A DNA stretch of 64,000 bases from contig NZ_CP043930.1 in assembly GCF_009720525.1 (NCBI RefSeq), positions 7,080,001 through 7,144,000 of the forward strand, given 5' to 3'. A program made the translations under genes and the position numbers. The notes under the pieces were generated by a model. That model saw nothing but the letters and a program-made list of their open reading frames with translations. It did no database searches and was not told the origin of the DNA. The stretch comes from Gimesia benthica. Lineage in GTDB: Bacteria; Planctomycetota; Planctomycetia; Planctomycetales; Planctomycetaceae. Below, piece after piece: positions 1 to 64,000 of this stretch. Numbering within the stretch: the stretch's first letter is position 1; the number at the start of each line of letters is the position of its first letter.

Positions 1-477
1 TTGCCATTGTTAGACACTTACTTTGCACTAGCGAATTCCCTGGCATCGGATAACGAAAAACTTGCATTGGCAACAGGTCCTAAGTTGCGTCAGGTACTCG
101 GTACGATCCAAACATCGCATCTGAATGAGAAAGCATTAACAGTTTGGCAGAAAGAATTTGGCAATCTCAGCAAGATTACAGATCAAGTCATCGAGGCTAA
201 AGACATTAAATCGATGAGAGAAGCGTTCACTTTACTTTCAGAAGAAATCTTGGTCGTTATAAAGACGTTTGAAGTAGGAAATAATCGGCCTCTCTACGAA
301 CTGCATTGTCCGATGGCATTCAAGGGGCGTGGAGCGATTTGGCTCCAGAATAATGACCAGATCAGAAATCCCTATTTCGGAGCCACAATGCTCAAGTGTG
401 CGGATCGAGTCAACTTGATTTCGTTCGACAAGGAAAAACAGGGAGCTCACACCAACCATAAGGGACATAGTCACTAA
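1..477 (+). CDS. CusB-like RND efflux adaptor, C-terminal part (DUF3347 domain), truncated by window edge
   Basis: This is the end of a gene that begins upstream of the window. The 158 visible residues match the DUF3347 domain found at the C-terminus of many CusB/CzcB-type periplasmic adaptors: an alpha-helical stretch, then the motif ELHCPMA, then WLQNNDQIRNPYFGATMLKC. The HCPM and ML-x-C residues are the likely copper/silver ligands, and the tail ends GHSH, also metal-binding in character. The next gene, 26 bases downstream on the same strand, is the CusA-like pump, so the two form an adaptor-pump operon. The TTG at position 1 is probably just an internal Leu codon. Family call is strong; the metal (Cu/Ag rather than Co/Zn) is inferred from the ligands. 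Confidence 0.85.
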   Translation: MPLLDTYFALANSLASDNEKLALATGPKLRQVLGTIQTSHLNEKALTVWQKEFGNLSKITDQVIEAKDIKSMREAFTLLSEEILVVIKTFEVGNNRPLYELHCPMAFKGRGAIWLQNNDQIRNPYFGATMLKCADRVNLISFDKEKQGAHTNHKGHSH

Positions 478-503
478 AAACCGTAGGGCATCCCTGTCCA
501 TGA

Positions 504-3500
504 ATGTCAACAGGAAAAATGATGGTAACTGATTCCGAAAATCCCAATCTAGTACCTGAGCCGCATTCTTTGCTCGACAAGACTATCTGGTTCTGCCTGA
601 ATAATAAACTGGTTGTCTTGTTGATGGTGATTGTAATCCTCGTCTGGGGCGCGATGGTGGCTCCATTCGATTGGGACTTGGGTAGCCTACCACGCGATCC
701 AGTGCCGGTAGATGCAATTCCTGACATTGGCGAGAACCAGCAAATCGTTTTCACGCAGTGGATGGGGCGTTCACCTCAAGATGTCGAAGACCAAATTGGG
801 TATCCGCTCACAGTTGCCTTGCTCGGCCTCCCCGAGGTCAAGACGATCCGTAGTTACTCGATGTTTGGTTTCTCCACGATCTATGTGATCTTCAACGAAA
901 AAGCCGAGTTCTATTGGTCTCGTACGCGAGTACTGGAGAAGCTCAACAGTTTACCCACAGGGACGCTCCCTGAAGGCGTTCAACCAACACTAGGACCTGA
1001 CGCAACCGCCCTCGGTCAGATTTTTTGGTATACGCTCGAAGGATACGATCCGGATGGAAACGTTGTAGGAGGCTGGGACCTGCACGAGTTGAGAACCACA
1101 CAAGATTGGTATGTTCGTTACGCACTGAATTCAGCGGAAGGTATCAGTGAAGTCGCTTCGATTGGTGGATTTGTCCAGGAATATCAAATTGACGTTGACC
1201 CCGACGCCATGCGAGCAAATAAAGTAAGCCTGGGAGAAGTATTTAATGCCGTTCGTATGACGAACGTAGATGTCGGCGCACGTACGATCGAGTTGAATAA
1301 AGCGGAATACGTCGTTCGTGGCTTGGGTTTTATTAAGCAAGTTGAAGACCTTGAAAAAACGGTTCTCAAAGTTCATGACAACGTCCCCATCACGATCAAG
1401 GACGTTGCGAAAGTGACTTTGGGGCCCGCGCTTCGGCGTGGTGCGCTCGATAAAGAAGGTGCAGAAGTTGTTGGCGGCGTATGCGTTGTCCGCTATGGTT
1501 ACAACCCTCTAGCGGCGATCAAGAACGTCAAGAGAATGATCGGCGAGGTATCACCGGGGCTGCCAACTAAGGTATTGATCGACTTCAAGAAAACAACGCG
1601 AAAGGAGATCACACAGTACGCAAAGGCACATGGCTTCGATGCCTATGAAAACGATTTACTTAACAACAGCGCATGGGTTCAGCATTTACGATCCTTGGAC
1701 CGCAACAAGCGACCCGAGTGGGCTACGATCAGTCAGATCACTGTTGTCCCTTTCTATGACCGCACTGGATTGATCTATGAGACGCTTGGGACACTGAATA
1801 CTGCGCTCACTGAAGAAATTCTAGTAACAATCATCGTCATTCTGATCAGCGTCATGCACCTGCGAAGTTCTGTGTTAATCAGTGCTCTGTTACCACTCGC
1901 CGTGCTGATGTGTTTCATCGGGATGAAAACCTTCGGCGTAGACGCGAATATTGTAGCGCTTTCTGGTATTGCCATCGCCATCGGCACAATGGTCGATATG
2001 GGGATTATTCTCTGTGAGAATATTCTCAAACATCTGGAAGAAGCTGATCCAGACGAAGACCGATTGAAAGTCATTTTTAATGCGTCGCGCGAAGTGGCAG
2101 GCGCAGTGTTGACGGCTGTCTCCACGACCATTATCAGCTTCTTGCCGGTATTTACGATGATCGGTGCTGAAGGCAAACTATTCAAACCATTGGCGTTTAC
2201 CAAGACTTTTGCTTTGATTGCATCAGTCATTGTAGCCTTAACGATTATTCCACCAGTCGCTCACGTATTGTTTACGGGGCGCTTACGTTCTGAAGCACTC
2301 AGGCGGTATCTCCACTGGAGTGTGATCATAGTTGGTATGGTTACCCTTCTGCTCGCTATTCTAGCCGCTATGCCTATGAGTTCAGACAGCTCGATAACTT
2401 ACTTTTCTATTCCGTGGTGGGTCGGAGCTATTGTAATGGCATTAGGCACGTACAAACTGCTGGAATCCCGGATACCTAAAAGTCTGCATCAGTTTGGTCC
2501 CTGGTCCGCGAATGGCGTTGCTGTGGTAGTGGTGGGGCTGATTTTGACCGATCACTGGCTTCCGTTAGGACCGGACAAGGGTTTTGTTCGGAACCTGATA
2601 TTCGTTGTCCTGTTGATTGGTGGTTTGCTGGCGTTCTTCCAAATCTTTCAGCGATTCATCTACGAACCGCTGCTGCGCTGGTGTCTAAGAAACAAGGCAC
2701 TCTTTCTAATGATCCCCATTGTGATACTGATGCTTGGAAGCTGCGTCTGGTTGGGATTTGATCGTGTTTTCGGGTTTTTCCCCGCGCCGATTCGTAACTC
2801 GACTCCTTGGAAAGCGGTCGCCAATACATTGCCAGGGCTAGGCAAAGAATTTATGCCCCCTCTAGACGAAGGATCGTTCCTTTACATGCCAACCACGATG
2901 CCGCATGCATCAATCGGCGAGGCAATGGACGTGCTTCAACTTCAAGACCGCCTGTTGATTTCGATCCCGGAAGTAGAATCTGTTGTCGGCAAGGTAGGCC
3001 GTGTGGACAGTCCGCTTGATCCCGCCCCCATCTCGATGATCGAAACAGTCATCACATACAAGTCTGAATATGTAACGAATAAGGAAGGGCATCGTCTTAA
3101 GTTCCGTTATGATGATACCAAGAGCGATTTCATTCGGGACGAAAAAGGGAATCTTATTGAAGACCCCAACGGACGAGCATTCCGTCAATGGCGTGACCAC
3201 ATTCGCTCTCCCAACGATATCTGGAAGGAGATCACCGCTGCGGCAGATTTGCCAGGCACAACATCTGCACCGAAGTTGCAGCCGATAGCTGCGCGAATTG
3301 TGATGCTGCAGAGTGGTATGAGAGCGCCGATGGGTCTCAAGGTGAAAGGCCCTGATTTGGAAACCATCGAGCGTGTGGCGCTGGACATCGAACAACTTCT
3401 GAAAAAAGTACCCTCTGTAGAGGCATCAGCTGTAATTGCAGATCGAATTGTTGGCAAACCATACCTGGAAATCGATATCGACCGCGATGCTATAAAACGA

Positions 3501-4535
3501 TATGGTTTGCACATCCGCACTGTACAGGATGTGATTGAAGTTGCCATCGGTGGGCAGAAAATCACGACGACAGTGGAGGGCCGCGAACGTTACCCAGTGA
3601 GAGTACGTTACGCACGTGAGCTACGCGACGAGATCGAGACACTTGACCGTATACTCGTACCTACACCGGCAGGACAGCAAATTCCACTCGAACAACTCGC
3701 CAAAATTCGTTACACGCGCGGTCCGCAGACCATCAAGAGCGAAGACACGTTTTTGTTAGGCTATGTGTTGTTCGACATGAAGCCTGGTAATGCCGAGGTC
3801 GATGTAGTTGAAGAATGCCAACGCTACTTAAAACAAAAGATTGATGATGGTACATTGGTTCTTCCGCCGGGAGTCAGTTACGCTTTTGCGGGTAGCTATG
3901 AAAATCAAATTCGCTCGCAAAAAACACTGATGGTCGTTTTGCCTTTAGCTCTGTTTGTCATCTTTTTGATCTTGTATTTTCAATTTCGCTCGGTCATCAC
4001 CACTTCACTTGTATTCAGCGGTATCATGATTGCCTGGTCTGGCGGATTTATCATGCTTTGGCTGTATGGCCAATCATGGTTTTTAGATTTCAATCTATTC
4101 GACACCAATATGCGGACTCTGTTCCAAGTTCACCAAATCAATCTAAGCGTCGCAGTCTGGGTCGGCTTCTTGGCATTATTTGGGATTGCGTCCGACGATG
4201 GCGTGGTAATCACATCCTATCTCGATCAAAGTTTTCGAAAACGACGCATCAGCTCCGTCAAAGAAGCGCGTGATGCAACTCTCGCAGCTGGCGTGCGTCG
4301 CGTCCGACCATGCTTGATGACAACCGCGACAACGATCCTGGCCTTGATCCCTGTGCTTACATCCACGGGCCGTGGCTCTGACATTATGGTTCCGATGGCG
4401 ATACCCAGCTTTGGTGGCATGCTGATCGAAGTCATGACGATGCTGGTCGTGCCCGTGCTCTATTGCAGTGTGATGGAATGGAAACTTAAGCTGGGAATCG
4501 AAGACCCGCGTTTTGAGGAAGATGCAAAAGCGTAA
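504..4535 (+). CDS. cusA: CusA/CzcA-family heavy-metal RND efflux pump, enlarged
   Basis: Inner-membrane proton-driven pump that passes metal ions (probably Cu/Ag) to an adaptor and TolC-type channel. Visible family marks are an N-terminal membrane segment, VDAIPDIGENQ, a GIAIAIGTMVDMG transmembrane-4 motif with the charged residue, FMPPLDEGSFLYMPTTMP (about residue 785), and GIASDDGVV near residue 1227. At 1343 residues it is roughly 300 longer than classical CusA (about 1050). The extra length sits at about residues 355-440 (a soluble insert) and 590-715 (additional membrane segments). An AGGA box lies 6 bases before the ATG at 522, so translation may start there rather than at 504. It follows the CusB-like gene directly. 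Confidence 0.92.
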   Translation: MSTGKMMVTDSENPNLVPEPHSLLDKTIWFCLNNKLVVLLMVIVILVWGAMVAPFDWDLGSLPRDPVPVDAIPDIGENQQIVFTQWMGRSPQDVEDQIGYPLTVALLGLPEVKTIRSYSMFGFSTIYVIFNEKAEFYWSRTRVLEKLNSLPTGTLPEGVQPTLGPDATALGQIFWYTLEGYDPDGNVVGGWDLHELRTTQDWYVRYALNSAEGISEVASIGGFVQEYQIDVDPDAMRANKVSLGEVFNAVRMTNVDVGARTIELNKAEYVVRGLGFIKQVEDLEKTVLKVHDNVPITIKDVAKVTLGPALRRGALDKEGAEVVGGVCVVRYGYNPLAAIKNVKRMIGEVSPGLPTKVLIDFKKTTRKEITQYAKAHGFDAYENDLLNNSAWVQHLRSLDRNKRPEWATISQITVVPFYDRTGLIYETLGTLNTALTEEILVTIIVILISVMHLRSSVLISALLPLAVLMCFIGMKTFGVDANIVALSGIAIAIGTMVDMGIILCENILKHLEEADPDEDRLKVIFNASREVAGAVLTAVSTTIISFLPVFTMIGAEGKLFKPLAFTKTFALIASVIVALTIIPPVAHVLFTGRLRSEALRRYLHWSVIIVGMVTLLLAILAAMPMSSDSSITYFSIPWWVGAIVMALGTYKLLESRIPKSLHQFGPWSANGVAVVVVGLILTDHWLPLGPDKGFVRNLIFVVLLIGGLLAFFQIFQRFIYEPLLRWCLRNKALFLMIPIVILMLGSCVWLGFDRVFGFFPAPIRNSTPWKAVANTLPGLGKEFMPPLDEGSFLYMPTTMPHASIGEAMDVLQLQDRLLISIPEVESVVGKVGRVDSPLDPAPISMIETVITYKSEYVTNKEGHRLKFRYDDTKSDFIRDEKGNLIEDPNGRAFRQWRDHIRSPNDIWKEITAAADLPGTTSAPKLQPIAARIVMLQSGMRAPMGLKVKGPDLETIERVALDIEQLLKKVPSVEASAVIADRIVGKPYLEIDIDRDAIKRYGLHIRTVQDVIEVAIGGQKITTTVEGRERYPVRVRYARELRDEIETLDRILVPTPAGQQIPLEQLAKIRYTRGPQTIKSEDTFLLGYVLFDMKPGNAEVDVVEECQRYLKQKIDDGTLVLPPGVSYAFAGSYENQIRSQKTLMVVLPLALFVIFLILYFQFRSVITTSLVFSGIMIAWSGGFIMLWLYGQSWFLDFNLFDTNMRTLFQVHQINLSVAVWVGFLALFGIASDDGVVITSYLDQSFRKRRISSVKEARDATLAAGVRRVRPCLMTTATTILALIPVLTSTGRGSDIMVPMAIPSFGGMLIEVMTMLVVPVLYCSVMEWKLKLGIEDPRFEEDAKA

Positions 4536-4730
4536 CCTTCGACGAAGCTGTTTAAAACAGCAATTGCTTATCAGTGCTTTTCTATTACGCGGTTTATACT
4601 CAGATGAAATTCTAATATTTATCGAGTTGTAATCCCACTTCTCGTGGAATGTCCCCTTTGTTTTTCGTCGATATTTGAATAGCACTCTCTTTTTTCGAAG
4701 TGTGAATATAGCAAATTATTCGATTTAGCC

Positions 4731-4762
4731 TTGACCCTGTAGTATGGTACAGGCTCGATAAT
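4731..4762 (+). promoter_or_regulatory. MerR-type promoter/operator of the first MerR operon
   Basis: TTGACC (4731-4736) and GATAAT (4757-4762) are separated by 20 bases, the over-long spacer typical of promoters that MerR-family activators untwist. The spacer holds the dyad CCTGTA-GTATGG-TACAGG. It sits 24 bases upstream of the regulator's start, which fits autoregulation together with the downstream transporter gene. Confidence 0.85.
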
Positions 4763-4785
4763 ATCTATAGATGAAGGAAACAACC

Positions 4786-5211
4786 ATGAAACTACTAACA
4801 ATCGGAAAGGTAGCCGAGCAGGCTGGAGTCGGTATTGAAACCGTTAGATTCTACGAGCGCGAAGGCTTGTTAGAGAAACCAACCCGCTCTGCATCGGGTT
4901 ACCGACAGTTCAATGTTGATGTTGTCAAACGACTCACGTTTATTAGCCGGGCCAAGGAACTTGGATTTACGTTGAAAGAAATCAAGGAACTCCTATCGTT
5001 GCGAGTGGATTCAGAAATCTGTTGTGAGGATGTAAAGGCCAAAGTTGACGTGAAGATAGCCGACATCGAAAGCAAAATTGCTACTCTCCACAAGATCAAG
5101 AAAGCCCTGGTTCGACTTTCCACGGCGTGTGGAAAGAGAAAGCAGACAGCCGAATGCGCCATTTTAGAAGCACTTGACGGTAGAAAGTCAACACTAACTC
5201 GAAAAGAATGA
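4786..5211 (+). CDS. merR: MerR-family metal-responsive regulator
   Basis: Transcriptional regulator of 141 residues. The N-terminal winged helix reads TIGKVAEQAGVGIETVRFYE, followed by a long dimerisation helix and a metal loop. Metal ligands look complete for a Hg/Zn/Pb/Cd-type member: a Cys pair in SEICCEDV (C79/C82-like) plus two Cys nine residues apart in ACGKRKQTAEC. The start at 4786 is preferred over 4771 because AAGGAA lies 6 bases upstream of it. Its stop overlaps the next start (ATGA), so regulator and transporter are translationally coupled. Preceded by the 20-base-spacer promoter. The exact metal is not decided by sequence; mercury is favoured because the partner is MerT-like. 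Confidence 0.9.
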   Translation: MKLLTIGKVAEQAGVGIETVRFYEREGLLEKPTRSASGYRQFNVDVVKRLTFISRAKELGFTLKEIKELLSLRVDSEICCEDVKAKVDVKIADIESKIATLHKIKKALVRLSTACGKRKQTAECAILEALDGRKSTLTRKE

Positions 5212-6320
5212 CTATGGAACTCACTATGTCCAGGACAGCCACTTGCCCAGAATGTGGCGGCAAAAGCAAAGGAGTAAAACCACTCACACTTAGGGCGTTG
5301 CTCAAGAATGAATTCGTGAGCAACGTTGATGACGTGGAATACAAATTTTGTAATGCCACTGGGTGCAGTGTCGTTTATTTCGCCGACAGCCAGACTTTCA
5401 CAAAAGATCAGCTCAAAGTACCAGTGGGAGTGAAAGAGACGCGCGGCGCACGGCCTTTGTGCTACTGCTTTGGATATTCTATAGCCACGATCAAAAAGGA
5501 ACTTGAAACAAAAGGCCGGTCGGATGCTCTAGACGACATTCGGAAGAAGATGAATAATCCTGGTTGCCGATGTAAAACCGAGAATCCAGCGGGCGCATGC
5601 TGTCTTGGCAGTGTTACTAAAGGTATCGCCATTGCCACATCAGAATTAGACAAATCATCCAGCAAGTCGAATAGAGCGGATACCATAACAAAAGTAGGAA
5701 CGATCCTATCTGCGATTATGGCATCCAGTTGTTGTTGGTTGCCTTTGCTATTGATTTTGTTCGGTTTTTCAGGTGCGGGGATTGCTGGCGTTTTAGAATC
5801 ATACCGGCCAGTATTCAGCACTTTAACAATCGGTTTTTTGACGGCAGCATTTTATTTTACTTACTGGCCCAAGCAGACGGTCACGGGTGGCGCCTATTGT
5901 ATCACCGATTGTTGCTCTAACTCCGGCACCTCGAAACGTAATCGATTTAATATGATGTCCATGAACAAAATCATGTTGTGGGCCGTGACGGTTGTTGCCG
6001 TTGTGTTTATGTTGTTCCCAAATTACATAGGTTTCATCTTGGCCAGGAGAGAAAGCGACGAGGTAATCACATCAAGTAACCCACTCATCAAAACGACCTT
6101 CGTAGCCATCGAAGGAATGCACTGCGAAGGTTGTGCTGCGATTGCTGAGAAGTCGATTATGGATGTGCCGGGAGTGTTAGCAGTAAAAGTGGACTATACC
6201 GGGAAATATGCAAACATCGCTACAGAATCATGCTGTAGTTTTCCAAATGAAGACATCCTGAATGCAATACAAACCGCCGGTTATACCGGCAAAATTCCAA
6301 AAGCAGTTGAAAACAATTAA
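5208..6320 (+). CDS. Three-part fusion: CopZ-N-type Cys-rich domain, MerT-like membrane domain, HMA domain
   Basis: A 370-residue protein that joins parts usually found separately. Residues about 10-135 are Cys-rich (CPECGG, FCNATGC, CYCFGY, CRCKTENPAGACC) and resemble the zinc/[2Fe-2S] N-terminal domain of Archaeoglobus-type CopZ. Residues about 160-225 are membrane helices with the SSCCWLP motif, the vicinal Cys pair of mercuric transporters (MerT). Another membrane segment follows at about 250, then an HMA domain with GMHCEGCAA (about residue 302), equivalent to MerP/Atx1. It would receive metal outside and relay it through the membrane to the Cys-rich domain. It overlaps the merR gene by four bases. 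Transport direction and metal are inferred; no mercuric reductase gene is seen in the window. Confidence 0.82.
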   Translation: MTMELTMSRTATCPECGGKSKGVKPLTLRALLKNEFVSNVDDVEYKFCNATGCSVVYFADSQTFTKDQLKVPVGVKETRGARPLCYCFGYSIATIKKELETKGRSDALDDIRKKMNNPGCRCKTENPAGACCLGSVTKGIAIATSELDKSSSKSNRADTITKVGTILSAIMASSCCWLPLLLILFGFSGAGIAGVLESYRPVFSTLTIGFLTAAFYFTYWPKQTVTGGAYCITDCCSNSGTSKRNRFNMMSMNKIMLWAVTVVAVVFMLFPNYIGFILARRESDEVITSSNPLIKTTFVAIEGMHCEGCAAIAEKSIMDVPGVLAVKVDYTGKYANIATESCCSFPNEDILNAIQTAGYTGKIPKAVENN

Positions 6321-6388
6321 CTCTGTTCGTCTGTTTGCAGGTATGTAGCCTGCCAGATGGTCGAACGCTTTGTAAAATGGAGGTTGTC

Positions 6389-6559
6389 ATGAGAAATAAA
6401 TGGTTGTGGGCGGCGTTAATTGCATTACCTTTGGGGGTTGGTGGTTTAGTCTATACTGATGTGCGCGCCAACGCTGACACTCAAAGCAACAGTGCCGATT
6501 TTGTCTGCCCAATCACGGGTGAGGAACTTCCTTGCCCCAAGTGTTGTCCACTCAATTGA
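6389..6559 (+). CDS. Small exported Cys-rich peptide (56 aa)
   Basis: A 56-residue peptide with an N-terminal hydrophobic segment (WLWAALIALPLGVGGLVY) and a short Cys-rich tail, CPITGEELPCPKCCPLN. GGAGG lies 6 bases before the ATG at 6389, making this start better than the in-frame upstream GTG/ATG candidates. It is the last gene before a strong hairpin, in the same direction as merR and the MerT-like fusion, so it is probably co-transcribed with them. The four Cys in 17 residues suggest metal binding or scavenging at the membrane or in the periplasm. I recognise no named family. Confidence 0.7.
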   Translation: MRNKWLWAALIALPLGVGGLVYTDVRANADTQSNSADFVCPITGEELPCPKCCPLN

Positions 6560-6580
6560 GTGAGGAAAGATCGTCGGCAA

Positions 6581-6618
6581 AAGCGATTCCCGATGTAATG
6601 AATCATCGGGAATCGTTT
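6581..6618. terminator. Hairpin terminator after the merR operon
   Basis: A perfect 12-bp stem (CGATTCCCGATG, 6584-6595, with its complement at 6604-6615) extends to about 15 bp with a G-U pair and flanking A/T pairs. The loop is 8 bases. It lies between convergent genes, the merR operon and ackA, and could end transcription from both sides. The T-run is weak (TTTGCTGTCGTTT). Confidence 0.7.
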
Positions 6619-6710
6619 GCTGTCGTTTCATAACTCGCTATATCCAGTGACAAACTACCTCAAAATGTTCATTTATATTAGAACCCTTTAATACGATCAT
6701 GTTCATCTGC

Positions 6711-7910
6711 CTATCTGGACTGAGATAATTCTAAGAGTCGTTCTGTTTCGCGTGCGATCATGTGTTCTTCGCGAGTTTGAATGAGTAAAATGCGACCTGC
6801 TGACTGGATTGTTGCGAGATCACAATCCGCATGAGCACTTTGATTTTTGACCTCGTCAAGTTTCAGCCCAAGAAATGGTAGTTTGTCACATACGCAGCTT
6901 CGCAACAGCGGAGAATGTTCACCGATACCGGCAGTAAAGACTAAGCCATCGATGCCTCCCAGCAAAACCGCAAGAGAACCAATGGTTGACTGGATTCGCT
7001 CTGTAAACAATTTCATCGCCAGTTGAGCGCGTTCGTTTTTGGCTTGGGATGCCTGTTCAATTTGGCGAAAGTCAGAGGAAATTCCCGACACTCCAAGCAA
7101 ACCAGATTGATGATTCAAACTTTGATCGAGCTGCTCAGGATCGAAGTCTTTTTGTTTCATCAAGTAAATCAAGATTCCAGGATCGATCGAGCCGCTGCGG
7201 GTACCCATCATTAACCCTTCCAGCGGTGTGAACCCCATCGTTGTAGCCAAAGGGCGTCCGCCATGCACGGCAGTCGCAGAGCAGCCGTTGCCTAGATGAC
7301 ATATTACCAATCGAAGAGAATCGTCGTATTGCCGACCAAGCACTTCTGCGGCACGTGTCGAACAGTATTGATGGCTGATCCCGTGAAAGCCAAATCGACG
7401 AATACCGTATTGTTCATACCATTCGTAAGGGATTGGATAAACATAAGCACTCGGCGGCAAATCAGCAAAAAAAGCAGTATCAAACACAGCGACATGCATA
7501 GCTTCTGGAAGATATTTTTGTGCTGCTTTAATCGTCATCAATGCTGGTGGATTGTGTAGCGGGGCGAGTTTGGAGACTTGTTCTAACGATTGAAGAACCT
7601 GTTCGTTAATGAGCGTTGGCTGGCAGAAATATGTACCGCCGTGAACGATGCGATGACCGACAGCTCGAATCGATTCGCCCAGGTTGATGTCTGCCAACAC
7701 ATGCAGAATCCATTTAACGGCCTCATGATTATTCGAAATATCCGAATGAGATTGCGTTTGACTCGCTGCTTGAGTTTGTAATTCTAATATGACTTTTTCA
7801 GATTGAGTTTGCCAATCTATCACACCTCTGGCAAGTTGTTCGTGAGCCAGTTCATCGAACAGAGCGAATTTGAGCGTACTAGATCCGGCATTCAGCACGA
7901 GAATCGACAT
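6711..7910 (-). CDS. ackA: Acetate kinase
   Basis: Converts acetyl phosphate and ADP to acetate and ATP in the cytoplasm. The 399-residue length is normal for the family. Motifs seen: N-terminal SILVLNAGSSTLKFALF, GHRIVHGG, FDTAFF, YGIRRFGFHGISHQY, ICHLGNGCS, and GFTPLEGLMMGTRSGSIDP. The start at 7910 is chosen because GAGG lies 9 bases upstream and the protein then begins at the conserved N-terminus; a longer frame reaches 7976. It follows phosphoketolase by 10 bases on the same strand, so acetyl phosphate made by that enzyme is used directly here for ATP synthesis. Confidence 0.96.
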   Translation of the reverse strand: MSILVLNAGSSTLKFALFDELAHEQLARGVIDWQTQSEKVILELQTQAASQTQSHSDISNNHEAVKWILHVLADINLGESIRAVGHRIVHGGTYFCQPTLINEQVLQSLEQVSKLAPLHNPPALMTIKAAQKYLPEAMHVAVFDTAFFADLPPSAYVYPIPYEWYEQYGIRRFGFHGISHQYCSTRAAEVLGRQYDDSLRLVICHLGNGCSATAVHGGRPLATTMGFTPLEGLMMGTRSGSIDPGILIYLMKQKDFDPEQLDQSLNHQSGLLGVSGISSDFRQIEQASQAKNERAQLAMKLFTERIQSTIGSLAVLLGGIDGLVFTAGIGEHSPLLRSCVCDKLPFLGLKLDEVKNQSAHADCDLATIQSAGRILLIQTREEHMIARETERLLELSQSR

Positions 7911-7920
7911 TGAATCAACC

Positions 7921-10290
7921 TCACTGTTCCCCTCCCGGCCAAGTCCAGTTTTGAACTTCCGGCATATCTTCACCATATTCGGAGATGTAATGTTTGTGTT
8001 CGATTAGTTTGTCTCGAACGGCTTGTTTTAAGTAGGCTGCTTTAGCGCCGAGATTCGGCACACGGTCGATTACATCTTGAACAAGATGAAAGCGGTCGAG
8101 ATCATTCAGAACAACCATGTCAAACGGTGTGGTTGTTGTCCCTTCTTCTTTGTAACCGCGAACATGAAGATTTTTGTGATTCGTTCTGCGATACGTTAAT
8201 CGATGGATCAACCAAGGATAGCCATGGAACGCAAAGATGATAGGTTTGTCGGTCGTAAACAGACTATCGAAGTCCTTATCAGAGAGTGCATGTGGATGTT
8301 CCCGGGGAGATTGGAGCTTCATCAAATTGACGACGTTAATCACGCGTACCTTCAACACAGGTAATTCTTGACGAAGGATATCGACGGCGGCCAACGTTTC
8401 GAGTGTGGGTACATCGCCACAACACCCTAAAACAACATCGGGTTCGCTTCCCTGGTCACTACTCGCCCAATCCCAAATACTGATTCCCGCCGTCGTATGC
8501 TTGATAGCTTGATCCATCGAGAGCCACTGTGGCGAGGGTTGTTTACCAGCTACAATCACGTTTACATAATCACGACTACGCAGGCAATGGTCTGTGACGG
8601 AGAGCAGACAGTTTGCATCTGGTGGCAGATAGACACGAATGATCTCAGCTTTTTTGTTAACAACATGGTCGATGAAACCGGGATCTTGATGACTAAATCC
8701 GTTGTGATCCTGCCGCCAGACGTGTGATGACAACAAATAGTTAAGGGATGCGATAGGTCGCCGCCAGGGAATTTCCTTGGAGACCTTGAGCCACTTCGCG
8801 TGCTGGTTAAACATCGAATCGATAATGTGGATGAACGCCTCGTAGCAATTGAAAAAACCATGCCGCCCAGTCAGCAGATAGCCTTCCAACCAACCCTGGC
8901 ACTGGTGCTCGGAAAGCATTTCCATCACACGGCCGTTTGGTGAAAGGTGATCATCAGTGGGCAATATCTCGCCCATAAAACTACGTTCTGCGACATCAAA
9001 TACGTCTGCCCAGCGATTTGAGGCGTTCTCATCTGGACTGAAGATGCGAAAGTTTTGTGACTCAAGATTGAGATTCATCACATCACGGATAAACTTGCCT
9101 TGCACGCGCGTTGCTTCGGCTGTGACACTTCCCGGATACGAGACCTCAACGGCATAGTCTCTAAAGTCAGGAAGTCGCAAGCTCTTCAACAGTACCCCGC
9201 CATTTGCATGTAGGTTTGCTCCCATCCGCCGCTCGCCTCTCGGCGCAAGATCTGCGATCTCCGTTCTGAGACAACCACTCTCATCAAACAATTGCTCAGG
9301 CTTGTAACTCTGCATCCACTGTTCTAGTAACTTCAAGTGATCCGGATTCTCGTGCATCTGTCCTAAAGGTACCTGGTGGCTACGCCAACTGTCTTCAACC
9401 GGTAGACCATCGACTTCCTTGGGGCAGGTCCAACCTTTGGGCGTTCGCAGTACAATCATCGGCCAGAGGGGACGAGTGGAATCCTGGTCCTGTCGCGCAT
9501 TGGATTGAATATGTTGAATCTCTTGAGTGACTTGATCCATTGTCGCAGCCATAAGCTGGTGCATCTCTTGGGGATCGTGACCTTCGACATAATACGGATT
9601 GTATCCGTAACCTCGCATAAGATGATCCAGTTCCTCATGACTGATACGGGCCAAAACAGTTGGATTCGCGATTTTGTAACCGTTCAAATGCAGGATCGGC
9701 AAAACAACTCCGTCACGCTCTGGATTCAGGAACTTGTTGGAATGCCAGCTTGTGGCGAGTGGACCTGTTTCTGCCTCGCCATCACCAATCACACAGGCCA
9801 CGATCAGGTCTGGATTATCGAATGCTGCCCCATAAGCGTGCGATAATGCATAACCCAATTCACCACCTTCGTGGATACTGCCGGGCGTCTCGGGGGCTAC
9901 GTGGCTGGGGATACCACCGGGAAAACTAAACTGTTTAAACAGTCGCTTCATTCCCGCTTCATCTTGCGTGATATTCGGATAATGTTCGGTATAAGTTCCT
10001 TCCAAATAGGTATTCGCTACCAGCCCTGGCCCCCCATGTCCTGGCCCTGTGATGAACATCATGTTGAGATTGTGCTGTTTGATGATCCGGTTTAGATGCA
10101 CGTAGATAAAATTTAACCCCGGCGTCGTTCCCCAATGTCCAAGCAAGCGCGGTTTGATATGTTCTTTGCATAACGGTTTTTTTAGTAGCGGATTGTTAAA
10201 TAGATAAATCTGGCCGATCGATAAATAATTTGCCGCTCGCCAATAGGCATCGATGCAATTCAATTCTTGTGTAGAGAGGGAACTCGACAT
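7921..10290 (-). CDS. xfp: Xylulose-5-phosphate/fructose-6-phosphate phosphoketolase
   Basis: Thiamine-diphosphate enzyme that phosphorolytically cleaves xylulose 5-phosphate or fructose 6-phosphate to acetyl phosphate plus glyceraldehyde 3-phosphate or erythrose 4-phosphate. The 789 residues match the usual length. Visible motifs are [51 protein letters not shown] (the TPP/Mg GDG motif) and the C-terminal [17 protein letters not shown]. It sits between the debranching enzyme and acetate kinase on the same strand, with short gaps, as part of a glycogen-to-acetate cluster. Confidence 0.97.
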
Positions 10291-10314
10291 GGTATTTCTC
10301 TCAGTTAAATGTTG

Positions 10315-12495
10315 TTACAAAATTTGCACGGAGTTTGATGATATCGCCACAGTCGATTGTGCTAACACAACAATGCTACGCTGATTGACCCGATAAGAGT
10401 CCTTTTCAAAAGGGATTTCTGCCTCGGGATCCACAATATCAATCGGACTGGGGAGTGAAGTGTCAATAACACGGTTCCAGACACTCTCTGTTTCTGCGTG
10501 AATAGAAAATAAACGTGGCTTAGTTGAGCCGTTGATCATCACATAAAGATCACGGTCATTAGTGGACGTGCCACGTAAGCAATAAGCCAGGACTTGAGAA
10601 TCAGCTGACATATTGACTTCTGGTTGTTCTGCGCCAAACCATTGAATGTCGTCACGCCAAAAGGTGGAGTGTCCAAGCAAAGAATGCGATTTACGGAACG
10701 CAATCATTCGTTTGAAAAAGCAGAACACCTCTTGGTTTTCTTCAAATCGCCGCCAATCGAGCCAACTTATTTCGTTATCTTGATTGTAAGGATTGTTGTT
10801 ACCACTTTGCGTTTGCATAAACTCATCACCCATACGAAACATGGGGCTGCCATTCGCCAGCATGAGCAAACAGCAAAAGTTTTTGGTCTGTCGTTTGCGT
10901 AAGTTGACGACCTCTTGAGGCACTTGTTCAACGCCTTCCCAGCCGCTATTCCAGCTAAACTCATTCGGCCCATCGTGATTGTTTTGGCTGTTTACATGGT
11001 TGTGTTTATGATTATACGAAACGAGGTCATACATCGTAAAACCATCATGCGATGCAACATAGTTCACACTTTGAAAGGGACGAAATGCATGGACTGTATC
11101 ATCAGGAAATAAGTCGCTACTTCCATATAAACGCGTCATCAGATCGGGAACCAGTCCACAATCTCCTCGTATAAACTGCTGCGCTGTATCACGAAACCGA
11201 GCATTCCACTGCATCCAGGTACGCCCTGGAAAGGATGCGCCAAGTTGATACAAACCCGAAGCATCCCATGGTTCAGCGATTAAGCGAACGTTGGCTAAAT
11301 CCGGATCGCCGGCGATCTGGTCAAAAAGAGGTGGTTGACTTAAATCGATACTTCCATCCGATGTTCGTGAAAATACTGAGGCCAGATCAAATCGAAAACC
11401 ATCGACATGCATCTCCTTTGCCCAATAGCGCAAGCTATCCACGATCAAACGACGGACCGTAGGAGATGATGTGTTTAAAGTATTGCCTGTGCCACTAAAA
11501 TTTGCATAGGGTGATTTCAAGTTAGCCGATGCAATATAGTAAGTTGCGTTGTCAATTCCGCGATAACTGTAAGTTGGTCCTTGATCGTCTCCCTCGCAAG
11601 TATGGTTATAGACCACATCCAGAATCACTTCAATTCCAGCCTTATGTAACTCACGGACCATCTCACGAAACTGGCTGTGCTGCTCGCATGAAGATTGGTT
11701 CGTTGAATATTCATGGTGAGGTGAGAAGAAATTCAGGGGCATGTAGCCCCAATAGTTTTCATCTGATGGGTCGAATTGAAAAACCGGCATCAATTCGATG
11801 GCGGTTATCCCAAGCTCTTTAAGATAGGGGATTTTCTCGATGACTCCTGCAAAGGTTCCCCGAGCGTCATCAGTTATGCCGGAGCTTGGATGTTGTGTGA
11901 AGCCACGAACATGCATTTCATAGATCACTAAATCGGTTCCATGACGTAGCCGTTGTTCATTTCCCCAATCAAACGGACATCGGCAAACGTCAAGACGGCC
12001 CAGCGGTGCAGAACCTCCATTGGGTCCGGGAAGCCTGGCCGCATCACGCTTGAATTTCGCCGGGAAGAAGACGCTTCGTGCGTAGGGATCGAGCAATACC
12101 TTCTCGGGATCAAACGCATGCCATGTGTCGGTCACTTTGGCCGCCGGTCCGTCAATTTGGTATGCATAGTATACCGCATCGCCAGCTTCTGAGATGGGCA
12201 CGCGACAATGCCAGACTGGTCCAGACTTGTTTTTGAATGGATCAAGCTGAAGTGAGTAACATGGAACACGTAATTCATTTCCTAGGTACAACAGCAGAGT
12301 AACTTTTGAGGCGTTAACAGTATCAATTGCAAAGTTATATGCCTGCTCTGACTCTAACCATGTAACGCCAAGGGGAGAGGGTGTTCCTTCAGACGTTTCC
12401 CATTCCGGCCCCCTAATTGAGGCACTTGAGTCAAAAACATTCACGACTGAAGTTCCGCAATGTCGGCAGATTGCTTGAATAGTGCTGTGTAACAT
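10315..12495 (-). CDS. glgX: Glycogen debranching enzyme (GlgX/TreX-type isoamylase, GH13)
   Basis: Hydrolyses alpha-1,6 branches of glycogen. It has an N-terminal CBM48-like region (about residues 40-150) then a GH13 barrel with VILDVVYNHTCEG, the nucleophile motif GFRFDLASVF, the acid motif LIAEPWD, and the transition-state motif NYVASHDGFTMYD. The 726-residue length is normal for GlgX/TreX. The start at 12495 has AGGA 6 bases upstream; a longer frame to 12576 lacks support. The N-terminus carries an unusual CRHCG pair. It lies 24 bases upstream of phosphoketolase and downstream of the phosphorylase, so debranched and phosphorolysed glycogen could feed the phosphoketolase shunt. Confidence 0.94.
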   Translation of the reverse strand: MLHSTIQAICRHCGTSVVNVFDSSASIRGPEWETSEGTPSPLGVTWLESEQAYNFAIDTVNASKVTLLLYLGNELRVPCYSLQLDPFKNKSGPVWHCRVPISEAGDAVYYAYQIDGPAAKVTDTWHAFDPEKVLLDPYARSVFFPAKFKRDAARLPGPNGGSAPLGRLDVCRCPFDWGNEQRLRHGTDLVIYEMHVRGFTQHPSSGITDDARGTFAGVIEKIPYLKELGITAIELMPVFQFDPSDENYWGYMPLNFFSPHHEYSTNQSSCEQHSQFREMVRELHKAGIEVILDVVYNHTCEGDDQGPTYSYRGIDNATYYIASANLKSPYANFSGTGNTLNTSSPTVRRLIVDSLRYWAKEMHVDGFRFDLASVFSRTSDGSIDLSQPPLFDQIAGDPDLANVRLIAEPWDASGLYQLGASFPGRTWMQWNARFRDTAQQFIRGDCGLVPDLMTRLYGSSDLFPDDTVHAFRPFQSVNYVASHDGFTMYDLVSYNHKHNHVNSQNNHDGPNEFSWNSGWEGVEQVPQEVVNLRKRQTKNFCCLLMLANGSPMFRMGDEFMQTQSGNNNPYNQDNEISWLDWRRFEENQEVFCFFKRMIAFRKSHSLLGHSTFWRDDIQWFGAEQPEVNMSADSQVLAYCLRGTSTNDRDLYVMINGSTKPRLFSIHAETESVWNRVIDTSLPSPIDIVDPEAEIPFEKDSYRVNQRSIVVLAQSTVAISSNSVQIL

Positions 12496-12517
12496 TGGCA
12501 ATCCTTTTTTAGTGTCC

Positions 12518-13126
12518 CTACCGAACTCGCTCGAATTCAACTTGAAGATTAAGCAGTTCTGATCGCAAACGATCAATTTGCCACTGCAGGTGATGTAGAG
12601 GATCCGCTTTGATCTTGGGTTGCTTTGCTCGCTCCAAAGCCAATCGAGCGAGGTCTACCGAAAGTTGCAGACGTTGTACCTCGTCATCACTTACAAGTCC
12701 GGCTTGGCGTTGGTTGACGTCTTTGGCCCACACCAATTGCTGTTCTGCAAGTGTCACATCATTCTTCACGTTTTGAAGATGGGTAGTATGCAAGTCATGG
12801 TCTGTTTTAGTCATTGCGCGTTTGAGCAGCGTTTCCGTATAGTCGACCTGATTCTGCAACCGAATCATCATCAGCTTTGAAGTCAGATTAGGAACTCGTT
12901 GATTGGCTTTCACCGCCCTCTGCAAGTCATGCTTAGCAAGTTCCAACTTCTTTTGGAAGTATCGAACATCGACACTCCCAGTGGAAGGTGCTGTATCTAG
13001 TGACATGGCAAACGGAACTTGCGTTATCGCAAATATGAAAGTTAGTATCAAAACGGAGACTAAAATACGTCGACGAGTTTTGGTGAAAACTAGAATCGTT
13101 TGGATCAAAGTACCAGTTTTTGTCAT
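12518..13126 (-). CDS. Exported coiled-coil protein, unknown function
   Basis: A 202-residue protein with a basic N-terminus (KTRRR), one hydrophobic stretch (about residues 21-40, signal peptide or anchor) and a long, charged, Leu-rich helical remainder likely to form a coiled coil. No enzyme motif is visible and I do not recognise a family. It lies between the phosphorylase and debranching genes on the same strand; its stop is 22 bases before the debranching gene start. It may be a passenger of the operon rather than part of the pathway. Confidence 0.65.
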   Translation of the reverse strand: MTKTGTLIQTILVFTKTRRRILVSVLILTFIFAITQVPFAMSLDTAPSTGSVDVRYFQKKLELAKHDLQRAVKANQRVPNLTSKLMMIRLQNQVDYTETLLKRAMTKTDHDLHTTHLQNVKNDVTLAEQQLVWAKDVNQRQAGLVSDDEVQRLQLSVDLARLALERAKQPKIKADPLHHLQWQIDRLRSELLNLQVEFERVR

Positions 13127-13276
13127 GACTATTTCCTTTCAGATTCGTGTTAGTAACAATTTCTGATTCCAGCGTTGATACTTCTCTGACACCGATTCTT
13201 CACCCAACTCAACCCATAAAAATTGATACACAATAAGGTTAAGCTGGCAATCAACCATGGATAGTCCAGATAATTT

Positions 13277-14997
13277 CTACTCGTAGTAAGCCTTCAAGAC
13301 GTATTGCTGTATCATTCGCTGTGTGTTGAAGTAGGATGCATTCAATGCAATCGCATGAGACATAATTCTCAACCAAGAGTCTCTTTGTTCATAATACCGC
13401 GGTAACACGATATTTTGGAGCTTTTCATAAAGTAATTCTGCATCTTGATCGGAGCAATCGGCCTCTCCCATATCTGAGGATTTGGCATCACCAATAGCCC
13501 AACCAGTTACGTCTTCAATACGATCCTCAAGCCACCATCCGTCAAGTATACTTAGGCTTGGGACACCATTCAGGGCTGCTTTCATACCACTGGTACCCGA
13601 AGCTTCCAACGGTGGCTGTGGCGTATTGAGCCAGACGTCGACGCCAGAGGTGATGAACCGTGCCAAGTCCCAATCATAATTTTCCATGTATACAATCTTC
13701 ACTTCGGGAAGCATCGTGTCCTTCAGCCGGACGATCTCTTGAATCAATTGCTTACCCTGCTCATCTTGTGGGTGGGCTTTCCCAGCAAAAACAATTTGCA
13801 AATTCCCTGCCTGCTCCGCTAAACTCTTCAGTCGAACCCGATTCTGCAGCAACAAATTCGCTCTTTTGTAGGCCGTAGCACGACGCGCAAAACCGAGCGT
13901 GAAGATTTCGGCATCGAAAGAGGCTTCTGTACGTACATTGATCTCATCAATGAGATCCTGCTTGGCTGTTTGATGCGCCTCCCAAAATTCAGTAGCCGGA
14001 ATCGACAGCGCACCACGAAGGCTGGCATTGTCTGCGCGCCAACCTGGCAGAAAGCGATCAAAAAGCTTTGCGAATGAAGGTGCGGCCCACGTTTCTAAAT
14101 GGATTCCATTAGTGATATGGTCGATCGTGTAGTGATGGTCAGTGTCACGTGGCACAAGCAGTTTTCTTGAAACCTCGCCGTGCTTCTTCGCGACGCCGTT
14201 GACATAATGGCTGAGATTGAGTGCAAGATAGGTCATGTTCAATTCGCCGGCACAGCAAAACACTTCGTGATTATCAAAGAGATCAGATCGAGAAAGCGTA
14301 CGCTGGACTTGATCAATTGGGAACCTGTCATGCCCCGCAGGAACCGGAGTATGAGTCGTGAAAATGCAGCTACGGCGAACCGTTTGCACATCTTCGGTGT
14401 TAAAGGGCTACGATCAGACGATTTTGCGCTTTCATCGAGTAATTCAAGCCCCAGCAGGGCCGCGTGCCCTTCGTTCATATGAAAACGTGCGACATCATTG
14501 TAGCCGAGCGCACGTAACACACGTACGCCACCTACTCCCAGCACGACTTCTTGGCAAAGTCGGTAATGACTGTCGCCACCATAAAGATTGTTAGTCAAGG
14601 TACGATCCCAGTCCGAGTTTTCATCCAAATCAGTATCCAGCAAGAGAACCGGAATCACATGTCTGCCGCATCCGGTCACCTCGTACTTCCAGGCGCGCAG
14701 TTGCACGTAACGACCTTCGATGGTCACGTCGGTTCGTATTGGTAGCTCGTGACAATATCGCTCAATATTCCATGGAATTGGATCTTCATGCTGCCACCCG
14801 GACGCATCTAAGCTCTGTGAAAAGTACCCCTGGCGATGCATCAGCGTAACGGCGATCATTGAGATGCCGAGATCAGCAGCGGCTCGGAGCGTATCGCCTG
14901 CCAGCATTCCAAGACCGCCACTGTATGTCGGTATGTCTGGGTGAAGCGCAATCTCCATCGAAAAGTAAGCAACAGCTGGTCGATTTATTTTATTCAT
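13277..14997 (-). pseudogene. glgP: Alpha-glucan phosphorylase (GT35), interrupted by one frameshift
   Basis: The N-terminal frame (14997 downward) starts [20 protein letters not shown] and includes [14 protein letters not shown]. It runs well to SPLTP near 14397, then drifts into unrelated residues. The second frame continues with [23 protein letters not shown] and carries TLGFARRATAYKRANLL, VFAGKAHPQDEQG and the PLP-site-region motif EASGTSGMKAALNGV, ending at 13277. One missing base near 14395-14397 explains the break; restored, the protein is about 573 residues, the length of short-form phosphorylases. Either a genuine inactivating deletion or a sequencing error; surrounding codons show no other decay. 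Function if intact: phosphorolysis of glycogen to glucose 1-phosphate. It heads the glgX-xfp-ackA set. Confidence 0.85.
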
Positions 14998-15056
14998 CTA
15001 TCAATTCACCCGGTAGAAAGACTGTTTTACCGTATTATCATGAATGCAGACTGTTG

Positions 15057-15332
15057 CTATAACTCCTTCTGCACTACAAGCTCGTTGACAATATGAGTCA
15101 TACCCTGTATCGAACGAAGCTGTTCCTGAGCGATTTGCTTCAGAAAATAGCTCGAAACAGTCCCTCGAATTACAATAACGCCGTTTTTTTGCTCGCACTG
15201 AACTAATTTGAGCAAGGCATACCTACTTGAATGCAATCGCTGCCTCGCAATGGTGGCGAGGCAGCAATTTGACGAGTTAGACGACTCGTCCAGCGAATGC
15301 GTCGTATCGAACTGATTAGAATCATGGTTCAT
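15057..15332 (-). CDS. BON-domain protein
   Basis: A short protein of about 91 residues whose C-terminal 60 match a BON domain: RLHSSRYALLKLVQCEQKNGVIVIRGTVSSY followed by QIAQEQLRSIQGMTHIVNELVV, with the conserved central Gly and the terminal V-N-x-L-V. BON domains bind membranes or other proteins and are often in osmotic-stress or envelope proteins. No signal peptide is visible from this start. Starts at 15353 or 15332 are both possible, and neither has a strong ribosome site. It is 59 bases upstream of the phosphorylase gene on the same strand. Confidence 0.7.
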   Translation of the reverse strand: MNHDSNQFDTTHSLDESSNSSNCCLATIARQRLHSSRYALLKLVQCEQKNGVIVIRGTVSSYFLKQIAQEQLRSIQGMTHIVNELVVQKEL

Positions 15333-15501
15333 TTCAGTTTTCTCTTTAAGCATACTTGAGCAACCCTGTGTCGTTTCTTGTCGATACCGGCCACAAGTGG
15401 CTAGCCGTCGCATTGGAGATACCGAAATATTCACTGAGTTTCCTCTCTTGAAAACATAATCCCTCGAATACGGTCATTGACTACCTGTCGCTTGATATAG
15501 C

Positions 15502-15708
15502 CTACCTTCCACGGCAGCAGCTTCTGCGAATGCTGCAGCAGTAGGCACGCTTTAAACAACAGATTGGGCTGGCCGTTTCTTCGGTCTGGACTTCAACTTG
15601 AGCTGTATTCGACACTGGCTGGATCAATGATTCCGGTAACCCAGACGAGGGAGGCGGACTCAGCAGACCAAGGACAAGTATGCTAGCAGAAAGTGATTTG
15701 AGCAACAT
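15502..15708 (-). CDS. Small exported CC-rich peptide (68 aa)
   Basis: A 68-residue peptide with a typical signal peptide (LLKSLSASILVLGLLS) and a tail containing three vicinal Cys pairs in PICCLKRAYCCSIRRSCC. AGGAG lies about 6 bases before the ATG. The regularly spaced CC pairs suggest soft-metal binding, like the Cys-rich peptide at 6389-6559 but not homologous in sequence. It is flanked upstream by a perfect 16-bp inverted repeat at 15757-15802. No named family recognised. Confidence 0.62.
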   Translation of the reverse strand: MLLKSLSASILVLGLLSPPPSSGLPESLIQPVSNTAQVEVQTEETASPICCLKRAYCCSIRRSCCRGR

Positions 15709-15756
15709 GACATTCTCCTCGTAGCTAATGAACTGTAATAAATGGAGATATTCACA

Positions 15757-15802
15757 GGTTAAATAGCGATCACTGTTTAACCGCGTTGATCGCTATTTAA
15801 CC
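15757..15802. repeat. Perfect 16-bp inverted repeat upstream of the CC-rich peptide gene
   Basis: GGTTAAATAGCGATCA at 15757-15772 is exactly complementary to 15787-15802, with a 14-base spacer; TTTAACCGCGTT also occurs twice (in the spacer and after the right arm). It lies 49 bases before the start of the 68-residue peptide. No T-run follows, so an operator or RNA structure is likelier than a terminator. The rest of the gap to 16137 shows no gene. Confidence 0.7.
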
Positions 15803-16137
15803 GCGTTCCATATCCTTTTGATGCCATACCGACCTCAGTACTTCACCGAAACTTTCACTTTTAGGAGAAATGAGACATATGTAAAAAACTCATTCCGTCA
15901 ATCAATAATATACAACTGTCGTAAGCAGTCTGAATATCTTGCTAGGGAACGGAAGATGATCTCATAGGTTGAAAATCTCGCAGCAAAACCAAGAGCACAA
16001 AGTTGATTTAAGTTACGGCGGTATATGGCATTTTAGCCAAATTCTTGTTGGGAATAGATAGAGGGGATTAATTTTCTGCTTAACTGTGATCCCGACAAAA
16101 ACTTCGATCATCGCTAACTACAGTCTGAACTTTCATT

Positions 16138-16929
16138 TTACAAATCTCTAAAAAGCATAAAAAGAGCCATGAGGATCATCGTACTATTTTCGATGATGGT
16201 AACCGCAGACATTGGCAGATTAAACACTGTTCCCAGACAGGCGCATTGAATCACCTGGCGTTTTCTTACAGCTTTAATGACGCCAATTAATCCGACTCCC
16301 ATCACGACAAGTGTGACAGTATTTACTAAAGCCGGTAACCAACCCATTATAAATGCCATCCCAAGCGAAAATTCAAGAAACGGGTATAGCAACGCGTAGA
16401 GACGTGACCGTTTTGCCACAATATCATAAGTCGCGAAGGCGTCGGCAAACTTACTTACATCAAGCAGCTTAAAGAAGGCAAAACCTAAAAAGAAGAAACC
16501 CATAAAGAAACGCATGAAGTTTTCCCAAACCCATCCCGCTTCTTGTGCAGCTGTCAAAATCACTGCCGCACCACAGACGTAAAAGATAACGAGAAGCAAG
16601 GGCTTATAAGTGCTGATTTTTAACCCCTGTTTCTCATTGGTTAAATGACTCTGCCGTTCTTCGGTAATACCCTTAGTGTCCTCCTGATTTTCAGTTATCT
16701 TTGCTTCGAATCCAGCTCCCTTCACAGCCTCGACTAGTTTCTCACGAGGGGTAGTGCCGTGCATTTTTGCTGTTACAGTTTTGAGTTCATTTGACAGGTC
16801 TGCTTCCCACTCAACAATCTCAGAGTTCTGATCCAGGACTGGCCGTAATTTTTCTAAGCAGGAATTACACTTCATGTTTGTGGAAACAGTCACCTCTTGA
16901 AGTTGATCTACTTGCTTAACTATAGTCAT
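16138..16929 (-). CDS. HMA-domain/DoxX (MauE-like) membrane fusion protein
   Basis: A 263-residue protein. The N-terminal HMA-like domain carries MKCNSC (Cys21, Cys24). Residues about 105-260 hold four hydrophobic helices resembling the DoxX/MauE family of redox-associated membrane proteins, with YDIVAKRSRLYALLYPFLEF, MGVGLIGVIKAVRKR and a CACLGTVFNLPMS motif. The start at 16929 is chosen because GGAG lies 8 bases upstream; it overlaps the merR end by 14 bases, so the two are coupled. The context implies a metal uptake/efflux or thiol-redox role controlled by the adjacent MerR protein; the substrate is unknown. Confidence 0.75.
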   Translation of the reverse strand: MTIVKQVDQLQEVTVSTNMKCNSCLEKLRPVLDQNSEIVEWEADLSNELKTVTAKMHGTTPREKLVEAVKGAGFEAKITENQEDTKGITEERQSHLTNEKQGLKISTYKPLLLVIFYVCGAAVILTAAQEAGWVWENFMRFFMGFFFLGFAFFKLLDVSKFADAFATYDIVAKRSRLYALLYPFLEFSLGMAFIMGWLPALVNTVTLVVMGVGLIGVIKAVRKRQVIQCACLGTVFNLPMSAVTIIENSTMILMALFMLFRDL

Positions 16930-17365
16930 TTTTAATTCTCCGCATTCTATGTGTGACAGTTTTTTTATCAGGGGAGATAATTGATTCGATAATAGGGCAG
17001 CCTGATAGAGTACCATGGCCACTGCACTTCTTATGCAGCGAAGCCAGGGTTGATTCGAGACGTTGCAGATCTTCTATTTTATGTCTAATTTCAATCAATT
17101 TACGGCCGGCCAGCTGCTTGACCTCTTTCTTTGATGTAGAAGGCTGGTCTGCAAAACCCAGCAACTGTCCAACTTCTGCGAGAGTGAACCCAAGCTCCTG
17201 TGCTCGTTTGATAAACTGGATTCGTTCTATGACCTCCGGCGGATACTCCCGATAAGAGGACTGTGCTATCGGCTGTTCGATCAGCCCCTTTCTTTCATAA
17301 AAACGCACCGTCTCAACACCAACTCCCGATGACTGTGCGACTCGTCCTATTGTCAACTTGCTCAT
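16916..17365 (-). CDS. merR: MerR-family regulator, variant metal site
   Basis: A 149-residue regulator with winged-helix motif TIGRVAQSSGVGVETVRFYERKGLI and a C-terminal metal loop KKCSGHGTLSGCPII with two Cys nine residues apart, as in MerR C117/C126. The third ligand of mercury MerR (C82) is replaced by Ser in QPSTSKKEV. AGGAG lies 6 bases before the ATG at 17365; the ATG at 17371 abuts the box and is less likely. It reads from a mer-like promoter (17383-17414) and overlaps the downstream HMA/DoxX gene. Confidence 0.9.
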   Translation of the reverse strand: MSKLTIGRVAQSSGVGVETVRFYERKGLIEQPIAQSSYREYPPEVIERIQFIKRAQELGFTLAEVGQLLGFADQPSTSKKEVKQLAGRKLIEIRHKIEDLQRLESTLASLHKKCSGHGTLSGCPIIESIISPDKKTVTHRMRRIKNDYS

Positions 17366-17382
17366 ATGCATCTCCTGGAAAC

Positions 17383-17414
17383 ATTATAAACTCCGTACTA
17401 TGGTACGGAGTCAA
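17383..17414 (-). promoter_or_regulatory. mer-type promoter/operator of the second MerR operon
   Basis: On the minus strand TTGACT (17414-17409) and TATAAT (17388-17383) are 20 bases apart. The spacer contains a 9-bp perfect dyad, ACTCCGTAC-TATG-GTACGGAGT (17390-17411), almost the canonical mer operator. The regulator's start is 18 bases beyond the -10 element. Confidence 0.9.
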
Positions 17415-17490
17415 GGGGTAATTTCTATGTAGAGAACAAACCAGGAGAAATGCTGGAAATTATCAAGCTTTTCGGCTGCGCATGGCGTCG

Positions 17491-18933
17491 TTAGTCGCCT
17501 GTTTGGTTTTTGTGAAGAAATAGCCACTCACCCAGGAAAATTAAGATTAAACCGGCAAGAGAAACATAGATTACCAGCATATCCGCCTGGGCTTTAACTA
17601 CCAGAAACGCTCCTAAAATGACAACGTCCAATATCATTGCCGTGATTAAGACAAGACTACTGGCCTTCACCTCTTTGCGGAGGTGATAAAATACTCCCCA
17701 ATGGATGGCGATATCCATGATGAGATAAAAGATGGCACCGAGCGAGGCGATACGACTTAAATCAAAAAAAACCGTTAATAACATCGCCATGACAACGGTA
17801 TACACCAATGTGTGTTTTTGGATGCTACCTGGCATTCCAAAATGTGAGTGCGGTACTAACTTCATGTCTGTGAGCATAGCCAGCATACGAGAAACCGCAA
17901 AGACGCTGGCAATCACACCGGAAACGGTGGCGACAATCGCAAACAATACAGTAAACCATACACCATAATCTCCAAAAGCAGGCCGAGCAGCTTCTGCAAG
18001 AGAATAGTCTTTCGCTTTAATGATTTCATCGACCGTCAGACTTCCTCCCACAGCCAGCGTCACAAGCATATATAGAACCAGACAGAGGGCAATCGAGATG
18101 ATGATGGCTCGTCCTACATTTTTATGAGGATTTTTAAGTTCGCCACCGCTATTTGTAATCGTAGTAAAGCCTTTGTAGGCCAGAATTGCGAGCGCCACAG
18201 CTCCGAGAAACTCTCCCGGTCCCGCACCGGTTTGATTAGACGAAGTATTTTCGAATGAAAAACCGGAAGCCCACAATCCCCCGATTGCAAAGAGAGCAAT
18301 CCCGCCAATTTTGATAAATGCAGTGAAAAAGGATAGCTTTTCTATGAATTCGTTACTCAAGATATTCACGAAAAAAGTGAATGCAAGCAAACCGACTCCG
18401 AGAGCGACCACTAACCATTCATTTTCGCCGACGTTGAAGAGTTGCAGTGTGTACGTACCAAAGGTCTTCGCGACCAGGCTCTCATTGATGATCATGGAAA
18501 AGTACATCAGCAGCGCAAATGCACCTGTTAGCGCTGTTTTACCGTAAGCCTTCTCAAGAAACATGGCGATGCCACCCGCGGATGGATAGGCGTGTGCCAT
18601 TTTTACATAAGAATAAGCACTGAAAGATGCCACGATTGCTGCTGCCAGAAATGCGAGCGGGAACCATTGTTTCGCTAGCTCAGCAACTTGTCCGGTCAGG
18701 GCAAAAATACCGGCACCGATCATCACGCCCGTGCCCATCGCAACAGCACCAGTCAAAGTCAGACTGTTCTCTTTATACTCGGATGAGTTCTCGTCGGAAT
18801 GTTCCATGCTGTGACCCGTTAACGCCGCATCTACGGCTTTGGAGTATTGTGTGGTGAAGTTGATTGTGGTATTGAGTTCGACTTCTCCACTTTCATTGAT
18901 TTCTGTACTGCTCTGTTTTGGAGCAGAGTACAC
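17491..18933 (-). CDS. APC-superfamily amino acid permease
   Basis: Integral membrane transporter with about 12 hydrophobic segments. The first transmembrane segment has the APC signature GTGVMIGAGIFALTG, and later ones include YPSAGGIAMFLEKAYG and LGAVALAILAYKGFTTITNSGGE. Length 480 residues. The start is uncertain: the open frame begins at a GTG (18933), giving a 42-residue hydrophilic extension, while the ATG at 18807 would start just before the first conserved segment. Substrate cannot be told from sequence. It follows the second MerR operon by about 75 bases of promoter region but reads away from it, so is probably independent. Confidence 0.85.
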   Translation of the reverse strand: MYSAPKQSSTEINESGEVELNTTINFTTQYSKAVDAALTGHSMEHSDENSSEYKENSLTLTGAVAMGTGVMIGAGIFALTGQVAELAKQWFPLAFLAAAIVASFSAYSYVKMAHAYPSAGGIAMFLEKAYGKTALTGAFALLMYFSMIINESLVAKTFGTYTLQLFNVGENEWLVVALGVGLLAFTFFVNILSNEFIEKLSFFTAFIKIGGIALFAIGGLWASGFSFENTSSNQTGAGPGEFLGAVALAILAYKGFTTITNSGGELKNPHKNVGRAIIISIALCLVLYMLVTLAVGGSLTVDEIIKAKDYSLAEAARPAFGDYGVWFTVLFAIVATVSGVIASVFAVSRMLAMLTDMKLVPHSHFGMPGSIQKHTLVYTVVMAMLLTVFFDLSRIASLGAIFYLIMDIAIHWGVFYHLRKEVKASSLVLITAMILDVVILGAFLVVKAQADMLVIYVSLAGLILIFLGEWLFLHKNQTGD

Positions 18934-19545
18934 ATAACTTCACTTTCAAAAGCAATCCGCGTGCCACTATGCAGATCTATTGTGCCAGTCTCCAGAACTA
19001 CGATTTTCCGGCCCTAAGCCAGATAGGAGATCAGTTCCGGCATGGATCTGGTCGGCCAGCAATCACTTTGAGCGATTTTCCACCGACTCTGACAGAACAG
19101 TGGATAGGCCCCAGTGAAGATTAGAACTGTCTCAAGGTCGAGTAATCGGAGATTCAAAACGGAGATTGCAATACAAGTCGTTCGTATCTGGATGAAAGAG
19201 CAAGTTGATGACGTTTCGGAATCAGCCCATTTGTTGGTTGCAAGGACTGAATGAAATTACGTATCAATGACGTATTGCTGTGCGAATGTTTTTACGCAGG
19301 TCATACAATTCTGCATTGCGACTGTCTGAGACTTATTGGTTTACAGATTGGTTAATTCGTGATTGAGTATAACGTCAACGCTATCGATTCCAGTCATTGT
19401 GCGTCGACAAAGTCTGCAACACGACTTGAATGAATGTGCGTATTTGTGTGAATCACAATGTAGATGCCTATCACACATTTTAATGAATTTGGCAAACAGG
19501 TAACTCGTATTTCAAAAAAGGATCACATCAGTGCTATATTGGATG
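18934..19545. other. Intergenic region without a supported gene
   Basis: About 610 bases between the permease start and the end of the multicopper oxidase gene. It is mixed in composition and has no open frame with a ribosome site or family resemblance. A 68-codon plus-strand frame ending at 19124 overlaps the permease start and has no start support. Presumably it contains the permease promoter. Confidence 0.5.
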
Positions 19546-20955
19546 TTAGGCATGATGTGGATTCAACGGCGTACTCGAATTCGGCGGGATGGGATCGTCG
19601 GTTGTCATCAACTTATCGTATAGATCCGGTGGCAGTACTCGCATCACAGTAAATAGCCCTTTGACACCTTTATACCAACCTTCGCGCATCCCCTGAGTTT
19701 CGCGACGATCGGTTAATTTTTTCATGTCTTCCATTGTCATCGGCATGCTATAGTCATTCGCCTTTTCCATCTGCATCTTGCCAGCGTGCTTACCTTCCAT
19801 TTTCATATCCGACATCCCCTTCATGATTTGTGGATAGCCAGGAACCTCGAAACCCGGATCGTTCTTTTTCTGGCGAATGATGGGCCCGACTTGAGATACC
19901 ATATGGTTCATCATGTGGTGAAACATGTGACAATGGAGTACCCAATCTCCGGGATTATTAGCCACGAACTCTACATCCCGCGATTGCGCTACCCCCACGA
20001 TCACCGTATTTCCCGGAATCCACGCTGTTTCCGGAATGCGGCCCCCCTCGGTTCCTGTCACCCAAAAAGTGTGCCCGTGCAAATGCATTGGATGCTGATG
20101 CAGCGTACTGAAGTTTAGAAATCGAATGCGGACCCGTTCGCCTAACTTACAAACCAGTGGTGTCGTGTAAGGGCCACACCGCCCGTTGATTGTAAGAAAG
20201 TTCCAGTCCATGGAGATCGTATTGGGAATGTGCGCGTTGGGTAACATCGAAAACTGCTGAGTCATTAACACGAAGTCACGATCCACGGCAGGTTCAAAAG
20301 CCACTTTGGAATGAACAATGAAAGGCACCACCATTCCGATGGCTTCCTGCATCGCCACATGCGGATGTAAGAAAAAACTACCTTCCTGATGCACGTCATA
20401 TTCATAGACAAAGGTCTTGCCCGGTTGAATCAAGTCTTGTGTAACGGCAGGTATTCCGTCCATGCTAATGGGGAGTTCCAAGCCATGTGAATGCAGAGTC
20501 GTCGGCTCTGGCAAATCATTGCGAAAAACAATACGTACTCGTTCTCCTTGATACATTTCTAATACAGGACCGGGAAACTGGCCGTTAAATCCATACGCGT
20601 CCATCCAGATCCCCGGGAGCACTTCTCTACGGGTGGGGGTCGCCTGCAAATGGAACTCGCGCGCACCATTTACAATTTTCCCGCTCAATGTTTTCAAATC
20701 AGGTGCAATCACATTGACTGGTGGCTCCCCCGCTTTTCGCAATCCGGGCACGAGTTTCCCTCGGTCAGTCGGACTACCAACTGGGCCACCAGTGCCTGGA
20801 TGCATACGAGGATATGTGCCTCCCTGACCTTGATATTTATCGGAAGAAGCTCCGCTTTCCGATGACTGCCCCATAGCGGTCCCCGCAGCAAACAATCCGG
20901 CCGTGGCTGCCGCACCCTGCTTTAGAAAGTCCCTGCGGTCATTTTGAGTACCCAT
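19546..20955 (-). CDS. Multicopper oxidase (CopA/CueO-like), Tat-exported
   Basis: Periplasmic copper enzyme of about 469 residues. A twin-arginine signal (NDRRDFLKQGAAATAGLFAAG) is followed by cupredoxin domains with the four copper-binding blocks: LHSHGLEL, FFLHPHVAMQ, HQHPMHLHGHTFW and HCHMFHHMMNHM. The third His block and HCH-containing fourth block are intact. The first block reads HSHG rather than the usual HWHG. Near the C-terminus is a Met/His-rich stretch (MSDMKMEGKHAGKMQM), as in copper-detoxifying oxidases that oxidise Cu(I). It lies downstream of the TolC-like gene in the same direction, 65 bases apart, and fits copper tolerance. A start at 20970 is also possible. Confidence 0.9.
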   Translation of the reverse strand: MGTQNDRRDFLKQGAAATAGLFAAGTAMGQSSESGASSDKYQGQGGTYPRMHPGTGGPVGSPTDRGKLVPGLRKAGEPPVNVIAPDLKTLSGKIVNGAREFHLQATPTRREVLPGIWMDAYGFNGQFPGPVLEMYQGERVRIVFRNDLPEPTTLHSHGLELPISMDGIPAVTQDLIQPGKTFVYEYDVHQEGSFFLHPHVAMQEAIGMVVPFIVHSKVAFEPAVDRDFVLMTQQFSMLPNAHIPNTISMDWNFLTINGRCGPYTTPLVCKLGERVRIRFLNFSTLHQHPMHLHGHTFWVTGTEGGRIPETAWIPGNTVIVGVAQSRDVEFVANNPGDWVLHCHMFHHMMNHMVSQVGPIIRQKKNDPGFEVPGYPQIMKGMSDMKMEGKHAGKMQMEKANDYSMPMTMEDMKKLTDRRETQGMREGWYKGVKGLFTVMRVLPPDLYDKLMTTDDPIPPNSSTPLNPHHA

Positions 20956-21020
20956 TGATAGGCCTTTCATTTTGTTTTATTTCGTTTTGCTAAATGATCG
21001 TTGTTCATCGTCTCTTACGA

Positions 21021-22526
21021 TTACCGGGGTTTGGGAACGGCATTGATATGTCCGCCACCCACTGGCGCAGGAGGCTCGGCCAGTCCACCTGTCAATAGCA
21101 TACCGCTAATGGCAATCTCACTTTCATGATACTTTAATTGACTCATGATATAGTCTGCCTGCAAATTGAGATAGATCTGCTGTGCCATCAACACATCAGG
21201 CCAGGGAGCGCGCCGCTCCTTATAACTATGATGTAACAGATCGTAGGCTTGCTTACCCTTAGGTAACATTTCATCTCTGTAAGTTTCTACATGCTGACAC
21301 GCGGTCTGATAATTTCTAAATTCTGTTGAAAGTCTGCTCATCAATGATAATTCCAACCGTTTCACATCCGCCCGAGATCGGTTGAGATCGGCTAAGGCCT
21401 GATCCACGGTGCCTTGGTTTTTGTCGAAGATAGGAATAGGTAACCCGACGGTGACCCCTGCTACTGAGTTATCGGTCTCGAAATTATGACCGAAATTGAC
21501 ATCGACCAGGATATTAGGTATCGGTTGGACGCGTTCACGTTCTACGGTTATTTCGTCATGTTGCACACGTTCCCAGGCAGCAACGATTTCAGGACTGCTT
21601 TCTAATAACTGATTGAGCGCCGAATTCCAGTCATAAAATTCCTGAGGAGGCTCAAGCCTCCCTCTAAGAGTTGTACATTGTAATTCAGGAGTACCCACCA
21701 TCGCCACCAGATTTCGCCACTCCTGTTCCAAGTCGTTCTCAGCCGCCTGCTGTTTCAATTGTGCGCGATGCAAGTCGACTTCCGCCTGCAACAGGCCGGA
21801 CTGATTCGTCTGTCCTAGATTAAGCATCTCTTTATGTGTTTGTAAATTATCTTTCGCATTCTCCAGAAGTTTACCTTGGACTGCGAGTAACTGCTGCGCT
21901 GCCAGTGTCCGGTAGAAATGAATCCGCACGTCATTCAAGACACGCGTGTACTGGGCCGACAAGATGGTTTCCGCAACAGCGACCTGCTTTGTCCATTTCG
22001 CGCGACTGAGCTTCAGCTTACCACCTGTGACAAATTCCTGTGAGACGAATGCCCCCTGTAATTCACCAGCCGTGCCATTGATGCCAATTTGATCGCTGGC
22101 ATACCCTACAACCGGGTTTGGGTAGAGTCCCGCCTGATAGGCTGCGCCTCGTGATGCTTCGACTTGCGCTGCCGCCTGGACCAGCGTCGGATTATTGGCT
22201 TGTGCCAAAGCTTCTAGCTCATCCAGTGATATCGCAGTACTTTGGCTTGCTAAAACATCACCCGGCATGGGGAGAAGAAGTGGATCGTATTTCTCTACTG
22301 GTAACTCAATTGACTCTTGATGCGATACGAGTCGTGTTTCAGTCTCCGAGGTTGCATCATATTCTGCTTCCGCATCATCGCGCACAATGACTTGCGAAGT
22401 TTCATTTTCTGCTGGTACAGGTTTTTTACCTATTTGATTAGCAACATCCCTTTTCGTGCTGGTTGCACATCCACTAATTAATACGATTGCCAGTAAGATA
22501 GAAATTAGATTCTTTGAATTCACCAC
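21021..22526 (-). CDS. TolC/CusC-family outer-membrane efflux lipoprotein
   Basis: A 501-residue outer-membrane channel subunit. It starts with a lipoprotein signal (LLAIVLISGCATS) and has two OEP repeats: LDELEALAQANNPTLVQAAA with GLYPNPVVGY in the first, and a second repeat with FDKNQGTVDQALADLNRSRADV. Long alpha-helical stretches between them form the periplasmic tunnel. The tail GGLAEPPAPVGGG is low complexity. It is upstream of, and probably co-transcribed with, the multicopper oxidase. It could supply the channel for the CusBA pump at the left end, 17 kb away; that pairing is inference. Confidence 0.92.
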   Translation of the reverse strand: MVNSKNLISILLAIVLISGCATSTKRDVANQIGKKPVPAENETSQVIVRDDAEAEYDATSETETRLVSHQESIELPVEKYDPLLLPMPGDVLASQSTAISLDELEALAQANNPTLVQAAAQVEASRGAAYQAGLYPNPVVGYASDQIGINGTAGELQGAFVSQEFVTGGKLKLSRAKWTKQVAVAETILSAQYTRVLNDVRIHFYRTLAAQQLLAVQGKLLENAKDNLQTHKEMLNLGQTNQSGLLQAEVDLHRAQLKQQAAENDLEQEWRNLVAMVGTPELQCTTLRGRLEPPQEFYDWNSALNQLLESSPEIVAAWERVQHDEITVERERVQPIPNILVDVNFGHNFETDNSVAGVTVGLPIPIFDKNQGTVDQALADLNRSRADVKRLELSLMSRLSTEFRNYQTACQHVETYRDEMLPKGKQAYDLLHHSYKERRAPWPDVLMAQQIYLNLQADYIMSQLKYHESEIAISGMLLTGGLAEPPAPVGGGHINAVPKPR

Positions 22527-23408
22527 GGCCCCCCGAAGTCTAGAACTAGCCGCGCAAATTCTTCACGCGCGATTCCCTTAACGTATAGTTATCGGCGGGA
22601 TCTGTACTATTGTGTTATTGCAATATATCGATTGTAACGGTTTTCTGTAGAATAGAATGATGGTGGCATCTAAACATCATGTCCAATGATGGTTACGATA
22701 ATATTCTTTTCTCATCCCGAAGAAGAAAAACGCCAAATCTACCATGTCGAGAGCATTTAAGTACGAGTTGATCGCGCTCCACGTTGGTTTGTGATGCAGC
22801 TGATTCAGCGTGTGAATAGAGGAGACTGCCACATTTGAACTAATAAAGTCGGCAGAACTCACTCAATTCGGAGTCTCTAATGGTCGTCACGCAGTTCACG
22901 AACCTTGGCCAGCCATTCAACGAGTCCTTGTCGAAGATGTTGGGTAAGTTGAAGCAAAACACCGCCGTATTCAATTGCTCGATTGACTTCAGCATTTGCG
23001 AGGAATTCGTCACCAGTGACTTTGTTGGGTGGCAAATCTTCTACTGTCCGTAGCGGAAGCGCAGGCAGTGAGGGACGTTGCCCCGAAATTAATTCCGGAT
23101 TTGATCAGCTGGGATTGCCTTCATTAACAGCAAATTTGAGCAATACCAGTTTCCGAATTTGGTGAACGCACAGTGGTTCGAGGAGGATGCGTGATCGTTT
23201 TGACTCAACGTGCCGTCGTCATGACAACAACACATTGACAACGAGAGCTTAGCTTTGTTTGTTATAAAACACCGTGTGACAGTTTGTTATGTCTTAATTT
23301 TAATGGTTGGCATAAATAATGCCTTTTGTGTCGAGTCATCAACAAACAAAGAAAAGCCTTAAAGCTATTGAGGTAATCATACTCACGAAATGAAAAGGAG
23401 ATCCTATT
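22527..23408. other. Gene-poor region with a possible gene remnant
   Basis: About 880 bases. It should contain the TolC-like gene's promoter on its left. Apart from a minus-strand remnant (22877-23104) I see no gene. Its right end precedes the His-rich secreted protein. Confidence 0.5.
22877..23104 (-). pseudogene. Open-frame remnant without a start codon
   Basis: A 75-codon minus-strand stretch with protein-like composition, including LPPNKVTGDEFLANAEVNRA and EWLAKVRELRDDH, ends at a TAG at 22877. It has an in-frame TGA at 23105-23107 and no Met, Val or Leu start codon with a ribosome site after it. The frame before that TGA is also protein-like (IRKLVLLKFAVNEGN). It may be a decayed gene or a short gene with an unusual start. 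No family recognised. Confidence 0.3.
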
Positions 23409-23741
23409 ATGATACGTTTCGCACTGTTTCTCGGTATTCTCGCTGCCTTGACAGCATTCACGACCAATCCGGCAAAGGCAGCAGATAACTCTTATGTACA
23501 TGGATATCTTGGCCACACCTTGTCGGGGCACGGATACCTTTCGTCCGGATATGGTCACTCGACTTACAGGCAGCGTCTCCAACACGGTTATGTCAACCAC
23601 GGGTATTCTGCACGTGAGTATGGACACGGTTCCTTCCGGCAAAGCCACATCGACCGCGGCTATTACAATTACCCATCCTATAGTCACCGCGGTGCAGTCC
23701 AGATTATGACACCGCATCTAGATTTTCGGTTAGGTCACTAA
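23409..23741 (+). CDS. Small exported His/Tyr/Gly-rich protein
   Basis: A 110-residue protein with a clear signal peptide (ALFLGILAALTAFT, cleavage probably after AKA). The mature part is made of imperfect HGY/GYGH units (HGYLGH, GHGYLSSGYGHS, HGYVNHGYS, YGHGS) and ends FRLGH. AGGAG lies 8 bases before the ATG. The His density suggests metal binding in the periplasm, matching the copper/mercury genes around it; this is inference. No named family recognised. Confidence 0.75.
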   Translation: MIRFALFLGILAALTAFTTNPAKAADNSYVHGYLGHTLSGHGYLSSGYGHSTYRQRLQHGYVNHGYSAREYGHGSFRQSHIDRGYYNYPSYSHRGAVQIMTPHLDFRLGH

Positions 23742-24023
23742 ACGGGTTAGCTTAGTCAGTGCCGAAGTGAATAGCTTCTACCAAGAAAGGGTTAGCACTG
23801 TCCCTTAGACTTCTCACTCTCAAAATTCTCGAAAAGGATTCATGAAAAGATACTTTTTTCAATTCCTGCAAACCCTGAGTGGAATTGATAGCAAGTCGAA
23901 CACTTTTAAGTCTCACTGTCATTTTGAGTTAGCGAAAGTCACCGAAATCTATTTGAAATACGAACTATCTTTTGAATTTATCTTCAAATTCCAATGAATA
24001 ATCTGGAATGGTTCTGCATCTAA

Positions 24024-24068
24024 CCCCTCGACTGCAAAATTGCTTTGCAGTCGAGGGGTTTCTATTTC
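24024..24068 (+). terminator. Strong rho-independent terminator
   Basis: A perfect 15-bp stem (CCCCTCGACTGCAAA, 24024-24038; complement 24044-24058) with a 5-base loop is followed by TTTCTATTTCT. It lies downstream of the His-rich protein gene (end 23741) and 38 bases before the methyltransferase start, so it insulates the two. The 280 bases between show no gene. Confidence 0.85.
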
Positions 24069-24106
24069 TAGTTAGATGTTCCAAACATATTCAGTTAGAG
24101 AAAAGC

Positions 24107-24763
24107 ATGAAAGCAGCTATATCAAGATTGTGTCGAAAATTAACTATCAAAACGTTTTCGCGTAAAACAAAACTAATGTTAGAACGATTCAAAGGAGTTG
24201 ATTTTTTAACTGTAATACAACCTGAAGAAATTGGATATGACCCTCATGTTGTGTATCGGTCTTCTCCTTCTGGAAATAAATATTTAATACAATTACTAAA
24301 AGATATTAGTGTTACAAACGCTGACTCTATTATCGATATTGGCTCCGGAAAAGGTAGCGCAATGCGATCAATGCTAAAGTTTCCCTTTGCAGAAATTGCT
24401 GGAATTGAGTTGTCAGAACAGATCGCTGCAATAGCAATAAATAATTTCAAAAAACTAAGGGCGAATAGATGTCATGTGTTTAGTTGCGATGCAACGGCAT
24501 TTCAGAATTATGGCCACTATAATATGTTTTATTTCTATAACCCATTTCCGGCTGATATTATGTCAGAAGTGATTTGCAAGATAGATGAGTCTGCCCGAGG
24601 AAGCGATAAAGAAATACTAATTATATACAACAACCCAGTTTATCATGACTCAATCATTAGTTTTGGAGCGTTCTCGAAGGTCAAAGAATATCCTGATGAA
24701 TGGGGAAATCAAATCTTTCTTTATTCAAATAAAAGTCTGGAACACTCCAGATTGAATCGCTAA
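24107..24763 (+). CDS. Class I SAM-dependent methyltransferase-like protein
   Basis: About 218 residues. Motif I is IIDIGSGKGSAM, the SAM-binding glycine loop, followed by the acidic end of beta-2 (GIELSEQ) and CDATAFQNYGHYNMFYFYNPFP, typical of class I methyltransferases. The N-terminus is basic (RLCRKLTIKTFSRKTKL). The start at 24107 is set by the terminator just upstream, which makes the longer frame from 24008 unlikely. The gene is clearly more AT-rich than its neighbours, suggesting separate transfer. The substrate is unknown. Confidence 0.72.
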   Translation: MKAAISRLCRKLTIKTFSRKTKLMLERFKGVDFLTVIQPEEIGYDPHVVYRSSPSGNKYLIQLLKDISVTNADSIIDIGSGKGSAMRSMLKFPFAEIAGIELSEQIAAIAINNFKKLRANRCHVFSCDATAFQNYGHYNMFYFYNPFPADIMSEVICKIDESARGSDKEILIIYNNPVYHDSIISFGAFSKVKEYPDEWGNQIFLYSNKSLEHSRLNR

Positions 24764-25106
24764 TTTTGTTGATGAAAAGAGTTCAGGGATTTAATCGTTG
24801 AGCTTGTGAATTATTCTCCATGATAAAGACGTATGCTGTGTTCAGCATCAAGATAAAGCAATCTGTTCGTCAGATAACGTACTCATAGAATAATTCTGGT
24901 TGCGATTTAAATATAGAATAGAAAACAACCTATCCCCCCATACCATGACTATATTGAGAATCGAAAAAAAAGTAGTGAGAACCTCAAAATAATGTCATTT
25001 GACATGAAGAAAGCACGAGTAGGTTGCATCCAATATCGAAGAAGCCGGGAATGTGCGCCCCTCTCTTTACACATCACAACGACATGAACTAGCAGGAACG
25101 TGTTAT
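24764..25106. other. Intergenic region upstream of the copper ATPase
   Basis: About 340 AT-rich bases. No gene is supported. It presumably holds the ATPase promoter, but no clean palindrome with a 19-20 base spacer was found here, unlike the two merR promoters. Confidence 0.5.
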
Positions 25107-27602
25107 ATGGCGATTGATCCAATTTGCGGGATGCAAGTTGAAGAAGCAACAGGGTTAAATTGTGAGTTCGGTGGAGCAACATTCTATTTCTGCAGTAAGA
25201 ATTGTAAAGAGAAATTCCAAAGGCAACAGACTTTGGCTGCTCTACTGACTCCAGACAATCAGCATTCCAGCATGAAGACCGGTGCTGGTAAAAGCCATGG
25301 AAATTGTAATCCTGAATCAGAGCTGGGAGGTAAAAACGCCACAACAAAACATGCAGTAGCTGCAAAGTCCCACAAATATTTCTGCCCAATGTGTGCAGGA
25401 ATCGGCAGTGATAAACCCGGCGAGTGCCCAAAGTGTGGAATGGCCTTAGAATTAGTCAAACCAGAACTTGCAGAGTCTCGAACAGTTTATACGTGCCCGA
25501 TGCACCCGGAAGTTGAGCAGAATGAACCAGGTACATGTCCAAAGTGTGGGATGGAACTGGAACCGAAGTATGTAACCGCGCTTGAGGAAGATGACGACAC
25601 CCAACTTAGGAGCATGACACAACGATTCTGGGTCGCTGTAGTTTTGGGGATACCGGTACTGCTGTTGGCGATGTTGCCAATGCTCGATAAGGCACTGGAA
25701 TTTTCACCGTTTGTTTCGTCTTGGGTTCAATTTGCGCTGAGTTCACCGATTGTACTCTGGGCTGGCTGGCCGTTCTTTAAACGTGGTTGGCGGTCCTTAG
25801 TCAATTGGAACTTAAACATGTTCACATTGGTCTCGCTTGGTGTTGGTGCGGCATATTTATATAGCACAGCCGCGGTGCTGGTGCCCGGAATGATTCCAGA
25901 TTCTTTCAAAGAAAATGGTCACGTTGCTGTATATTTTGAAGCTGCTGCCGTAATCATTGCCTTGGTATTATTGGGACAAGTGCTTGAATTACGTGCCCGT
26001 CGTCGAACTGGCAACGCAGTTCGTGAACTTTTATCACTAGCACCACCAACGGCCCGTGTTGTCGTTAACGGGCAAGAGCAGGAGCTTCCATTAGAAGAAG
26101 TTCGCGAGAGCGATATTCTCAAAGTAGTTCCTGGCGAAAAAATACCCGTTGATGGAGAAATCATTTCCGGCAAGAGTTCGATTGACGAATCAATGTTAAC
26201 CGGTGAACCAGTTCCGGTCTCGAAGCAGACGGGCGATCTAGTGATGGGCGGCACGGTGAATCAGACTGGTTCGTTCCAAATGCGAGCAAAACATGTAGGT
26301 GAGGGTACTGTATTGTCACAAATTGTGCGGATGGTTGCTGACGCTCAACGCAGCCGTGCACCAATACAACGTATCGTTGACGTGGTAGCAAGCTGGTTCG
26401 TGCCCGCAGTAGTCTTAATCGCCATAGTTACATTTGTTGTTTGGGCATGGTTATCTCCAGAAGAACCACGGCTTGGTTTCGCTTTGATCAATGCTGTCGC
26501 AGTGCTCATTATCGCTTGTCCTTGTGCGTTGGGCCTAGCCACGCCGATGTCAATCATGGTTGGCATCGGTCGTGGAGCACAGGAAGGTGTACTGATCAAA
26601 GACGCCGTAGTCTTAGAAGTCCTGGAGCAGGTGGATACGATTGTCGTTGATAAAACAGGTACACTGACGGAGGGACGGCCCAAACTCACTGAATGCATTC
26701 CTACAGAGTCCATTTCAGAGAAGGAGCTATTGGAATATGCGTCAGCGGTCGAACGAAACAGCGAACATCCACTAGGCCGTGCCATCATCGATGCTGCCAG
26801 GGAAAAAGGAATTGACTTGGCAGCAGTTGATGAGTTTGATTCCACAACCGGGGGTGGAGTATCAGGAACGGTTAAAGGAAAGAGCGTTTTGATTGGTAAA
26901 CTTGACTTTCTTGTCGATCAAAGAGTTCGTAACATTGAGACAATGCGAGAACGTGCTGAAACGCTGCAGCACGATGGTCATACAGTGATGTTCGTTGCTG
27001 TTAATGGGCAATTCGCCGGACTACTGGCCGTCTCTGATCCTATCAAAGCGTCAACCCCCGACGCTGTGCAAGAACTACACGATTTGGGCTTACGAATTAT
27101 TGTGCTCACCGGTGACAACAAGCGTACTGCCCTGGCAGTGGCCAAGAATCTTGGCATCGACGAAGTGGAAGCAGGCATTAGTCCACAAGACAAAAACGCG
27201 AGAGTACGAGCACTGAAGACAAAAGGTAGTAAAGTGGCGATGGCTGGCGATGGTATTAATGACGCACCAGCACTTGCTGAAGCTGACGTAGGTATTGCGA
27301 TGGGGACAGGCACGGACGTGGCCATCGAAAGTGCCGGTGTGACGTTAGTGAAAGGAGACCTACGTGGCATTGTTAAAGCTGTCCGATTGAGTCGCAGTAC
27401 TATGCGCAATATCCGCCAAAACTTATTCTTCGCATTTATCTACAATATTCTTGGCGTGCCCGTTGCCAGTGGAGTACTGGTTCCGTTTCTTGGAATGGGG
27501 GCTCTGTTGAATCCTATGATCGCTGCAGCTGCAATGAGTCTTAGCTCAGTTTCCGTCATCGGCAACGCTTTACGTTTGCGGCAAGCTCAATTATATAAGT
27601 AA
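25107..27602 (+). CDS. copA: Copper-translocating P1B-type ATPase with YHS and two HMBD domains
   Basis: An 831-residue ATP-driven Cu exporter. Order: YHS domain ([16 protein letters not shown]; about residues 1-40), two heavy-metal-binding domains with CPMCAG...CPKCGM (about 90-120) and CPMHPE...CPKCGM (about 127-152), then eight-helix P1B core. [10 protein letters not shown] (about residue 470) is the ion site, DKTGTLTEG (about 514) the phosphorylation site, SEHPLG the nucleotide His motif, [10 protein letters not shown] (about 713) the hinge. AGGA precedes the ATG at 25107; an upstream frame to 25053 has no support. No classical GMTCxxC HMA domain is present. The DUF2231 gene follows by 44 bases. 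Confidence 0.95.
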
Positions 27603-27645
27603 TGAGTATCGATCAAAATGAACCCTTCGGAAAGTTGAATACATT

Positions 27646-28161
27646 ATGGATAATATTCTCCCAAAACCATGGGAATTGCACCCTGCACTGGTCCACTTTC
27701 CAATTGCATTTCTTCTGGGGGGCGTTGTACTCTTACTGTGGGCGTGGTGGAGAGCGAACGAGATACAGCATCGAGTGGCCGCAGGAATGTTGCTGGTCGG
27801 AATGGTTTCGGGTTGGCTCGCCTCCACCGCAGGCGGATTGGCATACTTTACGGTGCCAGCTCATACCGAACAAGGCCACGTACTCATGTACTGGCATTTG
27901 GGATTTGGATTGGCGATGCTCATTCTCTTCACTTGGCTATCGACAGTAAGCTGGCGAGGGCGAACAACAGCAGCCACTAAGCTGCAATTGACTGTAGCAT
28001 TGTGTGGAGTTGTGCTATTGATGCTAACCGGTTATCTCGGTGGTTTAATAGTCTACCATCACGGTGCGGGAGTTAACCCGAATATCCTTGCTCCGGAAAT
28101 ACGTGATGGCCACTCACATGGAAATAATGAGCAACATGATGTATCGGTCCATGAGCACTAA
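27646..28161 (+). CDS. DUF2231 membrane protein with His-rich tail
   Basis: A 171-residue protein with four hydrophobic segments. The opening ELHPALVHFPIAFLLGG is the hallmark of DUF2231. A second conserved region reads YWHLGFGLAML, and the last helix contains TGYLGGLIVYHHGAGV. The C-terminus is His-rich (HSHGNNEQHDVSVHEH). These features suggest heme or metal contact in the membrane, but function is not established. It lies just after the copper ATPase on the same strand and is probably co-transcribed. Confidence 0.85.
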   Translation: MDNILPKPWELHPALVHFPIAFLLGGVVLLLWAWWRANEIQHRVAAGMLLVGMVSGWLASTAGGLAYFTVPAHTEQGHVLMYWHLGFGLAMLILFTWLSTVSWRGRTTAATKLQLTVALCGVVLLMLTGYLGGLIVYHHGAGVNPNILAPEIRDGHSHGNNEQHDVSVHEH

Positions 28162-28857
28162 CTGCGGTAAAAAAAGGTTAAAGCAACTGGCATCGACCAA
28201 TATGAGAAACTGTTTTCGTCTGCGGCACAAGAGAACTTGATTCATTACGCGATCATGACAGGCTCTCAACTCTGAACCAGTTGGGCCGTTATAAATCTAA
28301 GGTAATCGTGATTAAAATACAGTCTGAACTTCGAATGATCTATTGGCACTTGACCAGCATTTAAAACTACGAGATAGGCACGGTTTCAAAATGTGAAGAT
28401 TCCCAGAAATAGTGGGCGATTTAAAAAGAGTGTCAACTATTCTGAGGAAGAATAACAAGAGAAAACAGTATTCGAAATATAAACCCAAATGTCCACGGCG
28501 TTCAATTCCTGCTGAAGACGCATGTTCCTAATTCATTCGACCTGATCACCATTTCTAATACTACTAATAAATAGCGTGACCTTTACTCAAAATTGATTTC
28601 AAGAATCGAGAGAATATTTCATCTCCTTTCTAGTTCGACTGTCCTACATTCGTTAGCGTTTCGATTGAGAAAAAAAAGATTCTGTAGCCATAAGTCGAAC
28701 TGATACTGTTTCAAATATCAGCAGAAAATTTGCTCTGAACTAGAAAATCCATGATCTCTGATAGCTAAAATAAGGATAACGGGCCACCACTACAGGTGGC
28801 CCGTTATCCCATGTTATTTCTTTTGCTTTTCTCTAATATGTCTGCCCATTTTAAACT
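28162..28857. other. Intergenic region separating the metal block from the ubiquitin-like cluster
   Basis: About 700 AT-rich bases between a plus-strand and a minus-strand operon, i.e. convergent ends. No open frame with start signals is seen. The only structure noted is the hairpin terminator at 28774-28809. It may hold an island internal boundary, but no direct repeat was recognised. Confidence 0.5.
28774..28809 (-). terminator. Terminator at the end of the ubiquitin-like operon
   Basis: A perfect 15-bp stem, GGATAACGGGCCACC (28774-28788) with its complement at 28795-28809, and a 6-base loop. Read on the minus strand it is followed by TTATTTTAGC. It lies 49 bases beyond the stop of the E1-like gene, marking the end of the cluster. 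Confidence 0.85.
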
Positions 28858-29523
28858 TCATTTTAAGTATGTTTCACCAGCGAGAAGATTGAAGGTCGTA
28901 TCAAAATCAACAGGAATAGTTCGCAGCCAGCGAGTGAATTGATGAACCATAAGTCCTGCAGCAATGCTGGCTGCATAAATCGTACTGCGTGATGTACAGC
29001 TTCCGGTTTGTGCCTCGTTTTGTGGGAAAAGTGTTTTCGCATACTGTTTCATTCCATGATGCTGAGTTGCTGTCAGTATCCGAATTGTTTCTCCCAGCAT
29101 TCTTCCATCTGTCCAGAAATCGCATTTTCTGTTGACGGATCGCCAGATCACCGCACGGGCTGATATCGAGTCCACACAACAGAAGACAGCCTCACCCACA
29201 GGAACGGACACTCGATAACGATCCATAATCACCGTTACCTGAATTGAATCGTCAAGCTCCTGGATGGCTCTGGCTGTCGTGTCTACTTTAAGCTGCCCCA
29301 GATCCTGAGCTCGGTATCCCTGAGTCGTGATATTGGTCGACTCCACACTATCAAAGTCAATCAGCTGAATCCGTGGTGTCCCAATCGCCGCCAGTTGCAG
29401 CGCCACCTGACGACCAATGGCCCCCACTCCGATGACGGTTGCCGTCAACTGAGAAAGCCGTTCCGCCGGGATCAGGTCACTTTGTCTTTGGAAACGATCG
29501 ATAGTCACATTTAATGTATTCAA
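28858..29523 (-). CDS. E1/ThiF-like Ubl-activating adenylyltransferase
   Basis: A 221-residue member of the E1/MoeB/ThiF superfamily. The nucleotide-binding loop is [10 protein letters not shown] (residues 30-39), then [15 protein letters not shown] with Asp56/Asp58 and Asn64, and QLK (Lys79). CCVDS at about 115-119 is the second conserved block. Cys176 in [16 protein letters not shown] is the best candidate for a thioester Cys. The CxxC zinc pairs of MoeB/ThiF are absent. The start is a TTG (29523) with GGAG 6 bases upstream, overlapping the JAMM gene's stop (TTGA). It should adenylate the C-terminus of the Ubl at 31203-31427 and pass it to the E2-like protein. Confidence 0.88.
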
Positions 29524-30194
29524 ATCTGTTCTCCTTTCAATTCGTAATCAGCAAAGAGCCAGTCTTCATCCCAGTCAAAATCTGCGGTCTGATCAAAAGC
29601 AGACTGGAACAGGCGACTGTTCTGTTGCGGATGCACATGACTTAAATACTCATCCTCCCAACGTTCTGGATCACTACCGGCAAATGTTTGAGAGTAATCC
29701 CGTTTTACTGGGATTTCGTATTCTGCCGTCGGACCCACATTAAATTTTAACCGAGCATATGTTCGCCCTGTCCGCGCCAGAATGAACATCACGGCCCAAT
29801 CGGATCGACCAAACACACGGTTAAAAGTATTTTCATCGGTCTGGCTGGGCAAGGGACAATCTCCCGGATGCGTATGAATCCAGATCCGACCAAACTGTTC
29901 TGGACGGAGGCCCGCGTCCACCTGGTCGTCAAAGAAATTCGCGACCGCCTCATCGTCGAAGGCCACGTGAGCCACCGAGCAGGTCTGTTCCACAAGCTGC
30001 AGGTCCTGCACCAGCAGCAGATCCTCCTCTGATGTAATCCCAAAGCCACCAACTTCGGTGTCTCCGTAATCACGCAGGTACAACAGTTTCGCCCAGGCAG
30101 TCGGACTGAACCGCAGTTGCGGTAACCGGGTTTGCTGATGAGGCCTGGGTTTCCGGTAATTCTTCCTCTGTTTCTTCGAGTTCTTCTTCCGCAT
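29520..30194 (-). CDS. JAMM/JAB-family (MPN+) deubiquitinase-like metalloprotease
   Basis: A 224-residue zinc isopeptidase-like protein with a complete JAMM site: Glu47 in DTEVGGFG, then [14 protein letters not shown] (His107, His109, Ser117, Asp120), exactly HxHPx6SxxD. The N-terminus is strongly basic ([16 protein letters not shown]). It should process the Ubl precursor and/or remove it from targets. The start at 30194 is chosen because upstream codons in this frame are the out-of-frame reading of the Cys-rich region of the preceding gene. It overlaps that gene by about 125 bases; an ATG at 30215 would make the overlap longer. No ribosome site is obvious, so coupled translation is likely. 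Confidence 0.88.
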
Positions 30195-31125
30195 CACAAT
30201 CAGAGCACCTTTCATTTTCAAGTAAACAGCGTTGGCAGCAGTCAGCATGACACTGTATGCACTGTTGCAGACAGGACGAACAGCAGTGGCCGTGACAGCC
30301 ATCACAGTACGACAAACACTCATGGCAAAACGGACAATCGCAGTCCGAACAATCCTTAGTACACCCCGTGCAAAGTGTGATTTCACAGTTATCACAGCGG
30401 GTTTGCTGGTTGGCTGCGATCACATCGGCGCACTCGGTACATTCAACACTGTCCCAGTCACTGAGCGCCACATAGGGACTGTCGCGGTTATAAGTTTGTA
30501 ACAGGCTGGCCACCATCGTGAAAAAATCAAACAGCCGTCCCTGTTCCAGCGACCGGCGTATGACTTGCCGTCCATCCCCTTCACAGACGACATCAGATTG
30601 AATATGGGGATGTGTGACACAGTCATTGGTAAACGCCGGATGCGGGTCCGTGGCGAACACGCGATAAGGGGACCCGTTATCCATTTTCAGATTTGCATAA
30701 TTGAGACGAATCTCAAAAGGGCCCAGATAGACGCCTTCCAGTTTAATCGGTTCTGTACTGACAGAGATGGTCTGGGCACGGAGATCCAGCTGCAGCTCAC
30801 CGAATTCTTCTTCTAAAGACCGCAGTTCTGCATAGAGTTCCCTGACGGAAGAAATCTGCTGCGGAGATGTATCAGACGACAATTCACCATGTAAAGTTGT
30901 CAGTTCCTGGATCAACTGGGTTACACCAGTTTTCAGTTGTCGTTCCAGTTTTAGTGCAGCCGAATCCCAGCCTCTGCGTTGTGCTTGTTGGCGTTTCCGT
31001 AGTAACCGGTCACAGTACCACCATGTCTGGAATGGCATTTCATATAACGACGAGGGTTCTTCAGACACCAGACAGTGATATATTCGACTGGCAGTCCGCC
31101 AGAGTCGTTTTCGTGGATGCTTCAT
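30070..31125 (-). CDS. E2-like (UBC-fold) protein fused to a RING-like Cys-rich domain
   Basis: A 351-residue protein. Residues about 55-115 are helical and charged. Residues about 120-225 resemble a bacterial E2/UBC-fold domain, with [12 protein letters not shown], then [15 protein letters not shown], comparable to the HPN-x-G-x-I-C-L block of E2 enzymes; Cys181 is the candidate active-site Cys. [18 protein letters not shown] matches the E2 helix after it. Residues 229-310 contain about 27 Cys and several His in CxxC pairs (CTEC, CDNC, CTGC, CPFCHEC, CDGC), like one or two RING/treble-clef zinc domains. The tail is acidic. GAGGAG precedes the ATG at 31125. E2 plus E3-like activity in one chain is the inferred role. 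Confidence 0.75.
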
Positions 31126-31157
31126 TGTCTCCTCTTTCAAAAAATGGATTCCAGGGC

Positions 31158-31187
31158 GGACTGCCGGGGACGAGACCCCGACAGTCC
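31158..31187 (-). promoter_or_regulatory. Hairpin between the Ubl and E2-RING genes
   Basis: GGACTGCCGGGG at 31158-31169 pairs with 31176-31187 (12 bp including one G-U on the minus strand), with a 6-base loop. It lies in the 77-base gap between the Ubl stop and the E2-RING start; an ATTTTTTG tract follows about 10 bases later. It could attenuate transcription or protect the upstream mRNA, so that more Ubl than ligase is made. Confidence 0.55.
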
Positions 31188-31202
31188 GTGGAAATACAAA
31201 AA

Positions 31203-31427
31203 CTAGGACCGCGCCCCCTCAATCTTCGTCGGAGTGATCGAAATTCGGTCCCCGTCCTGTAACTGCTGGTCCGGGGGGCACGGCTGGCGATTCACGCGAA
31301 TCAGGTAATCGCGGGCTTCCGCATCTCCCATCTTCTGCTCAAAAAGTTGTGCTACCGTGGTTCCTGCGGGGACATCGATATAATCAGCGAACCCACCGCC
31401 ATCGTTGTTGATCAATAAAAGTTTCAT
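31203..31427 (-). CDS. Ubiquitin-like beta-grasp protein (ThiS/MoaD-type)
   Basis: A 74-residue protein, close in size to ubiquitin. It reads as a beta-grasp: MKLLLINN (strand 1), [18 protein letters not shown] (strand 2 and helix), [28 protein letters not shown], the last block matching the VNG...L.DGD.I.I..P pattern of ThiS/MoaD-family proteins. The C-terminus ends KIEGARS, with a single Gly (71) followed by three residues rather than a free Gly-Gly. AAGGAC precedes the ATG at 31427. It is upstream of the E2-RING, JAMM and E1 genes and is their likely substrate. Confidence 0.85.
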
Positions 31428-31479
31428 AAAAGTCCTTCCAGTTGTTGTTTGAAAATGTTTAAAAACACACAATGTTTGT

Positions 31480-31671
31480 TTATGTGAGCAGCCGTCGTTT
31501 GCGACGCCGTTTCCTGCGGCGTGTATTGCTTTTCACACCCCGTCGTCCCTTGATGCGTCCGGCGTGCAGCGTTTGCAGCAGGACTGACTGCGATTTTGAT
31601 CGTACACTGAGGATCTTTGGGACAGTTCGACAGCATTCGCTCGTTTGAAGATCAGCCCACCACTGGTTCAT
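31480..31671 (-). CDS. Small basic protein in the ubiquitin-like cluster
   Basis: A 63-residue frame starting [14 protein letters not shown] and ending in a run of Arg/Lys ([14 protein letters not shown]). AGGGG lies about 6 bases before the ATG, and it overlaps the previous gene's end by 20 bases, as coupled genes do. The basic tail suggests nucleic-acid or acidic-protein binding. A competing frame at 31424-31636 has no ribosome site. No family is recognised. Confidence 0.5.
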
Positions 31672-31867
31672 GGCGTGCCCCTTGTCGCTCGGAATTTAGT
31701 CGATTGGCTTCCAGTTCATCCCAGTCAATGATGTAAGGGCCCGACTCTTCTGCCTCGGGATCAATGACTTCCTCGGGCTCCGCTAATAAGAAGCCCAGAC
31801 GTTTTACGGTCGACATGCTTTCGCCGGTTGCCAGGGCCACGGCCCGATTTAAATCTGCCTGTCTCAT
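31652..31867 (-). CDS. Conserved small protein, first gene of the Ubl transcript
   Basis: A 71-residue protein. The N-terminal half looks like a small helix-turn-helix-type unit (MRQADLNRAVALATGESMSTVKRLGFLL), followed by an acidic linker and PYIIDWDELEANR. GGAG lies 7 bases before the ATG. I believe this N-terminal pattern recurs in short hypothetical proteins of planctomycetes and other bacteria, but no function is known to me. It begins just after the terminator at 31901-31941, so its promoter should be in or near the A/T-rich stretch around 31870-31900. Confidence 0.7.
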   Translation of the reverse strand: MRQADLNRAVALATGESMSTVKRLGFLLAEPEEVIDPEAEESGPYIIDWDELEANRLNSERQGARHEPVVG

Positions 31868-31900
31868 CAGTTGTCTCCTTCAAAACGAAAATGTTTAAAC

Positions 31901-31941
31901 AAAAAAAACCGGTCCTGCGGGCAACAAACCTGCGGAACCGG
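31901..31941 (-). terminator. Intrinsic terminator inside the cluster
   Basis: On the minus strand a roughly 10-bp GC-rich stem (CCGGTTCCGC pairing with GCAGGACCGG, one mismatch and one wobble) is followed directly by eight T. It lies between the genes ending at 31975 and starting at 31867, so the cluster is probably two transcripts or has an attenuated junction. Confidence 0.75.
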
Positions 31942-31974
31942 GGCAAACCAGTGATAAAATTAAGTTGTCAGTTC

Positions 31975-32226
31975 TCAAGGACCGGTATCTGGCGACAACC
32001 AATGCTGTTCCAGCCAGTCCGTTTCGGATTCCAGGGCAGCACTCCGCTGCGTAAACGGGCCCAGCTGGGGCCCATTCACGGGGGACAGATCGACCAGCCA
32101 TTGACCAGCTGCATTCGGTTCGACGTAAGAGCCACGTGAAATGGTCAGTCGACCGAGAGTTGCCAGGTTAAAGGCTTCTGAGTAAACGCAGTGAACCGTC
32201 CCCAGTGGTGAGATCAAAAGTTTCAT
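31975..32226 (-). CDS. Conserved small protein with GPxLGPF motif
   Basis: An 83-residue protein containing LGRLTISRGSYVEPNAAGQW, LSPVNGPQLGPF and a terminal LESETDWLEQHWL. I recognise this pattern as a recurring short hypothetical protein in bacteria, without known function. Its first residues (MKLLISPLG) superficially resemble the Ubl's start but the rest does not. GAGG precedes the ATG. It is the last gene of the upstream transcript, 10 bases after the 313-residue protein. Confidence 0.7.
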   Translation of the reverse strand: MKLLISPLGTVHCVYSEAFNLATLGRLTISRGSYVEPNAAGQWLVDLSPVNGPQLGPFTQRSAALESETDWLEQHWLSPDTGP

Positions 32227-32236
32227 GTGGATTACC

Positions 32237-33178
32237 TCACTTGGGAGTTCGAATAATCTGACGCCGTGGTCGATCGATTAACAGACCATCCAGGGCTGCC
32301 TGGACGCCAGACAATTCTGATGCGACCTGCTGACGGAGTTCACCCCGTTTTCGCAATTCCTGGGGCTGAATGCCCTGCACGATTCCCTGGCACTGGGCTA
32401 CCAGCACATCCAGCTGCTCGTTAGAACGGACATTCAGGGATCGGAAGCGTTCAAAAAACTCATGCAGGTTCCCGATGGCGGAATCACGAAATACTTTGGG
32501 CCGGCCATCGGCCTGGCCACTCAATCGATCCGTCAGATGCGACACAAGTTGTGACAGTTCGCCCAGAAAGGCGTCTTCCGCCAGCCTGACTGCTTCTTCG
32601 AAGCGTAACTGCACGCGCTGGCACTCCTGCTCATACAGTTCCGGATTGAGTTGCCTTAAATAATCCGGTGGTTCAACGCTGGGAAAGTCCCAGGACACTT
32701 CGAACAGACCTATCAGGGTCAAGGGATAATCGTCGTCATTGAAGAGACTCCCCAGGCGTTCCCGGGCCGCTGACTTCAGGGACAGGTATTGTTCATCCAG
32801 CTGTGAGACAGCCTCGTTGAGCTCTTGCGTGAACTGGTGCATCTGGTCCTGAAATGCAGTCAAAGCATCCTGCCGCAGTAACCGTATTCCGGATTCCGGA
32901 AAGGGCAGGCTGATGGAAGTCCAGTACGAGCGCACCCGCTGACGGACCGCATTCACGGCCCGGAAACGGGGGTGTCCGGTATCCAGTAGTTTCTTGCCCG
33001 CACTCAGGAAGGTCCCTTCTGCCCCAAACGATTCAGCGGCCTGAGTCTTCTGGTCGCGTGTCAGTGACTTGCGCGTACCAAACCATTCAAAACTGATGCG
33101 CGTAGCACACATCGTTGATCGCAGCCGATCGATGGGATCGGTGCGGGTATTTACTTCTTCGATAGCAGTTATGGTCAT
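32237..33178 (-). CDS. Conserved hypothetical protein, mainly alpha-helical
   Basis: A 313-residue soluble protein with no signal peptide or membrane segment. It is rich in charged helices, with recognisable blocks ESFGAEGTFLSAGKKLLDT, SISLPFPESGIRLLRQD, SWDFPSVEPPDYLRQLNP and GNLHEFFERFRSLNVRSN. I believe similar proteins occur in other bacterial accessory clusters, but no function is known to me. AAGGAG precedes the ATG. It sits 25 bases after the AAA+ gene, same strand, and may be the ATPase's partner or substrate adaptor. Confidence 0.75.
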   Translation of the reverse strand: MTITAIEEVNTRTDPIDRLRSTMCATRISFEWFGTRKSLTRDQKTQAAESFGAEGTFLSAGKKLLDTGHPRFRAVNAVRQRVRSYWTSISLPFPESGIRLLRQDALTAFQDQMHQFTQELNEAVSQLDEQYLSLKSAARERLGSLFNDDDYPLTLIGLFEVSWDFPSVEPPDYLRQLNPELYEQECQRVQLRFEEAVRLAEDAFLGELSQLVSHLTDRLSGQADGRPKVFRDSAIGNLHEFFERFRSLNVRSNEQLDVLVAQCQGIVQGIQPQELRKRGELRQQVASELSGVQAALDGLLIDRPRRQIIRTPK

Positions 33179-33203
33179 ATTAGCTCCTTAAATAGAGTGT
33201 GGT

Positions 33204-34700
33204 TTAGTTTCTGTGGGGATCACGAGAGAGATTTCGGCGTGAACGCGAACCAGAACGTTCGTCATTGCTAAATACGCCTGGTTGTTCTGCAGACAGACAG
33301 CGTCTGCTGGCCCAACGCCTGAGACGGGCCACCGATTCGGCGGCGGTGACAGCTACGGGAACCACGTTTTCAGCGGCCTTGATTAAAGGGACTTCGAGCA
33401 GCGCCGCCAGACGACAGCAGGCCCGGATTTCCGAACCGGTCCAATGCCGGTCGTCCGGCAAACGTTGATCGGACGTAAGACCAAACAGTTCACGGTACAG
33501 CCTCCAGATGGCCTGCTTCTGGTCATCTCCCGGTAAATCGAGAAAGAACAGTGCATCAAAGCGTTCGGCCCGCACGAACTCCGGTGGCAGTTTGGAAATG
33601 TCGTTGGCGGTACAAACTACAAACACGTCCGAAGTATGGTCGTTGAGCCAGCCCAGCAGCGTACCCAGCATGCGTGTCGAAACGCCGCTGTCTGACTGTC
33701 CAGAAGAGGCAGAGCCACTCAGCCCTTTCTCGACCTCATCAATGAACAGGACGGCCGGCTGCATCGCATCCACGATCCGAAGTGCTCTACGAGTTCGCTC
33801 CTCGGTCTGACCTAAAAGCGAAGCCATTAGAGCCCCCACGTCGAGTGTCAGTGTGGGACGCCCCGTCTCTTTTCCCAGTGCTTTGGCAAATGCGCTTTTA
33901 CCGGTTCCCGGAACTCCCAGTAACAGCACGCCTCTTGGACGAATGACCGGTGCATCCTGGGAACGGGGGCGGAGTGCACGCAAGCAAAAGGCTTTGAGAG
34001 ACTCCAGACCGCCCAGCCCAGCAAACGATTCCGATCCCTGGTGCAACGATAACAGACCGCTTTTCAGTAGCGTCTGGGATTTCAGCTCCAGTACGACCGA
34101 GGCTTCGATGCGTCCATGCCGCACCAGGGAGAAACTGAAGGCCCCTTCCGCTTCATAACGGGTCAGACCCGAGGCAGCGTCCAGGACACATTGCAGTTCA
34201 GGTCCCTCCGGCAATTCTCCTGTTTCCGTGGCGATACTGCGGGCAATTTCCAGCAGCTGATCCCGACCAGGAAGTTCATGTTCCAGGCAGACAAACAGTT
34301 TTTCCAGTTCTGTAGGGATCTGGACCAGGCTGGAAAGGATGACAATAAATGTCCGTGCCTGTTTACCCAGATTGATCTGTTGTGTCAGCGCCTGAATGAT
34401 CTCCGGCGAATTGATGAAGCAATGGAAGTTTTTAAGGACCAGCAGCGTGGGATGATCCGGATCGGCCTGACTGCTCAGACAGTGAATGGCAGCCAGGGGA
34501 TCGAGGAGCGACGTGTCGCGGCCTTCCGCGAGTTCCGTTCCCTGCAGGCCCCGGTCAATGTCCCATGAGAATAGCCGCCAGTCTTCGCTGTGACAGAGCC
34601 GAGACATTTCCAGCAATGCCTCATCATGTTCGTGGCTCTGAATCCAGATCCCGGTAAAGCAGGCGCGTACGTTCTCCGCAAGTCTTTCGGATAATAACAT
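33204..34700 (-). CDS. Ycf46-like AAA+ ATPase
   Basis: A 498-residue ATPase. The N-terminal 200 residues (ARACFTGIWIQSHEHDEA-like start, then LFSWDIDRG) resemble the degenerate N-domain of cyanobacterial/plastid Ycf46 proteins. The AAA+ core has Walker A GVPGTGKSAFAKAL (about residue 260), Walker B VLFIDEVEKG (about 315), sensor-1 FVVCTANDISKLPPE and an Arg-rich second region with ERFDALFFLDLPG. AAGGAA precedes the ATG. In this cluster it could unfold or remodel modified proteins; that is inference. Homology to AAA+ is certain; the Ycf46 assignment rests on overall layout and on the adjacent DUF1257 and DUF2997 genes. Confidence 0.9.
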   Translation of the reverse strand: MLLSERLAENVRACFTGIWIQSHEHDEALLEMSRLCHSEDWRLFSWDIDRGLQGTELAEGRDTSLLDPLAAIHCLSSQADPDHPTLLVLKNFHCFINSPEIIQALTQQINLGKQARTFIVILSSLVQIPTELEKLFVCLEHELPGRDQLLEIARSIATETGELPEGPELQCVLDAASGLTRYEAEGAFSFSLVRHGRIEASVVLELKSQTLLKSGLLSLHQGSESFAGLGGLESLKAFCLRALRPRSQDAPVIRPRGVLLLGVPGTGKSAFAKALGKETGRPTLTLDVGALMASLLGQTEERTRRALRIVDAMQPAVLFIDEVEKGLSGSASSGQSDSGVSTRMLGTLLGWLNDHTSDVFVVCTANDISKLPPEFVRAERFDALFFLDLPGDDQKQAIWRLYRELFGLTSDQRLPDDRHWTGSEIRACCRLAALLEVPLIKAAENVVPVAVTAAESVARLRRWASRRCLSAEQPGVFSNDERSGSRSRRNLSRDPHRN

Positions 34701-34746
34701 AAGAGTTTCCTTGATGGTTTGAAGTAAAAAGAAGGTGTGAAGTGTA

Positions 34747-35430
34747 TTAAGCGGTTCCCGCCAGCTGGCCGATCGTTTCCAGCCAGGAAATGATTTCCCC
34801 GTCAGGATCGCGTTCCTGCAGTAGGGAAATTGTCATCTGTTCGACCGCGCTGGTATTGAGCCAGTGCTTGGCCCGGTTTCTGAGTCGGACCCGGATTCGA
34901 CGAGTCAGTTGTTTCCAGCTATAGTCATCATGCCGACTGTCGAATACCCGCTGCGCCACTTCCGACGCTACACAATCATGGTCACCGAATTCAACAGTGA
35001 AATCGGCAACAGCCTGAATGGCTTGCGGATGCAGGTAGTTCTCCAAGCTCCGTTTCCGTGTCAGCACAGCACGACAAGGGATTCGTCGATTAATCTGAGC
35101 AACAAGCTCTTCCCGCTGTTCCCTCTCAGGGGATGCCTCTCCGTCTAAGAGATAAAATTCGGGAATTTGGAGCGGAGCCAGCCGACTAAGCCAAGCCCGG
35201 GGGTGGCCGCCAATGGGCAGGAAAATGAGTTCCTTGTCGCGTTCCATCGCGGCCAGGTCAGGCAGTGTGGGATGTGCCGTATGCAGGAGCGTCGAGATGC
35301 GGGTCAGAAATTCAATATCGTGTGCCCCTTCAACGACGACTAGAATACGTACCGGGTGGGGATCTTCGGGAATCGGGTCCGGTAAGACCTGCGTGTATTG
35401 ATTTGCGAAAACTAATTCTCCTGTGTTAAT
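34747..35430 (-). CDS. TOPRIM-like protein, start codon unclear
   Basis: About 200-228 residues. The core VRILVVVEGAHDIEFLTRIS supplies the acidic residue of a TOPRIM-type fold, followed by FLPIGGHPRAWLSRL, FYLLDGEASPE and RKRSLENYLHPQAIQA, the layout of OLD-family/DUF4435-like TOPRIM proteins. TOPRIM domains act in nucleases, primases and topoisomerases. No in-frame ATG, GTG or TTG lies between the DUF2997 stop and this core. The given 5' limit uses an ATT at 35430, inside the overlap with DUF2997; a frameshift from that gene is another possibility. The frame is open much further up but there only shadows DUF1257/DUF2997. Confidence 0.65.
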   Translation of the reverse strand: MNTGELVFANQYTQVLPDPIPEDPHPVRILVVVEGAHDIEFLTRISTLLHTAHPTLPDLAAMERDKELIFLPIGGHPRAWLSRLAPLQIPEFYLLDGEASPEREQREELVAQINRRIPCRAVLTRKRSLENYLHPQAIQAVADFTVEFGDHDCVASEVAQRVFDSRHDDYSWKQLTRRIRVRLRNRAKHWLNTSAVEQMTISLLQERDPDGEIISWLETIGQLAGTA

Positions 35431-35606
35431 TGGTTGGATTGATGTTGAACGGCCTGGTGGTATTCGGAGGTCAGCAGTTCTGAGGAGACCTTTCCCAGAG
35501 CCGCTTCCAGAAACCGGCTGGCGTCTTTGCACCGGGAGCCGGTAAAGCCGCGGGTTTCGATGCGGGACTGACCGTCCGTTGAAAAAATAATGTTGATTGT
35601 TTTCAA
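35412..35606 (-). CDS. DUF2997 family protein
   Basis: A 64-residue protein starting MKTINIIFSTDGQSRIETRGFTGSRCKDASRFLEAALG, the typical DUF2997 pattern, in which a short beta hairpin is followed by a Gly-x-x-Cys and a helix. The conserved Cys (about residue 26) is present. It overlaps the DUF1257 stop by four bases (ATGA), so the two are coupled. In cyanobacteria DUF2997 and DUF1257 genes are also neighbours; function is unknown. Confidence 0.8.
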   Translation of the reverse strand: MKTINIIFSTDGQSRIETRGFTGSRCKDASRFLEAALGKVSSELLTSEYHQAVQHQSNQLTQEN

Positions 35607-35971
35607 TGGTCTGCTCCGATCTGAATGGTGAGTTTAATGGAACCGTCGCTGAGCTGGTTTTCGTGGACGGAATGACCCTTCCGGCGCGCTTCCAGACGGC
35701 ATTTTTCCACGCCGTAAAATTGCAGCAGTCTGTTGAGTTGAGCCGGCTCTCCCCAGCGACCTTCAAAGTTGTCAAATCGAACCTGGCCCTGTTCGACATC
35801 GAACACAACTGGATACCGCCAGTCGGGGAGACGGACCGCGTATCCGGTGGCTTCTCCGCTAAACAGGGGAACGGTTTCGTGAACGGGTTCTCCCAGTTCG
35901 AGTCGGCGGCAGGCCAGGCCCAATGCCTCAGAGTCGCGGACCTCCGTTTGGATGGTGACAATATGTGACAT
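35603..35971 (-). CDS. DUF1257 (Ycf35-like) protein
   Basis: A 122-residue protein with the DUF1257/Ycf35 layout: MSHIVTIQTEVRDSEALGLACRRLE, GYAVRLPDWRYPVVFDVEQGQ, FDNFEGRWGEPAQLNRLLQFYGVEK, and a C-terminal strand GSIKLTIQIG. Ycf35 is encoded in red-algal plastids and cyanobacteria, where its role is not known. Here it lies upstream of DUF2997, TOPRIM and the Ycf46-like ATPase on the same strand, two bases after the coiled-coil lipoprotein gene. Confidence 0.85.
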   Translation of the reverse strand: MSHIVTIQTEVRDSEALGLACRRLELGEPVHETVPLFSGEATGYAVRLPDWRYPVVFDVEQGQVRFDNFEGRWGEPAQLNRLLQFYGVEKCRLEARRKGHSVHENQLSDGSIKLTIQIGADH

Positions 35972-35972
35972 T

Positions 35973-36542
35973 TCAGGTTTCCCTTTCTGTAGATGAGTTA
36001 TCAGGAGATTGAAGTAAATCCGTTAACCGGAGTTTGGCTGGATCTGTTTTCGCAGGTGGCATCAGCCGTGGTTCAGATGAGACCAAATCGTCCAATAGTA
36101 ATTCTGTGATCTCATTCTTGTCTGCGGGTTCAACTTTCTGCTGCAGTAACAGCCAGCAAATCAACAGGGGCAGCAGACTGACCACGACAAACGCCACCCT
36201 GGTGATCGCAGCCGCAATGATCGGATCTCGGTTTCGGCGGTCGGCGATTTCGCGGCGTTCTGCCTCCAGCTGATCCCGCTGGTGACCGATCTCGTTTCGC
36301 TCGGTTTGCATCTCGCGCTGCAGAGTGACCATTTCCTGTCTGGCGTTGGCGTCTGCTTCCACCAGCTCGCGTGACCCCGAGGCGACTTCCTGCTGCAGTT
36401 CCGACATCCGGCGGTTTTGATCCGCCTGTCGTTCCAGTTGCTGGGTGGCCAGTTCGGCCACACGGCTGTTTTCGTCAGGGCTACAGCTGACTCCGATCAG
36501 TAGGATCAGTGTCAGCGTGATTAGCAGAGTCTGTTTTTCCAT
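35973..36542 (-). CDS. Membrane-anchored coiled-coil lipoprotein
   Basis: A 189-residue protein. The N-terminus is a lipoprotein-type signal (ITLTLILLIGVSC). Residues about 30-105 are an Arg/Glu/Gln-rich coiled coil, followed by a hydrophobic segment (IITRVAFVVVSLLPLLICWLL-like, about 110-130), and an acidic cytosolic or periplasmic tail. GGAG lies before the ATG. It probably places part of the cluster at the membrane; no family is recognised. Confidence 0.7.
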   Translation of the reverse strand: MEKQTLLITLTLILLIGVSCSPDENSRVAELATQQLERQADQNRRMSELQQEVASGSRELVEADANARQEMVTLQREMQTERNEIGHQRDQLEAERREIADRRNRDPIIAAAITRVAFVVVSLLPLLICWLLLQQKVEPADKNEITELLLDDLVSSEPRLMPPAKTDPAKLRLTDLLQSPDNSSTERET

Positions 36543-36672
36543 GTGCCCTCCAGCGTTGAATCAGGTGTCTGAGAATTCCCTGTAGCGCCAGCCGCAACCG
36601 CCGTTCCTTGATCAAAGCGACGACGGACAGCAACAGAGCGACAGAGACGAACGTTAAAACCATGTATTCCAA
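36481..36672 (-). CDS. Short single-pass membrane protein, probable first gene of the cluster
   Basis: About 63 residues: a hydrophobic N-terminal segment (LTFVSVALLLSVVALI) then a basic, amphipathic stretch (KERRLRLALQGILRHLIQRW) and a polar tail. AAGGAG lies 6 bases before a TTG at 36672, which is therefore preferred to the ATG at 36663. It overlaps the next gene by 62 bases in another frame, which lowers confidence. The terminator at 36716-36752 is just upstream, so the promoter must be very close. Confidence 0.5.
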   Translation of the reverse strand: MEYMVLTFVSVALLLSVVALIKERRLRLALQGILRHLIQRWRAHGKTDSANHADTDPTDRSQL

Positions 36673-36715
36673 GCAAGGCTCCTTTCTTTCTAATAAGGGG
36701 AACTGTGTGAAAAGC

Positions 36716-36752
36716 AAAACGCCCCGCATTCCAAAGTAATGCGAGGCGTTTT
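36716..36752. terminator. Bidirectional hairpin terminator at the upstream edge of the cluster
   Basis: AAAACGCCCCGCATT (36716-36730) pairs with 36738-36752 with one mismatch and a 7-base loop; A/T tracts flank both sides. On the minus strand it would stop transcription from the lipoprotein gene at 37018-38313 before the ubiquitin-like cluster. The 265 bases on to 37017 show no gene. Confidence 0.75.
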
Positions 36753-37017
36753 AACTGATTATGTTTTTGAATTACGGGTGACGGTAAGTGACAATAGCTA
36801 AGCTGCGCACCTATTAATCATGACACGTTTCGAGCCAAAATTTAGATACAGTGTGTGAAGCCACTATGCAGAAGTAACTTTCTCAAAAGATTTCAAGTTC
36901 TGTAGCTGGAACTTAACCCACCTAAACCTGAAATGGATCACGTTTTCGTGGAACTTTATGTTCAAGAGACCATATTAAAGGTTGTCTGAGCGATTGAATG
37001 AAATTTTGAAGGGGAAT

Positions 37018-38313
37018 TCATTTACCAGATTCCGTATCGACATTGAGCGTCGTTTTATATTTGTAATTAGTGTGGGGAAAAGAGATTTCGAAGTCGATCC
37101 TGTCTGGATCGAAATCCAGTCCTCCCTTTGGTGTATTAAAACTCTTTGTTTCTCCTTTCATCCAGGAATCATGATTCCAGAACCAGACTTTCGATTGGTC
37201 ACCTTTTCGAAATGCAACATCAACTCGACATTGGGGAAGCAAGGAAACTCCGTTTAAGGTAAGTTGAACGCCACGCTGAGTGTCCCAGACTATTCCCGCT
37301 TGATACGGTTGGTAGGAACCTTGAAAACTCAGGTCTTTACAGATTTGAGCAATGTCTTTGTCTTTTTCCGCTCCCTGATAAACATAATGAATCTGCGTGG
37401 CAAACTGCGGTGAATAGATTGTAATGTCCAATTCTTGCACGTGTGTGACAGTCGTCTTTTCCACTGTTCGTCCCAAGACTTCCTCTCCGCTTTGATATCG
37501 CCCCCACATGCTGGTATTAGCTGGCCATGTTTCTAGGAAATGTACGTTTTTTCGAACCTTTCCGCTTGCCCCAGTCAATTGCACCACAATGGTACAATCT
37601 TTAAGTGTTTCCCCACGGTTCTGAAGTACAAGCCAATCATTTGGTCCGGAGTCTCCCCAGGACTCATTAAAATCGACTACGATACGACCAGCCGAATCAC
37701 TTAAGGTTGCCGAATACTTTTCAGCAACTTTGGGAAGCAACAGTAGCGCTGCTTCAAGTTGATCGACTGCGGCAATAGCTGACTGTAATTCTACATTTAA
37801 AGCGTTCTGCTTCGCCTCTGCATCAAGGCCACGGTGATAGCTACCCAAAAAATTACCAAAGAATCCATCAAGCATCGAACCTACAAACAGTGTTCCCTCA
37901 TCGGCAGGCTTTGGCAGGGCGTTCAAATTGTTAATACATTTCAAGAATAAGGTATTCGCATTTTGGACTTGATCAGAAAGATACATAATCTCTTTATCGT
38001 TCGATTTGATCTCACGTAAGTCTAATAAGGTGGACTGTACATCCGCCATAATTTCCGCTATCTCGCGATTATCCCGAAAATGGCCTGGATCAGATTTCAT
38101 CTCCATACTGAGGTGTGAAGCAAGCACTCGGTATTCTTCAGGCAAGGGTTTACTGGAGGGGGTTGAGTTTTTAGGGAGGTTACTTGCTGTTGTGTCGCCG
38201 CCACATCCCGAAAGTGTGAGAGCCAACGGTATCACGTATACAAATGCAATTATTTGATTCACCGAAATGATGCTTTCGATGGTGTAGCTGATTCTCCTTG
38301 ATAGTTGCAACAT
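37018..38313 (-). CDS. Exported lipoprotein, unknown function
   Basis: A 431-residue protein with a long N-terminus, a hydrophobic segment and a lipobox (PLALTLSGCGG). The remainder is soluble, with an alpha-helical first half and a beta-rich second half (VLQNRGETLKDCTIVVQLTG, VDFNESWGDSGPNDWL). No catalytic motif is seen and no family is recognised. It is separated from the ubiquitin-like cluster by the terminator at 36716-36752, so it is likely a separate cargo gene of the element. Confidence 0.7.
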   Translation of the reverse strand: MLQLSRRISYTIESIISVNQIIAFVYVIPLALTLSGCGGDTTASNLPKNSTPSSKPLPEEYRVLASHLSMEMKSDPGHFRDNREIAEIMADVQSTLLDLREIKSNDKEIMYLSDQVQNANTLFLKCINNLNALPKPADEGTLFVGSMLDGFFGNFLGSYHRGLDAEAKQNALNVELQSAIAAVDQLEAALLLLPKVAEKYSATLSDSAGRIVVDFNESWGDSGPNDWLVLQNRGETLKDCTIVVQLTGASGKVRKNVHFLETWPANTSMWGRYQSGEEVLGRTVEKTTVTHVQELDITIYSPQFATQIHYVYQGAEKDKDIAQICKDLSFQGSYQPYQAGIVWDTQRGVQLTLNGVSLLPQCRVDVAFRKGDQSKVWFWNHDSWMKGETKSFNTPKGGLDFDPDRIDFEISFPHTNYKYKTTLNVDTESGK

Positions 38314-38438
38314 TGATTTTCTCCTCTTTTAATGGCGAATGTTTTTGAATACCTGCACTCTGATTGTCCAAGTTTACACTCAATAATGATACTTATAATC
38401 CGTGGTGTTATCGTCATTGTCAAGTGTTAAATGCTCGT

Positions 38439-38660
38439 ATGACTAAACGAGCAGACATATTGATGAGATTTGGAAAGCGAGTCCGCAAACTGCGCAAAGA
38501 GCAAGGCTACTCTCAAGAGAATTTTGCTTATGCCTGTGAGCTGGACCGGACTTACGTCGGCGGGATCGAACGGGGGGAACGAAATCTTTCATTACGGAAT
38601 ATCGAACGGATCGCCGATACACTCGAAATCAGCCTGGCAGAACTGATGGATGGGGTTTGA
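38439..38660 (+). CDS. XRE-family helix-turn-helix regulator
   Basis: A 73-residue DNA-binding protein made almost wholly of an HTH_3 domain: [48 protein letters not shown]. The start at 38439 is the closest ATG that leaves the whole domain; no strong ribosome site is seen. It is the only plus-strand gene between 28.2 and 44.0 kb and diverges from the lipoprotein gene, so it may regulate that gene or the element. Similar short XRE proteins control transfer in many mobile elements. Confidence 0.85.
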
Positions 38661-38666
38661 GGGAGT

Positions 38667-38981
38667 TTAGACCTCTGGTTCAGCAACCAGGACGACTCCC
38701 AGTTGGTCAGAGTCGTCGTTTTTTTCCAGTATTGCATCTGCCGGGTTTTCAAACAGACGGGGATTCTTTACCGTTGTCGCATCATGCTGGCATACAGCAT
38801 ACCGTAGTCGCGCTGTCAGAAGCTGAGTCTGCAGCCGTTGGATATCTTCCTGCTCCCATTTCTGATTTACTGCGGGATCACCGGCATAAATTGTGAGCAG
38901 ATTTGAATCTTCGAGATCCATTTCTTCACACCAGAACTGCAGGGCAGCTCTGATCAACATGATTTCTTGTCTCGTTAGCAT
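38667..38981 (-). CDS. Conserved-looking hypothetical protein of the mobile element
   Basis: A 104-residue soluble protein, MLTRQEIMLIRAALQFWCEEM at the start, with no recognised domain. AGGAG lies 5 bases upstream, and its ATG overlaps the stop of the preceding small frame (ATGCTAA). Together with that frame and the 63-residue gene it forms a run of short ORFs downstream of the serine recombinase, all on the minus strand. Confidence 0.65.
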   Translation of the reverse strand: MLTRQEIMLIRAALQFWCEEMDLEDSNLLTIYAGDPAVNQKWEQEDIQRLQTQLLTARLRYAVCQHDATTVKNPRLFENPADAILEKNDDSDQLGVVLVAEPEV

Positions 38982-39148
38982 TGATCTCCTTTCTTGACTT
39001 TATCAATTCGATCAAAGAGGATTTGTGTGTTTTCCCCTGGAATGAACTGGGAGGCTGGCTGCCACAATGATGAAGTTCGGATTTGCCGATGGCTGGTATC
39101 AATGCATTGGATTTTACAGTTGTTTCCACTGACCCTAAGTTTTGACAT
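38975..39148 (-). CDS. Possible small protein coupled to the following ORF
   Basis: A 57-residue frame (MSKLRVSGNNCKIQCIDTS, ending DRIDKVKKGDQC). Its stop overlaps the next gene's ATG (ATGCTAA), and the next gene's ribosome site is inside its 3' end, as expected for coupled genes. It has no clear ribosome site of its own and no known domain. It may be chance. Confidence 0.4.
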   Translation of the reverse strand: MSKLRVSGNNCKIQCIDTSHRQIRTSSLWQPASQFIPGENTQILFDRIDKVKKGDQC

Positions 39149-39191
39149 GTTTGTTGCATCGTCAATACACCTTAGTTTCGATTTGCTATTT

Positions 39192-39383
39192 TTAGATCGG
39201 CTTATCCGCTGAACCTGTGGCATCCCTGGCATCAAAATCTGCTGGATGTTGGTTTTTCAACCAGATACGAGCAATCAGGTGCCCAATCAACTGAGCCAGT
39301 TCTTGACGCCTGTCAACAAGATCATTCTTGACTCCCGGCTCTGCAGATTTGACTTGGGATGTAGAATGTATCTTCTGTTTCAT
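39192..39383 (-). CDS. Small protein downstream of the serine recombinase
   Basis: A 63-residue protein with AGGAG 6 bases before the ATG. The helical core RRQELAQLIGHLIARIWL and tail are soluble. It lies just beyond the recombinase terminator at 39411-39448, so it needs its own promoter or read-through. I think similar short proteins accompany planctomycete recombinase genes, but I assign no function. Confidence 0.6.
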   Translation of the reverse strand: MKQKIHSTSQVKSAEPGVKNDLVDRRQELAQLIGHLIARIWLKNQHPADFDARDATGSADKPI

Positions 39384-39410
39384 TCACATCTCCTTTTTAC
39401 ATGAATACAT

Positions 39411-39448
39411 AAAAAAAGCCCGATAAGAAATGAAATCCAATATCGGGC
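39411..39448 (-). terminator. Terminator after the serine recombinase gene
   Basis: GCCCGATA (39418-39425) pairs with TATCGGGC (39441-39448); on the minus strand the stem is followed by seven T. It is 90 bases beyond the recombinase stop. Confidence 0.8.
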
Positions 39449-39537
39449 AAGTTCAACACGAAATGTCACAGTGCGACCAGCGGCCGCAAAAACATCTTTC
39501 TATAAATTCTCCTTTCTAAGAATCAGCTGGGCACATA

Positions 39538-41937
39538 TCAGTTTTTAGAATTGCCATTCACCGGCTCACCAGACCGTGCATTACCGCGTCGTGAGCGACC
39601 GTCTGGCATGGTTTCTCCCAATTCGGCGTAAAACTTCCTCAGCGCTAGTGTCAGGCCTCGTGGGCCGTAATCAAAGTCGGGTGCCATATCCTTAATAAGT
39701 ATACCTTGTTCATAAAGCTCCTTTGCTTTTGATAATGTTTTTTTACGACGGTCGTCCGCCGTGGGAACGGGAAGGTTTCGTGAAGTATGCCACCATGAAA
39801 TCGCTTTACCGATGATAGTATCATTCGTCTTCAGTTTTCTGGCGATCACAAGGTAAGGCAGCCCCTGATCTGCCAACTGCACAGCTTCATCGGCCAGTTG
39901 CCGGTAAAGCGGCAACGATTCCTGTTTATTAGGCAGTTGCTTACGACGTCGACGTCCGTCAGGGACAGGCAGTCCGCGAGACCGAAACCAGTGCTTGATA
40001 AGAACCGTAATGTAACTACGTGACTTACCCATCTCTTTGGCTATCTGCTTACAGAGCAGCCCCTCATCAGATAGGGCTTTTGCTTCTTCAGCCTGTCTAT
40101 CGATCAGCTTTTCTGCTTTATAGTCGATAATCACTTCTTTGCCCTGCCGCTGTCCTGCATCGGCAGTCAGACCTGTGAGCTGACTGGAGACGGCAGAAAC
40201 TACATCCACAACGAACCGGCCCTGTAACCACCCTTTATTCTGTCTGCGCTCCCCCATCTGATATAGGTCTATTTGACCCCCAGTCAGCAGATCGATGATA
40301 CGGCGGGCGATTCGAAAATCAGTTTCATCTTCAGAAAATGAAGCAGATGCGATTAAATTGCCAAACTCATCAAGTAAAGCAGTTACTTCCTCAGCTGTCG
40401 GTATAACGACACCTTGACTTTGTGCAGTTTCCAGGGAAGTCAGTTCTACTGAAACGGCAGCGTACTGTCCCCGTAACTCTTTCAGAAGCAGCTCTGTCTG
40501 TTTTTGCTCTGCATCCGATTCACCTGGAGAACGACGATTGAACTCAATTTTACTCATCAGCTTTTTCGCTTCAGAGCGTAATTGACTTAAACGTTCTGGA
40601 TCAGGCTTTTGAACCGATTCAGCCGCCTGCTGACAGGCAACGATGATTTCCAGCACCAGCTCAGAATCAGATCGGATCAATTCTACAAGTTTTTCACACG
40701 TTAATTGTAACGCAAGCTCCCGGTTGAGATGCGTATATAGGGGGCGATCCTCAGCTTTAGTAGCACGACATAATGGACAAAGCAGGCTCCGGCCGTATGG
40801 GCCCCCTACGACGAGCTTACGACCATGCTCAGGGCAAACAAAAAGTTGCCGTAACAAACGCGGCCTTGCCTCTTGAACTTTATCCAAGGGCTTTCGACCG
40901 GATTTTTGCTTTTCGTTTGCCAGAAGGTCCTGGACCCGGTACCACTGCTCGTCTGAAATGATCCGTAGATATTCAAACTGCTGTGACTTGAGGGGCTCAT
41001 CGCGTTCGACCTGTTTGGCATAATCCTTTTTGCTCAACCATTCGGTCTCTTTTGCACCATAACACCAAAATCCCCGGTAGGCTGGACGCATCAAATGCTT
41101 TCGTACCAGCTCATGCGTCCAGATGCCTGTTAAGGATTTATTGGGAGCAGGTGCATTGGGATCACCATTCAGGTCTTGAGCAATACGGTCCATACTTTTA
41201 CCTGCCACATACCAGTCAAAGATCTTTTTGATCCAGGGTGCCGTTTCTGGATCTATGACTATCTTCTGTCGCGGTCGCTTTTGTTTGGTAAATTGACCTG
41301 GAACATCTTGCCCCGTATAACCCAACGAAAGTGAAGTACAGACCATCCCTTGCAGAAACAAAGTCTCATGTGCTGCCTGTATATGAGCGCTATGCATTCC
41401 TGCATAGATTTCATCCAGAAAAGAGTACATCTGGAGCATCATTCTCCAGTTATCTCCATCTGCTGTGTCCAGTCCCGACTTCACAAAAATGGCACGAAGC
41501 CCGCGTTCTACCAGTTCTTCTTCAACAAACTGCATTGATTTGTAGTTTTTGCGATACAGCCGGGACGTCGTAAATACCAGGAGAACTTCGAACTCTTTAT
41601 TTTCAATGGCCTCTTTTAGCTGGTTAAACCCGGAACGGCGTTCTTTCTTGCCGCTCACAGCCAAATCATAGAAGATTTTTTCGCGTGGTATGAAAATTCC
41701 AGCTTTGATCGCTGCCTCAAAGATAACGCGAATCTGATCAGCAATCGATTCCTGAAAGCGGGAAGAAAATCTCGCATAAGCGGCCCCTATCGATTCTGCT
41801 TGTTTGCGAGGAAGTTTGGCGTGGTATTCTGCCACGATCGCATCAATTTCTCCCGCTGTCTTAAGTACTAAATCCTCGCGTTCTTGAGCAATCTGCTCAC
41901 GTGTCCGAGTTACCTTAGTTTTGTAGTTTGGCTTTAA
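39538..41937 (-). CDS. Large serine recombinase
   Basis: A 799-residue site-specific recombinase. The catalytic resolvase domain begins near residue 50 with AAYARFSSRFQESIADQ, whose Ser59/60 is the nucleophile position, and continues with FEVLLVFTTSRLYR. A recombinase domain follows (LGYTG, IKKIFDWYVAGKSMDRIAQDLN), then a zinc ribbon (CPEHGRKL, CPLC) and a coiled-coil region. Its C-terminal 200 residues carry two or more helix-turn-helix-like units (GLLCKQIAKEMGKSRSYITVLI and similar), not usual in phage serine integrases. AAGGAG 7 bases upstream fixes the start at 41937. It probably moves this element or a nested part of it. Confidence 0.92.
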   Translation of the reverse strand, partial: LKPNYKTKVTRTREQIAQEREDLVLKTAGEIDAIVAEYHAKLPRKQAESIGAAYARFSSRFQESIADQIRVIFEAAIKAGIFIPREKIFYDLAVSGKKERRSGFNQLKEAIENKEFEVLLVFTTSRLYRKNYKSMQFVEEELVERGLRAIFVKSGLDTADGDNWRMMLQMYSFLDEIYAGMHSAHIQAAHETLFLQGMVCTSLSLGYTGQDVPGQFTKQKRPRQKIVIDPETAPWIKKIFDWYVAGKSMDRIAQDLNGDPNAPAPNKSLTGIWTHELVRKHLMRPAYRGFWCYGAKETEWLSKKDYAKQVERDEPLKSQQFEYLRIISDEQWYRVQDLLANEKQKSGRKPLDKVQEARPRLLRQLFVCPEHGRKLVVGGPYGRSLLCPLCRATKAEDRPLYTHLNRELALQLTCEKLVELIRSDSELVLEIIVACQQAAESVQKPDPERLSQLRSEAKKLMSKIEFNRRSPGESDAEQKQTELLLKELRGQYAAVSVELTSLETAQSQGVVIPTAEEVTALLDEFGNLIASASFSEDETDFRIARRIIDLLTGGQIDLYQMGERRQNKGWLQGRFVVDVVSAVSSQLTGLTADAGQRQGKEVIIDYKAEKLIDRQAEEAKALSDEGLLCKQIAKEMGKSRSYITVLIKHWFRSRGLPVPDGRRRRKQLPNKQESLPLYRQLADEAVQLADQGLPYLVIARKLKTNDTIIGKAISWWHTSRNLPVPTADDRRKKTLSKAKELYEQGILIKDMAPDFDYGPRGLTLALRKFYAELGETMPDGRSRRGNARSGEPVNGNSKN

Positions 41938-42338
41938 CATGAAAGCACTCCTTAAAAGAGGTTTTGCCACCCAGCCAACAGACATATTTCTTCGAACGTC
42001 GAAGACTTCAAATACAAGTCGCAGGTGGTACGAGTGCTGAGCATAAAAATGGAATGTCGCACAATTGTCGCAGCGTGCGACATTGAAAGAAAAAATGGCG
42101 GGACCGTAGAAAATTTTTCGAAAACCAGAAAAAGCCCGTACTATCCTTCACCGATGGGAGCGGTTTTCGCTAACGGGCGCCCTGTAATCGAGCAGTCAGG
42201 ACGATGAAATGGCCATAGAATAGCGTCCTGAATGCTAAATATTCCCTACTTATTATGACACAAAAAGCGTATTAATTTAGCCTATGATGCGGTTAATGCC
42301 AGCACATCAAGAGGAGAGACTGCCGACTGAAGCTTACT
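41938..42338. other. Recombinase upstream region with palindrome
   Basis: About 400 bases between two minus-strand genes, so it carries the recombinase promoter. Besides the palindrome at 42053-42084 it contains a GC-rich imperfect hairpin around 42133-42180 (AGCCCGT ... ACGGGCG). A 60-codon plus-strand frame here has no ribosome site. Confidence 0.5.
42053..42084. promoter_or_regulatory. GTCGCA palindrome upstream of the serine recombinase
   Basis: AATGTCGCAC (42053-42062) and GTGCGACATT (42075-42084) are perfect inverted repeats; the 12-base spacer contains a third copy of the core, AATTGTCGCA. It lies 116 bases upstream of the recombinase start. The same core recurs at 43953-44000, so it is probably an operator or recombinase-binding site. 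Confidence 0.7.
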
Positions 42339-43691
42339 TTAAGAATTAATACTTCTAGATTTTCTGGTAGGAACTCTGTTTAAACCTCCAAGTCCATCAG
42401 ACTGCAGTAAAATAATGTTGTCACTATCTAATTCCAGACGATATCCTTGGCCGCGAATAGTTTTAATCAGTTGGTTTAATGCTTCGCACCCGTTGAGCAA
42501 TTCTTTGAGACGAGTACGTCGCGAACTAATTTTCTGACCCTGAGGCTTATATAGCATCTCTTTATCAACAGTTCTTCCCGGGTTGCATGCCAGAATCCAT
42601 AACAAATTCCATTGAACAGTTTCAGTGTCCCATTTTTGGACAATAGGTTCTCCATCCCAAAAGACCTGTCGCGGTGAATGATCAACTAAAACCAGACGGG
42701 ATTGAGAGCAAGCCCAGTCGATCAAATCCTCAGGGCTATCCGGAACTTCATAAATAGGCTTGATGTCCATCAAAGCTTGAGCAACTTTTCGGATTACTGC
42801 AGGATTACATAATGAAGCAGGCTCTTTCTTTATAAGTTTGAAAGTACCATCTAACTGCTTCTCAACATGTTGGATTTCTCCGGGAGGTCGTACGACACAT
42901 CTTCGAAAAGATCGTGATCTCACTTCTACTTCACTTGAATCTTCCACGAGCCAATTCAATTCAGGACGATCCGCGTAAGACAAATAAATTAATGATAAAG
43001 TTGTGCAAGCATCTCGGAGAGTTTTTTGCTTGGATTTCAGACATACTTTTTGTAATTCCTTGACTGAGGAATCTAATTGCGTCACACAATCCATAAGAGA
43101 AGAAAAATCTTTCATACTTTGCTCATCATCTATCCGTATATTCGCAAAGAAGAGTCTATATATTTGATCTAAAATTTCTTTCCAATATTTTATGCGGGCA
43201 AACATGCTGTCACAGACATGATCAGCTGGTGTTTTATTCTGCTTGTAATTTCGAAAATTATTTGTGTGCTGATTATTGAAATCCTCTAATAACAATTGCT
43301 GTGTCGGCTGATAAAAATCCTCTGCATGGACAAGGTCGAACCAGCGTCTCTGAGCAATGAAACGTATATCATTAATGTGGTGTATGGGAATCCTAGCCTG
43401 ATAAACGTAGGGAAAGCAGGCTTCCAATTGAACTGCAAATTTAACCAAGCAATCATCGACATACTCCACAAGTTTGCGTTCTCGCGTCTCCGTACCTTTA
43501 CTTAAGTGTGAAGCAGACCAAAGAGTATTTGACTGAAAAGTCGTTAAATCGACCAACTCTTCTACAACAGGACAAACACTCTCTTTTAACCACGCTTCAA
43601 TAAGATCTGATTTCTCCTCCGTCATATTTATTTCTTGAAGCGGACCTAAATCCTCAAACCCCTGTAATGCCAACAATAATTTATTCATCAA
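42339..43691 (-). CDS. Winged-helix regulator-like protein of the element
   Basis: A 450-residue soluble protein. The C-terminal 100 residues match an OmpR/PhoB-type winged helix: FWDGEPIVQKW...WNLLWILACNPGRTVDKEMLY and a TIRGQGYRLEL ending. The first 330 residues are helical without known domain. The start may be 43691 or the adjacent ATG. It lies between two sets of GTCGCA palindromes (42053-42084 and 43953-44000), which it may bind. It could regulate recombinase and integrase expression. Confidence 0.7.
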   Translation of the reverse strand: MMNKLLLALQGFEDLGPLQEINMTEEKSDLIEAWLKESVCPVVEELVDLTTFQSNTLWSASHLSKGTETRERKLVEYVDDCLVKFAVQLEACFPYVYQARIPIHHINDIRFIAQRRWFDLVHAEDFYQPTQQLLLEDFNNQHTNNFRNYKQNKTPADHVCDSMFARIKYWKEILDQIYRLFFANIRIDDEQSMKDFSSLMDCVTQLDSSVKELQKVCLKSKQKTLRDACTTLSLIYLSYADRPELNWLVEDSSEVEVRSRSFRRCVVRPPGEIQHVEKQLDGTFKLIKKEPASLCNPAVIRKVAQALMDIKPIYEVPDSPEDLIDWACSQSRLVLVDHSPRQVFWDGEPIVQKWDTETVQWNLLWILACNPGRTVDKEMLYKPQGQKISSRRTRLKELLNGCEALNQLIKTIRGQGYRLELDSDNIILLQSDGLGGLNRVPTRKSRSINS

Positions 43692-44063
43692 AGTATCAGC
43701 TCAAAATTAAGATCGAGATAAAACGGATCACTTACAACAGAATCCGGTTCCATTCCAACGCATATTAGTCCAATCGAGATCATTAGACAGCAATATTTTT
43801 CTATCGAACCTAGTTCGTTCCTTGATATCTATGCCCACTGTTGAAAGGCAAGGGTTCATATTTACAGTGAGGAAGTTTTTTAATGCCCGGCTACACGAAC
43901 GCTTATCAGGCAAATTATTTAACTTTTTTCTCAAAAATCTTCCCCAAGCAGTCAATTGTCGCGTCATGCGACAATTGTGCGACCCTCAATTGCGACAATC
44001 TGATGATCGAGATGACCACTGGGTCAACAATATCATCACTTTGTATCGACATTCGGGTCGGAC
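43692..44063. other. Divergent regulatory region
   Basis: About 370 bases between the winged-helix gene (minus) and the excisionase-like gene (plus), so promoters for both. The palindromic cluster at 43953-44000 lies 64-110 bases before the excisionase start. Confidence 0.5.
43953..44000. promoter_or_regulatory. Cluster of GTCGC palindromes
   Basis: CAATTGTCGC (43953-43962) and GCGACAATTG (43968-43977) are perfect inverted repeats with a 5-base spacer. Two more copies of the core follow (ATTGTGCGAC, CAATTGCGACAATC) to 44000. The arrangement is like an iteron or multi-site operator. The same core occurs at 42053-42084. Confidence 0.7.
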
Positions 44064-44366
44064 ATGGCAACAGACTGGTTAACAGCACAGCAGGCAGCAG
44101 AAGAACTCGGGATCTCAGTCCTGACGTTTTACGACTGGCTTGCGCAGTCAGACTGTGGTGAGTTTGTACTACGCGGAACCGCTGTGGAAATCAAATACTT
44201 TCAGGGAGGCCGGAGAGGACAGGGGCGGATTCGTATCGAAAAGAGTGAAATCGGACGCATCAAAGAAGAAATGCGTGTCAAACCTCAGACTAGGATACAC
44301 CGTCACAGGGCGACAAATTCCAAACAGTTTCCAGGCATTACGGTACCATTGGGGCGACCAGATTAG
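44064..44366 (+). CDS. Excisionase-like HTH protein
   Basis: A 100-residue protein whose first half matches the excisionase/MerR-type helix-turn-helix fold: DWLTAQQAAEELGISVLTFYDWLAQSD. The second half is basic (KPQTRIHRHRATNSK). Start at the ATG 44064. It is next to two tyrosine recombinases transcribed convergently, the usual place for an Xis-type directionality factor. The exact role is inference. Confidence 0.75.
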   Translation: MATDWLTAQQAAEELGISVLTFYDWLAQSDCGEFVLRGTAVEIKYFQGGRRGQGRIRIEKSEIGRIKEEMRVKPQTRIHRHRATNSKQFPGITVPLGRPD

Positions 44367-44470
44367 CTCAAAACACTTACGTTGAGTCCTATTCTTGTCT
44401 ACAGAGGCGGCAGATACTGAGTATTTTCAGCTGAGTAATATTCAAACTAAAGCTGATTTTGGAGCGTGGT

Positions 44471-45604
44471 TTACATTCCAATTGCCGTCCACAGAGGCTC
44501 CTGATAATGCTGTCCCCACTCACGGCCATAATGATCAAAGGCCACTTTGGGAGTATCCCCCATCAACTCTGCTAAAACTTCAATGGAACATCCCTGTCCC
44601 TCATTCCAGTAGCCGGCGAGCATCCGATGCGCGAATGTATGACGGCAGGTATAAGTCGAATACTGCTTGCGGACAGGATCATTGAGCCATCCTAGGTCCT
44701 GTCGTATTTTACGGAAACGTTGCACGCCAGCCACTTTCGTCCAGGCACCTCCTCGCGAATTCCGAAAAAGAGTAGTTGTGGGATCAGCTCCCACTTCCTC
44801 AATCATTTGTCGTGTCAATTCAGCGACCTCAGACCGCACAGGAATGGTACGTGTCTTCCCAGTCTTGCTGGCATAGACCCGCCATTGCATACCCCGCTCA
44901 GATTCAATGACATCATTGGCAGTAACACGGGCCAGTTCACAAAAAGGACGTAGTCCTGTATGAATTCCAGCAAACAGGAAATTGCCAAAATAATCATCGG
45001 TAGCAGAATACAGCAATTGCTCATCTTCTTCACTGAAAGAATGGAGTCGTGGGCACTGCGGTGGTTTTTGCATTCCCACCAGGGGATTGTGAATGGAGCC
45101 GACTTCCTCTGTGTAAAAATTAAAGGCTGCCATCACGATACTCATCGCATTCCGCTGTGTCGCCGTCGACTTCCAAGTAGGATGGCTTTCCACCCAATGT
45201 TGTATGTGCCCTTTCTGTAATTCGTCCACGGCCAAAGCACCACAATAGGCGCACAGTTCATTCAGATACCGTGCCACTTCAGCATGGTAATCCGAGCTGA
45301 GGTTTCCATGTTTAAATCGAGCTTCACAATGTTCAAGATACCGCGAGCACACCATGGCAACTTGTATCACCACCTTACTCTTCTGTTCTGGAGTCGGCAA
45401 CCAGTCCCCATCAGCTTTCACCCGGGCCAGTGCCAGTTCTGCAAGTTGACTGTTCTCTTTCCCGCGAACAGGACGCCCTGTGGTATCAACAAGACGCAAA
45501 CGTTTTTTCGTTCCCGGTGGCGTGAAATACCAGGAATCCGTCTGTTCCCAATACCAGGCACGTCCGCGGGAACGCCTTTGACGGGATTTTGATTTTTCTG
45601 CCAT
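44471..45604 (-). CDS. Tyrosine recombinase (first of tandem pair)
   Basis: A 377-residue integrase of the phage type. The catalytic domain includes Arg219 in IHTGLRPFCELARVT, then TCRHTFAHRML with the second Arg, and the nucleophile Tyr359 in DHYGREW. The residue before the second Arg block, usually His in HxxR, is Tyr, and the GH before the active Tyr reads GD; both are also in the paralogue at 45620-46867. N-terminal half is a SAM-like core-binding domain (YLEHCEARF, HIQHWVESHPTWKS). It follows the second recombinase by 15 bases, so they are co-transcribed. Confidence 0.92.
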   Translation of the reverse strand: MAEKSKSRQRRSRGRAWYWEQTDSWYFTPPGTKKRLRLVDTTGRPVRGKENSQLAELALARVKADGDWLPTPEQKSKVVIQVAMVCSRYLEHCEARFKHGNLSSDYHAEVARYLNELCAYCGALAVDELQKGHIQHWVESHPTWKSTATQRNAMSIVMAAFNFYTEEVGSIHNPLVGMQKPPQCPRLHSFSEEDEQLLYSATDDYFGNFLFAGIHTGLRPFCELARVTANDVIESERGMQWRVYASKTGKTRTIPVRSEVAELTRQMIEEVGADPTTTLFRNSRGGAWTKVAGVQRFRKIRQDLGWLNDPVRKQYSTYTCRHTFAHRMLAGYWNEGQGCSIEVLAELMGDTPKVAFDHYGREWGQHYQEPLWTAIGM

Positions 45605-45619
45605 TGATCAACATGGTCC

Positions 45620-46867
45620 TTATTTTGTCTTCGTTGAAGCAACTTTACGTCTCGAGTTTGTACTACCTGACCTGCTCGTTTTCTTAGTAGCTTTGGTCTG
45701 CTTTCGTTTTGTTTTAGACTGACTGTCTTTGGGTCCAGTAGAACTTTCACCAATGGCATTCCATAAGGGGTCCTGGTAGTTCTGAGCCCATTCTCGACCA
45801 TAATGCCGAAAGGTGGTCGTGGGTGTGTCACCGATGAGTTCAGCCACTGTTTCGATTGAGGCACCTCTTCCATCCGTCCAATACCCGGACAACATTCGAT
45901 GTACGAACGTGTGACGGCACGTATAGCAGGAGTACTTGCCTTTGACTGGATCATCATTCCATTTCAGTTTTTTCTTTAATCCGATAAACCTCAGCACACC
46001 ATTCATGCGTTTCCAGGGATTTCCTCTTGTATTTCTGAAGATGGGTTTCCCTGATCCCTGAGGGGCAGTTTTCATCAACTGACGAGTGAGCTTTGCTATC
46101 TCCGGTCGGACAGGGATTTTCCGCGTCTTATCAGTCTTACTGGCGTACACCCTCCACATCATGCCGCGATCGTGTTCCTCAATATCATCGGCCGTCAAAC
46201 GGGCCAGTTCACTAAAAGGACGAAGTCCAGTATGAATCGCAGCAAAGAGGAAATTGCTGAAGCAGGGCTCACAAATATCGTATAGTGCCTGCTCTTCTTC
46301 GGGGGAGAGAGAAGCCAAGCGTGGATTTTCTTTCGGCTTCTTGAGCCCTTTAATCGGATTGACTACTCCGAACATCTCTTCAGCGCGGTTAAACGCGGCA
46401 TTCACAATCGAGATAACACTCCGACGTGTGGCCGGGCTCTTCCAAGTCTCGTGACTATCAATCCATTCCTGCACATGTCCTTTTTTGAGATCAGAAACTG
46501 GAAGCGCTCCACAGTAGCCACAAAGGTCATTCAGCCAGGCAACTGAGTTAATACAATGCCCTTTGCTCATTGTGTTTTTTTCCAGACTGCGTTCACAGTA
46601 CTGCAGATATTCAGAACAAACCCGTGCTACCAACCAGGGACCATGATTTGCATGAATAGTTGTTTCATCAGACCAGGTTAGTTTTTCTCTGGCCAGTGCG
46701 ATTTCGGCTTCGCGTTTCTGTTTTTTACCGCGAAGTCGCTCGCCTTTTTCGTCGAACAGCGCAATCCGTTTTTTGGTACCTGGCTGGGTATAGTACCAGC
46801 AGTCCGTCTGCTTCCAATGCCAGGCGGAACCATGTGTTTGACGTCGTTTTGTGCGTTTTTGTTTCAT
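45620..46867 (-). CDS. Tyrosine recombinase (second of tandem pair)
   Basis: A 415-residue integrase clearly paralogous to its neighbour over most of its length. Catalytic blocks: IHTGLRPFSELARLT, CYTCRHTFVHRML and FRHYGREW with the Tyr nucleophile; the same HxxR-to-YxxR and GH-to-GD changes occur. The C-terminus has an extra Lys/Arg/Thr/Ser-rich tail (about 40 residues). The ATG at 46867 is preferred; a frame extends to 46885. It lies about 120 bases from the sulfatase start and about 310 from the composition change inside that gene, where an attachment site would be expected. Confidence 0.92.
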   Translation of the reverse strand: MKQKRTKRRQTHGSAWHWKQTDCWYYTQPGTKKRIALFDEKGERLRGKKQKREAEIALAREKLTWSDETTIHANHGPWLVARVCSEYLQYCERSLEKNTMSKGHCINSVAWLNDLCGYCGALPVSDLKKGHVQEWIDSHETWKSPATRRSVISIVNAAFNRAEEMFGVVNPIKGLKKPKENPRLASLSPEEEQALYDICEPCFSNFLFAAIHTGLRPFSELARLTADDIEEHDRGMMWRVYASKTDKTRKIPVRPEIAKLTRQLMKTAPQGSGKPIFRNTRGNPWKRMNGVLRFIGLKKKLKWNDDPVKGKYSCYTCRHTFVHRMLSGYWTDGRGASIETVAELIGDTPTTTFRHYGREWAQNYQDPLWNAIGESSTGPKDSQSKTKRKQTKATKKTSRSGSTNSRRKVASTKTK

Positions 46868-46989
46868 GCTGTTCCGCTTCATCAAAAATGATTCGGGTAA
46901 TGATTTGCTTGACCCGCTGGTTCCATTGGCTGATACTAAAAGGTAATAACTTGCAATCCCCGAGAAGAATCACTTTGATTGGAGCCATT

Positions 46990-48603
46990 ATGCAACCTGC
47001 AGCAGTAATTTCCGGGCTTGATGAAAAATCATCAAATAGATATTTACTACATAATATTACTACACTCATCCTTACAACACTGACATTATACATTGTGTTT
47101 GGTTCGCTTAATATAGCATATTCCTCTGAAAAGAAGAGTGTACCTAATATTGTATTTATACTTGCCGATGATATGGGCTACGGTGACGTCACCGCTCTCA
47201 ACGCCGACAGCCGGATCCCGACACCCCATCTCGATCAACTCGCCCGTCAGAGCCTGACCTTTACCGATGCCCACGCCGCAGGCTCTTATTGTGTCCCCTC
47301 CCGCTACGGCCTGCTCACCGGCCGCTACATGTGGCGCACCCGCCTGGGTTCGGGGGGCAACCTCGCGAATCTCGCCGGCACCCTGATCGAACCGGGTCGT
47401 AAAACAATCGCGAATGTTCTGCAGGAGGCGGGCTACCAGACCGGACTCGTCGGTAAATGGCACCAGGGCATCGACTGGAAGCTGCACGACGAAAGCGAAC
47501 GGACACAGATCCGCGTCGATCCCAACTATCAGAACTTTAAAAATATCGACTTCGCCTCTCCGGTATTGAAAGGTCCGCGAGACTTCGGATTCGCTTACTC
47601 CTTTGGCACCGCCGGTTCCGCGGAGATGAATCCCGCCGCCTTTATTGAGAACAACCGCGTCACCGTCATTCCCACAATGACTTCCGCCCAGGCCAAAGCA
47701 CAGCACGGCGAATGGTTTGGCCGGGACGATAACATTGTCGCCGCCGGCTATACCATGGATCGACTCGTTCCCACGCTGTCGAACAAGGCCTGCGAGTTCG
47801 TCGAAACCGCGGTCCGCACGAAACCAGACCAGCCCTTCTTCCTCTATTACGCGATGACCACGCCCCATAACCCGATCGTTCCCCACAAGGAATTCGTGGG
47901 CAAAAGCAAAGCCGGCGCCTATGGCGATTTCGTCGTTGAGCTCGATCACCACGTCGGCAAGCTGCTCCGCAAGCTGGACGAGCTGGGCATCGCGGACAAC
48001 ACCCTCGTCATCTTCACCAGCGACAACGGCCCCGTGAACCGTACGAAAGGGTATTCCCAACGCTGGGTTCGCGGCGATACGATGATTTACGGTCACGACA
48101 GCAACGGTCCCTGTACCGGCTGGAAAGGGGGCCTCGAAGAAGGGGGGCACCGCGTTCCGTTTCTCGTGCGCTGGCCCGACGTCATCAAGCCGGGCGAAAC
48201 CTGTTCGACCACCATCGTCTTCAACGACGTCCTGCCCACGCTGGCAGAAATGCTGGATGTCCCGCTCGACAGCAGCACCGCAGAAGATGGCGTCAGTTTC
48301 TACCAGGCCCTGCAAGGCGAAGCGCGGCCTGTATCCTTCCACAAGGCGATTGTCCACAATCATCACAACGGCACGTTCGCCGTCCGACAGGGACCATTCA
48401 AGCTGACGATCCGCGGCCCCAAAACGGTCGAGCAAGTTCTGGATGACAGCATCCCCGTGGCGTATACCCTGTATAATCTGGATCAGGACATCGAAGAAAC
48501 CACCGACATCGCAAAACAGCAACCGCAGCAGGTGCAGCAGATGCACGCTCTCTTGAAACAATATATCAAGGCCGGCAGAAGTAACGGCAGTGAAAGACCC
48601 TGA
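46990..48603 (+). CDS. Secreted sulfatase (CxPSR type)
   Basis: A 537-residue sulfatase. The N-terminal hydrophobic segment (residues about 22-44) is a signal peptide. PNIVFILADDMGYGDV carries the Ca-binding Asp60/Asp61, and CVPSR (Cys101) is the formylglycine motif of type I sulfatases. Later blocks include LVGKWH, MTTPHNPIVPH and FTSDNGPV. GGAG lies 5-6 bases before the ATG at 46990; a longer open frame to 46660 only shadows the integrase gene. Bases 46990 to about 47175 are AT-rich, and the rest is GC-rich, so the 5' end may come from the neighbouring element. It needs a formylglycine-generating partner encoded elsewhere. Confidence 0.94.
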   Translation: MQPAAVISGLDEKSSNRYLLHNITTLILTTLTLYIVFGSLNIAYSSEKKSVPNIVFILADDMGYGDVTALNADSRIPTPHLDQLARQSLTFTDAHAAGSYCVPSRYGLLTGRYMWRTRLGSGGNLANLAGTLIEPGRKTIANVLQEAGYQTGLVGKWHQGIDWKLHDESERTQIRVDPNYQNFKNIDFASPVLKGPRDFGFAYSFGTAGSAEMNPAAFIENNRVTVIPTMTSAQAKAQHGEWFGRDDNIVAAGYTMDRLVPTLSNKACEFVETAVRTKPDQPFFLYYAMTTPHNPIVPHKEFVGKSKAGAYGDFVVELDHHVGKLLRKLDELGIADNTLVIFTSDNGPVNRTKGYSQRWVRGDTMIYGHDSNGPCTGWKGGLEEGGHRVPFLVRWPDVIKPGETCSTTIVFNDVLPTLAEMLDVPLDSSTAEDGVSFYQALQGEARPVSFHKAIVHNHHNGTFAVRQGPFKLTIRGPKTVEQVLDDSIPVAYTLYNLDQDIEETTDIAKQQPQQVQQMHALLKQYIKAGRSNGSERP

Positions 48604-48692
48604 AGTAACGTCTCTTGCCGGGACAATACCGGTATGCTGGTTTATGATCATTGTATTTGTTTCCTTGACCAATTTGACAGCCGAGGCCTCCC

Positions 48693-49127
48693 ATGCAACT
48701 TGATCCCTTTCATCTCGCGTTTCAGGTGCGTGACATTGCCGAAGCCCGCGCCTTTTATGGTGACCTGCTCGGCTGTAGTGAAGGTCGCAGCGCCGAGACC
48801 TGGGTCGACTTCAATTTCTTCGGTCAACAGGTCGTCTGCCATCTGAATCCGGACATCGGTCCCGACGGCAGCATTGCAGCCCATGTGAATCCCGTCGACG
48901 GTCACGGCGTGCCTGTCCCCCATTTCGGCGTTGTCCTCACCATGGATCGCTGGCAGACCCTGGCTGATCGCCTCCGCGAACGACAGATCGAGTTCGTCAT
49001 CGAGCCCTACATTCGCTTCCAGGGGCAGCCGGGCGAACAGGCCACCATGTTCTTCCTCGACCCCAGCGGCAACGCACTGGAATTCAAGGCCTTCCAAGAT
49101 ATTGAATCGCAACTGTTTGCTACCTGA
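48693..49127 (+). CDS. VOC/glyoxalase-fold protein
   Basis: A 144-residue protein of the vicinal-oxygen-chelate superfamily: [22 protein letters not shown] at the start, [11 protein letters not shown] with the metal-type His in the second half, and [15 protein letters not shown] at the end with the conserved Glu. Both halves of the paired beta-alpha-beta-beta-beta fold are present. Enzymatic class (lyase, dioxygenase, thiol transferase) cannot be told. It is 90 bases after the sulfatase on the same strand. Confidence 0.88.
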
Positions 49128-49236
49128 GGCGGAGATAAACGTTTTAAGACAAGCAATTAGATGCAAAAATGAGTTAAACTCTATCCGACTACCGTAATTC
49201 ACTTCCCTGTCGTTTTTGAAATCGTCCGGAGTAATG

Positions 49237-49605
49237 ATGGAAGAATTCTTATACCTGAAAAAATCAAGACGATTCTGGGGCTGGACGGTATGCCTGTCGC
49301 TCATCTCAGCCATCCTCTCTCCGTTTCTCAGCATCAACGCGGTCCTGAATATCATCACCAGCATCTCGCAACGCTGGGAAGAGACAGACCAGCAGCAGCC
49401 GTTCGAATTCATTGTGGACATTCTCAATAACTCCCTGGCCGCCCTGAGTGCCGGGGCCACCGCGATGCTGGTCTCTCTGGTCATCTTTCTGATCTCGCTC
49501 ATCCTGTATCTCAAGCGGGGCAAAGCCATGCTGGCACTCACGGAAAGAGCGCTCACCATTTTGGAATCAACGCCGGAACACGCTGAAGTCCCCTCCACCG
49601 AATGA
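49237..49605 (+). CDS. Small membrane protein, two or three segments
   Basis: About 122 residues with hydrophobic segments near the start (WTVCLSLISAILSPFLSI) and in the second half (ALSAGATAMLVSLVIFLISLILYL). The arrangement faintly resembles MotA/TolQ/ExbB-type proton-channel subunits, but the protein is shorter and I do not rely on it. CCGGAG precedes the ATG at 49237 by 5-6 bases. Confidence 0.65.
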   Translation: MEEFLYLKKSRRFWGWTVCLSLISAILSPFLSINAVLNIITSISQRWEETDQQQPFEFIVDILNNSLAALSAGATAMLVSLVIFLISLILYLKRGKAMLALTERALTILESTPEHAEVPSTE

Positions 49606-50303
49606 CCAGTCACCGAAAATAAAATATTTGCTGTGCAATACACACTGGAATTATCTCTCCCGGTCTGCGCGTAGAACTGAATAAACTGAACTTGATTCGC
49701 ACTTTCCGATCCATAAAGTGTTGCAATTGTGCTTCGCGCGCGAGGCGGATGATGCGTGCACTGGAATCTGCGACACAAGTACCCCAGGTTCACCTGAATC
49801 GCCGTCTTTTTTTGCCGTTTTTCACCGGAACACTCAGCACCGGTTCCCGTTGTCTCGTACAATTTCAAAGCATTTCGGAGCCATTTCAGCGAAACTGAGC
49901 GGCAACTCACCGGAAACTCAGAGCGGAAATTCTGCTTGACACCCCCACGCCGATCGCGATGATCAGCCCCGTCACGCAGAGCGAAAGAAACTAACAACAA
50001 AGCCGAGCAAGCCCCGTGTGTGTTGAGTCCTGATGCGACAGATACCATGTAAGACTCCCAGGCAAACAGAATTAACAATCTTTCAGCAGCGGTTAGAAGT
50101 TCCCCGCTCACCAAAACGCACTCATCATACGCAGCGGCTCCTCCCCGGCGAGGTAAACATTCAGAGCCAGATTACCCCGCAAATCGCTCTCACACTACCT
50201 GCACAAAACTGCTAAACTCCCCGCATGTCAGGTTCGTGTAAGAGCAGGGCAGGGACGCAAGTCCTTTGAGGAACCCGTCCCGGAAAAAACCAATCGAATC
50301 AGG
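49606..50303. other. Intergenic region without a supported gene
   Basis: About 700 bases. Short frames here have no start signals. At 50225-50290 a GC-rich stretch, GGCAGGGACGCAAGTCC, just before the aldo/keto reductase start forms local hairpins; it superficially resembles part of a c-di-GMP riboswitch but is incomplete (listed as rejected). Confidence 0.5.
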
Positions 50304-51290
50304 ATGTCGATGATGAAATTCAGGAAGCTTGGAAATACGGATCTAACGGTTTCGGAAATCTCCCTCGGATGTTCCGGCTTCTGGGGCAATGCCCGCTTTC
50401 CGGAGCGACAGGCTGCAGACATCATTCACACCGCGTTTGACGCAGGTGTCAACTTCTTTGATACGGGGCACAACTACTGCCACTTCCACGCGGAACCCCG
50501 ACTGGGACGCATTCTGAAACCACTGTTCGCACAGCATGACCGATCTCAGTTCGTACTCTCCACCAAGGCCGGCACCATCGTTCCCTCCGCCCCCCTGGTT
50601 TTCCGCAATCGTCCCAGTAAAGATTTTTCACCCGATTACATCGAAGCCACTTGCGCGAAGTCGATTCAGAATCTGAACTGTGAGTACCTCGATATCTTCC
50701 AGCTGCATGGCATCACGCAGGACCAGATTACGCCAGCACTGATCGACCGACTGAGCTCTATGAAAGAACGGGGCATGTTCCGCTGCCTGGGCGTCAACAG
50801 TCATTCCGCGGCCGACCTGCTCTATATCGCCGATCATCCCGAACTGTTCGACATGGTCCTGCTCGACTTCAACGTCCTGCAACTCGACCGGGAACCCGTC
50901 ATCCGCAAACTGGCTGAAGTAGGCATCGGGGTTGTCGCGGGAACCGTGCTTGCCCAGGGACACCTCGTGGCAGGCAAGATCGGCTCCTTCAAAAGCACCG
51001 CCGATCTCTGGTACCTGGCCCGGGCACTGCTCAAATCGACGGGCCGCCAGTTCTCACGCAACGCCCAACCGATGCGGGAAGCCCTCGCCACAGTAGAAAA
51101 CCTGACCCCGGCCCAGGCCGCATTTGCCTACGTGCTCGCCAATCAGGATATCTCAAGCTGCGTATTCGGCACGACGAAAATCAAAAACCTGAGCGAGATC
51201 CTCGCGGCTTCGGAGCAGAGTCTCTCGGCAGACGTCAGAGCCGCAATTCGCAGCACCTTCGAACAGATCCCTGAAAGGATCAGCGCCTGA
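50304..51290 (+). CDS. Aldo/keto reductase family protein
   Basis: A 328-residue oxidoreductase of the AKR superfamily. The opening FRKLGNTDLTVSEISLGCSGFWGN, the catalytic Asp-x-x-x-Tyr region FFDTGHNY and YIEATCAKSIQNLNCEYLDIFQLHG are typical, as is the C-terminal FGTTKIKNLSEILAAS that binds NADP. Starts at 50304, 50310 and 50313 are close; AGGA favours 50310 or 50313. Substrate unknown. Confidence 0.93.
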   Translation: MSMMKFRKLGNTDLTVSEISLGCSGFWGNARFPERQAADIIHTAFDAGVNFFDTGHNYCHFHAEPRLGRILKPLFAQHDRSQFVLSTKAGTIVPSAPLVFRNRPSKDFSPDYIEATCAKSIQNLNCEYLDIFQLHGITQDQITPALIDRLSSMKERGMFRCLGVNSHSAADLLYIADHPELFDMVLLDFNVLQLDREPVIRKLAEVGIGVVAGTVLAQGHLVAGKIGSFKSTADLWYLARALLKSTGRQFSRNAQPMREALATVENLTPAQAAFAYVLANQDISSCVFGTTKIKNLSEILAASEQSLSADVRAAIRSTFEQIPERISA

Positions 51291-51325
51291 TCGGGCAGGT
51301 CTCTGGTGCTATCGTACCAGCACAT

Positions 51326-52180
51326 TCAATCGAACGCGAACCGGATTTGCCGGGACTGGCGTTCTTGCACAGGCTTGCCCACTTCAATTTCCACCCGACC
51401 ATCCTTCCATTTCGCATCCGCGTAATCCGGCACTCCTTTCGGGTAAATCGCCTCGACCGATTTCACCCTCGCAGGTTTCCCGTTGACCTGCAGGTTACCG
51501 AACGTGACCGTCAACCGGGGAATCTCGTCCACCGGGATCCGCGCACCATAGACTTCCACAAAACTCGCGATCCTGGGTGACAGTTTCAGGTTCTCTCCCG
51601 GAAATCGCAGGGCCCCGATGAAAATCGTCTCATTTTTTGCCCGCGATTCCAGGAACGCACCGACCCACGTGCAGGGCTTGCCGTTGACCACCTCCCGGTC
51701 CAGGCGGACAATCTTGTAGGTATACGTCCCTTGAGACCACTTAAAAGGACGCCGCACGCTGACAAAATCGCCTTCGTGGCCGGAGCTCTGGAAGAACCCA
51801 CCCTCGCCCGGTCGAATCGCCTGAGGGCTCCGCTCGCCCCACATCGACATCAGCAGTCCAGGCCCAATCTGACGCAGTTGACGGTTCTGCAGAGTGTAGC
51901 CGTCGGACTGTGTCTGCAGGCCTCCGTAAAAGGGCGTCTGACTCAAATGTCCCAGCCCGATCGGGGCGATATACAGTCGCTTGGTCGCCGGCACATCATC
52001 ACTGATGGTCACATCGATGCTGTAACTCTCAAACGGAACTTCTTCACTCATCTCCCACCACAGGTCCGCCAGGTGCCACGGCATCGGATTATACTTCGGC
52101 TCCTCTGCACAGACGGTGCCGGCAAACAGACCAAGAAACAGGAAAGTGAAACCGTATCCGGGAAATCTGTTCCAGAGCAT
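51326..52180 (-). CDS. Secreted protein, DUF3472-like
   Basis: About 284 residues with a signal peptide (FTFLFLGLFAGTVCA). The block PFYGGLQTQSDGYTLQNRQLRQIGPGLLMSMWGERS resembles the GYFGMQ...FSVWD pattern of DUF3472 proteins, which are secreted and often near carbohydrate-active genes; I rate this as likely, not certain. AAGGAG lies 8 bases before the ATG at 52180, so this start is better than the GTG at 52189. It is convergent with the aldo/keto reductase. Confidence 0.75.
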   Translation of the reverse strand: MLWNRFPGYGFTFLFLGLFAGTVCAEEPKYNPMPWHLADLWWEMSEEVPFESYSIDVTISDDVPATKRLYIAPIGLGHLSQTPFYGGLQTQSDGYTLQNRQLRQIGPGLLMSMWGERSPQAIRPGEGGFFQSSGHEGDFVSVRRPFKWSQGTYTYKIVRLDREVVNGKPCTWVGAFLESRAKNETIFIGALRFPGENLKLSPRIASFVEVYGARIPVDEIPRLTVTFGNLQVNGKPARVKSVEAIYPKGVPDYADAKWKDGRVEIEVGKPVQERQSRQIRFAFD

Positions 52181-52245
52181 TTTAGCCACTCCTTCATGCA
52201 GCAGGGAAAGTTCAGTAAAGTTGTACCACTGGCAGCGACTTGTCT

Positions 52246-52692
52246 TCAGCCCTGGGTAAGATCTCCCAGGATATGCGGATGCAGATCGACTGTGAACGGC
52301 TCAAAGAACGTCACGTCATTCCCGTCTTCACCGGACTCAATCTGATACGGAACGTAGATGTAACGCGATAATCCCTGGCTGACCACATGCACGCGGAGAC
52401 CATCGCTGGACGGCGGCTCATGTTTTTCGGGAATATTTACATCACAGGCCAGGGCAGAAGCCACGATGTCGTTGTTCTGCGTCTGTTCCTGCAGAGCCTT
52501 GTCCAGGGCCTGGTAAATATCTTTCTGGTCAGGCTGCGCTCCTCCCAGGTCCGCTCTGACCGCGTTCAATTCGAGTGCGGGTGTCAGGAGAGCACCAAAC
52601 GGATTGAACCCGCCCGACTCCTGCAGCATCGATTTGGCCTGGTCGTAGCAGTAATTGAACAGCTCATAAATCTTGTCGGAAGGCACTTCCAT
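52246..52692 (-). CDS. Hypothetical soluble protein
   Basis: A 148-residue protein without signal peptide or membrane segment. It begins MEVPSDKIYELFNYCYDQAKSMLQ and has a mixed alpha/beta second half (LRVHVVSQGLSRYIYVPYQI, FFEPFTVDLHPHIL). No known domain is recognised. It is read in the same direction as the DUF3472-like gene, 66 bases upstream of it. Confidence 0.65.
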   Translation of the reverse strand: MEVPSDKIYELFNYCYDQAKSMLQESGGFNPFGALLTPALELNAVRADLGGAQPDQKDIYQALDKALQEQTQNNDIVASALACDVNIPEKHEPPSSDGLRVHVVSQGLSRYIYVPYQIESGEDGNDVTFFEPFTVDLHPHILGDLTQG

Positions 52693-52948
52693 TTTCGTTA
52701 TCCCGTCCTGAATGCGGTTTCAGCTTAACGTGAAGTGTGTATTTGACTGTCAGCTGTATGTTTCAAGCTGACAACCTGTATCCTAAGCACATGGATTTCT
52801 CACTTCAACCATGTGTCAGCATCTACAGCAGCAGGGTGAATCACCTTGTATTAAAAATATTTGTGATTCAACTGTAAATCATTTAAAATCAAGGGTTGCA
52901 GCTGAACGGAATCCCATATAAGAAACATCTCACCAGGGGAGAGAACTC

Positions 52949-53446
52949 ATGCAGCGCTCAATCACAAACCTGAGGATCCTCGTCACCGTCGCGACTCTCA
53001 CAGCACTCACCGCCGTGGTCTCGGCCGACGATAAGCAAGCAGCCGCAATTCAAAAGGACCGCAACCTGATCGCGGGTACCTGGCAGATCGAGGTGCTGGA
53101 GATCAACGGCAACCGTTCAGCGGGGGAAGATGTGAAACAGCTCACCGTCGTCAACGGCGCCGATGGAACCTGGAGTCTGCGTTCCGAGGGGAACGAGGTC
53201 GGTCGTGGGACGACCACCATCGATCCCTCCCAACGCCCCAAAACCATCGACATCCAGCCAACCTCCGGACAGGACCAGGGAAAAACCTACCGGGGCATCT
53301 ATGAACTCGGCAAAACAAGTCGCAAACTCTGCTTCGCCCCTGCCGGCAAAGACCGCCCCGCAGATTTCACCACGAACGCGGAGAATCAACACATCTTCGT
53401 GAAGTTCAAACGCCTCCAAGCGACTCAGGAAAAAGAAGTCCCCTGA
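52949..53446 (+). CDS. Secreted TIGR03067-type planctomycete protein
   Basis: A 165-residue protein with a signal peptide and a lipocalin-like block typical of TIGR03067: DRNLIAGTWQIEVLEINGNR, WSLRSEGNEVGRGTTTIDPSQRPKTIDI, YRGIYELGKTSRKLCFAP and IFVKFKRL at the end. Such proteins are abundant in planctomycetes and have no known role. GGGGAGAG precedes the ATG. Confidence 0.9.
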   Translation: MQRSITNLRILVTVATLTALTAVVSADDKQAAAIQKDRNLIAGTWQIEVLEINGNRSAGEDVKQLTVVNGADGTWSLRSEGNEVGRGTTTIDPSQRPKTIDIQPTSGQDQGKTYRGIYELGKTSRKLCFAPAGKDRPADFTTNAENQHIFVKFKRLQATQEKEVP

Positions 53447-53499
53447 GCGTTCCAGATCATCAATGATGCAGGGGCGATAATCGCTGTCGTATGCATCCA

Positions 53500-53525
53500 T
53501 TAGCCGCAGGGCGTTAGCCCCGGTT
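53500..53525. repeat. Copy of the GCAGGGC-TTAGCCCC intergenic repeat
   Basis: TTAGCCGCAGGGCGTTAGCCCCGGTT; related copies are at 54919-54948, 58941-58970 and 60671-60695. Here it is followed by a 10-bp inverted repeat (CCAAATCATC at 53529-53538, GATGATTTGG at 53542-53551). Confidence 0.8.
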
Positions 53526-53680
53526 CTTCCAAATCATCAACGATGATTTGGAGTACAGCCTCGTAGAACACACGCGAAAACCAATACTGAAATAGTATCT
53601 GGCCACCAGTTTCATCCAGCGTCTATAATAATATAACAGCGATTCACAACCACTCACCACCGGGAAACGAAAATAACCCC

Positions 53681-54850
53681 ATGCTGACACAATACTGTGT
53701 ACCACCGTCTCAATTCATCAGAGCCGCCCTCGTGACACTCTGCCTCCTGACCAGCTCCACTCTGATTCAAGCTGCAGACTTCCGCGTCGCCACTCCCGCT
53801 GAGCTGGACTCCGCCAGAAAATCCGCCCACCCGGGAGATGTCATCACCCTCGTCGGCAAAGACTGGCACGATGTCCGTCTGAAACTCAAACTCAAGGGCA
53901 CGCCGGAGCAGCCGATCACCGTGCGTTCTGAAGTCGCGTTCACGGGGGCCTCCTCGTTGAATCTTAACGGCGAACACGTCATCCTTAACGGTATGACCTT
54001 CCGCGACGGGAGACTGGAGACCGGTCACGTCATCCTGATTCGCGGCGCACACAACAGGGTCACCCGCTGCACCATCGAAGCCTATAACCCCGATAAGATC
54101 GACTCCCGCTATCAGTGGCTCAGCCTCGACGGGCATCATCACCGCGTCGATCACTGTCGATTCGCCGGCCAGAACCATTCGGGAACTACGCTGGTTGTCT
54201 GGCTGGATGAAGAGGGCGAAGTTGGCCGGCACCGCATTGAACGCAATCACTTCCTCAACCGCGCACGCGGGAACGGCAACGGATTCGAAACCCTCCGCAT
54301 CGGCACCAGTGAAACTTCATTGAAATCGGCCCAGTGTGTCGTCTCAGAAAATCTGTTCGAAAACTGCGATGGCGAAATCGAACTCATTTCCAATAAGTCA
54401 TGCGATAATATTTACGAACGCAATACCGTCATCGGCTGTGCCGGTGCACTGACGCTGCGGCACGGCAACAACTGCATCGTCCGCGATAACCTCATCCTGG
54501 GTAACGGCGACCGCCATTCCGGCGGCATCCGCGTCATCGGTGAAGGGCACCAGATTAGCGGGAATCACATCGAAGGAGTCGGCGACCGGATCGACGGTGC
54601 GATCGCTTTGAGTGCCGGTGTCGAGAATCCGAAACTGAATCAGCACGCCCAGGTCCGGAATGTACTCATCGAAAACAACACGCTGATCGACAATGCCGGT
54701 AAGGACATCGTCCGTGGCCACGGTCTGGGCAGTCGCTACCGTACGCTGCTCCCGGAAAATATCACCGTCAAAAACACCCGCCACTCCGGCAAGCCCACCA
54801 TGAAACAACTCAAAGCCACAGACGTCGGCCCTGATGCCCAACAGAAGTAG
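53681..54850 (+). CDS. Polysaccharide lyase family 6-type protein (chondroitinase B/alginate lyase-like)
   Basis: A 389-residue secreted beta-helix protein. A signal peptide is followed by many right-handed beta-helix turns (HVILNGMTFRDGRLE, HRVDHCRFAGQNHSGT). Active-site-like blocks of PL6 are visible: GNGFETLRIGTS, IELISNKSCDNIYERN (catalytic Lys) and LTLRHGNNC (catalytic Arg). PL6 cleaves uronate polysaccharides such as alginate or dermatan sulfate. It is at the short end of the family, with one catalytic domain. It is near a sulfatase, consistent with breakdown of sulfated or acidic polysaccharides. Confidence 0.85.
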   Translation: MLTQYCVPPSQFIRAALVTLCLLTSSTLIQAADFRVATPAELDSARKSAHPGDVITLVGKDWHDVRLKLKLKGTPEQPITVRSEVAFTGASSLNLNGEHVILNGMTFRDGRLETGHVILIRGAHNRVTRCTIEAYNPDKIDSRYQWLSLDGHHHRVDHCRFAGQNHSGTTLVVWLDEEGEVGRHRIERNHFLNRARGNGNGFETLRIGTSETSLKSAQCVVSENLFENCDGEIELISNKSCDNIYERNTVIGCAGALTLRHGNNCIVRDNLILGNGDRHSGGIRVIGEGHQISGNHIEGVGDRIDGAIALSAGVENPKLNQHAQVRNVLIENNTLIDNAGKDIVRGHGLGSRYRTLLPENITVKNTRHSGKPTMKQLKATDVGPDAQQK

Positions 54851-55162
54851 GAGCATCCACCATGGCCGAGGGGCTGCTGTTACTCTTTTTTTCATGGCTT
54901 CAACAGCAGAAAAGCCAAATTAGCCGCAGGGCATTAGCCCCGGTTGAAACGACTTTGGTAAAAACTTTCAGGTCACGAAACACGAGCTCGCCATTGGTTC
55001 TGGAGTTCGCGTCAACCATTAATACCGGCGGCTAGCGCCTTGCCGCTCACAGAAACGGGTGGGCCCGAATAAAATTGGGGCCGAGCGCAGCGAGCAGGAA
55101 ACTGACGGTATGAAATTCCTGAATAATCATCTTCACAATAGCGGTTTGACATCATCCAGACC
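54851..55162. repeat. Intergenic region with repeat copies
   Basis: About 310 bases without a gene. TTAGCCGCAGGGCATTAGCC at 54920-54939 is a copy of the short repeat. GGCGGCTAGCGCCTTGCCGC follows at about 55028, and a diverged copy of the TGGG...CCGAGCGCAGCGAGC element, otherwise seen at 59120-59160 and 60840-60870, lies around 55060-55105. Confidence 0.7.
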
Positions 55163-57016
55163 TCACTGCTCCAGCTCTGCCTGCGGTTGTTGAAACAGCA
55201 GCGCCACCTCCACCAGCAGCCGTTCTGCAGGGGTGAGCGACTCCCGTTCCTGGATCACCTGCTTCGCCACCGCGGGGACGTTCGTCAGCAATCCATCCAC
55301 GCCCCGGTTCATCATCTGCGACATCATGGCCGGGTCATCGACCGTCCACACAAAGACCTCTTTCCCCGCTGCATGCGCCCGCTTCACAAAATTCCGTGAG
55401 GAGAAGTTTGCGTTCACGGCCAGAAAGTCCGCTTTAATCTCTTTCAGGTTGCCTGCATAGACGGAGAGCAGGACACCGCACTTCCAGTCCGGTCGCAGGG
55501 CTTTGGTCTTCGCCACCCCCTCCGGCTTGAGCGACATGATCATCACCTGCTCGGCCATACCCGCTGCTTCGACAACGTCTACCACCCGCTGCTCCAACTG
55601 CTCATCGTGGCCGTAATATTTCAGCTCAATAATCACGCCCACCTTGTCTTTGCACAACTGCAGCACGTCGGATAACAGAGGCACCCGTTCTGCGTTGAAT
55701 TTCGGATCCTGCCAGCTGCCGATGTCGATGCCTGCCAGGTCAGCCTGTTTCGCATCCCAGACCTTAAGCGGATTACGTGACAGTTTCATGAAATCGCTAT
55801 CGTGAATCACGACCACTTTGCCGTCCGCCGATTCCTGCACGTCCAGCTCAATCCAGTCGGCACCCTCGTCAATCGCAGCCTGAAATGCGGCTATGGAATT
55901 TTCGGGAGCCGCTTTGGAGGCACCTCGATGTGCCATCACCTGTGTTTCAGTTTCGAGATTCAGCGAACGCTCCAGCGACACATATCCGATCAAAGCCGCC
56001 AGCAGAAAACCCGCGACCCCCACTGCGGCCAGGCGGGACGGGGTCAAAAGCGGTTTTTCGCGCTGCTTCACTTCCAACTGGCTGGCCTCGATCGCGGCAC
56101 TGGCGGCGGAATGCATGCGCAGATAACCATGAAATAACAGACCCGCGAAGGCAATCGTCGCAAACAGGTTCAGAATCAGGCTGCTCGCCGACAGGATAAA
56201 CAGCATCAGCCCCACCCGCGTGGCCAGCATCAGCAGGGAGCCGACCGTTGTGGGAATCAGGAACCGCCCCGCGAGACCCACGAGCGCAACCAGCACCAGA
56301 TTCAGAATCAACACACAGATCACCCAGGTCACCAGCCAGATCAGGATCGGACGACGTTGACCGGACACCAGCTGTTGACTGGCCTGCAGACCCTGGGCGG
56401 GAGGCGTCTGCTCGAACAGAATCAGGGGCAGCGCCAGGAACCAGCCGGAATAGAGTCGAAACAGGATCACAGCCAGAATCAGCACCAGTACGACACCGAT
56501 GCCGACGGCGACTTGGAATTCGGTCGGACGTTCTTTGAGATAAAAATTGATATCGTATTCACCCAGCAGACCGAAATAGACAGCCCCGGCAATCAGCAGA
56601 AATGGCACCAGGCTGAGCAGCGTCCAGCCGATCATTTTCGCGGTTACTTTCAGTACGTCGGCCGCGTGTCCTGCGGCAAACCGCAGGGAATCAAGCATTC
56701 CCAGCTGCTGCCCCCGATGTCGGGCCGCCAGGATGGCCAGCAGCGACGCCTGTTCCAGCGCGACGATACTCAGCCAGACCGCACCCAGAATAATTGCACA
56801 CAGCCAGCCGAAAGGACCGGCAAAGAACAGCGCGATATCCACGTCGGTCAACACACTTTGACCTGCGATCGCCAGCAGGAAATGAAACAAACCCGCCAGT
56901 AACGGCGTCAAAATCACAAACGCCAGCAGTTTATAGAGCAGATCGGTCGCAACCAGTGGACGCCAGGCGGCACCCAGGCTGCCTGCGATCTGACGGATGA
57001 AAGGTGAGAGAGACAT
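55163..57016 (-). CDS. Membrane glycerophosphodiester phosphodiesterase (GDPD) fusion
   Basis: A 617-residue protein. The first about 350 residues have 7-8 membrane helices of the GPDPase membrane-domain type, with VSLERSLNLETETQV as the linker. The rest is a GDPD domain: MAHRGASKAAPENSIAAF, WIELDVQESADGKVVVIHD with Glu and Asp metal ligands, GVIIELKYYG and a C-terminal FVWTVDDPAMMSQMMNRGVDGLLTN. It hydrolyses glycerophosphodiesters to alcohol and glycerol 3-phosphate at the membrane. All key residues look intact. Confidence 0.93.
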   Translation of the reverse strand: MSLSPFIRQIAGSLGAAWRPLVATDLLYKLLAFVILTPLLAGLFHFLLAIAGQSVLTDVDIALFFAGPFGWLCAIILGAVWLSIVALEQASLLAILAARHRGQQLGMLDSLRFAAGHAADVLKVTAKMIGWTLLSLVPFLLIAGAVYFGLLGEYDINFYLKERPTEFQVAVGIGVVLVLILAVILFRLYSGWFLALPLILFEQTPPAQGLQASQQLVSGQRRPILIWLVTWVICVLILNLVLVALVGLAGRFLIPTTVGSLLMLATRVGLMLFILSASSLILNLFATIAFAGLLFHGYLRMHSAASAAIEASQLEVKQREKPLLTPSRLAAVGVAGFLLAALIGYVSLERSLNLETETQVMAHRGASKAAPENSIAAFQAAIDEGADWIELDVQESADGKVVVIHDSDFMKLSRNPLKVWDAKQADLAGIDIGSWQDPKFNAERVPLLSDVLQLCKDKVGVIIELKYYGHDEQLEQRVVDVVEAAGMAEQVMIMSLKPEGVAKTKALRPDWKCGVLLSVYAGNLKEIKADFLAVNANFSSRNFVKRAHAAGKEVFVWTVDDPAMMSQMMNRGVDGLLTNVPAVAKQVIQERESLTPAERLLVEVALLFQQPQAELEQ

Positions 57017-57373
57017 GTCTGCTTCCTGTTCTGGTTCAGGCAGAGATTCAATCCGTCGACGAAAAATGCTCAGTCAGTCCGTTGCTGCGCGCGAGGCGAA
57101 TCCTATCTTACCGCAGTTCACCTTAGAAAATCCAAACAACATGGAAATGGTTGCCGAAAAAACAAAAAAACAACGAGACCTCCCGACCGCAGAGTACGTT
57201 CTTGCAAATGGCCCTATACGCCCTACATCCGGCTCTTTACCCGGGTGTGCAGGCGGTCACAGTTTCTTCAGGTCACCTGCAGAATGGCTTTCTGTGTCGA
57301 CGGTCTCCTGATACAGTATACGGGTAGAGGGTGTCCGGACTTGAATACCAGCGATCGCGCAGGGAGAAATATC
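57017..57373. other. Intergenic promoter region
   Basis: About 355 bases between divergent genes (GDPD minus, 87-residue protein plus). No gene is supported. The small gene's ribosome site (GGGAGA) is at its right end. Confidence 0.5.
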
Positions 57374-57637
57374 ATGGATGACAACTGGGATGAAACTGAC
57401 GATGATCCAACAGAATATCTGCCCGAGGTCACCGACCTCATGCACCGGCTCTTAAACTCCCATCGCAAATCGCCCGACGAAGCCGACTTTCAACGCTTCC
57501 CGGGCATTCCCCTCGAAGCCCTGGACGAGGCCTACCGGGATCTCAGCACACTCGGCCTGATGGAATATACCGACGAACTGGTCACCATCGGCGACCATCA
57601 ACGGCGCAAACTTCGCCTGACCCGGGAAGGACTGTGA
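57374..57637 (+). CDS. Small acidic protein with winged-helix-like end
   Basis: An 87-residue protein: acidic N-terminus (MDDNWDETDDDPTEYLPEV), then a helical part and AYRDLSTLGLMEYTDELVTIGDHQRRKLRLTREG, which resembles the wing of a small winged-helix domain. GGGAGA 8 bases before the ATG at 57374 sets the start. No named family is recognised. Confidence 0.65.
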   Translation: MDDNWDETDDDPTEYLPEVTDLMHRLLNSHRKSPDEADFQRFPGIPLEALDEAYRDLSTLGLMEYTDELVTIGDHQRRKLRLTREGL

Positions 57638-57661
57638 GATCTCCCTTCAGTCAAAGCTCAC

Positions 57662-58053
57662 CTACTGCTTTCCACTGCGAAGCGTGTAGACGCAACTGTT
57701 ACATTGAGCGACTTGAGTGTATGTCAGATGAAACGCCAGCCAGTCCGAATTCAGGTCACACGGAAGTCCGGTGTAAGTCGCATGGGGGAATTTACAACTG
57801 AGATAATCCCTGTCATTGAGCCCATAGCTACCGATTGCAGATCGCTTTGACAGGGAATCCGCTTCGTCGTCGAGGGGATTCCAGTTGTCGAGAATCCGTA
57901 CATCGAGTTCGACCACATTATTGGAGCGAAAGATCAGCATTTCCTCGTACAGGACGCAGAAGAATATACCCCCGCGTGTAGATCGGAAGTCGCCAGTGGT
58001 CCACTGGTATATTCAGCGTCGAGGGTAATCTGAGAGAGCGGGTTAACGGCCAT
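57662..58053 (-). pseudogene. Frameshifted small gene, unknown function
   Basis: Two minus-strand frames join into one protein-like reading. Frame A starts MAVNPLSQITLDAEYTSGPLA at 58053; frame B continues DFRSTRGGIFFCVLYEEMLI, then VVELDVRILDNWNPLDDEAD and ends CNSCVYTLRSGKQ at 57662. One missing base near 57987-57990 explains the switch. The restored protein would be about 128 residues. The other possibility is a shorter real gene from the ATG at 57940. Moderate confidence only; no family is recognised. Confidence 0.4.
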
Positions 58054-58182
58054 AGGGAACTCTGCTGTAAAGGTGCGAAGTCTGGTTTCCTCTTTCTGTT
58101 GAGACAAACATAGGCAAACACAGGTTCGGCTGCTATCATACCCGCGACATCAGATCCCCCCCGTCATGAAGGCTCACTGCCC

Positions 58183-58845
58183 ATGTTTCGCAACCTCATC
58201 GACAAAATCAAAAGCCTGACAGACGACGGACGTGAACCCTTCGATCCGGCAACACTCGATGATCCCGTCGCCCTCCGCACCGACTGGTCCCCACTCAAAG
58301 GGGGCGGAGCGAACTTCTGCACGCGGAAACTGGTGCAGGTCTCCCCCCTGCGTTACGAATTCCGTGCGGCAGCGGGCGCCATCTGCTTCTACCTGATCTT
58401 CTTCGGACTCGGGGCGGCCGCCCTGGTTTTCTCGATTTCTCAAATCATCAGCAGCGGAAAAATCATCGCACCGGAGATTCTCATTCCAGGCGGCGTCGGT
58501 CTCGTCTTCGCCATCATCGGCGGCTTGATGCTCTACTTCGGCACCCTGCCGGTGGTCTTCGACAAGCAGCACAACTGTTTCTGGAGAGGCAGAATCCCCG
58601 ACGACGAACTGATCTACGCCACCGCGAACGAACAGCTGATGCCCTTCCAGGAAATCCATGCGATCCAGTTGATCAAAGAATATATCCGCAGCAAAAACAG
58701 TTCGTATCACAGCTACGAAATGAATCTCATCTCCCGCGACGGCGTCCGCACCAACGTCGTCGATCACGGCAACCTCGATAAAATACAAGAAGACGCCCAA
58801 ACCCTCGCCGAGTTCCTGGAAGTCCCGATCTGGAATGGAATCTAA
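58183..58845 (+). CDS. Two-segment membrane protein, hypothetical
   Basis: A 220-residue protein. A soluble N-terminal 60 residues precede two hydrophobic helices (AICFYLIFFGLGAAALVFSI, VGLVFAIIGGLMLYFGTL), then a soluble tail with FQEIHAIQLIKEYIRSK and DAQTLAEFLEVPIW. The layout is that of the small DUF3592-like or PH-like membrane proteins, but I do not assign one. No clear operon partner. Confidence 0.72.
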   Translation: MFRNLIDKIKSLTDDGREPFDPATLDDPVALRTDWSPLKGGGANFCTRKLVQVSPLRYEFRAAAGAICFYLIFFGLGAAALVFSISQIISSGKIIAPEILIPGGVGLVFAIIGGLMLYFGTLPVVFDKQHNCFWRGRIPDDELIYATANEQLMPFQEIHAIQLIKEYIRSKNSSYHSYEMNLISRDGVRTNVVDHGNLDKIQEDAQTLAEFLEVPIWNGI

Positions 58846-58940
58846 ACGGAGATTCACGCATTTCCCGCTCCACCCAAATAACGGCATCGCCCCAGCCACC
58901 GGTTCAAACAGCATTCTCCCTTCCCTACGCAGTAATAGAA

Positions 58941-59200
58941 ATTAGCCGCAGGGCATTAGCCCCGGTTGAAAGCCCCAACAAACAGAGCACGCGACAAAAA
59001 TCATACACGGTCCAGCCACAACAGTCGTAGGGACCGTCCCATGTATCGGCCCGCCTGGCAGAAAGCGAATTAGAGTAAACGTGAAATGGTCCAATAAAAC
59101 TCACCCGAAAAAGAGGGTGGGATCGAATGCAATTCGATCCGAGCGCAGCGAGCGGGAGGTCGCAGCTGCCGCGATCAAGATATAGAATAACCACCAACTT
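58941..59200. repeat. Composite intergenic repeat, copy 1
   Basis: A roughly 250-bp unit nearly identical to 60663-60914. It starts with the short TTAGCC repeat and includes CCCCAACAAACAG, a hairpin-like ATCGGCCCGCC, GTAAACGTGAAATGG, AATAAAACTCACCC, then ATCGAATGCAATTCGAT (palindrome), CCGAGCGCAGCGA and GGTCGCAGCTGCCGCG, and ends CCACCAACTT. It occupies most of the gap before the flavoprotein gene; the remainder to 59404 shows no gene. Confidence 0.85.
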
Positions 59201-59404
59201 AATGGAATACCCGGGTATGGAATGTCTGTTCCGTATCGCACGTCTCGCAAAACAACGATTCACCATGAATGCCGGAAACAGCAAAGCCGCACGAGTGAAA
59301 TCGACGGGATGAACTGCTAGACTCTCTGTCTTCAGTTGATGGTAAAACCAGAAAACGCTGGTCAAAGCGTGCGATATCACCCGGTTGAGTAGAGGCGAGG
59401 AACA

Positions 59405-60595
59405 TTGAAAGTCATTGTGATCGGCGGCGGTGCAGCCGGATTCTTCGGGGCAATCGCGGCTGCGGAAAACGGTCACCAGGTGACGATCCTCGAAGCCGCC
59501 TCCTCCGTCCTGGCGAAAGTCCGCATCTCGGGTGGCGGTCGTTGTAACGTAACGCACAGCTGCTTCGAACCCCGCGACCTGGTCAAGAGCTATCCCCGCG
59601 GCGGAAAAGCACTCCGCGGTCCCTTCACCCGCTTTCAACCGGCAGATACGATCGAGTGGTTTGAGTCGCGCGGCGTCGCCACCAAAACCGAAGCCGACGG
59701 CCGCATGTTTCCCACCACCGATGATTCCGCCACCATAGTCAACTGCCTGATGACCGCAGCGGAAAACGCGGGCGTCGTGATTCGTCTGCGTGCCAATGTT
59801 GCCGCGATCGAACATCACGAATCCAGTTTTACCGTCACACTGCAGACGGGCGAATCAATCAACGCGGATCGCATCCTCATGACAACCGGCGGCAGTCGCG
59901 CCGGCTTTGAATTAAGCGGTCGCCTCGGTCACACAATCGTGCCCCCGGTCCCGTCGCTGTTTACGTTCAAAGTCAACGATCCGCGCATCAAAGACCTGCC
60001 CGGCGTCGCGGTGGAACAGGTCGAGTGTCAACTGGTTACCAGTACGAAAACATTTACCCAGTCGGGACCAATCCTCGTCACACACTGGGGCCTCAGCGGA
60101 CCGGCGGTATTGAAACTTTCTGCCTGGGCAGCCCGCGAACTCTTTGAGGCCAATTACAACGCCTTGCTCCGCATCAACTGGCTGGCAGGAACGAGTGCCG
60201 ACCAGGCACGCGAACAGTTAAACGCTTTCAAGTCAGCGCAGTCGAAGAAAAACATCGACGCAGCCAGTCCCTGGCAGTTCCCCAGACGGCTATGGAAGTC
60301 GCTCGTCGATCACAGCCTGGTGCGCTGGGCCGAACTTTCCAAAAACGGATCGCAGGCCCTCGTCAAAGAACTGACAGCCGGCGAATTCCAGGTCACGGGC
60401 AAAGGCGTCTTCAAAGAAGAATTCGTGACCTGCGGCGGCATCGACCTGAACGAAGTCGATTTCCGCACGATGGAGAGCCGCCTCTACCCCGGCCTCTATT
60501 TCGCCGGTGAAATCCTCAACATCGACGGTATCACAGGCGGCTTCAACTTCCAGAACGCCTGGACCACAGCCTGGATCGCCGGCAATGCGATGTGA
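59405..60595 (+). CDS. HI0933/YhiN-family FAD-dependent oxidoreductase
   Basis: A 396-residue flavoprotein. It starts VIGGGAAGFFGAIAAAENGHQVTILE, the FAD-binding fold, and includes KVRISGGGRCNVTH, the hallmark of the HI0933 family (BaiN-like), GRMFPTTDDSATIVNCL, and the C-terminal GITGGFNFQNAWTTAWIAGNAM. Start is a TTG with AGGA 4-5 bases upstream. The physiological substrate is not established for most members; it is usually a housekeeping gene. Confidence 0.93.
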   Translation: MKVIVIGGGAAGFFGAIAAAENGHQVTILEAASSVLAKVRISGGGRCNVTHSCFEPRDLVKSYPRGGKALRGPFTRFQPADTIEWFESRGVATKTEADGRMFPTTDDSATIVNCLMTAAENAGVVIRLRANVAAIEHHESSFTVTLQTGESINADRILMTTGGSRAGFELSGRLGHTIVPPVPSLFTFKVNDPRIKDLPGVAVEQVECQLVTSTKTFTQSGPILVTHWGLSGPAVLKLSAWAARELFEANYNALLRINWLAGTSADQAREQLNAFKSAQSKKNIDAASPWQFPRRLWKSLVDHSLVRWAELSKNGSQALVKELTAGEFQVTGKGVFKEEFVTCGGIDLNEVDFRTMESRLYPGLYFAGEILNIDGITGGFNFQNAWTTAWIAGNAM

Positions 60596-60662
60596 AAAAG
60601 AAGAAGACCGGCCGACAGGGCTATCGATAGGCCACACTATCAAACCCACAAAAGCCAGCAAC

Positions 60663-60914
60663 CCCTGGCAGCAGGGCCTTAGCCCCGGTTGAAAGCCCCA
60701 ACAAACAGGACACGCAACAAACATCAAACCACATCAGTCGTAGGGGCCGACCCAAGTGTCGGCCCGCCTGGCAGAGAACGAAAAAGAGTAAACGTGAAAT
60801 GGGCCAATAAAACTCACCCAAGAAAGAGGGTGGGATCGAATGCAATTCGATCCGAGCGCAGCGACCAGGAGGTCGCAGCTGCCGCGTTCGAAACTGGGTA
60901 AAAGCCACCAACTT
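60663..60914. repeat. Composite intergenic repeat, copy 2
   Basis: Second copy of the unit at 58941-59200, in the same orientation, after the flavoprotein gene. Differences are small substitutions and indels: GCAGCAGGGCCTTAGCC at the start, GGGGCCGACCCAAGTGTCGGCCCGCC with a perfect local palindrome, and the conserved ATCGAATGCAATTCGAT and CCACCAACTT near the end. The two copies flank the flavoprotein gene as direct repeats. Confidence 0.85.
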
Positions 60915-60933
60915 CACACCCCACCTGAAACCA

Positions 60934-61500
60934 TCACATATCAACGTCGGACAGCCTCTGTTTCATTTTCCGTTTCAGCAGGAAAACAGCAACAATCAAT
61001 CCGACCAGTCCTCCGGCGTAACCGGCATTATGAATCGTACCCACGATCGCAAATCGTTTGAGCGTGGTTCCGGAAAACTGTCTTTCAAAACCCAGGAATT
61101 CCTGAGCATCAAAGACATAGTAATTCAGGTATCCCGCGACGCCACCCAGAATGCCGGCACCCATGGCACAACAGGCGATGATCGCGAACCCCTGCAGAAT
61201 ATCGCGGCGGGCCGTTTGTAAATCATCACTGTTGAAACTCATCCGCGCGAGAAACCAGCCGGAAAATAAGCCCACCCACCAGGTCGCGAGGAAGCCGATG
61301 ATGCCCACATACAGCCGCTCAGGCAAATGAAAATCCGCATAACGAAACTGGTGGAATTTGAAATCGGTGAAATATTCCCGCGAGATCGTATAGCTGATCT
61401 GATCATGCAGCATCCCATAGAATCCGCCCAGTAGCGCCCCAAACCACAGGTACGGCAGAATTCTACGCACGTTTCTGACTCGGGGAACAATCCAGTTCAT
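60934..61500 (-). CDS. Polytopic membrane protein, hypothetical
   Basis: A 188-residue protein with four hydrophobic segments (ILPYLWFGALLGGFYGML, VGIIGFLATWWVGLFSGWFL, GFAIIACCAMGAGILGGVAGYL, GYAGGLVGLIVAVFLL) and a basic C-terminus. The Gly-rich helices suggest tight packing or a channel-like fold. No named family is recognised. It ends 19 bases from the repeat copy at 60663-60914. Confidence 0.75.
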   Translation of the reverse strand: MNWIVPRVRNVRRILPYLWFGALLGGFYGMLHDQISYTISREYFTDFKFHQFRYADFHLPERLYVGIIGFLATWWVGLFSGWFLARMSFNSDDLQTARRDILQGFAIIACCAMGAGILGGVAGYLNYYVFDAQEFLGFERQFSGTTLKRFAIVGTIHNAGYAGGLVGLIVAVFLLKRKMKQRLSDVDM

Positions 61501-61586
61501 TTCAGTTCTCGATAGGGGACACAGTTGGCTTGCTCCTCTATAATGAAATCAAAGCCCTTCACCACAGCACGGAGAGTGGATCCGGG

Positions 61587-61628
61587 CACAACAGTCGTAG
61601 GGGCCGACCCATGTGTCGGCCCGCCTGG
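61587..61628. repeat. Partial copy of the composite repeat
   Basis: CACAACAGTCGTAGGGGCC and the following ATGTGTCGGCCCGCCTGG match the middle of the units at 58941-59200 and 60663-60914. The rest of the unit is absent. Confidence 0.75.
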
Positions 61629-61784
61629 AGAGAAACAAATTTAGATCAAATGCGCCATGGGGCCTGACAAGCCCTGTTCCCTGCATGGCATTGATTTGAA
61701 TCTATAGATCTTACTGAAATAAAGAACGACAGATCGCCGCCTGATCTGATAATTCGGGAAAAGTATTTGCTTGGTATTTGGATG

Positions 61785-61973
61785 CTATTCCTTAACATAG
61801 ATCGCAAAGTAAGTAGTAGTAGCAGTACCTATTCCCAGACAACCGGGTTGCTGTGCCTCAAAAACCGAGTGGAGTTTGTATCCAACTTTGGCGCGTTTTG
61901 TGAATTGGTCAGCCAGATCCTTGATATCTTTGTTCGAAAATCGACCACCAATAGGTTCAATGCGATATTCCAT
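61785..61973 (-). CDS. Small DUF4177-like protein
   Basis: A 62-residue protein with the order typical of DUF4177: MEYRIEPIGG, a helix DIKDLADQFTKRAKVGYKLHSVF, and TATTTYFAIYVKE at the end. GGAGAG 6 bases before the ATG at 61973 fixes the start. Function unknown. It lies just after the YidD gene, same strand. Confidence 0.7.
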   Translation of the reverse strand: MEYRIEPIGGRFSNKDIKDLADQFTKRAKVGYKLHSVFEAQQPGCLGIGTATTTYFAIYVKE

Positions 61974-61992
61974 TTCTACTCTCCAGTAGTTC

Positions 61993-62337
61993 TTAAGGTA
62001 GATCGACTCCACCATTTCCAGGACGACAACGAAGTAATCTCCTGATGGTTAGCACCATTCCTTTAATCATGCCTTTTTTTCTAAATGCTAATTCCGCATA
62101 GTGTGAGCAACTTGGCTCAAAGACACATCGACTGCCAATTTTTGGTGATATGTATTTGCGGTACCAGCGAAGAGATTTGATAGCAAGAAAAAGACGTAAG
62201 GGACGACGAGGAATGCTCATCGCTTGAATCGAAGTATCACTCTCTGTAGTTCCTTTCAGTATCCGTTCTATCGTCGGGATGTGAATCGGGTTCACATCAC
62301 ATTCATAGCTGTCTCCCTGAATCTCGATTCTCTTCAT
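61993..62337 (-). CDS. yidD: YidD, membrane protein insertion efficiency factor
   Basis: A 114-residue protein. The C-terminal 70 residues match YidD throughout: LAIKSLRWYRKYISPKIGSRCVFEPSCSHYAELA, with the conserved Cys pair (CxFxPSCS), and LLRCRPGNGGVDLP. It helps YidC-dependent insertion of inner-membrane proteins. Typical YidD is about 80 residues; the extra N-terminal 40 (MKRIEIQGDSYECDVNP) may be real or the start may be the Met at 62220. It is not beside rnpA or yidC as in many genomes. Confidence 0.93.
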   Translation of the reverse strand: MKRIEIQGDSYECDVNPIHIPTIERILKGTTESDTSIQAMSIPRRPLRLFLAIKSLRWYRKYISPKIGSRCVFEPSCSHYAELAFRKKGMIKGMVLTIRRLLRCRPGNGGVDLP

Positions 62338-62596
62338 GATATTGAATTGACTGGGTTATTGATTGCGTGCGTTTACAAGTTGATAGTACGCAACAAAACA
62401 CCTATGCTACACTCTATTTGGCAGGTGTTCAATTGGGAAGTGTGTAAATCTGGTGAGTGTCAATGGGCTGAATAAATAATTGGTGCGCAATAAAGTTAAG
62501 CACCAAACACGAAGGAACTTTTCACGGTTTGTGAGACGAACTGAAGTTCCCCACAAATAGTAGGCTCTCTCAAAAGAGGATCTTTTTACTTTAGAA

Positions 62597-64000
62597 ATGG
62601 TTTCACCAATGGCTGGCTTTAAACATCTATCTACAGCGAATGTAGCTGATAAGTTCATCGGAATATGCTTACTCTTCATCTGTGGGCTTTTGTTCTCTTG
62701 CGGCAAAGTAAATCACCCTGTAGATCCGCCAGAAGACACTGTATCACAAGAAAAACTTACTGGCAGCGAGAATCTAGACCTGAAAACTCCCCAGTCACTG
62801 CCCGCCGAAAATCAATCTCCGAAATATGATGCCAATCAGCCTGAGTATTTAAACCCCGATTGGATCGAATACCAACTCAATCAAGTTGGCATTGATCGAT
62901 TGATTGAGGAATACAATAAAGAATCCGACCCGAACACCCAAACTATCAGGGCCGCCCTGAATCTTTCAAAACATATTTTGCGCGACCATCCCGAGGCATT
63001 GAGAGAACAACTTCAAGCCAGGTTGTTGAACCGATCGGAGCCCGTTTTTAAACCATTTCAGAGTCTACCGCACGATCAAGTTCAGCTCCGTTCCGAATGG
63101 CCCACTTTCAATCAACCCGATGGCCCTTTAATGTGGACTCTTGCAGGACACCAGAGATCAATCAATTGTGTGGCGATAACGCCTGATGGGAAACAAGCCA
63201 TTTCGGGTGCAGATGACGATACGTTGAAAGTATGGGATCTCAAGAATGGTGAGCTGGTCCGAACTCTCAAAGGACATTCCAGCTGGACTAATTGTGTCGC
63301 GATTATCTCAGATGGAAAACAGATTATTTCAGGCTCAGACGATGAAACGCTGAAGGTGTGGGATCTCGCTACTGGAAAGCTACTCAAAACCTTTGAAGGA
63401 CATACTGGTGCAGTGAATGCCGTGGCAGTGACTCCAGATGGAAAGCAAGCTGTTTCCGCATCAAACGATAGAACATTAAAAGTATGGGATATTCAAAGTG
63501 GAGAACTGCTCCGAACACTTAAAGGACATTCAAGTCTGGTGAATTTTATAAAAATAACGCCAAATGGTAAACAGGCCATTTCTGGTTCGTTTGATGAAAC
63601 AATAAAAGTGTGGGACCTCAACAGTGGAAAAGAACTCCGCACAATCAATATTCTCAGTTTTCGCGTAGCGGTGACATCAGATGGAAGCCTGGCTGTTTCC
63701 AGTCCACAGGAAAATACGCTGGAAGTGTGGGATCTCAAGAGCGGAAAGCTACTTAAAACACTTGAGGGACATACGGGGCCGGTCAGTTGTTTGACAGTGA
63801 CTCCAGATGGGAACCGAGTTATTTCAGGTTCGCTGGACACAACGTTGCAAGTATGGGATCTAAACAGTGGAAAGCAACTCCAGACACTTGAAGGACATGC
63901 GCATCATATTAAGTGTCTGGTGGTGACACCAGATGGTAACCAGGTAGTTTCAGGTTCAACCGATGATACGCTGAAGGTGTGGAATCTGACAAAAGGAAAG
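62597..64000 (+). CDS. WD40-repeat lipoprotein, runs off the right edge
   Basis: An open frame of 468 codons with no stop before the window ends. Residues about 20-36 form a lipoprotein signal (GICLLFICGLLFSCG). After a soluble region of about 140 residues, at least seven WD40 blades follow, each with GH, ...TPDGK..., SGS.D.TLKVWDL..G and a closing K/R-TL-x-GH. The fifth blade is degenerate (RTINILSFRVAVTSDG). It probably forms a beta-propeller on the outer face for protein binding. ATG at 62597; the true start might be the next Met. Confidence 0.9.
   Translation, partial: MVSPMAGFKHLSTANVADKFIGICLLFICGLLFSCGKVNHPVDPPEDTVSQEKLTGSENLDLKTPQSLPAENQSPKYDANQPEYLNPDWIEYQLNQVGIDRLIEEYNKESDPNTQTIRAALNLSKHILRDHPEALREQLQARLLNRSEPVFKPFQSLPHDQVQLRSEWPTFNQPDGPLMWTLAGHQRSINCVAITPDGKQAISGADDDTLKVWDLKNGELVRTLKGHSSWTNCVAIISDGKQIISGSDDETLKVWDLATGKLLKTFEGHTGAVNAVAVTPDGKQAVSASNDRTLKVWDIQSGELLRTLKGHSSLVNFIKITPNGKQAISGSFDETIKVWDLNSGKELRTINILSFRVAVTSDGSLAVSSPQENTLEVWDLKSGKLLKTLEGHTGPVSCLTVTPDGNRVISGSLDTTLQVWDLNSGKQLQTLEGHAHHIKCLVVTPDGNQVVSGSTDDTLKVWNLTKGK

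What the first reader, a model, noticed from the sequence alone, without database searches (positions are those of the whole stretch)
28774..36752. Complete bacterial ubiquitin-like conjugation cluster with AAA+, TOPRIM and Ycf35/DUF2997 genes
In one 7.9-kb minus-strand block bounded by terminators the sequence shows a Ubl, an E1-like enzyme, an E2-like domain fused to a RING-like domain and a JAMM isopeptidase with all catalytic residues. A Ycf46-like AAA+ ATPase, DUF1257, DUF2997, a TOPRIM-like protein and membrane-anchored proteins precede them. Bacterial Ubl/E1/E2/JAB operons are known (including the Bil antiphage system), but this combination with an ATPase, TOPRIM and Ycf35-like proteins is not one I can name. 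A defence or protein-quality role carried by a mobile element is inference.
Basis: partly seen in the sequence, partly recalled or inferred. Interest (0 to 1): 0.95.

Follow-up and report, generated by a model that had tools for sequence, protein, structure and literature searches.

The report
Swappable ubiquitin-like cassette on AAA core
Some planctomycete bacteria carry, often in several copies, a ubiquitin-like protein-tagging kit attached to a conserved ATP-driven machine; in sister loci the same machine is paired with a DNA sliding-clamp-like protein instead, and relatives of the kit are found in contigs classed as large viruses of bacteria.

Summary
The observation largely holds. The minus-strand block encodes Ubl, E1, a JAMM isopeptidase and an E2-like protein fused to a cysteine-rich region, behind AAA+, DUF1257, DUF2997 and an unnamed helical protein (p313). 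"RING" and "TOPRIM" remain unproven. The block recurs at six places in this genome, one copy interrupted. It consists of two modules. A core (DUF1257-DUF2997-AAA-p313-p83-p71) is followed by Ubl-E2-JAB-E1 in 30 of 82 distinct loci, by a beta-clamp-like protein in 28, by both in one, by neither in 23. On a p313 tree Ubl and clamp exchange at least 12 times. The cassette also occurs without the core and, in the same order, in six IMG/VR viral contigs, two of which carry AAA and p313 downstream. Best reading: a phage- or element-derived AAA+ remodelling machine, probably acting at DNA, aimed either by Ubl tagging or by a dedicated clamp. Conjugation, coupling and target are inferred; defence is possible but untested. 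Bacterial Ubl/E1/E2/JAB operons are known; I found no account of the clamp exchange in the library searched.

The parts
28773..28810 (-). intrinsic terminator downstream of the block
   Evidence: 16-pair stem with T tail
28858..29523 (-). E1-like adenylating enzyme (221 aa), invariant Cys in GxC[TS]xxxTxY
   Evidence: Pfam ThiF 6.7e-23; C172 invariant in 19 of 19 rows of A6
29520..30194 (-). JAMM/JAB isopeptidase (frame open to 30395; start near 30194 is my guess; overlaps the E2 gene)
   Evidence: Prok-JAB sub-threshold 0.0012; HTHPx6SxxD
30070..31140 (-). E2-like domain (HPH...C186) with C-terminal CxxC-rich region
   Evidence: alignment A3; AF2 model; Foldseek
31203..31427 (-). ubiquitin-like protein, conserved KIEGA tail; likely start 31427 (frame open from 31472)
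   Evidence: Pfam ThiS 1.3e-5; alignment A7
31652..31867 (-). p71, small protein at the junction of core and cassette
   Evidence: found in 29 of 30 Ubl and 28 of 28 clamp loci
31975..32226 (-). p83, small core protein
   Evidence: distant relative in phage Tunturi_3
32237..33178 (-). p313, helical core protein, distantly related to phage and plasmid proteins some of which are annotated DUF3150
33204..34700 (-). AAA+ ATPase with a CDC48/PAN-like AAA domain
   Evidence: Pfam AAA 4.6e-26; NCBIfam CDC48 3.7e-20, below its cut-off
34747..35411 (-). TOPRIM-like accessory protein (start uncertain; frame open to 35961)
   Evidence: EGxxD and DxE motifs; no profile match; profile hit in 12 of 30 Ubl and 3 of 28 clamp loci
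35412..35606 (-). DUF2997 protein
   Evidence: Pfam 1.1e-13
35603..35971 (-). DUF1257 (Ycf35-like) protein
35973..36542 (-). p189, likely lipoprotein/membrane protein
   Evidence: matches at all six places, cut by the edge of the fetched stretch in L010; lipobox-like LIGVSC by eye
36481..36663 (-). p82, short membrane protein (start 36663 preferred by eye; 36729 lies in the hairpin)
   Evidence: matches at five of six places, L010's stretch does not reach it
36719..36749 (-). leader hairpin followed by a T run
   Evidence: sequence; inverted 37-bp matches between the window copy and copies L008 and L009 near this site
36810..36848 (-). 36-39 bp element shared upstream of several copies (promoter or operator candidate, untested)

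Best explanation
The locus is a modular, probably mobile system. A conserved core (AAA+ ATPase, DUF1257, DUF2997, p313, p83, p71) is an ATP-driven protein-remodelling machine of phage or mobile-element origin, paired with one of two exchangeable targeting modules. Here the module is a ubiquitin-like cascade: E1 activates the Ubl tail and passes it to C186 of the E2; the fused cysteine-rich region acts like an E3; the Ubl is attached to target proteins; the JAMM enzyme matures the Ubl or removes it. The AAA+ ring then extracts or unfolds the marked target. In sister loci a beta-clamp-like protein stands in for the cascade and would tether the same machine to DNA. The targets are therefore most likely proteins bound at replicating or recombining DNA. 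Shown: genes, motifs, modular exchange, phage and plasmid relatives. Inferred: conjugation, extraction, the DNA-bound target and the benefit (maintenance of the element or interference with rival elements).
For: E2, E1 and JAMM motifs are kept. The Ubl tail KIEGA is conserved, with extra residues behind it in some members, as in a trimmed precursor. Of 82 distinct core loci with at least 5.5 kb downstream, 30 carry the Ubl cassette, 28 the clamp, 1 both, 23 neither; the cassette starts 1.6-2.1 kb after the start of p313 in 25 of 30 Ubl and 24 of 28 clamp loci when rounded to 0.1 kb. At least 12 exchanges on the p313 tree. The clamp profile matches DnaN in the PDB at 3.2e-8. Clamp loci L060, L066 and L080 have a PD-(D/E)XK nuclease family behind the clamp (L066 protein scanned, 3.9e-31). 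The distant locus L088 joins the core to a beta-clamp-like protein (PF02768 8.1e-6, just under cut-off), a Mu Gam-like protein (sub-threshold) and an AAA_24 ATPase. Phage Tunturi_3 has AAA, DUF2997, p83-like and p313 genes in order on one strand. Two viral contigs carry Ubl-E2-JAB-E1 and, 3.6-4.6 kb further on, AAA and p313; the record of one also has phage DNA polymerase, primase, DnaB and UvsX genes. In L165 the cassette lies upstream of the core.
Against: No experiment shows conjugation or any contact between AAA and Ubl. Seven of 27 strong E2 places have no core nearby. 23 of 82 core loci have neither cassette. AAA was found in 29 of 30 Ubl but only 22 of 28 clamp loci; four of the six misses lie at contig ends, L133 and L153 lack it despite about 10 kb upstream. 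Viral loci L199 and L203 show no AAA or p313 in the 5.3 and 6.7 kb held behind E1. p313 relatives also sit in AAA-DUF3150-vWA sets, and for the MoxR-vWA pair a virion-assembly chaperone role was proposed (PMC7824862, passage seen). No Foldseek match at E<=0.001 for the E2 or p313 model.
Confidence: 0.45

Rival explanations
1. Anti-phage defence: as in Bil or type II CBASS, the cascade tags phage proteins or a partner enzyme during infection and the AAA core disables tagged complexes.
For: Multi-copy, patchy distribution; the window's E2 is 48-50% identical to four of the five other copies (87% to the fifth) while AAA is 83-84% and p313 86-87%, as expected if a recognition part diversifies; partial PADLOC matches to E1-E2 and JAB models and of AAA to IetA; Ubl systems are a known defence theme (PMC13373217, passages seen).
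Against: PADLOC matches are partial only; relatives of the cassette and of the core are found in phages or viral contigs. Neighbouring defence genes were not searched for systematically.
Confidence: 0.22
2. Phage-type chaperone: AAA-p313 is a MoxR-DUF3150-like chaperone for assembly of large complexes, and the Ubl cassette regulates it.
For: p313 relatives sit with ATPase and vWA genes in phage MinM2 and in a Caballeronia plasmid; MoxR-vWA proposed for virion assembly (PMC7824862, passage seen).
Against: No vWA match among the window proteins scanned; the part that most often replaces the cassette is a DNA clamp relative.
Confidence: 0.13
3. Housekeeping protein quality control: a bacterial counterpart of Ub-CDC48 that clears damaged proteins.
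For: AAA domain nearest CDC48 and PAN models, all below cut-off; tag, untag and unfoldase genes together.
Against: E2 in only 16 of 392 genomes of the phylum, two of these weak; several diverging copies in one genome; no protease was recognised in the block apart from the JAMM enzyme.
Confidence: 0.1
4. Hitchhiking: core and cassette are independent genes that share mobile hot spots and do not cooperate.
For: The cassette occurs alone and the core without it; recombinase profile hits 2.5-9 kb upstream of p313 in 3 of 30 Ubl, 0 of 28 clamp and 8 of 23 'neither' loci and upstream of 4 of 7 core-less cassettes.
Against: Close conserved spacing, the pairing in the other order in L165 and again in two distant viral contigs; p71 accompanies both forms and 6 of 7 core-less cassettes.
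Confidence: 0.1

Closest known systems
Bacterial Ubl/E1/E2/JAB operons of Iyer and colleagues 2006, types 6a-6e (PMC1779556, passages seen)
   Same: Ubl-related, E1-like, E2-like and JAB genes together, some on mobile elements
   Different: 6a-6c have E2 fused to E1; the 6d E2 lacks the classical His; the words AAA, DUF1257 and Ycf46 do not occur in the main text
Prokaryotic RING/E2/E1/JAB systems of Burroughs, Iyer and Aravind 2011 (recalled; not held; seen only as a reference in PMC11354881)
   Same: RING-type domains with E2, E1, JAB and Ubl; may already include planctomycete examples
   Different: could not be checked; I recall no clamp exchange or phage-borne copies from it
Bil and Bub systems (PMC13373217, passages; composition of Bil recalled)
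   Same: Ubl, E1, E2 and JAB-type protease
   Different: here E2 carries a long CxxC region and the operon has an AAA core; E1 matches Citrobacter BubCD at 1.7e-11, weaker than PaaA (1.7e-15) and MoeB (4.3e-13)
PRTRC plasmid system (composition recalled; TIGR03736 match)
   Same: ThiF-family protein on mobile elements
   Different: E1 scores 32.9 bits against a cut-off of 144.75; no PRTRC model listed for Ubl, JAB or E2
AAA-DUF3150-vWA modules of phage MinM2 and a Caballeronia plasmid
   Same: ATPase followed by a p313-like protein
   Different: annotated as MoxR family in the phage; a vWA gene follows there and none was recognised here
AAA-DUF1257-DUF2997-DUF3150 module on a plasmid of Candidatus Manganitrophus
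   Same: four core genes in the same order, with a gene annotated as JAB domain two genes upstream of AAA
   Different: no Ubl, E1 or E2 annotated in the 14.8 kb shown
Eukaryotic PCNA ubiquitination and CDC48 (established knowledge)
   Same: clamp, Ub cascade and a CDC48-type AAA+ in one pathway
   Different: here clamp and cascade are mostly alternatives in a locus and are not known to act on each other

Membership tests
Ubiquitin E2 (UBC) | UBC fold | tested here: met
   AF2 model pLDDT 83; 38 of the first 40 Foldseek rows are E2 entries by title, but best E is 0.069: supported, not proven
Ubiquitin E2 (UBC) | His motif and catalytic Cys | tested here: met
   HPH-x(4-8)-C-x-G in 24 of 24 complete frames from the loci and in all 6 viral loci
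RING finger E3 | eight zinc ligands with RING spacing | tested here: inconclusive
   CxxC pairs; second-to-third pair spacing 4 rather than the canonical 2-3 (motif as given in PMC11354881); weak mixed profile hits
JAMM isopeptidase | E, HxHP, S, D motif | tested here: met
   window [14 protein letters not shown] with upstream E; strict whole-motif pattern in 19 of 24 complete relatives, the 5 misses not examined
E1-like ThiF | GxGxxG, catalytic Asp, Cys | tested here: met
   Pfam ThiF over cut-off; G28, G30, G33, D114, C172 invariant in 19 rows; simple pattern in 23 of 24 complete frames
TOPRIM | Glu and DxD motifs in the TOPRIM fold | tested here: inconclusive
   EGxxD and DxE-type motifs; no Pfam or PDB match
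Beta sliding clamp (the alternative partner) | homology to DnaN | tested here: met
   DnaN in PDB 3.2e-8; phrog_947 3.1e-5; no DnaN match in Pfam for the two members scanned; ring formation not tested
Bil | four-gene operon with stand-alone E2 (recalled) | tested here: not met
   E2 fused to a Cys-rich region and further core genes in the block
Bub | Bub-type E1 and E2 | tested here: inconclusive
   E1 matches BubCD at 1.7e-11, after PaaA, MoeB, ThiF, MccB and UBA5; no Bub entry among 35 matches of the E2 profile
PRTRC | matches to PRTRC models over cut-off | tested here: not met
   ThiF model 32.9 bits against 144.75; no other PRTRC model listed at E<=0.01
DUF3150 | Pfam DUF3150 model | tested here: inconclusive
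   not among the 25 families shown of 54 that 27 p313 members hit at E<=1; plasmid proteins annotated DUF3150 match p313 at up to 1e-36
Anti-phage defence system | protects against phage | not testable with these tools
   needs an experiment

The most novel reading that the evidence does not exclude
One AAA+ machine with interchangeable targeting modules: bacteria and large phages aim the same remodelling core at DNA-bound proteins either through a dedicated sliding-clamp-like adaptor or through a ubiquitin-like tag. This would be a prokaryotic counterpart of the clamp-ubiquitin-CDC48 pathway of eukaryotic replication, and the phage copies would be complete viral ubiquitin-like conjugation systems.
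Probability: 0.3. Interest if true: 0.92.

Novelty: new variant of a known kind. Interest (0 to 1): 0.78.

Why it matters
E1, E2 with a zinc region, isopeptidase and an AAA+ unfoldase are encoded side by side, so the tag-and-extract logic of the ubiquitin system could be tested in bacteria. The repeated exchange of the Ubl cassette for a clamp-like gene points to a substrate class, DNA-bound proteins, which is the usual unknown in bacterial Ubl systems. Relatives in large phage contigs raise the question whether viruses of bacteria run their own ubiquitin-like conjugation.

Tried and rejected
Searches of viral contigs with p313 found nothing; the E2 alignment did. tblastn of DUF1257 against phages: no match; a profile comparison of DUF1257 with the corresponding Tunturi_3 gene was weak (probability 12). 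tblastn of the AAA against phages found 85 records at 1e-15, only one covering 80% of it, so AAA relatives alone say little. tblastn of the E2 protein against plasmids: no match. Fold search for p313: no match at E<=0.001, best tRNA-His guanylyltransferase at 0.018. TOPRIM not confirmed. Tail-sheath family: no match in five viral records; Terminase_6N in two of six. Three large proteins of L201's record gave no PHROG match, so its viral nature rests on IMG/VR. Serine recombinase as mobiliser of every copy: not supported; a search with the window's recombinase found itself and one weak partial match in the genome, although a profile of diverse recombinases also hits beside L008. Transposase-like frames near loci without a cassette (L136, L175) were seen by eye and not followed. 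Literature searches, of which I saw listings, showed no title or abstract start describing the core-clamp-Ubl exchange; the library lacks most subscription papers.


Full report
Observation. The window lies in an 8.03-Mb single-contig genome. The closest named relative of p313 in the genome-contig scan, 96% identical, is a MAG called Gimesia, so the host is probably a Gimesia-like planctomycete (inference). Pfam names ThiF (6.7e-23), ThiS (1.3e-5), AAA (4.6e-26) and DUF2997 (1.1e-13), with sub-threshold matches for Prok-JAB and DUF1257; the E2 protein, p71, p83 and the TOPRIM-like protein have no match and p313 only a chance-level one.

E2 and partners. Twenty-three E2 proteins align with invariant HPH and C186 and many CxxC pairs. 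The AlphaFold2 model (pLDDT 83, pTM 0.58) has N-terminal helices, then a helix, a beta meander and further helices. In Foldseek 38 of the first 40 rows are ubiquitin E2 entries by title (UBE2A, UbcH5, Cdc34 and others), but the E-values are 0.07 and worse. The cysteine-rich region is RING-like at best. The E1 keeps its nucleotide motifs and an invariant Cys. The Ubl ends in a conserved KIEGA (KIDGA in L165, RIEGA in L114), sometimes with a further tail, which would suit trimming by the JAMM enzyme (inference).

Copies. The E1 has six copies in the genome. tblastn finds E1, JAB, E2, Ubl, p71, p83, p313, AAA, the TOPRIM-like protein, DUF2997, DUF1257 and p189 at all six places; p82 at five, the stretch fetched for L010 not reaching it. 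In L010 DUF1257 is interrupted by a large serine recombinase gene and AAA by a group II intron-type reverse transcriptase gene. The window's E2 is 48-50% identical to four of the other five copies and 87% to L011; AAA is 83-84% and 92%, p313 86-87% and 97%. A seventh p313 lies at L051, where the 19 kb read hold a clamp gene and no E1, E2, JAB or Ubl match; that clamp is the only strong clamp-family match in the genome, the other being weak (1.5e-6).

Distribution. p313 occurs in 28 of 392 genomes drawn from the phylum (27 of 217 good ones), often in several copies, with at most five candidates scored per genome; one of the 28 is weak (1.9e-5). The E2 profile hits 16 of 392 at 1e-8, two of them only in the zinc region. 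The clamp hits 11 of 294 at 1e-10, one weakly. A genome-contig scan kept the best 80 of 89 relatives; it used patterns from close members, so it favours near relatives. Their titles are planctomycete except L107 (Emcibacter) and a few that say only 'bacterium'.

Modularity. I scanned 126 loci with profiles of each gene. Ten were dropped: one without p313, two with p313 cut, seven whose p313 stretch was identical to another's, among them L053 (the window's copy in another genome) and L135 (a second place in the same chromosome as L134). Of 116 distinct loci, 82 have at least 5.5 kb downstream of p313: 30 hold at least three of the four Ubl-cassette genes, 28 the clamp, 1 both (L114), 23 neither. 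Of the 34 shorter ones, including the window's own stretch L007 (5.3 kb, Ubl), 5 hold the Ubl cassette, 6 the clamp, 23 neither. Among the 82, AAA is found in 29 of 30 Ubl and 22 of 28 clamp loci, DUF1257 in 24 and 22, p83 in all of both; four of the six clamp loci without AAA end near p313, but L133 and L153 lack it with about 10 kb upstream. On a quick maximum-likelihood tree of p313 (81 rows, the window's included) Ubl and clamp exchange at least 12 times; against all other labels, starred branches alone force at least 9 changes for Ubl and 7 for clamp. Long branches make parts of this tree unsure. In L165 the cassette lies upstream of the core. Of 27 strong E2 places, seven have no p313 nearby. 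These were fetched: each has Ubl-E2-JAB-E1, six have p71, four have a recombinase profile hit upstream, one (L191) a p83 hit, none AAA or p313.

The alternative partner. The clamp profile matches DnaN in the PDB at 3.2e-8 over two of its repeated domains and, for the L051 protein, a PHROG processivity factor (3.1e-5); Pfam gave no DnaN match for two members. Clamp loci L060, L066 and L080 continue with a PD-(D/E)XK nuclease family, and the distant locus L088 joins the core to a beta-clamp-like protein, a Mu Gam-like protein (both under Pfam's cut-off) and an AAA_24 ATPase. The core therefore travels with DNA-metabolism genes.

Phages and plasmids. Phage Tunturi_3 has AAA (5e-75), DUF2997 (2e-6), a p83-like protein (8e-7 over two weak pieces) and p313 (5e-46) on one strand. 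A plasmid of Candidatus Manganitrophus carries AAA-DUF1257-DUF2997-DUF3150, and 40 plasmid records have a p313 relative. The E2 alignment found six relatives in IMG/VR contigs; all six have Ubl, E2, JAB and E1 in the same order on one strand. Two (L200, L201) have AAA (E about 1e-91) and p313 (9e-14, 1e-17) downstream; L199 and L203 do not within the 5.3 and 6.7 kb held, and L198 and L202 are too short there to tell. L200's record also codes for DNA polymerase, primase, DnaB, UvsX, an exonuclease and ribonucleotide reductase. The records of L202 and L203 have a terminase (by PHROGs too for L202's). L201's record is unverified beyond IMG/VR, and L198's 17.9-kb record holds two recombinase frames, so it may be a planctomycete element.

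Mechanism. The parts imply Ubl activation, E2 transfer, possible help from the zinc region and JAMM reversal; this follows from the families and was not tested. The link to AAA rests on conserved order, the other arrangement in L165 and the two viral contigs. The DNA-bound target is an inference from the clamp in the same slot. Defence, an assembly chaperone, quality control and mere hitchhiking remain rivals.

Known work. Bacterial operons with Ubl, E1, E2 and JAB were described in 2006 (PMC1779556; passages) and RING-containing ones in 2011 (recalled; not held), so the cassette itself is probably not new. A jumbo-phage survey has no occurrence of 'JAB' or 'Ubl' in its main text and 'ubiquitin' only about eukaryotic viruses and in a reference title (PMC7824862). 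Listings of the literature searches showed no account of the core-clamp-Ubl exchange, but most subscription papers are missing there.

Noticed in passing
L087 (3594-5261) and L186 (phage Tunturi_3, 5240-6874): The AAA+ domain has its Walker B block before the Walker A block (internal segment swap): 2 of 103 AAA frames spanning at least 300 aa. tblastn of the phage protein at 1e-20 found no other phage record.
   Followed up: partly
window 1-49127 (and 40 kb further left, the limit of what was fetched): 99.3% identical to another genome of the genus (G238), while the aligned pieces beyond 49166 are 88-95% identical: a recently shared stretch of at least 89 kb with a sharp right edge. G238 has a 1.9-kb insert at window 28767, where a transposase-like 449-aa frame lies (by eye).
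   Followed up: partly
window 38364-38660 (+) and 38667-38981 (-): An HTH regulator and a 104-aa protein recur near other copies (clusters c3 and c2). Members of the 104-aa family lie between AAA and p313 in L054, L070 and L071, of the HTH family in L068, L071 and L072.
   Followed up: no
L010 (G000:C1:4901500-4917000): One of the six copies carries a serine recombinase insert in DUF1257 and a group II intron-type RT insert in AAA.
   Followed up: partly
L161 and L169: Core loci without either cassette lie beside what look like host dnaN, a DUF721-like gene and gyrB on the other strand (by eye; clamp profile hits there).
   Followed up: no
window 30070-30194: The conserved C-terminal tail of the E2 protein overlaps the likely start of the JAB gene in another frame, so its conservation may reflect both frames (by eye).
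   Followed up: no
L107: A contig binned as Emcibacter carries a p313 95% identical to the window's and the Ubl block: mis-binning or transfer.
   Followed up: no
L202 (4159-11179): The viral contig has two E2-like genes in a row, followed by a JAB domain near the N-terminus of a 1333-aa frame.
   Followed up: no
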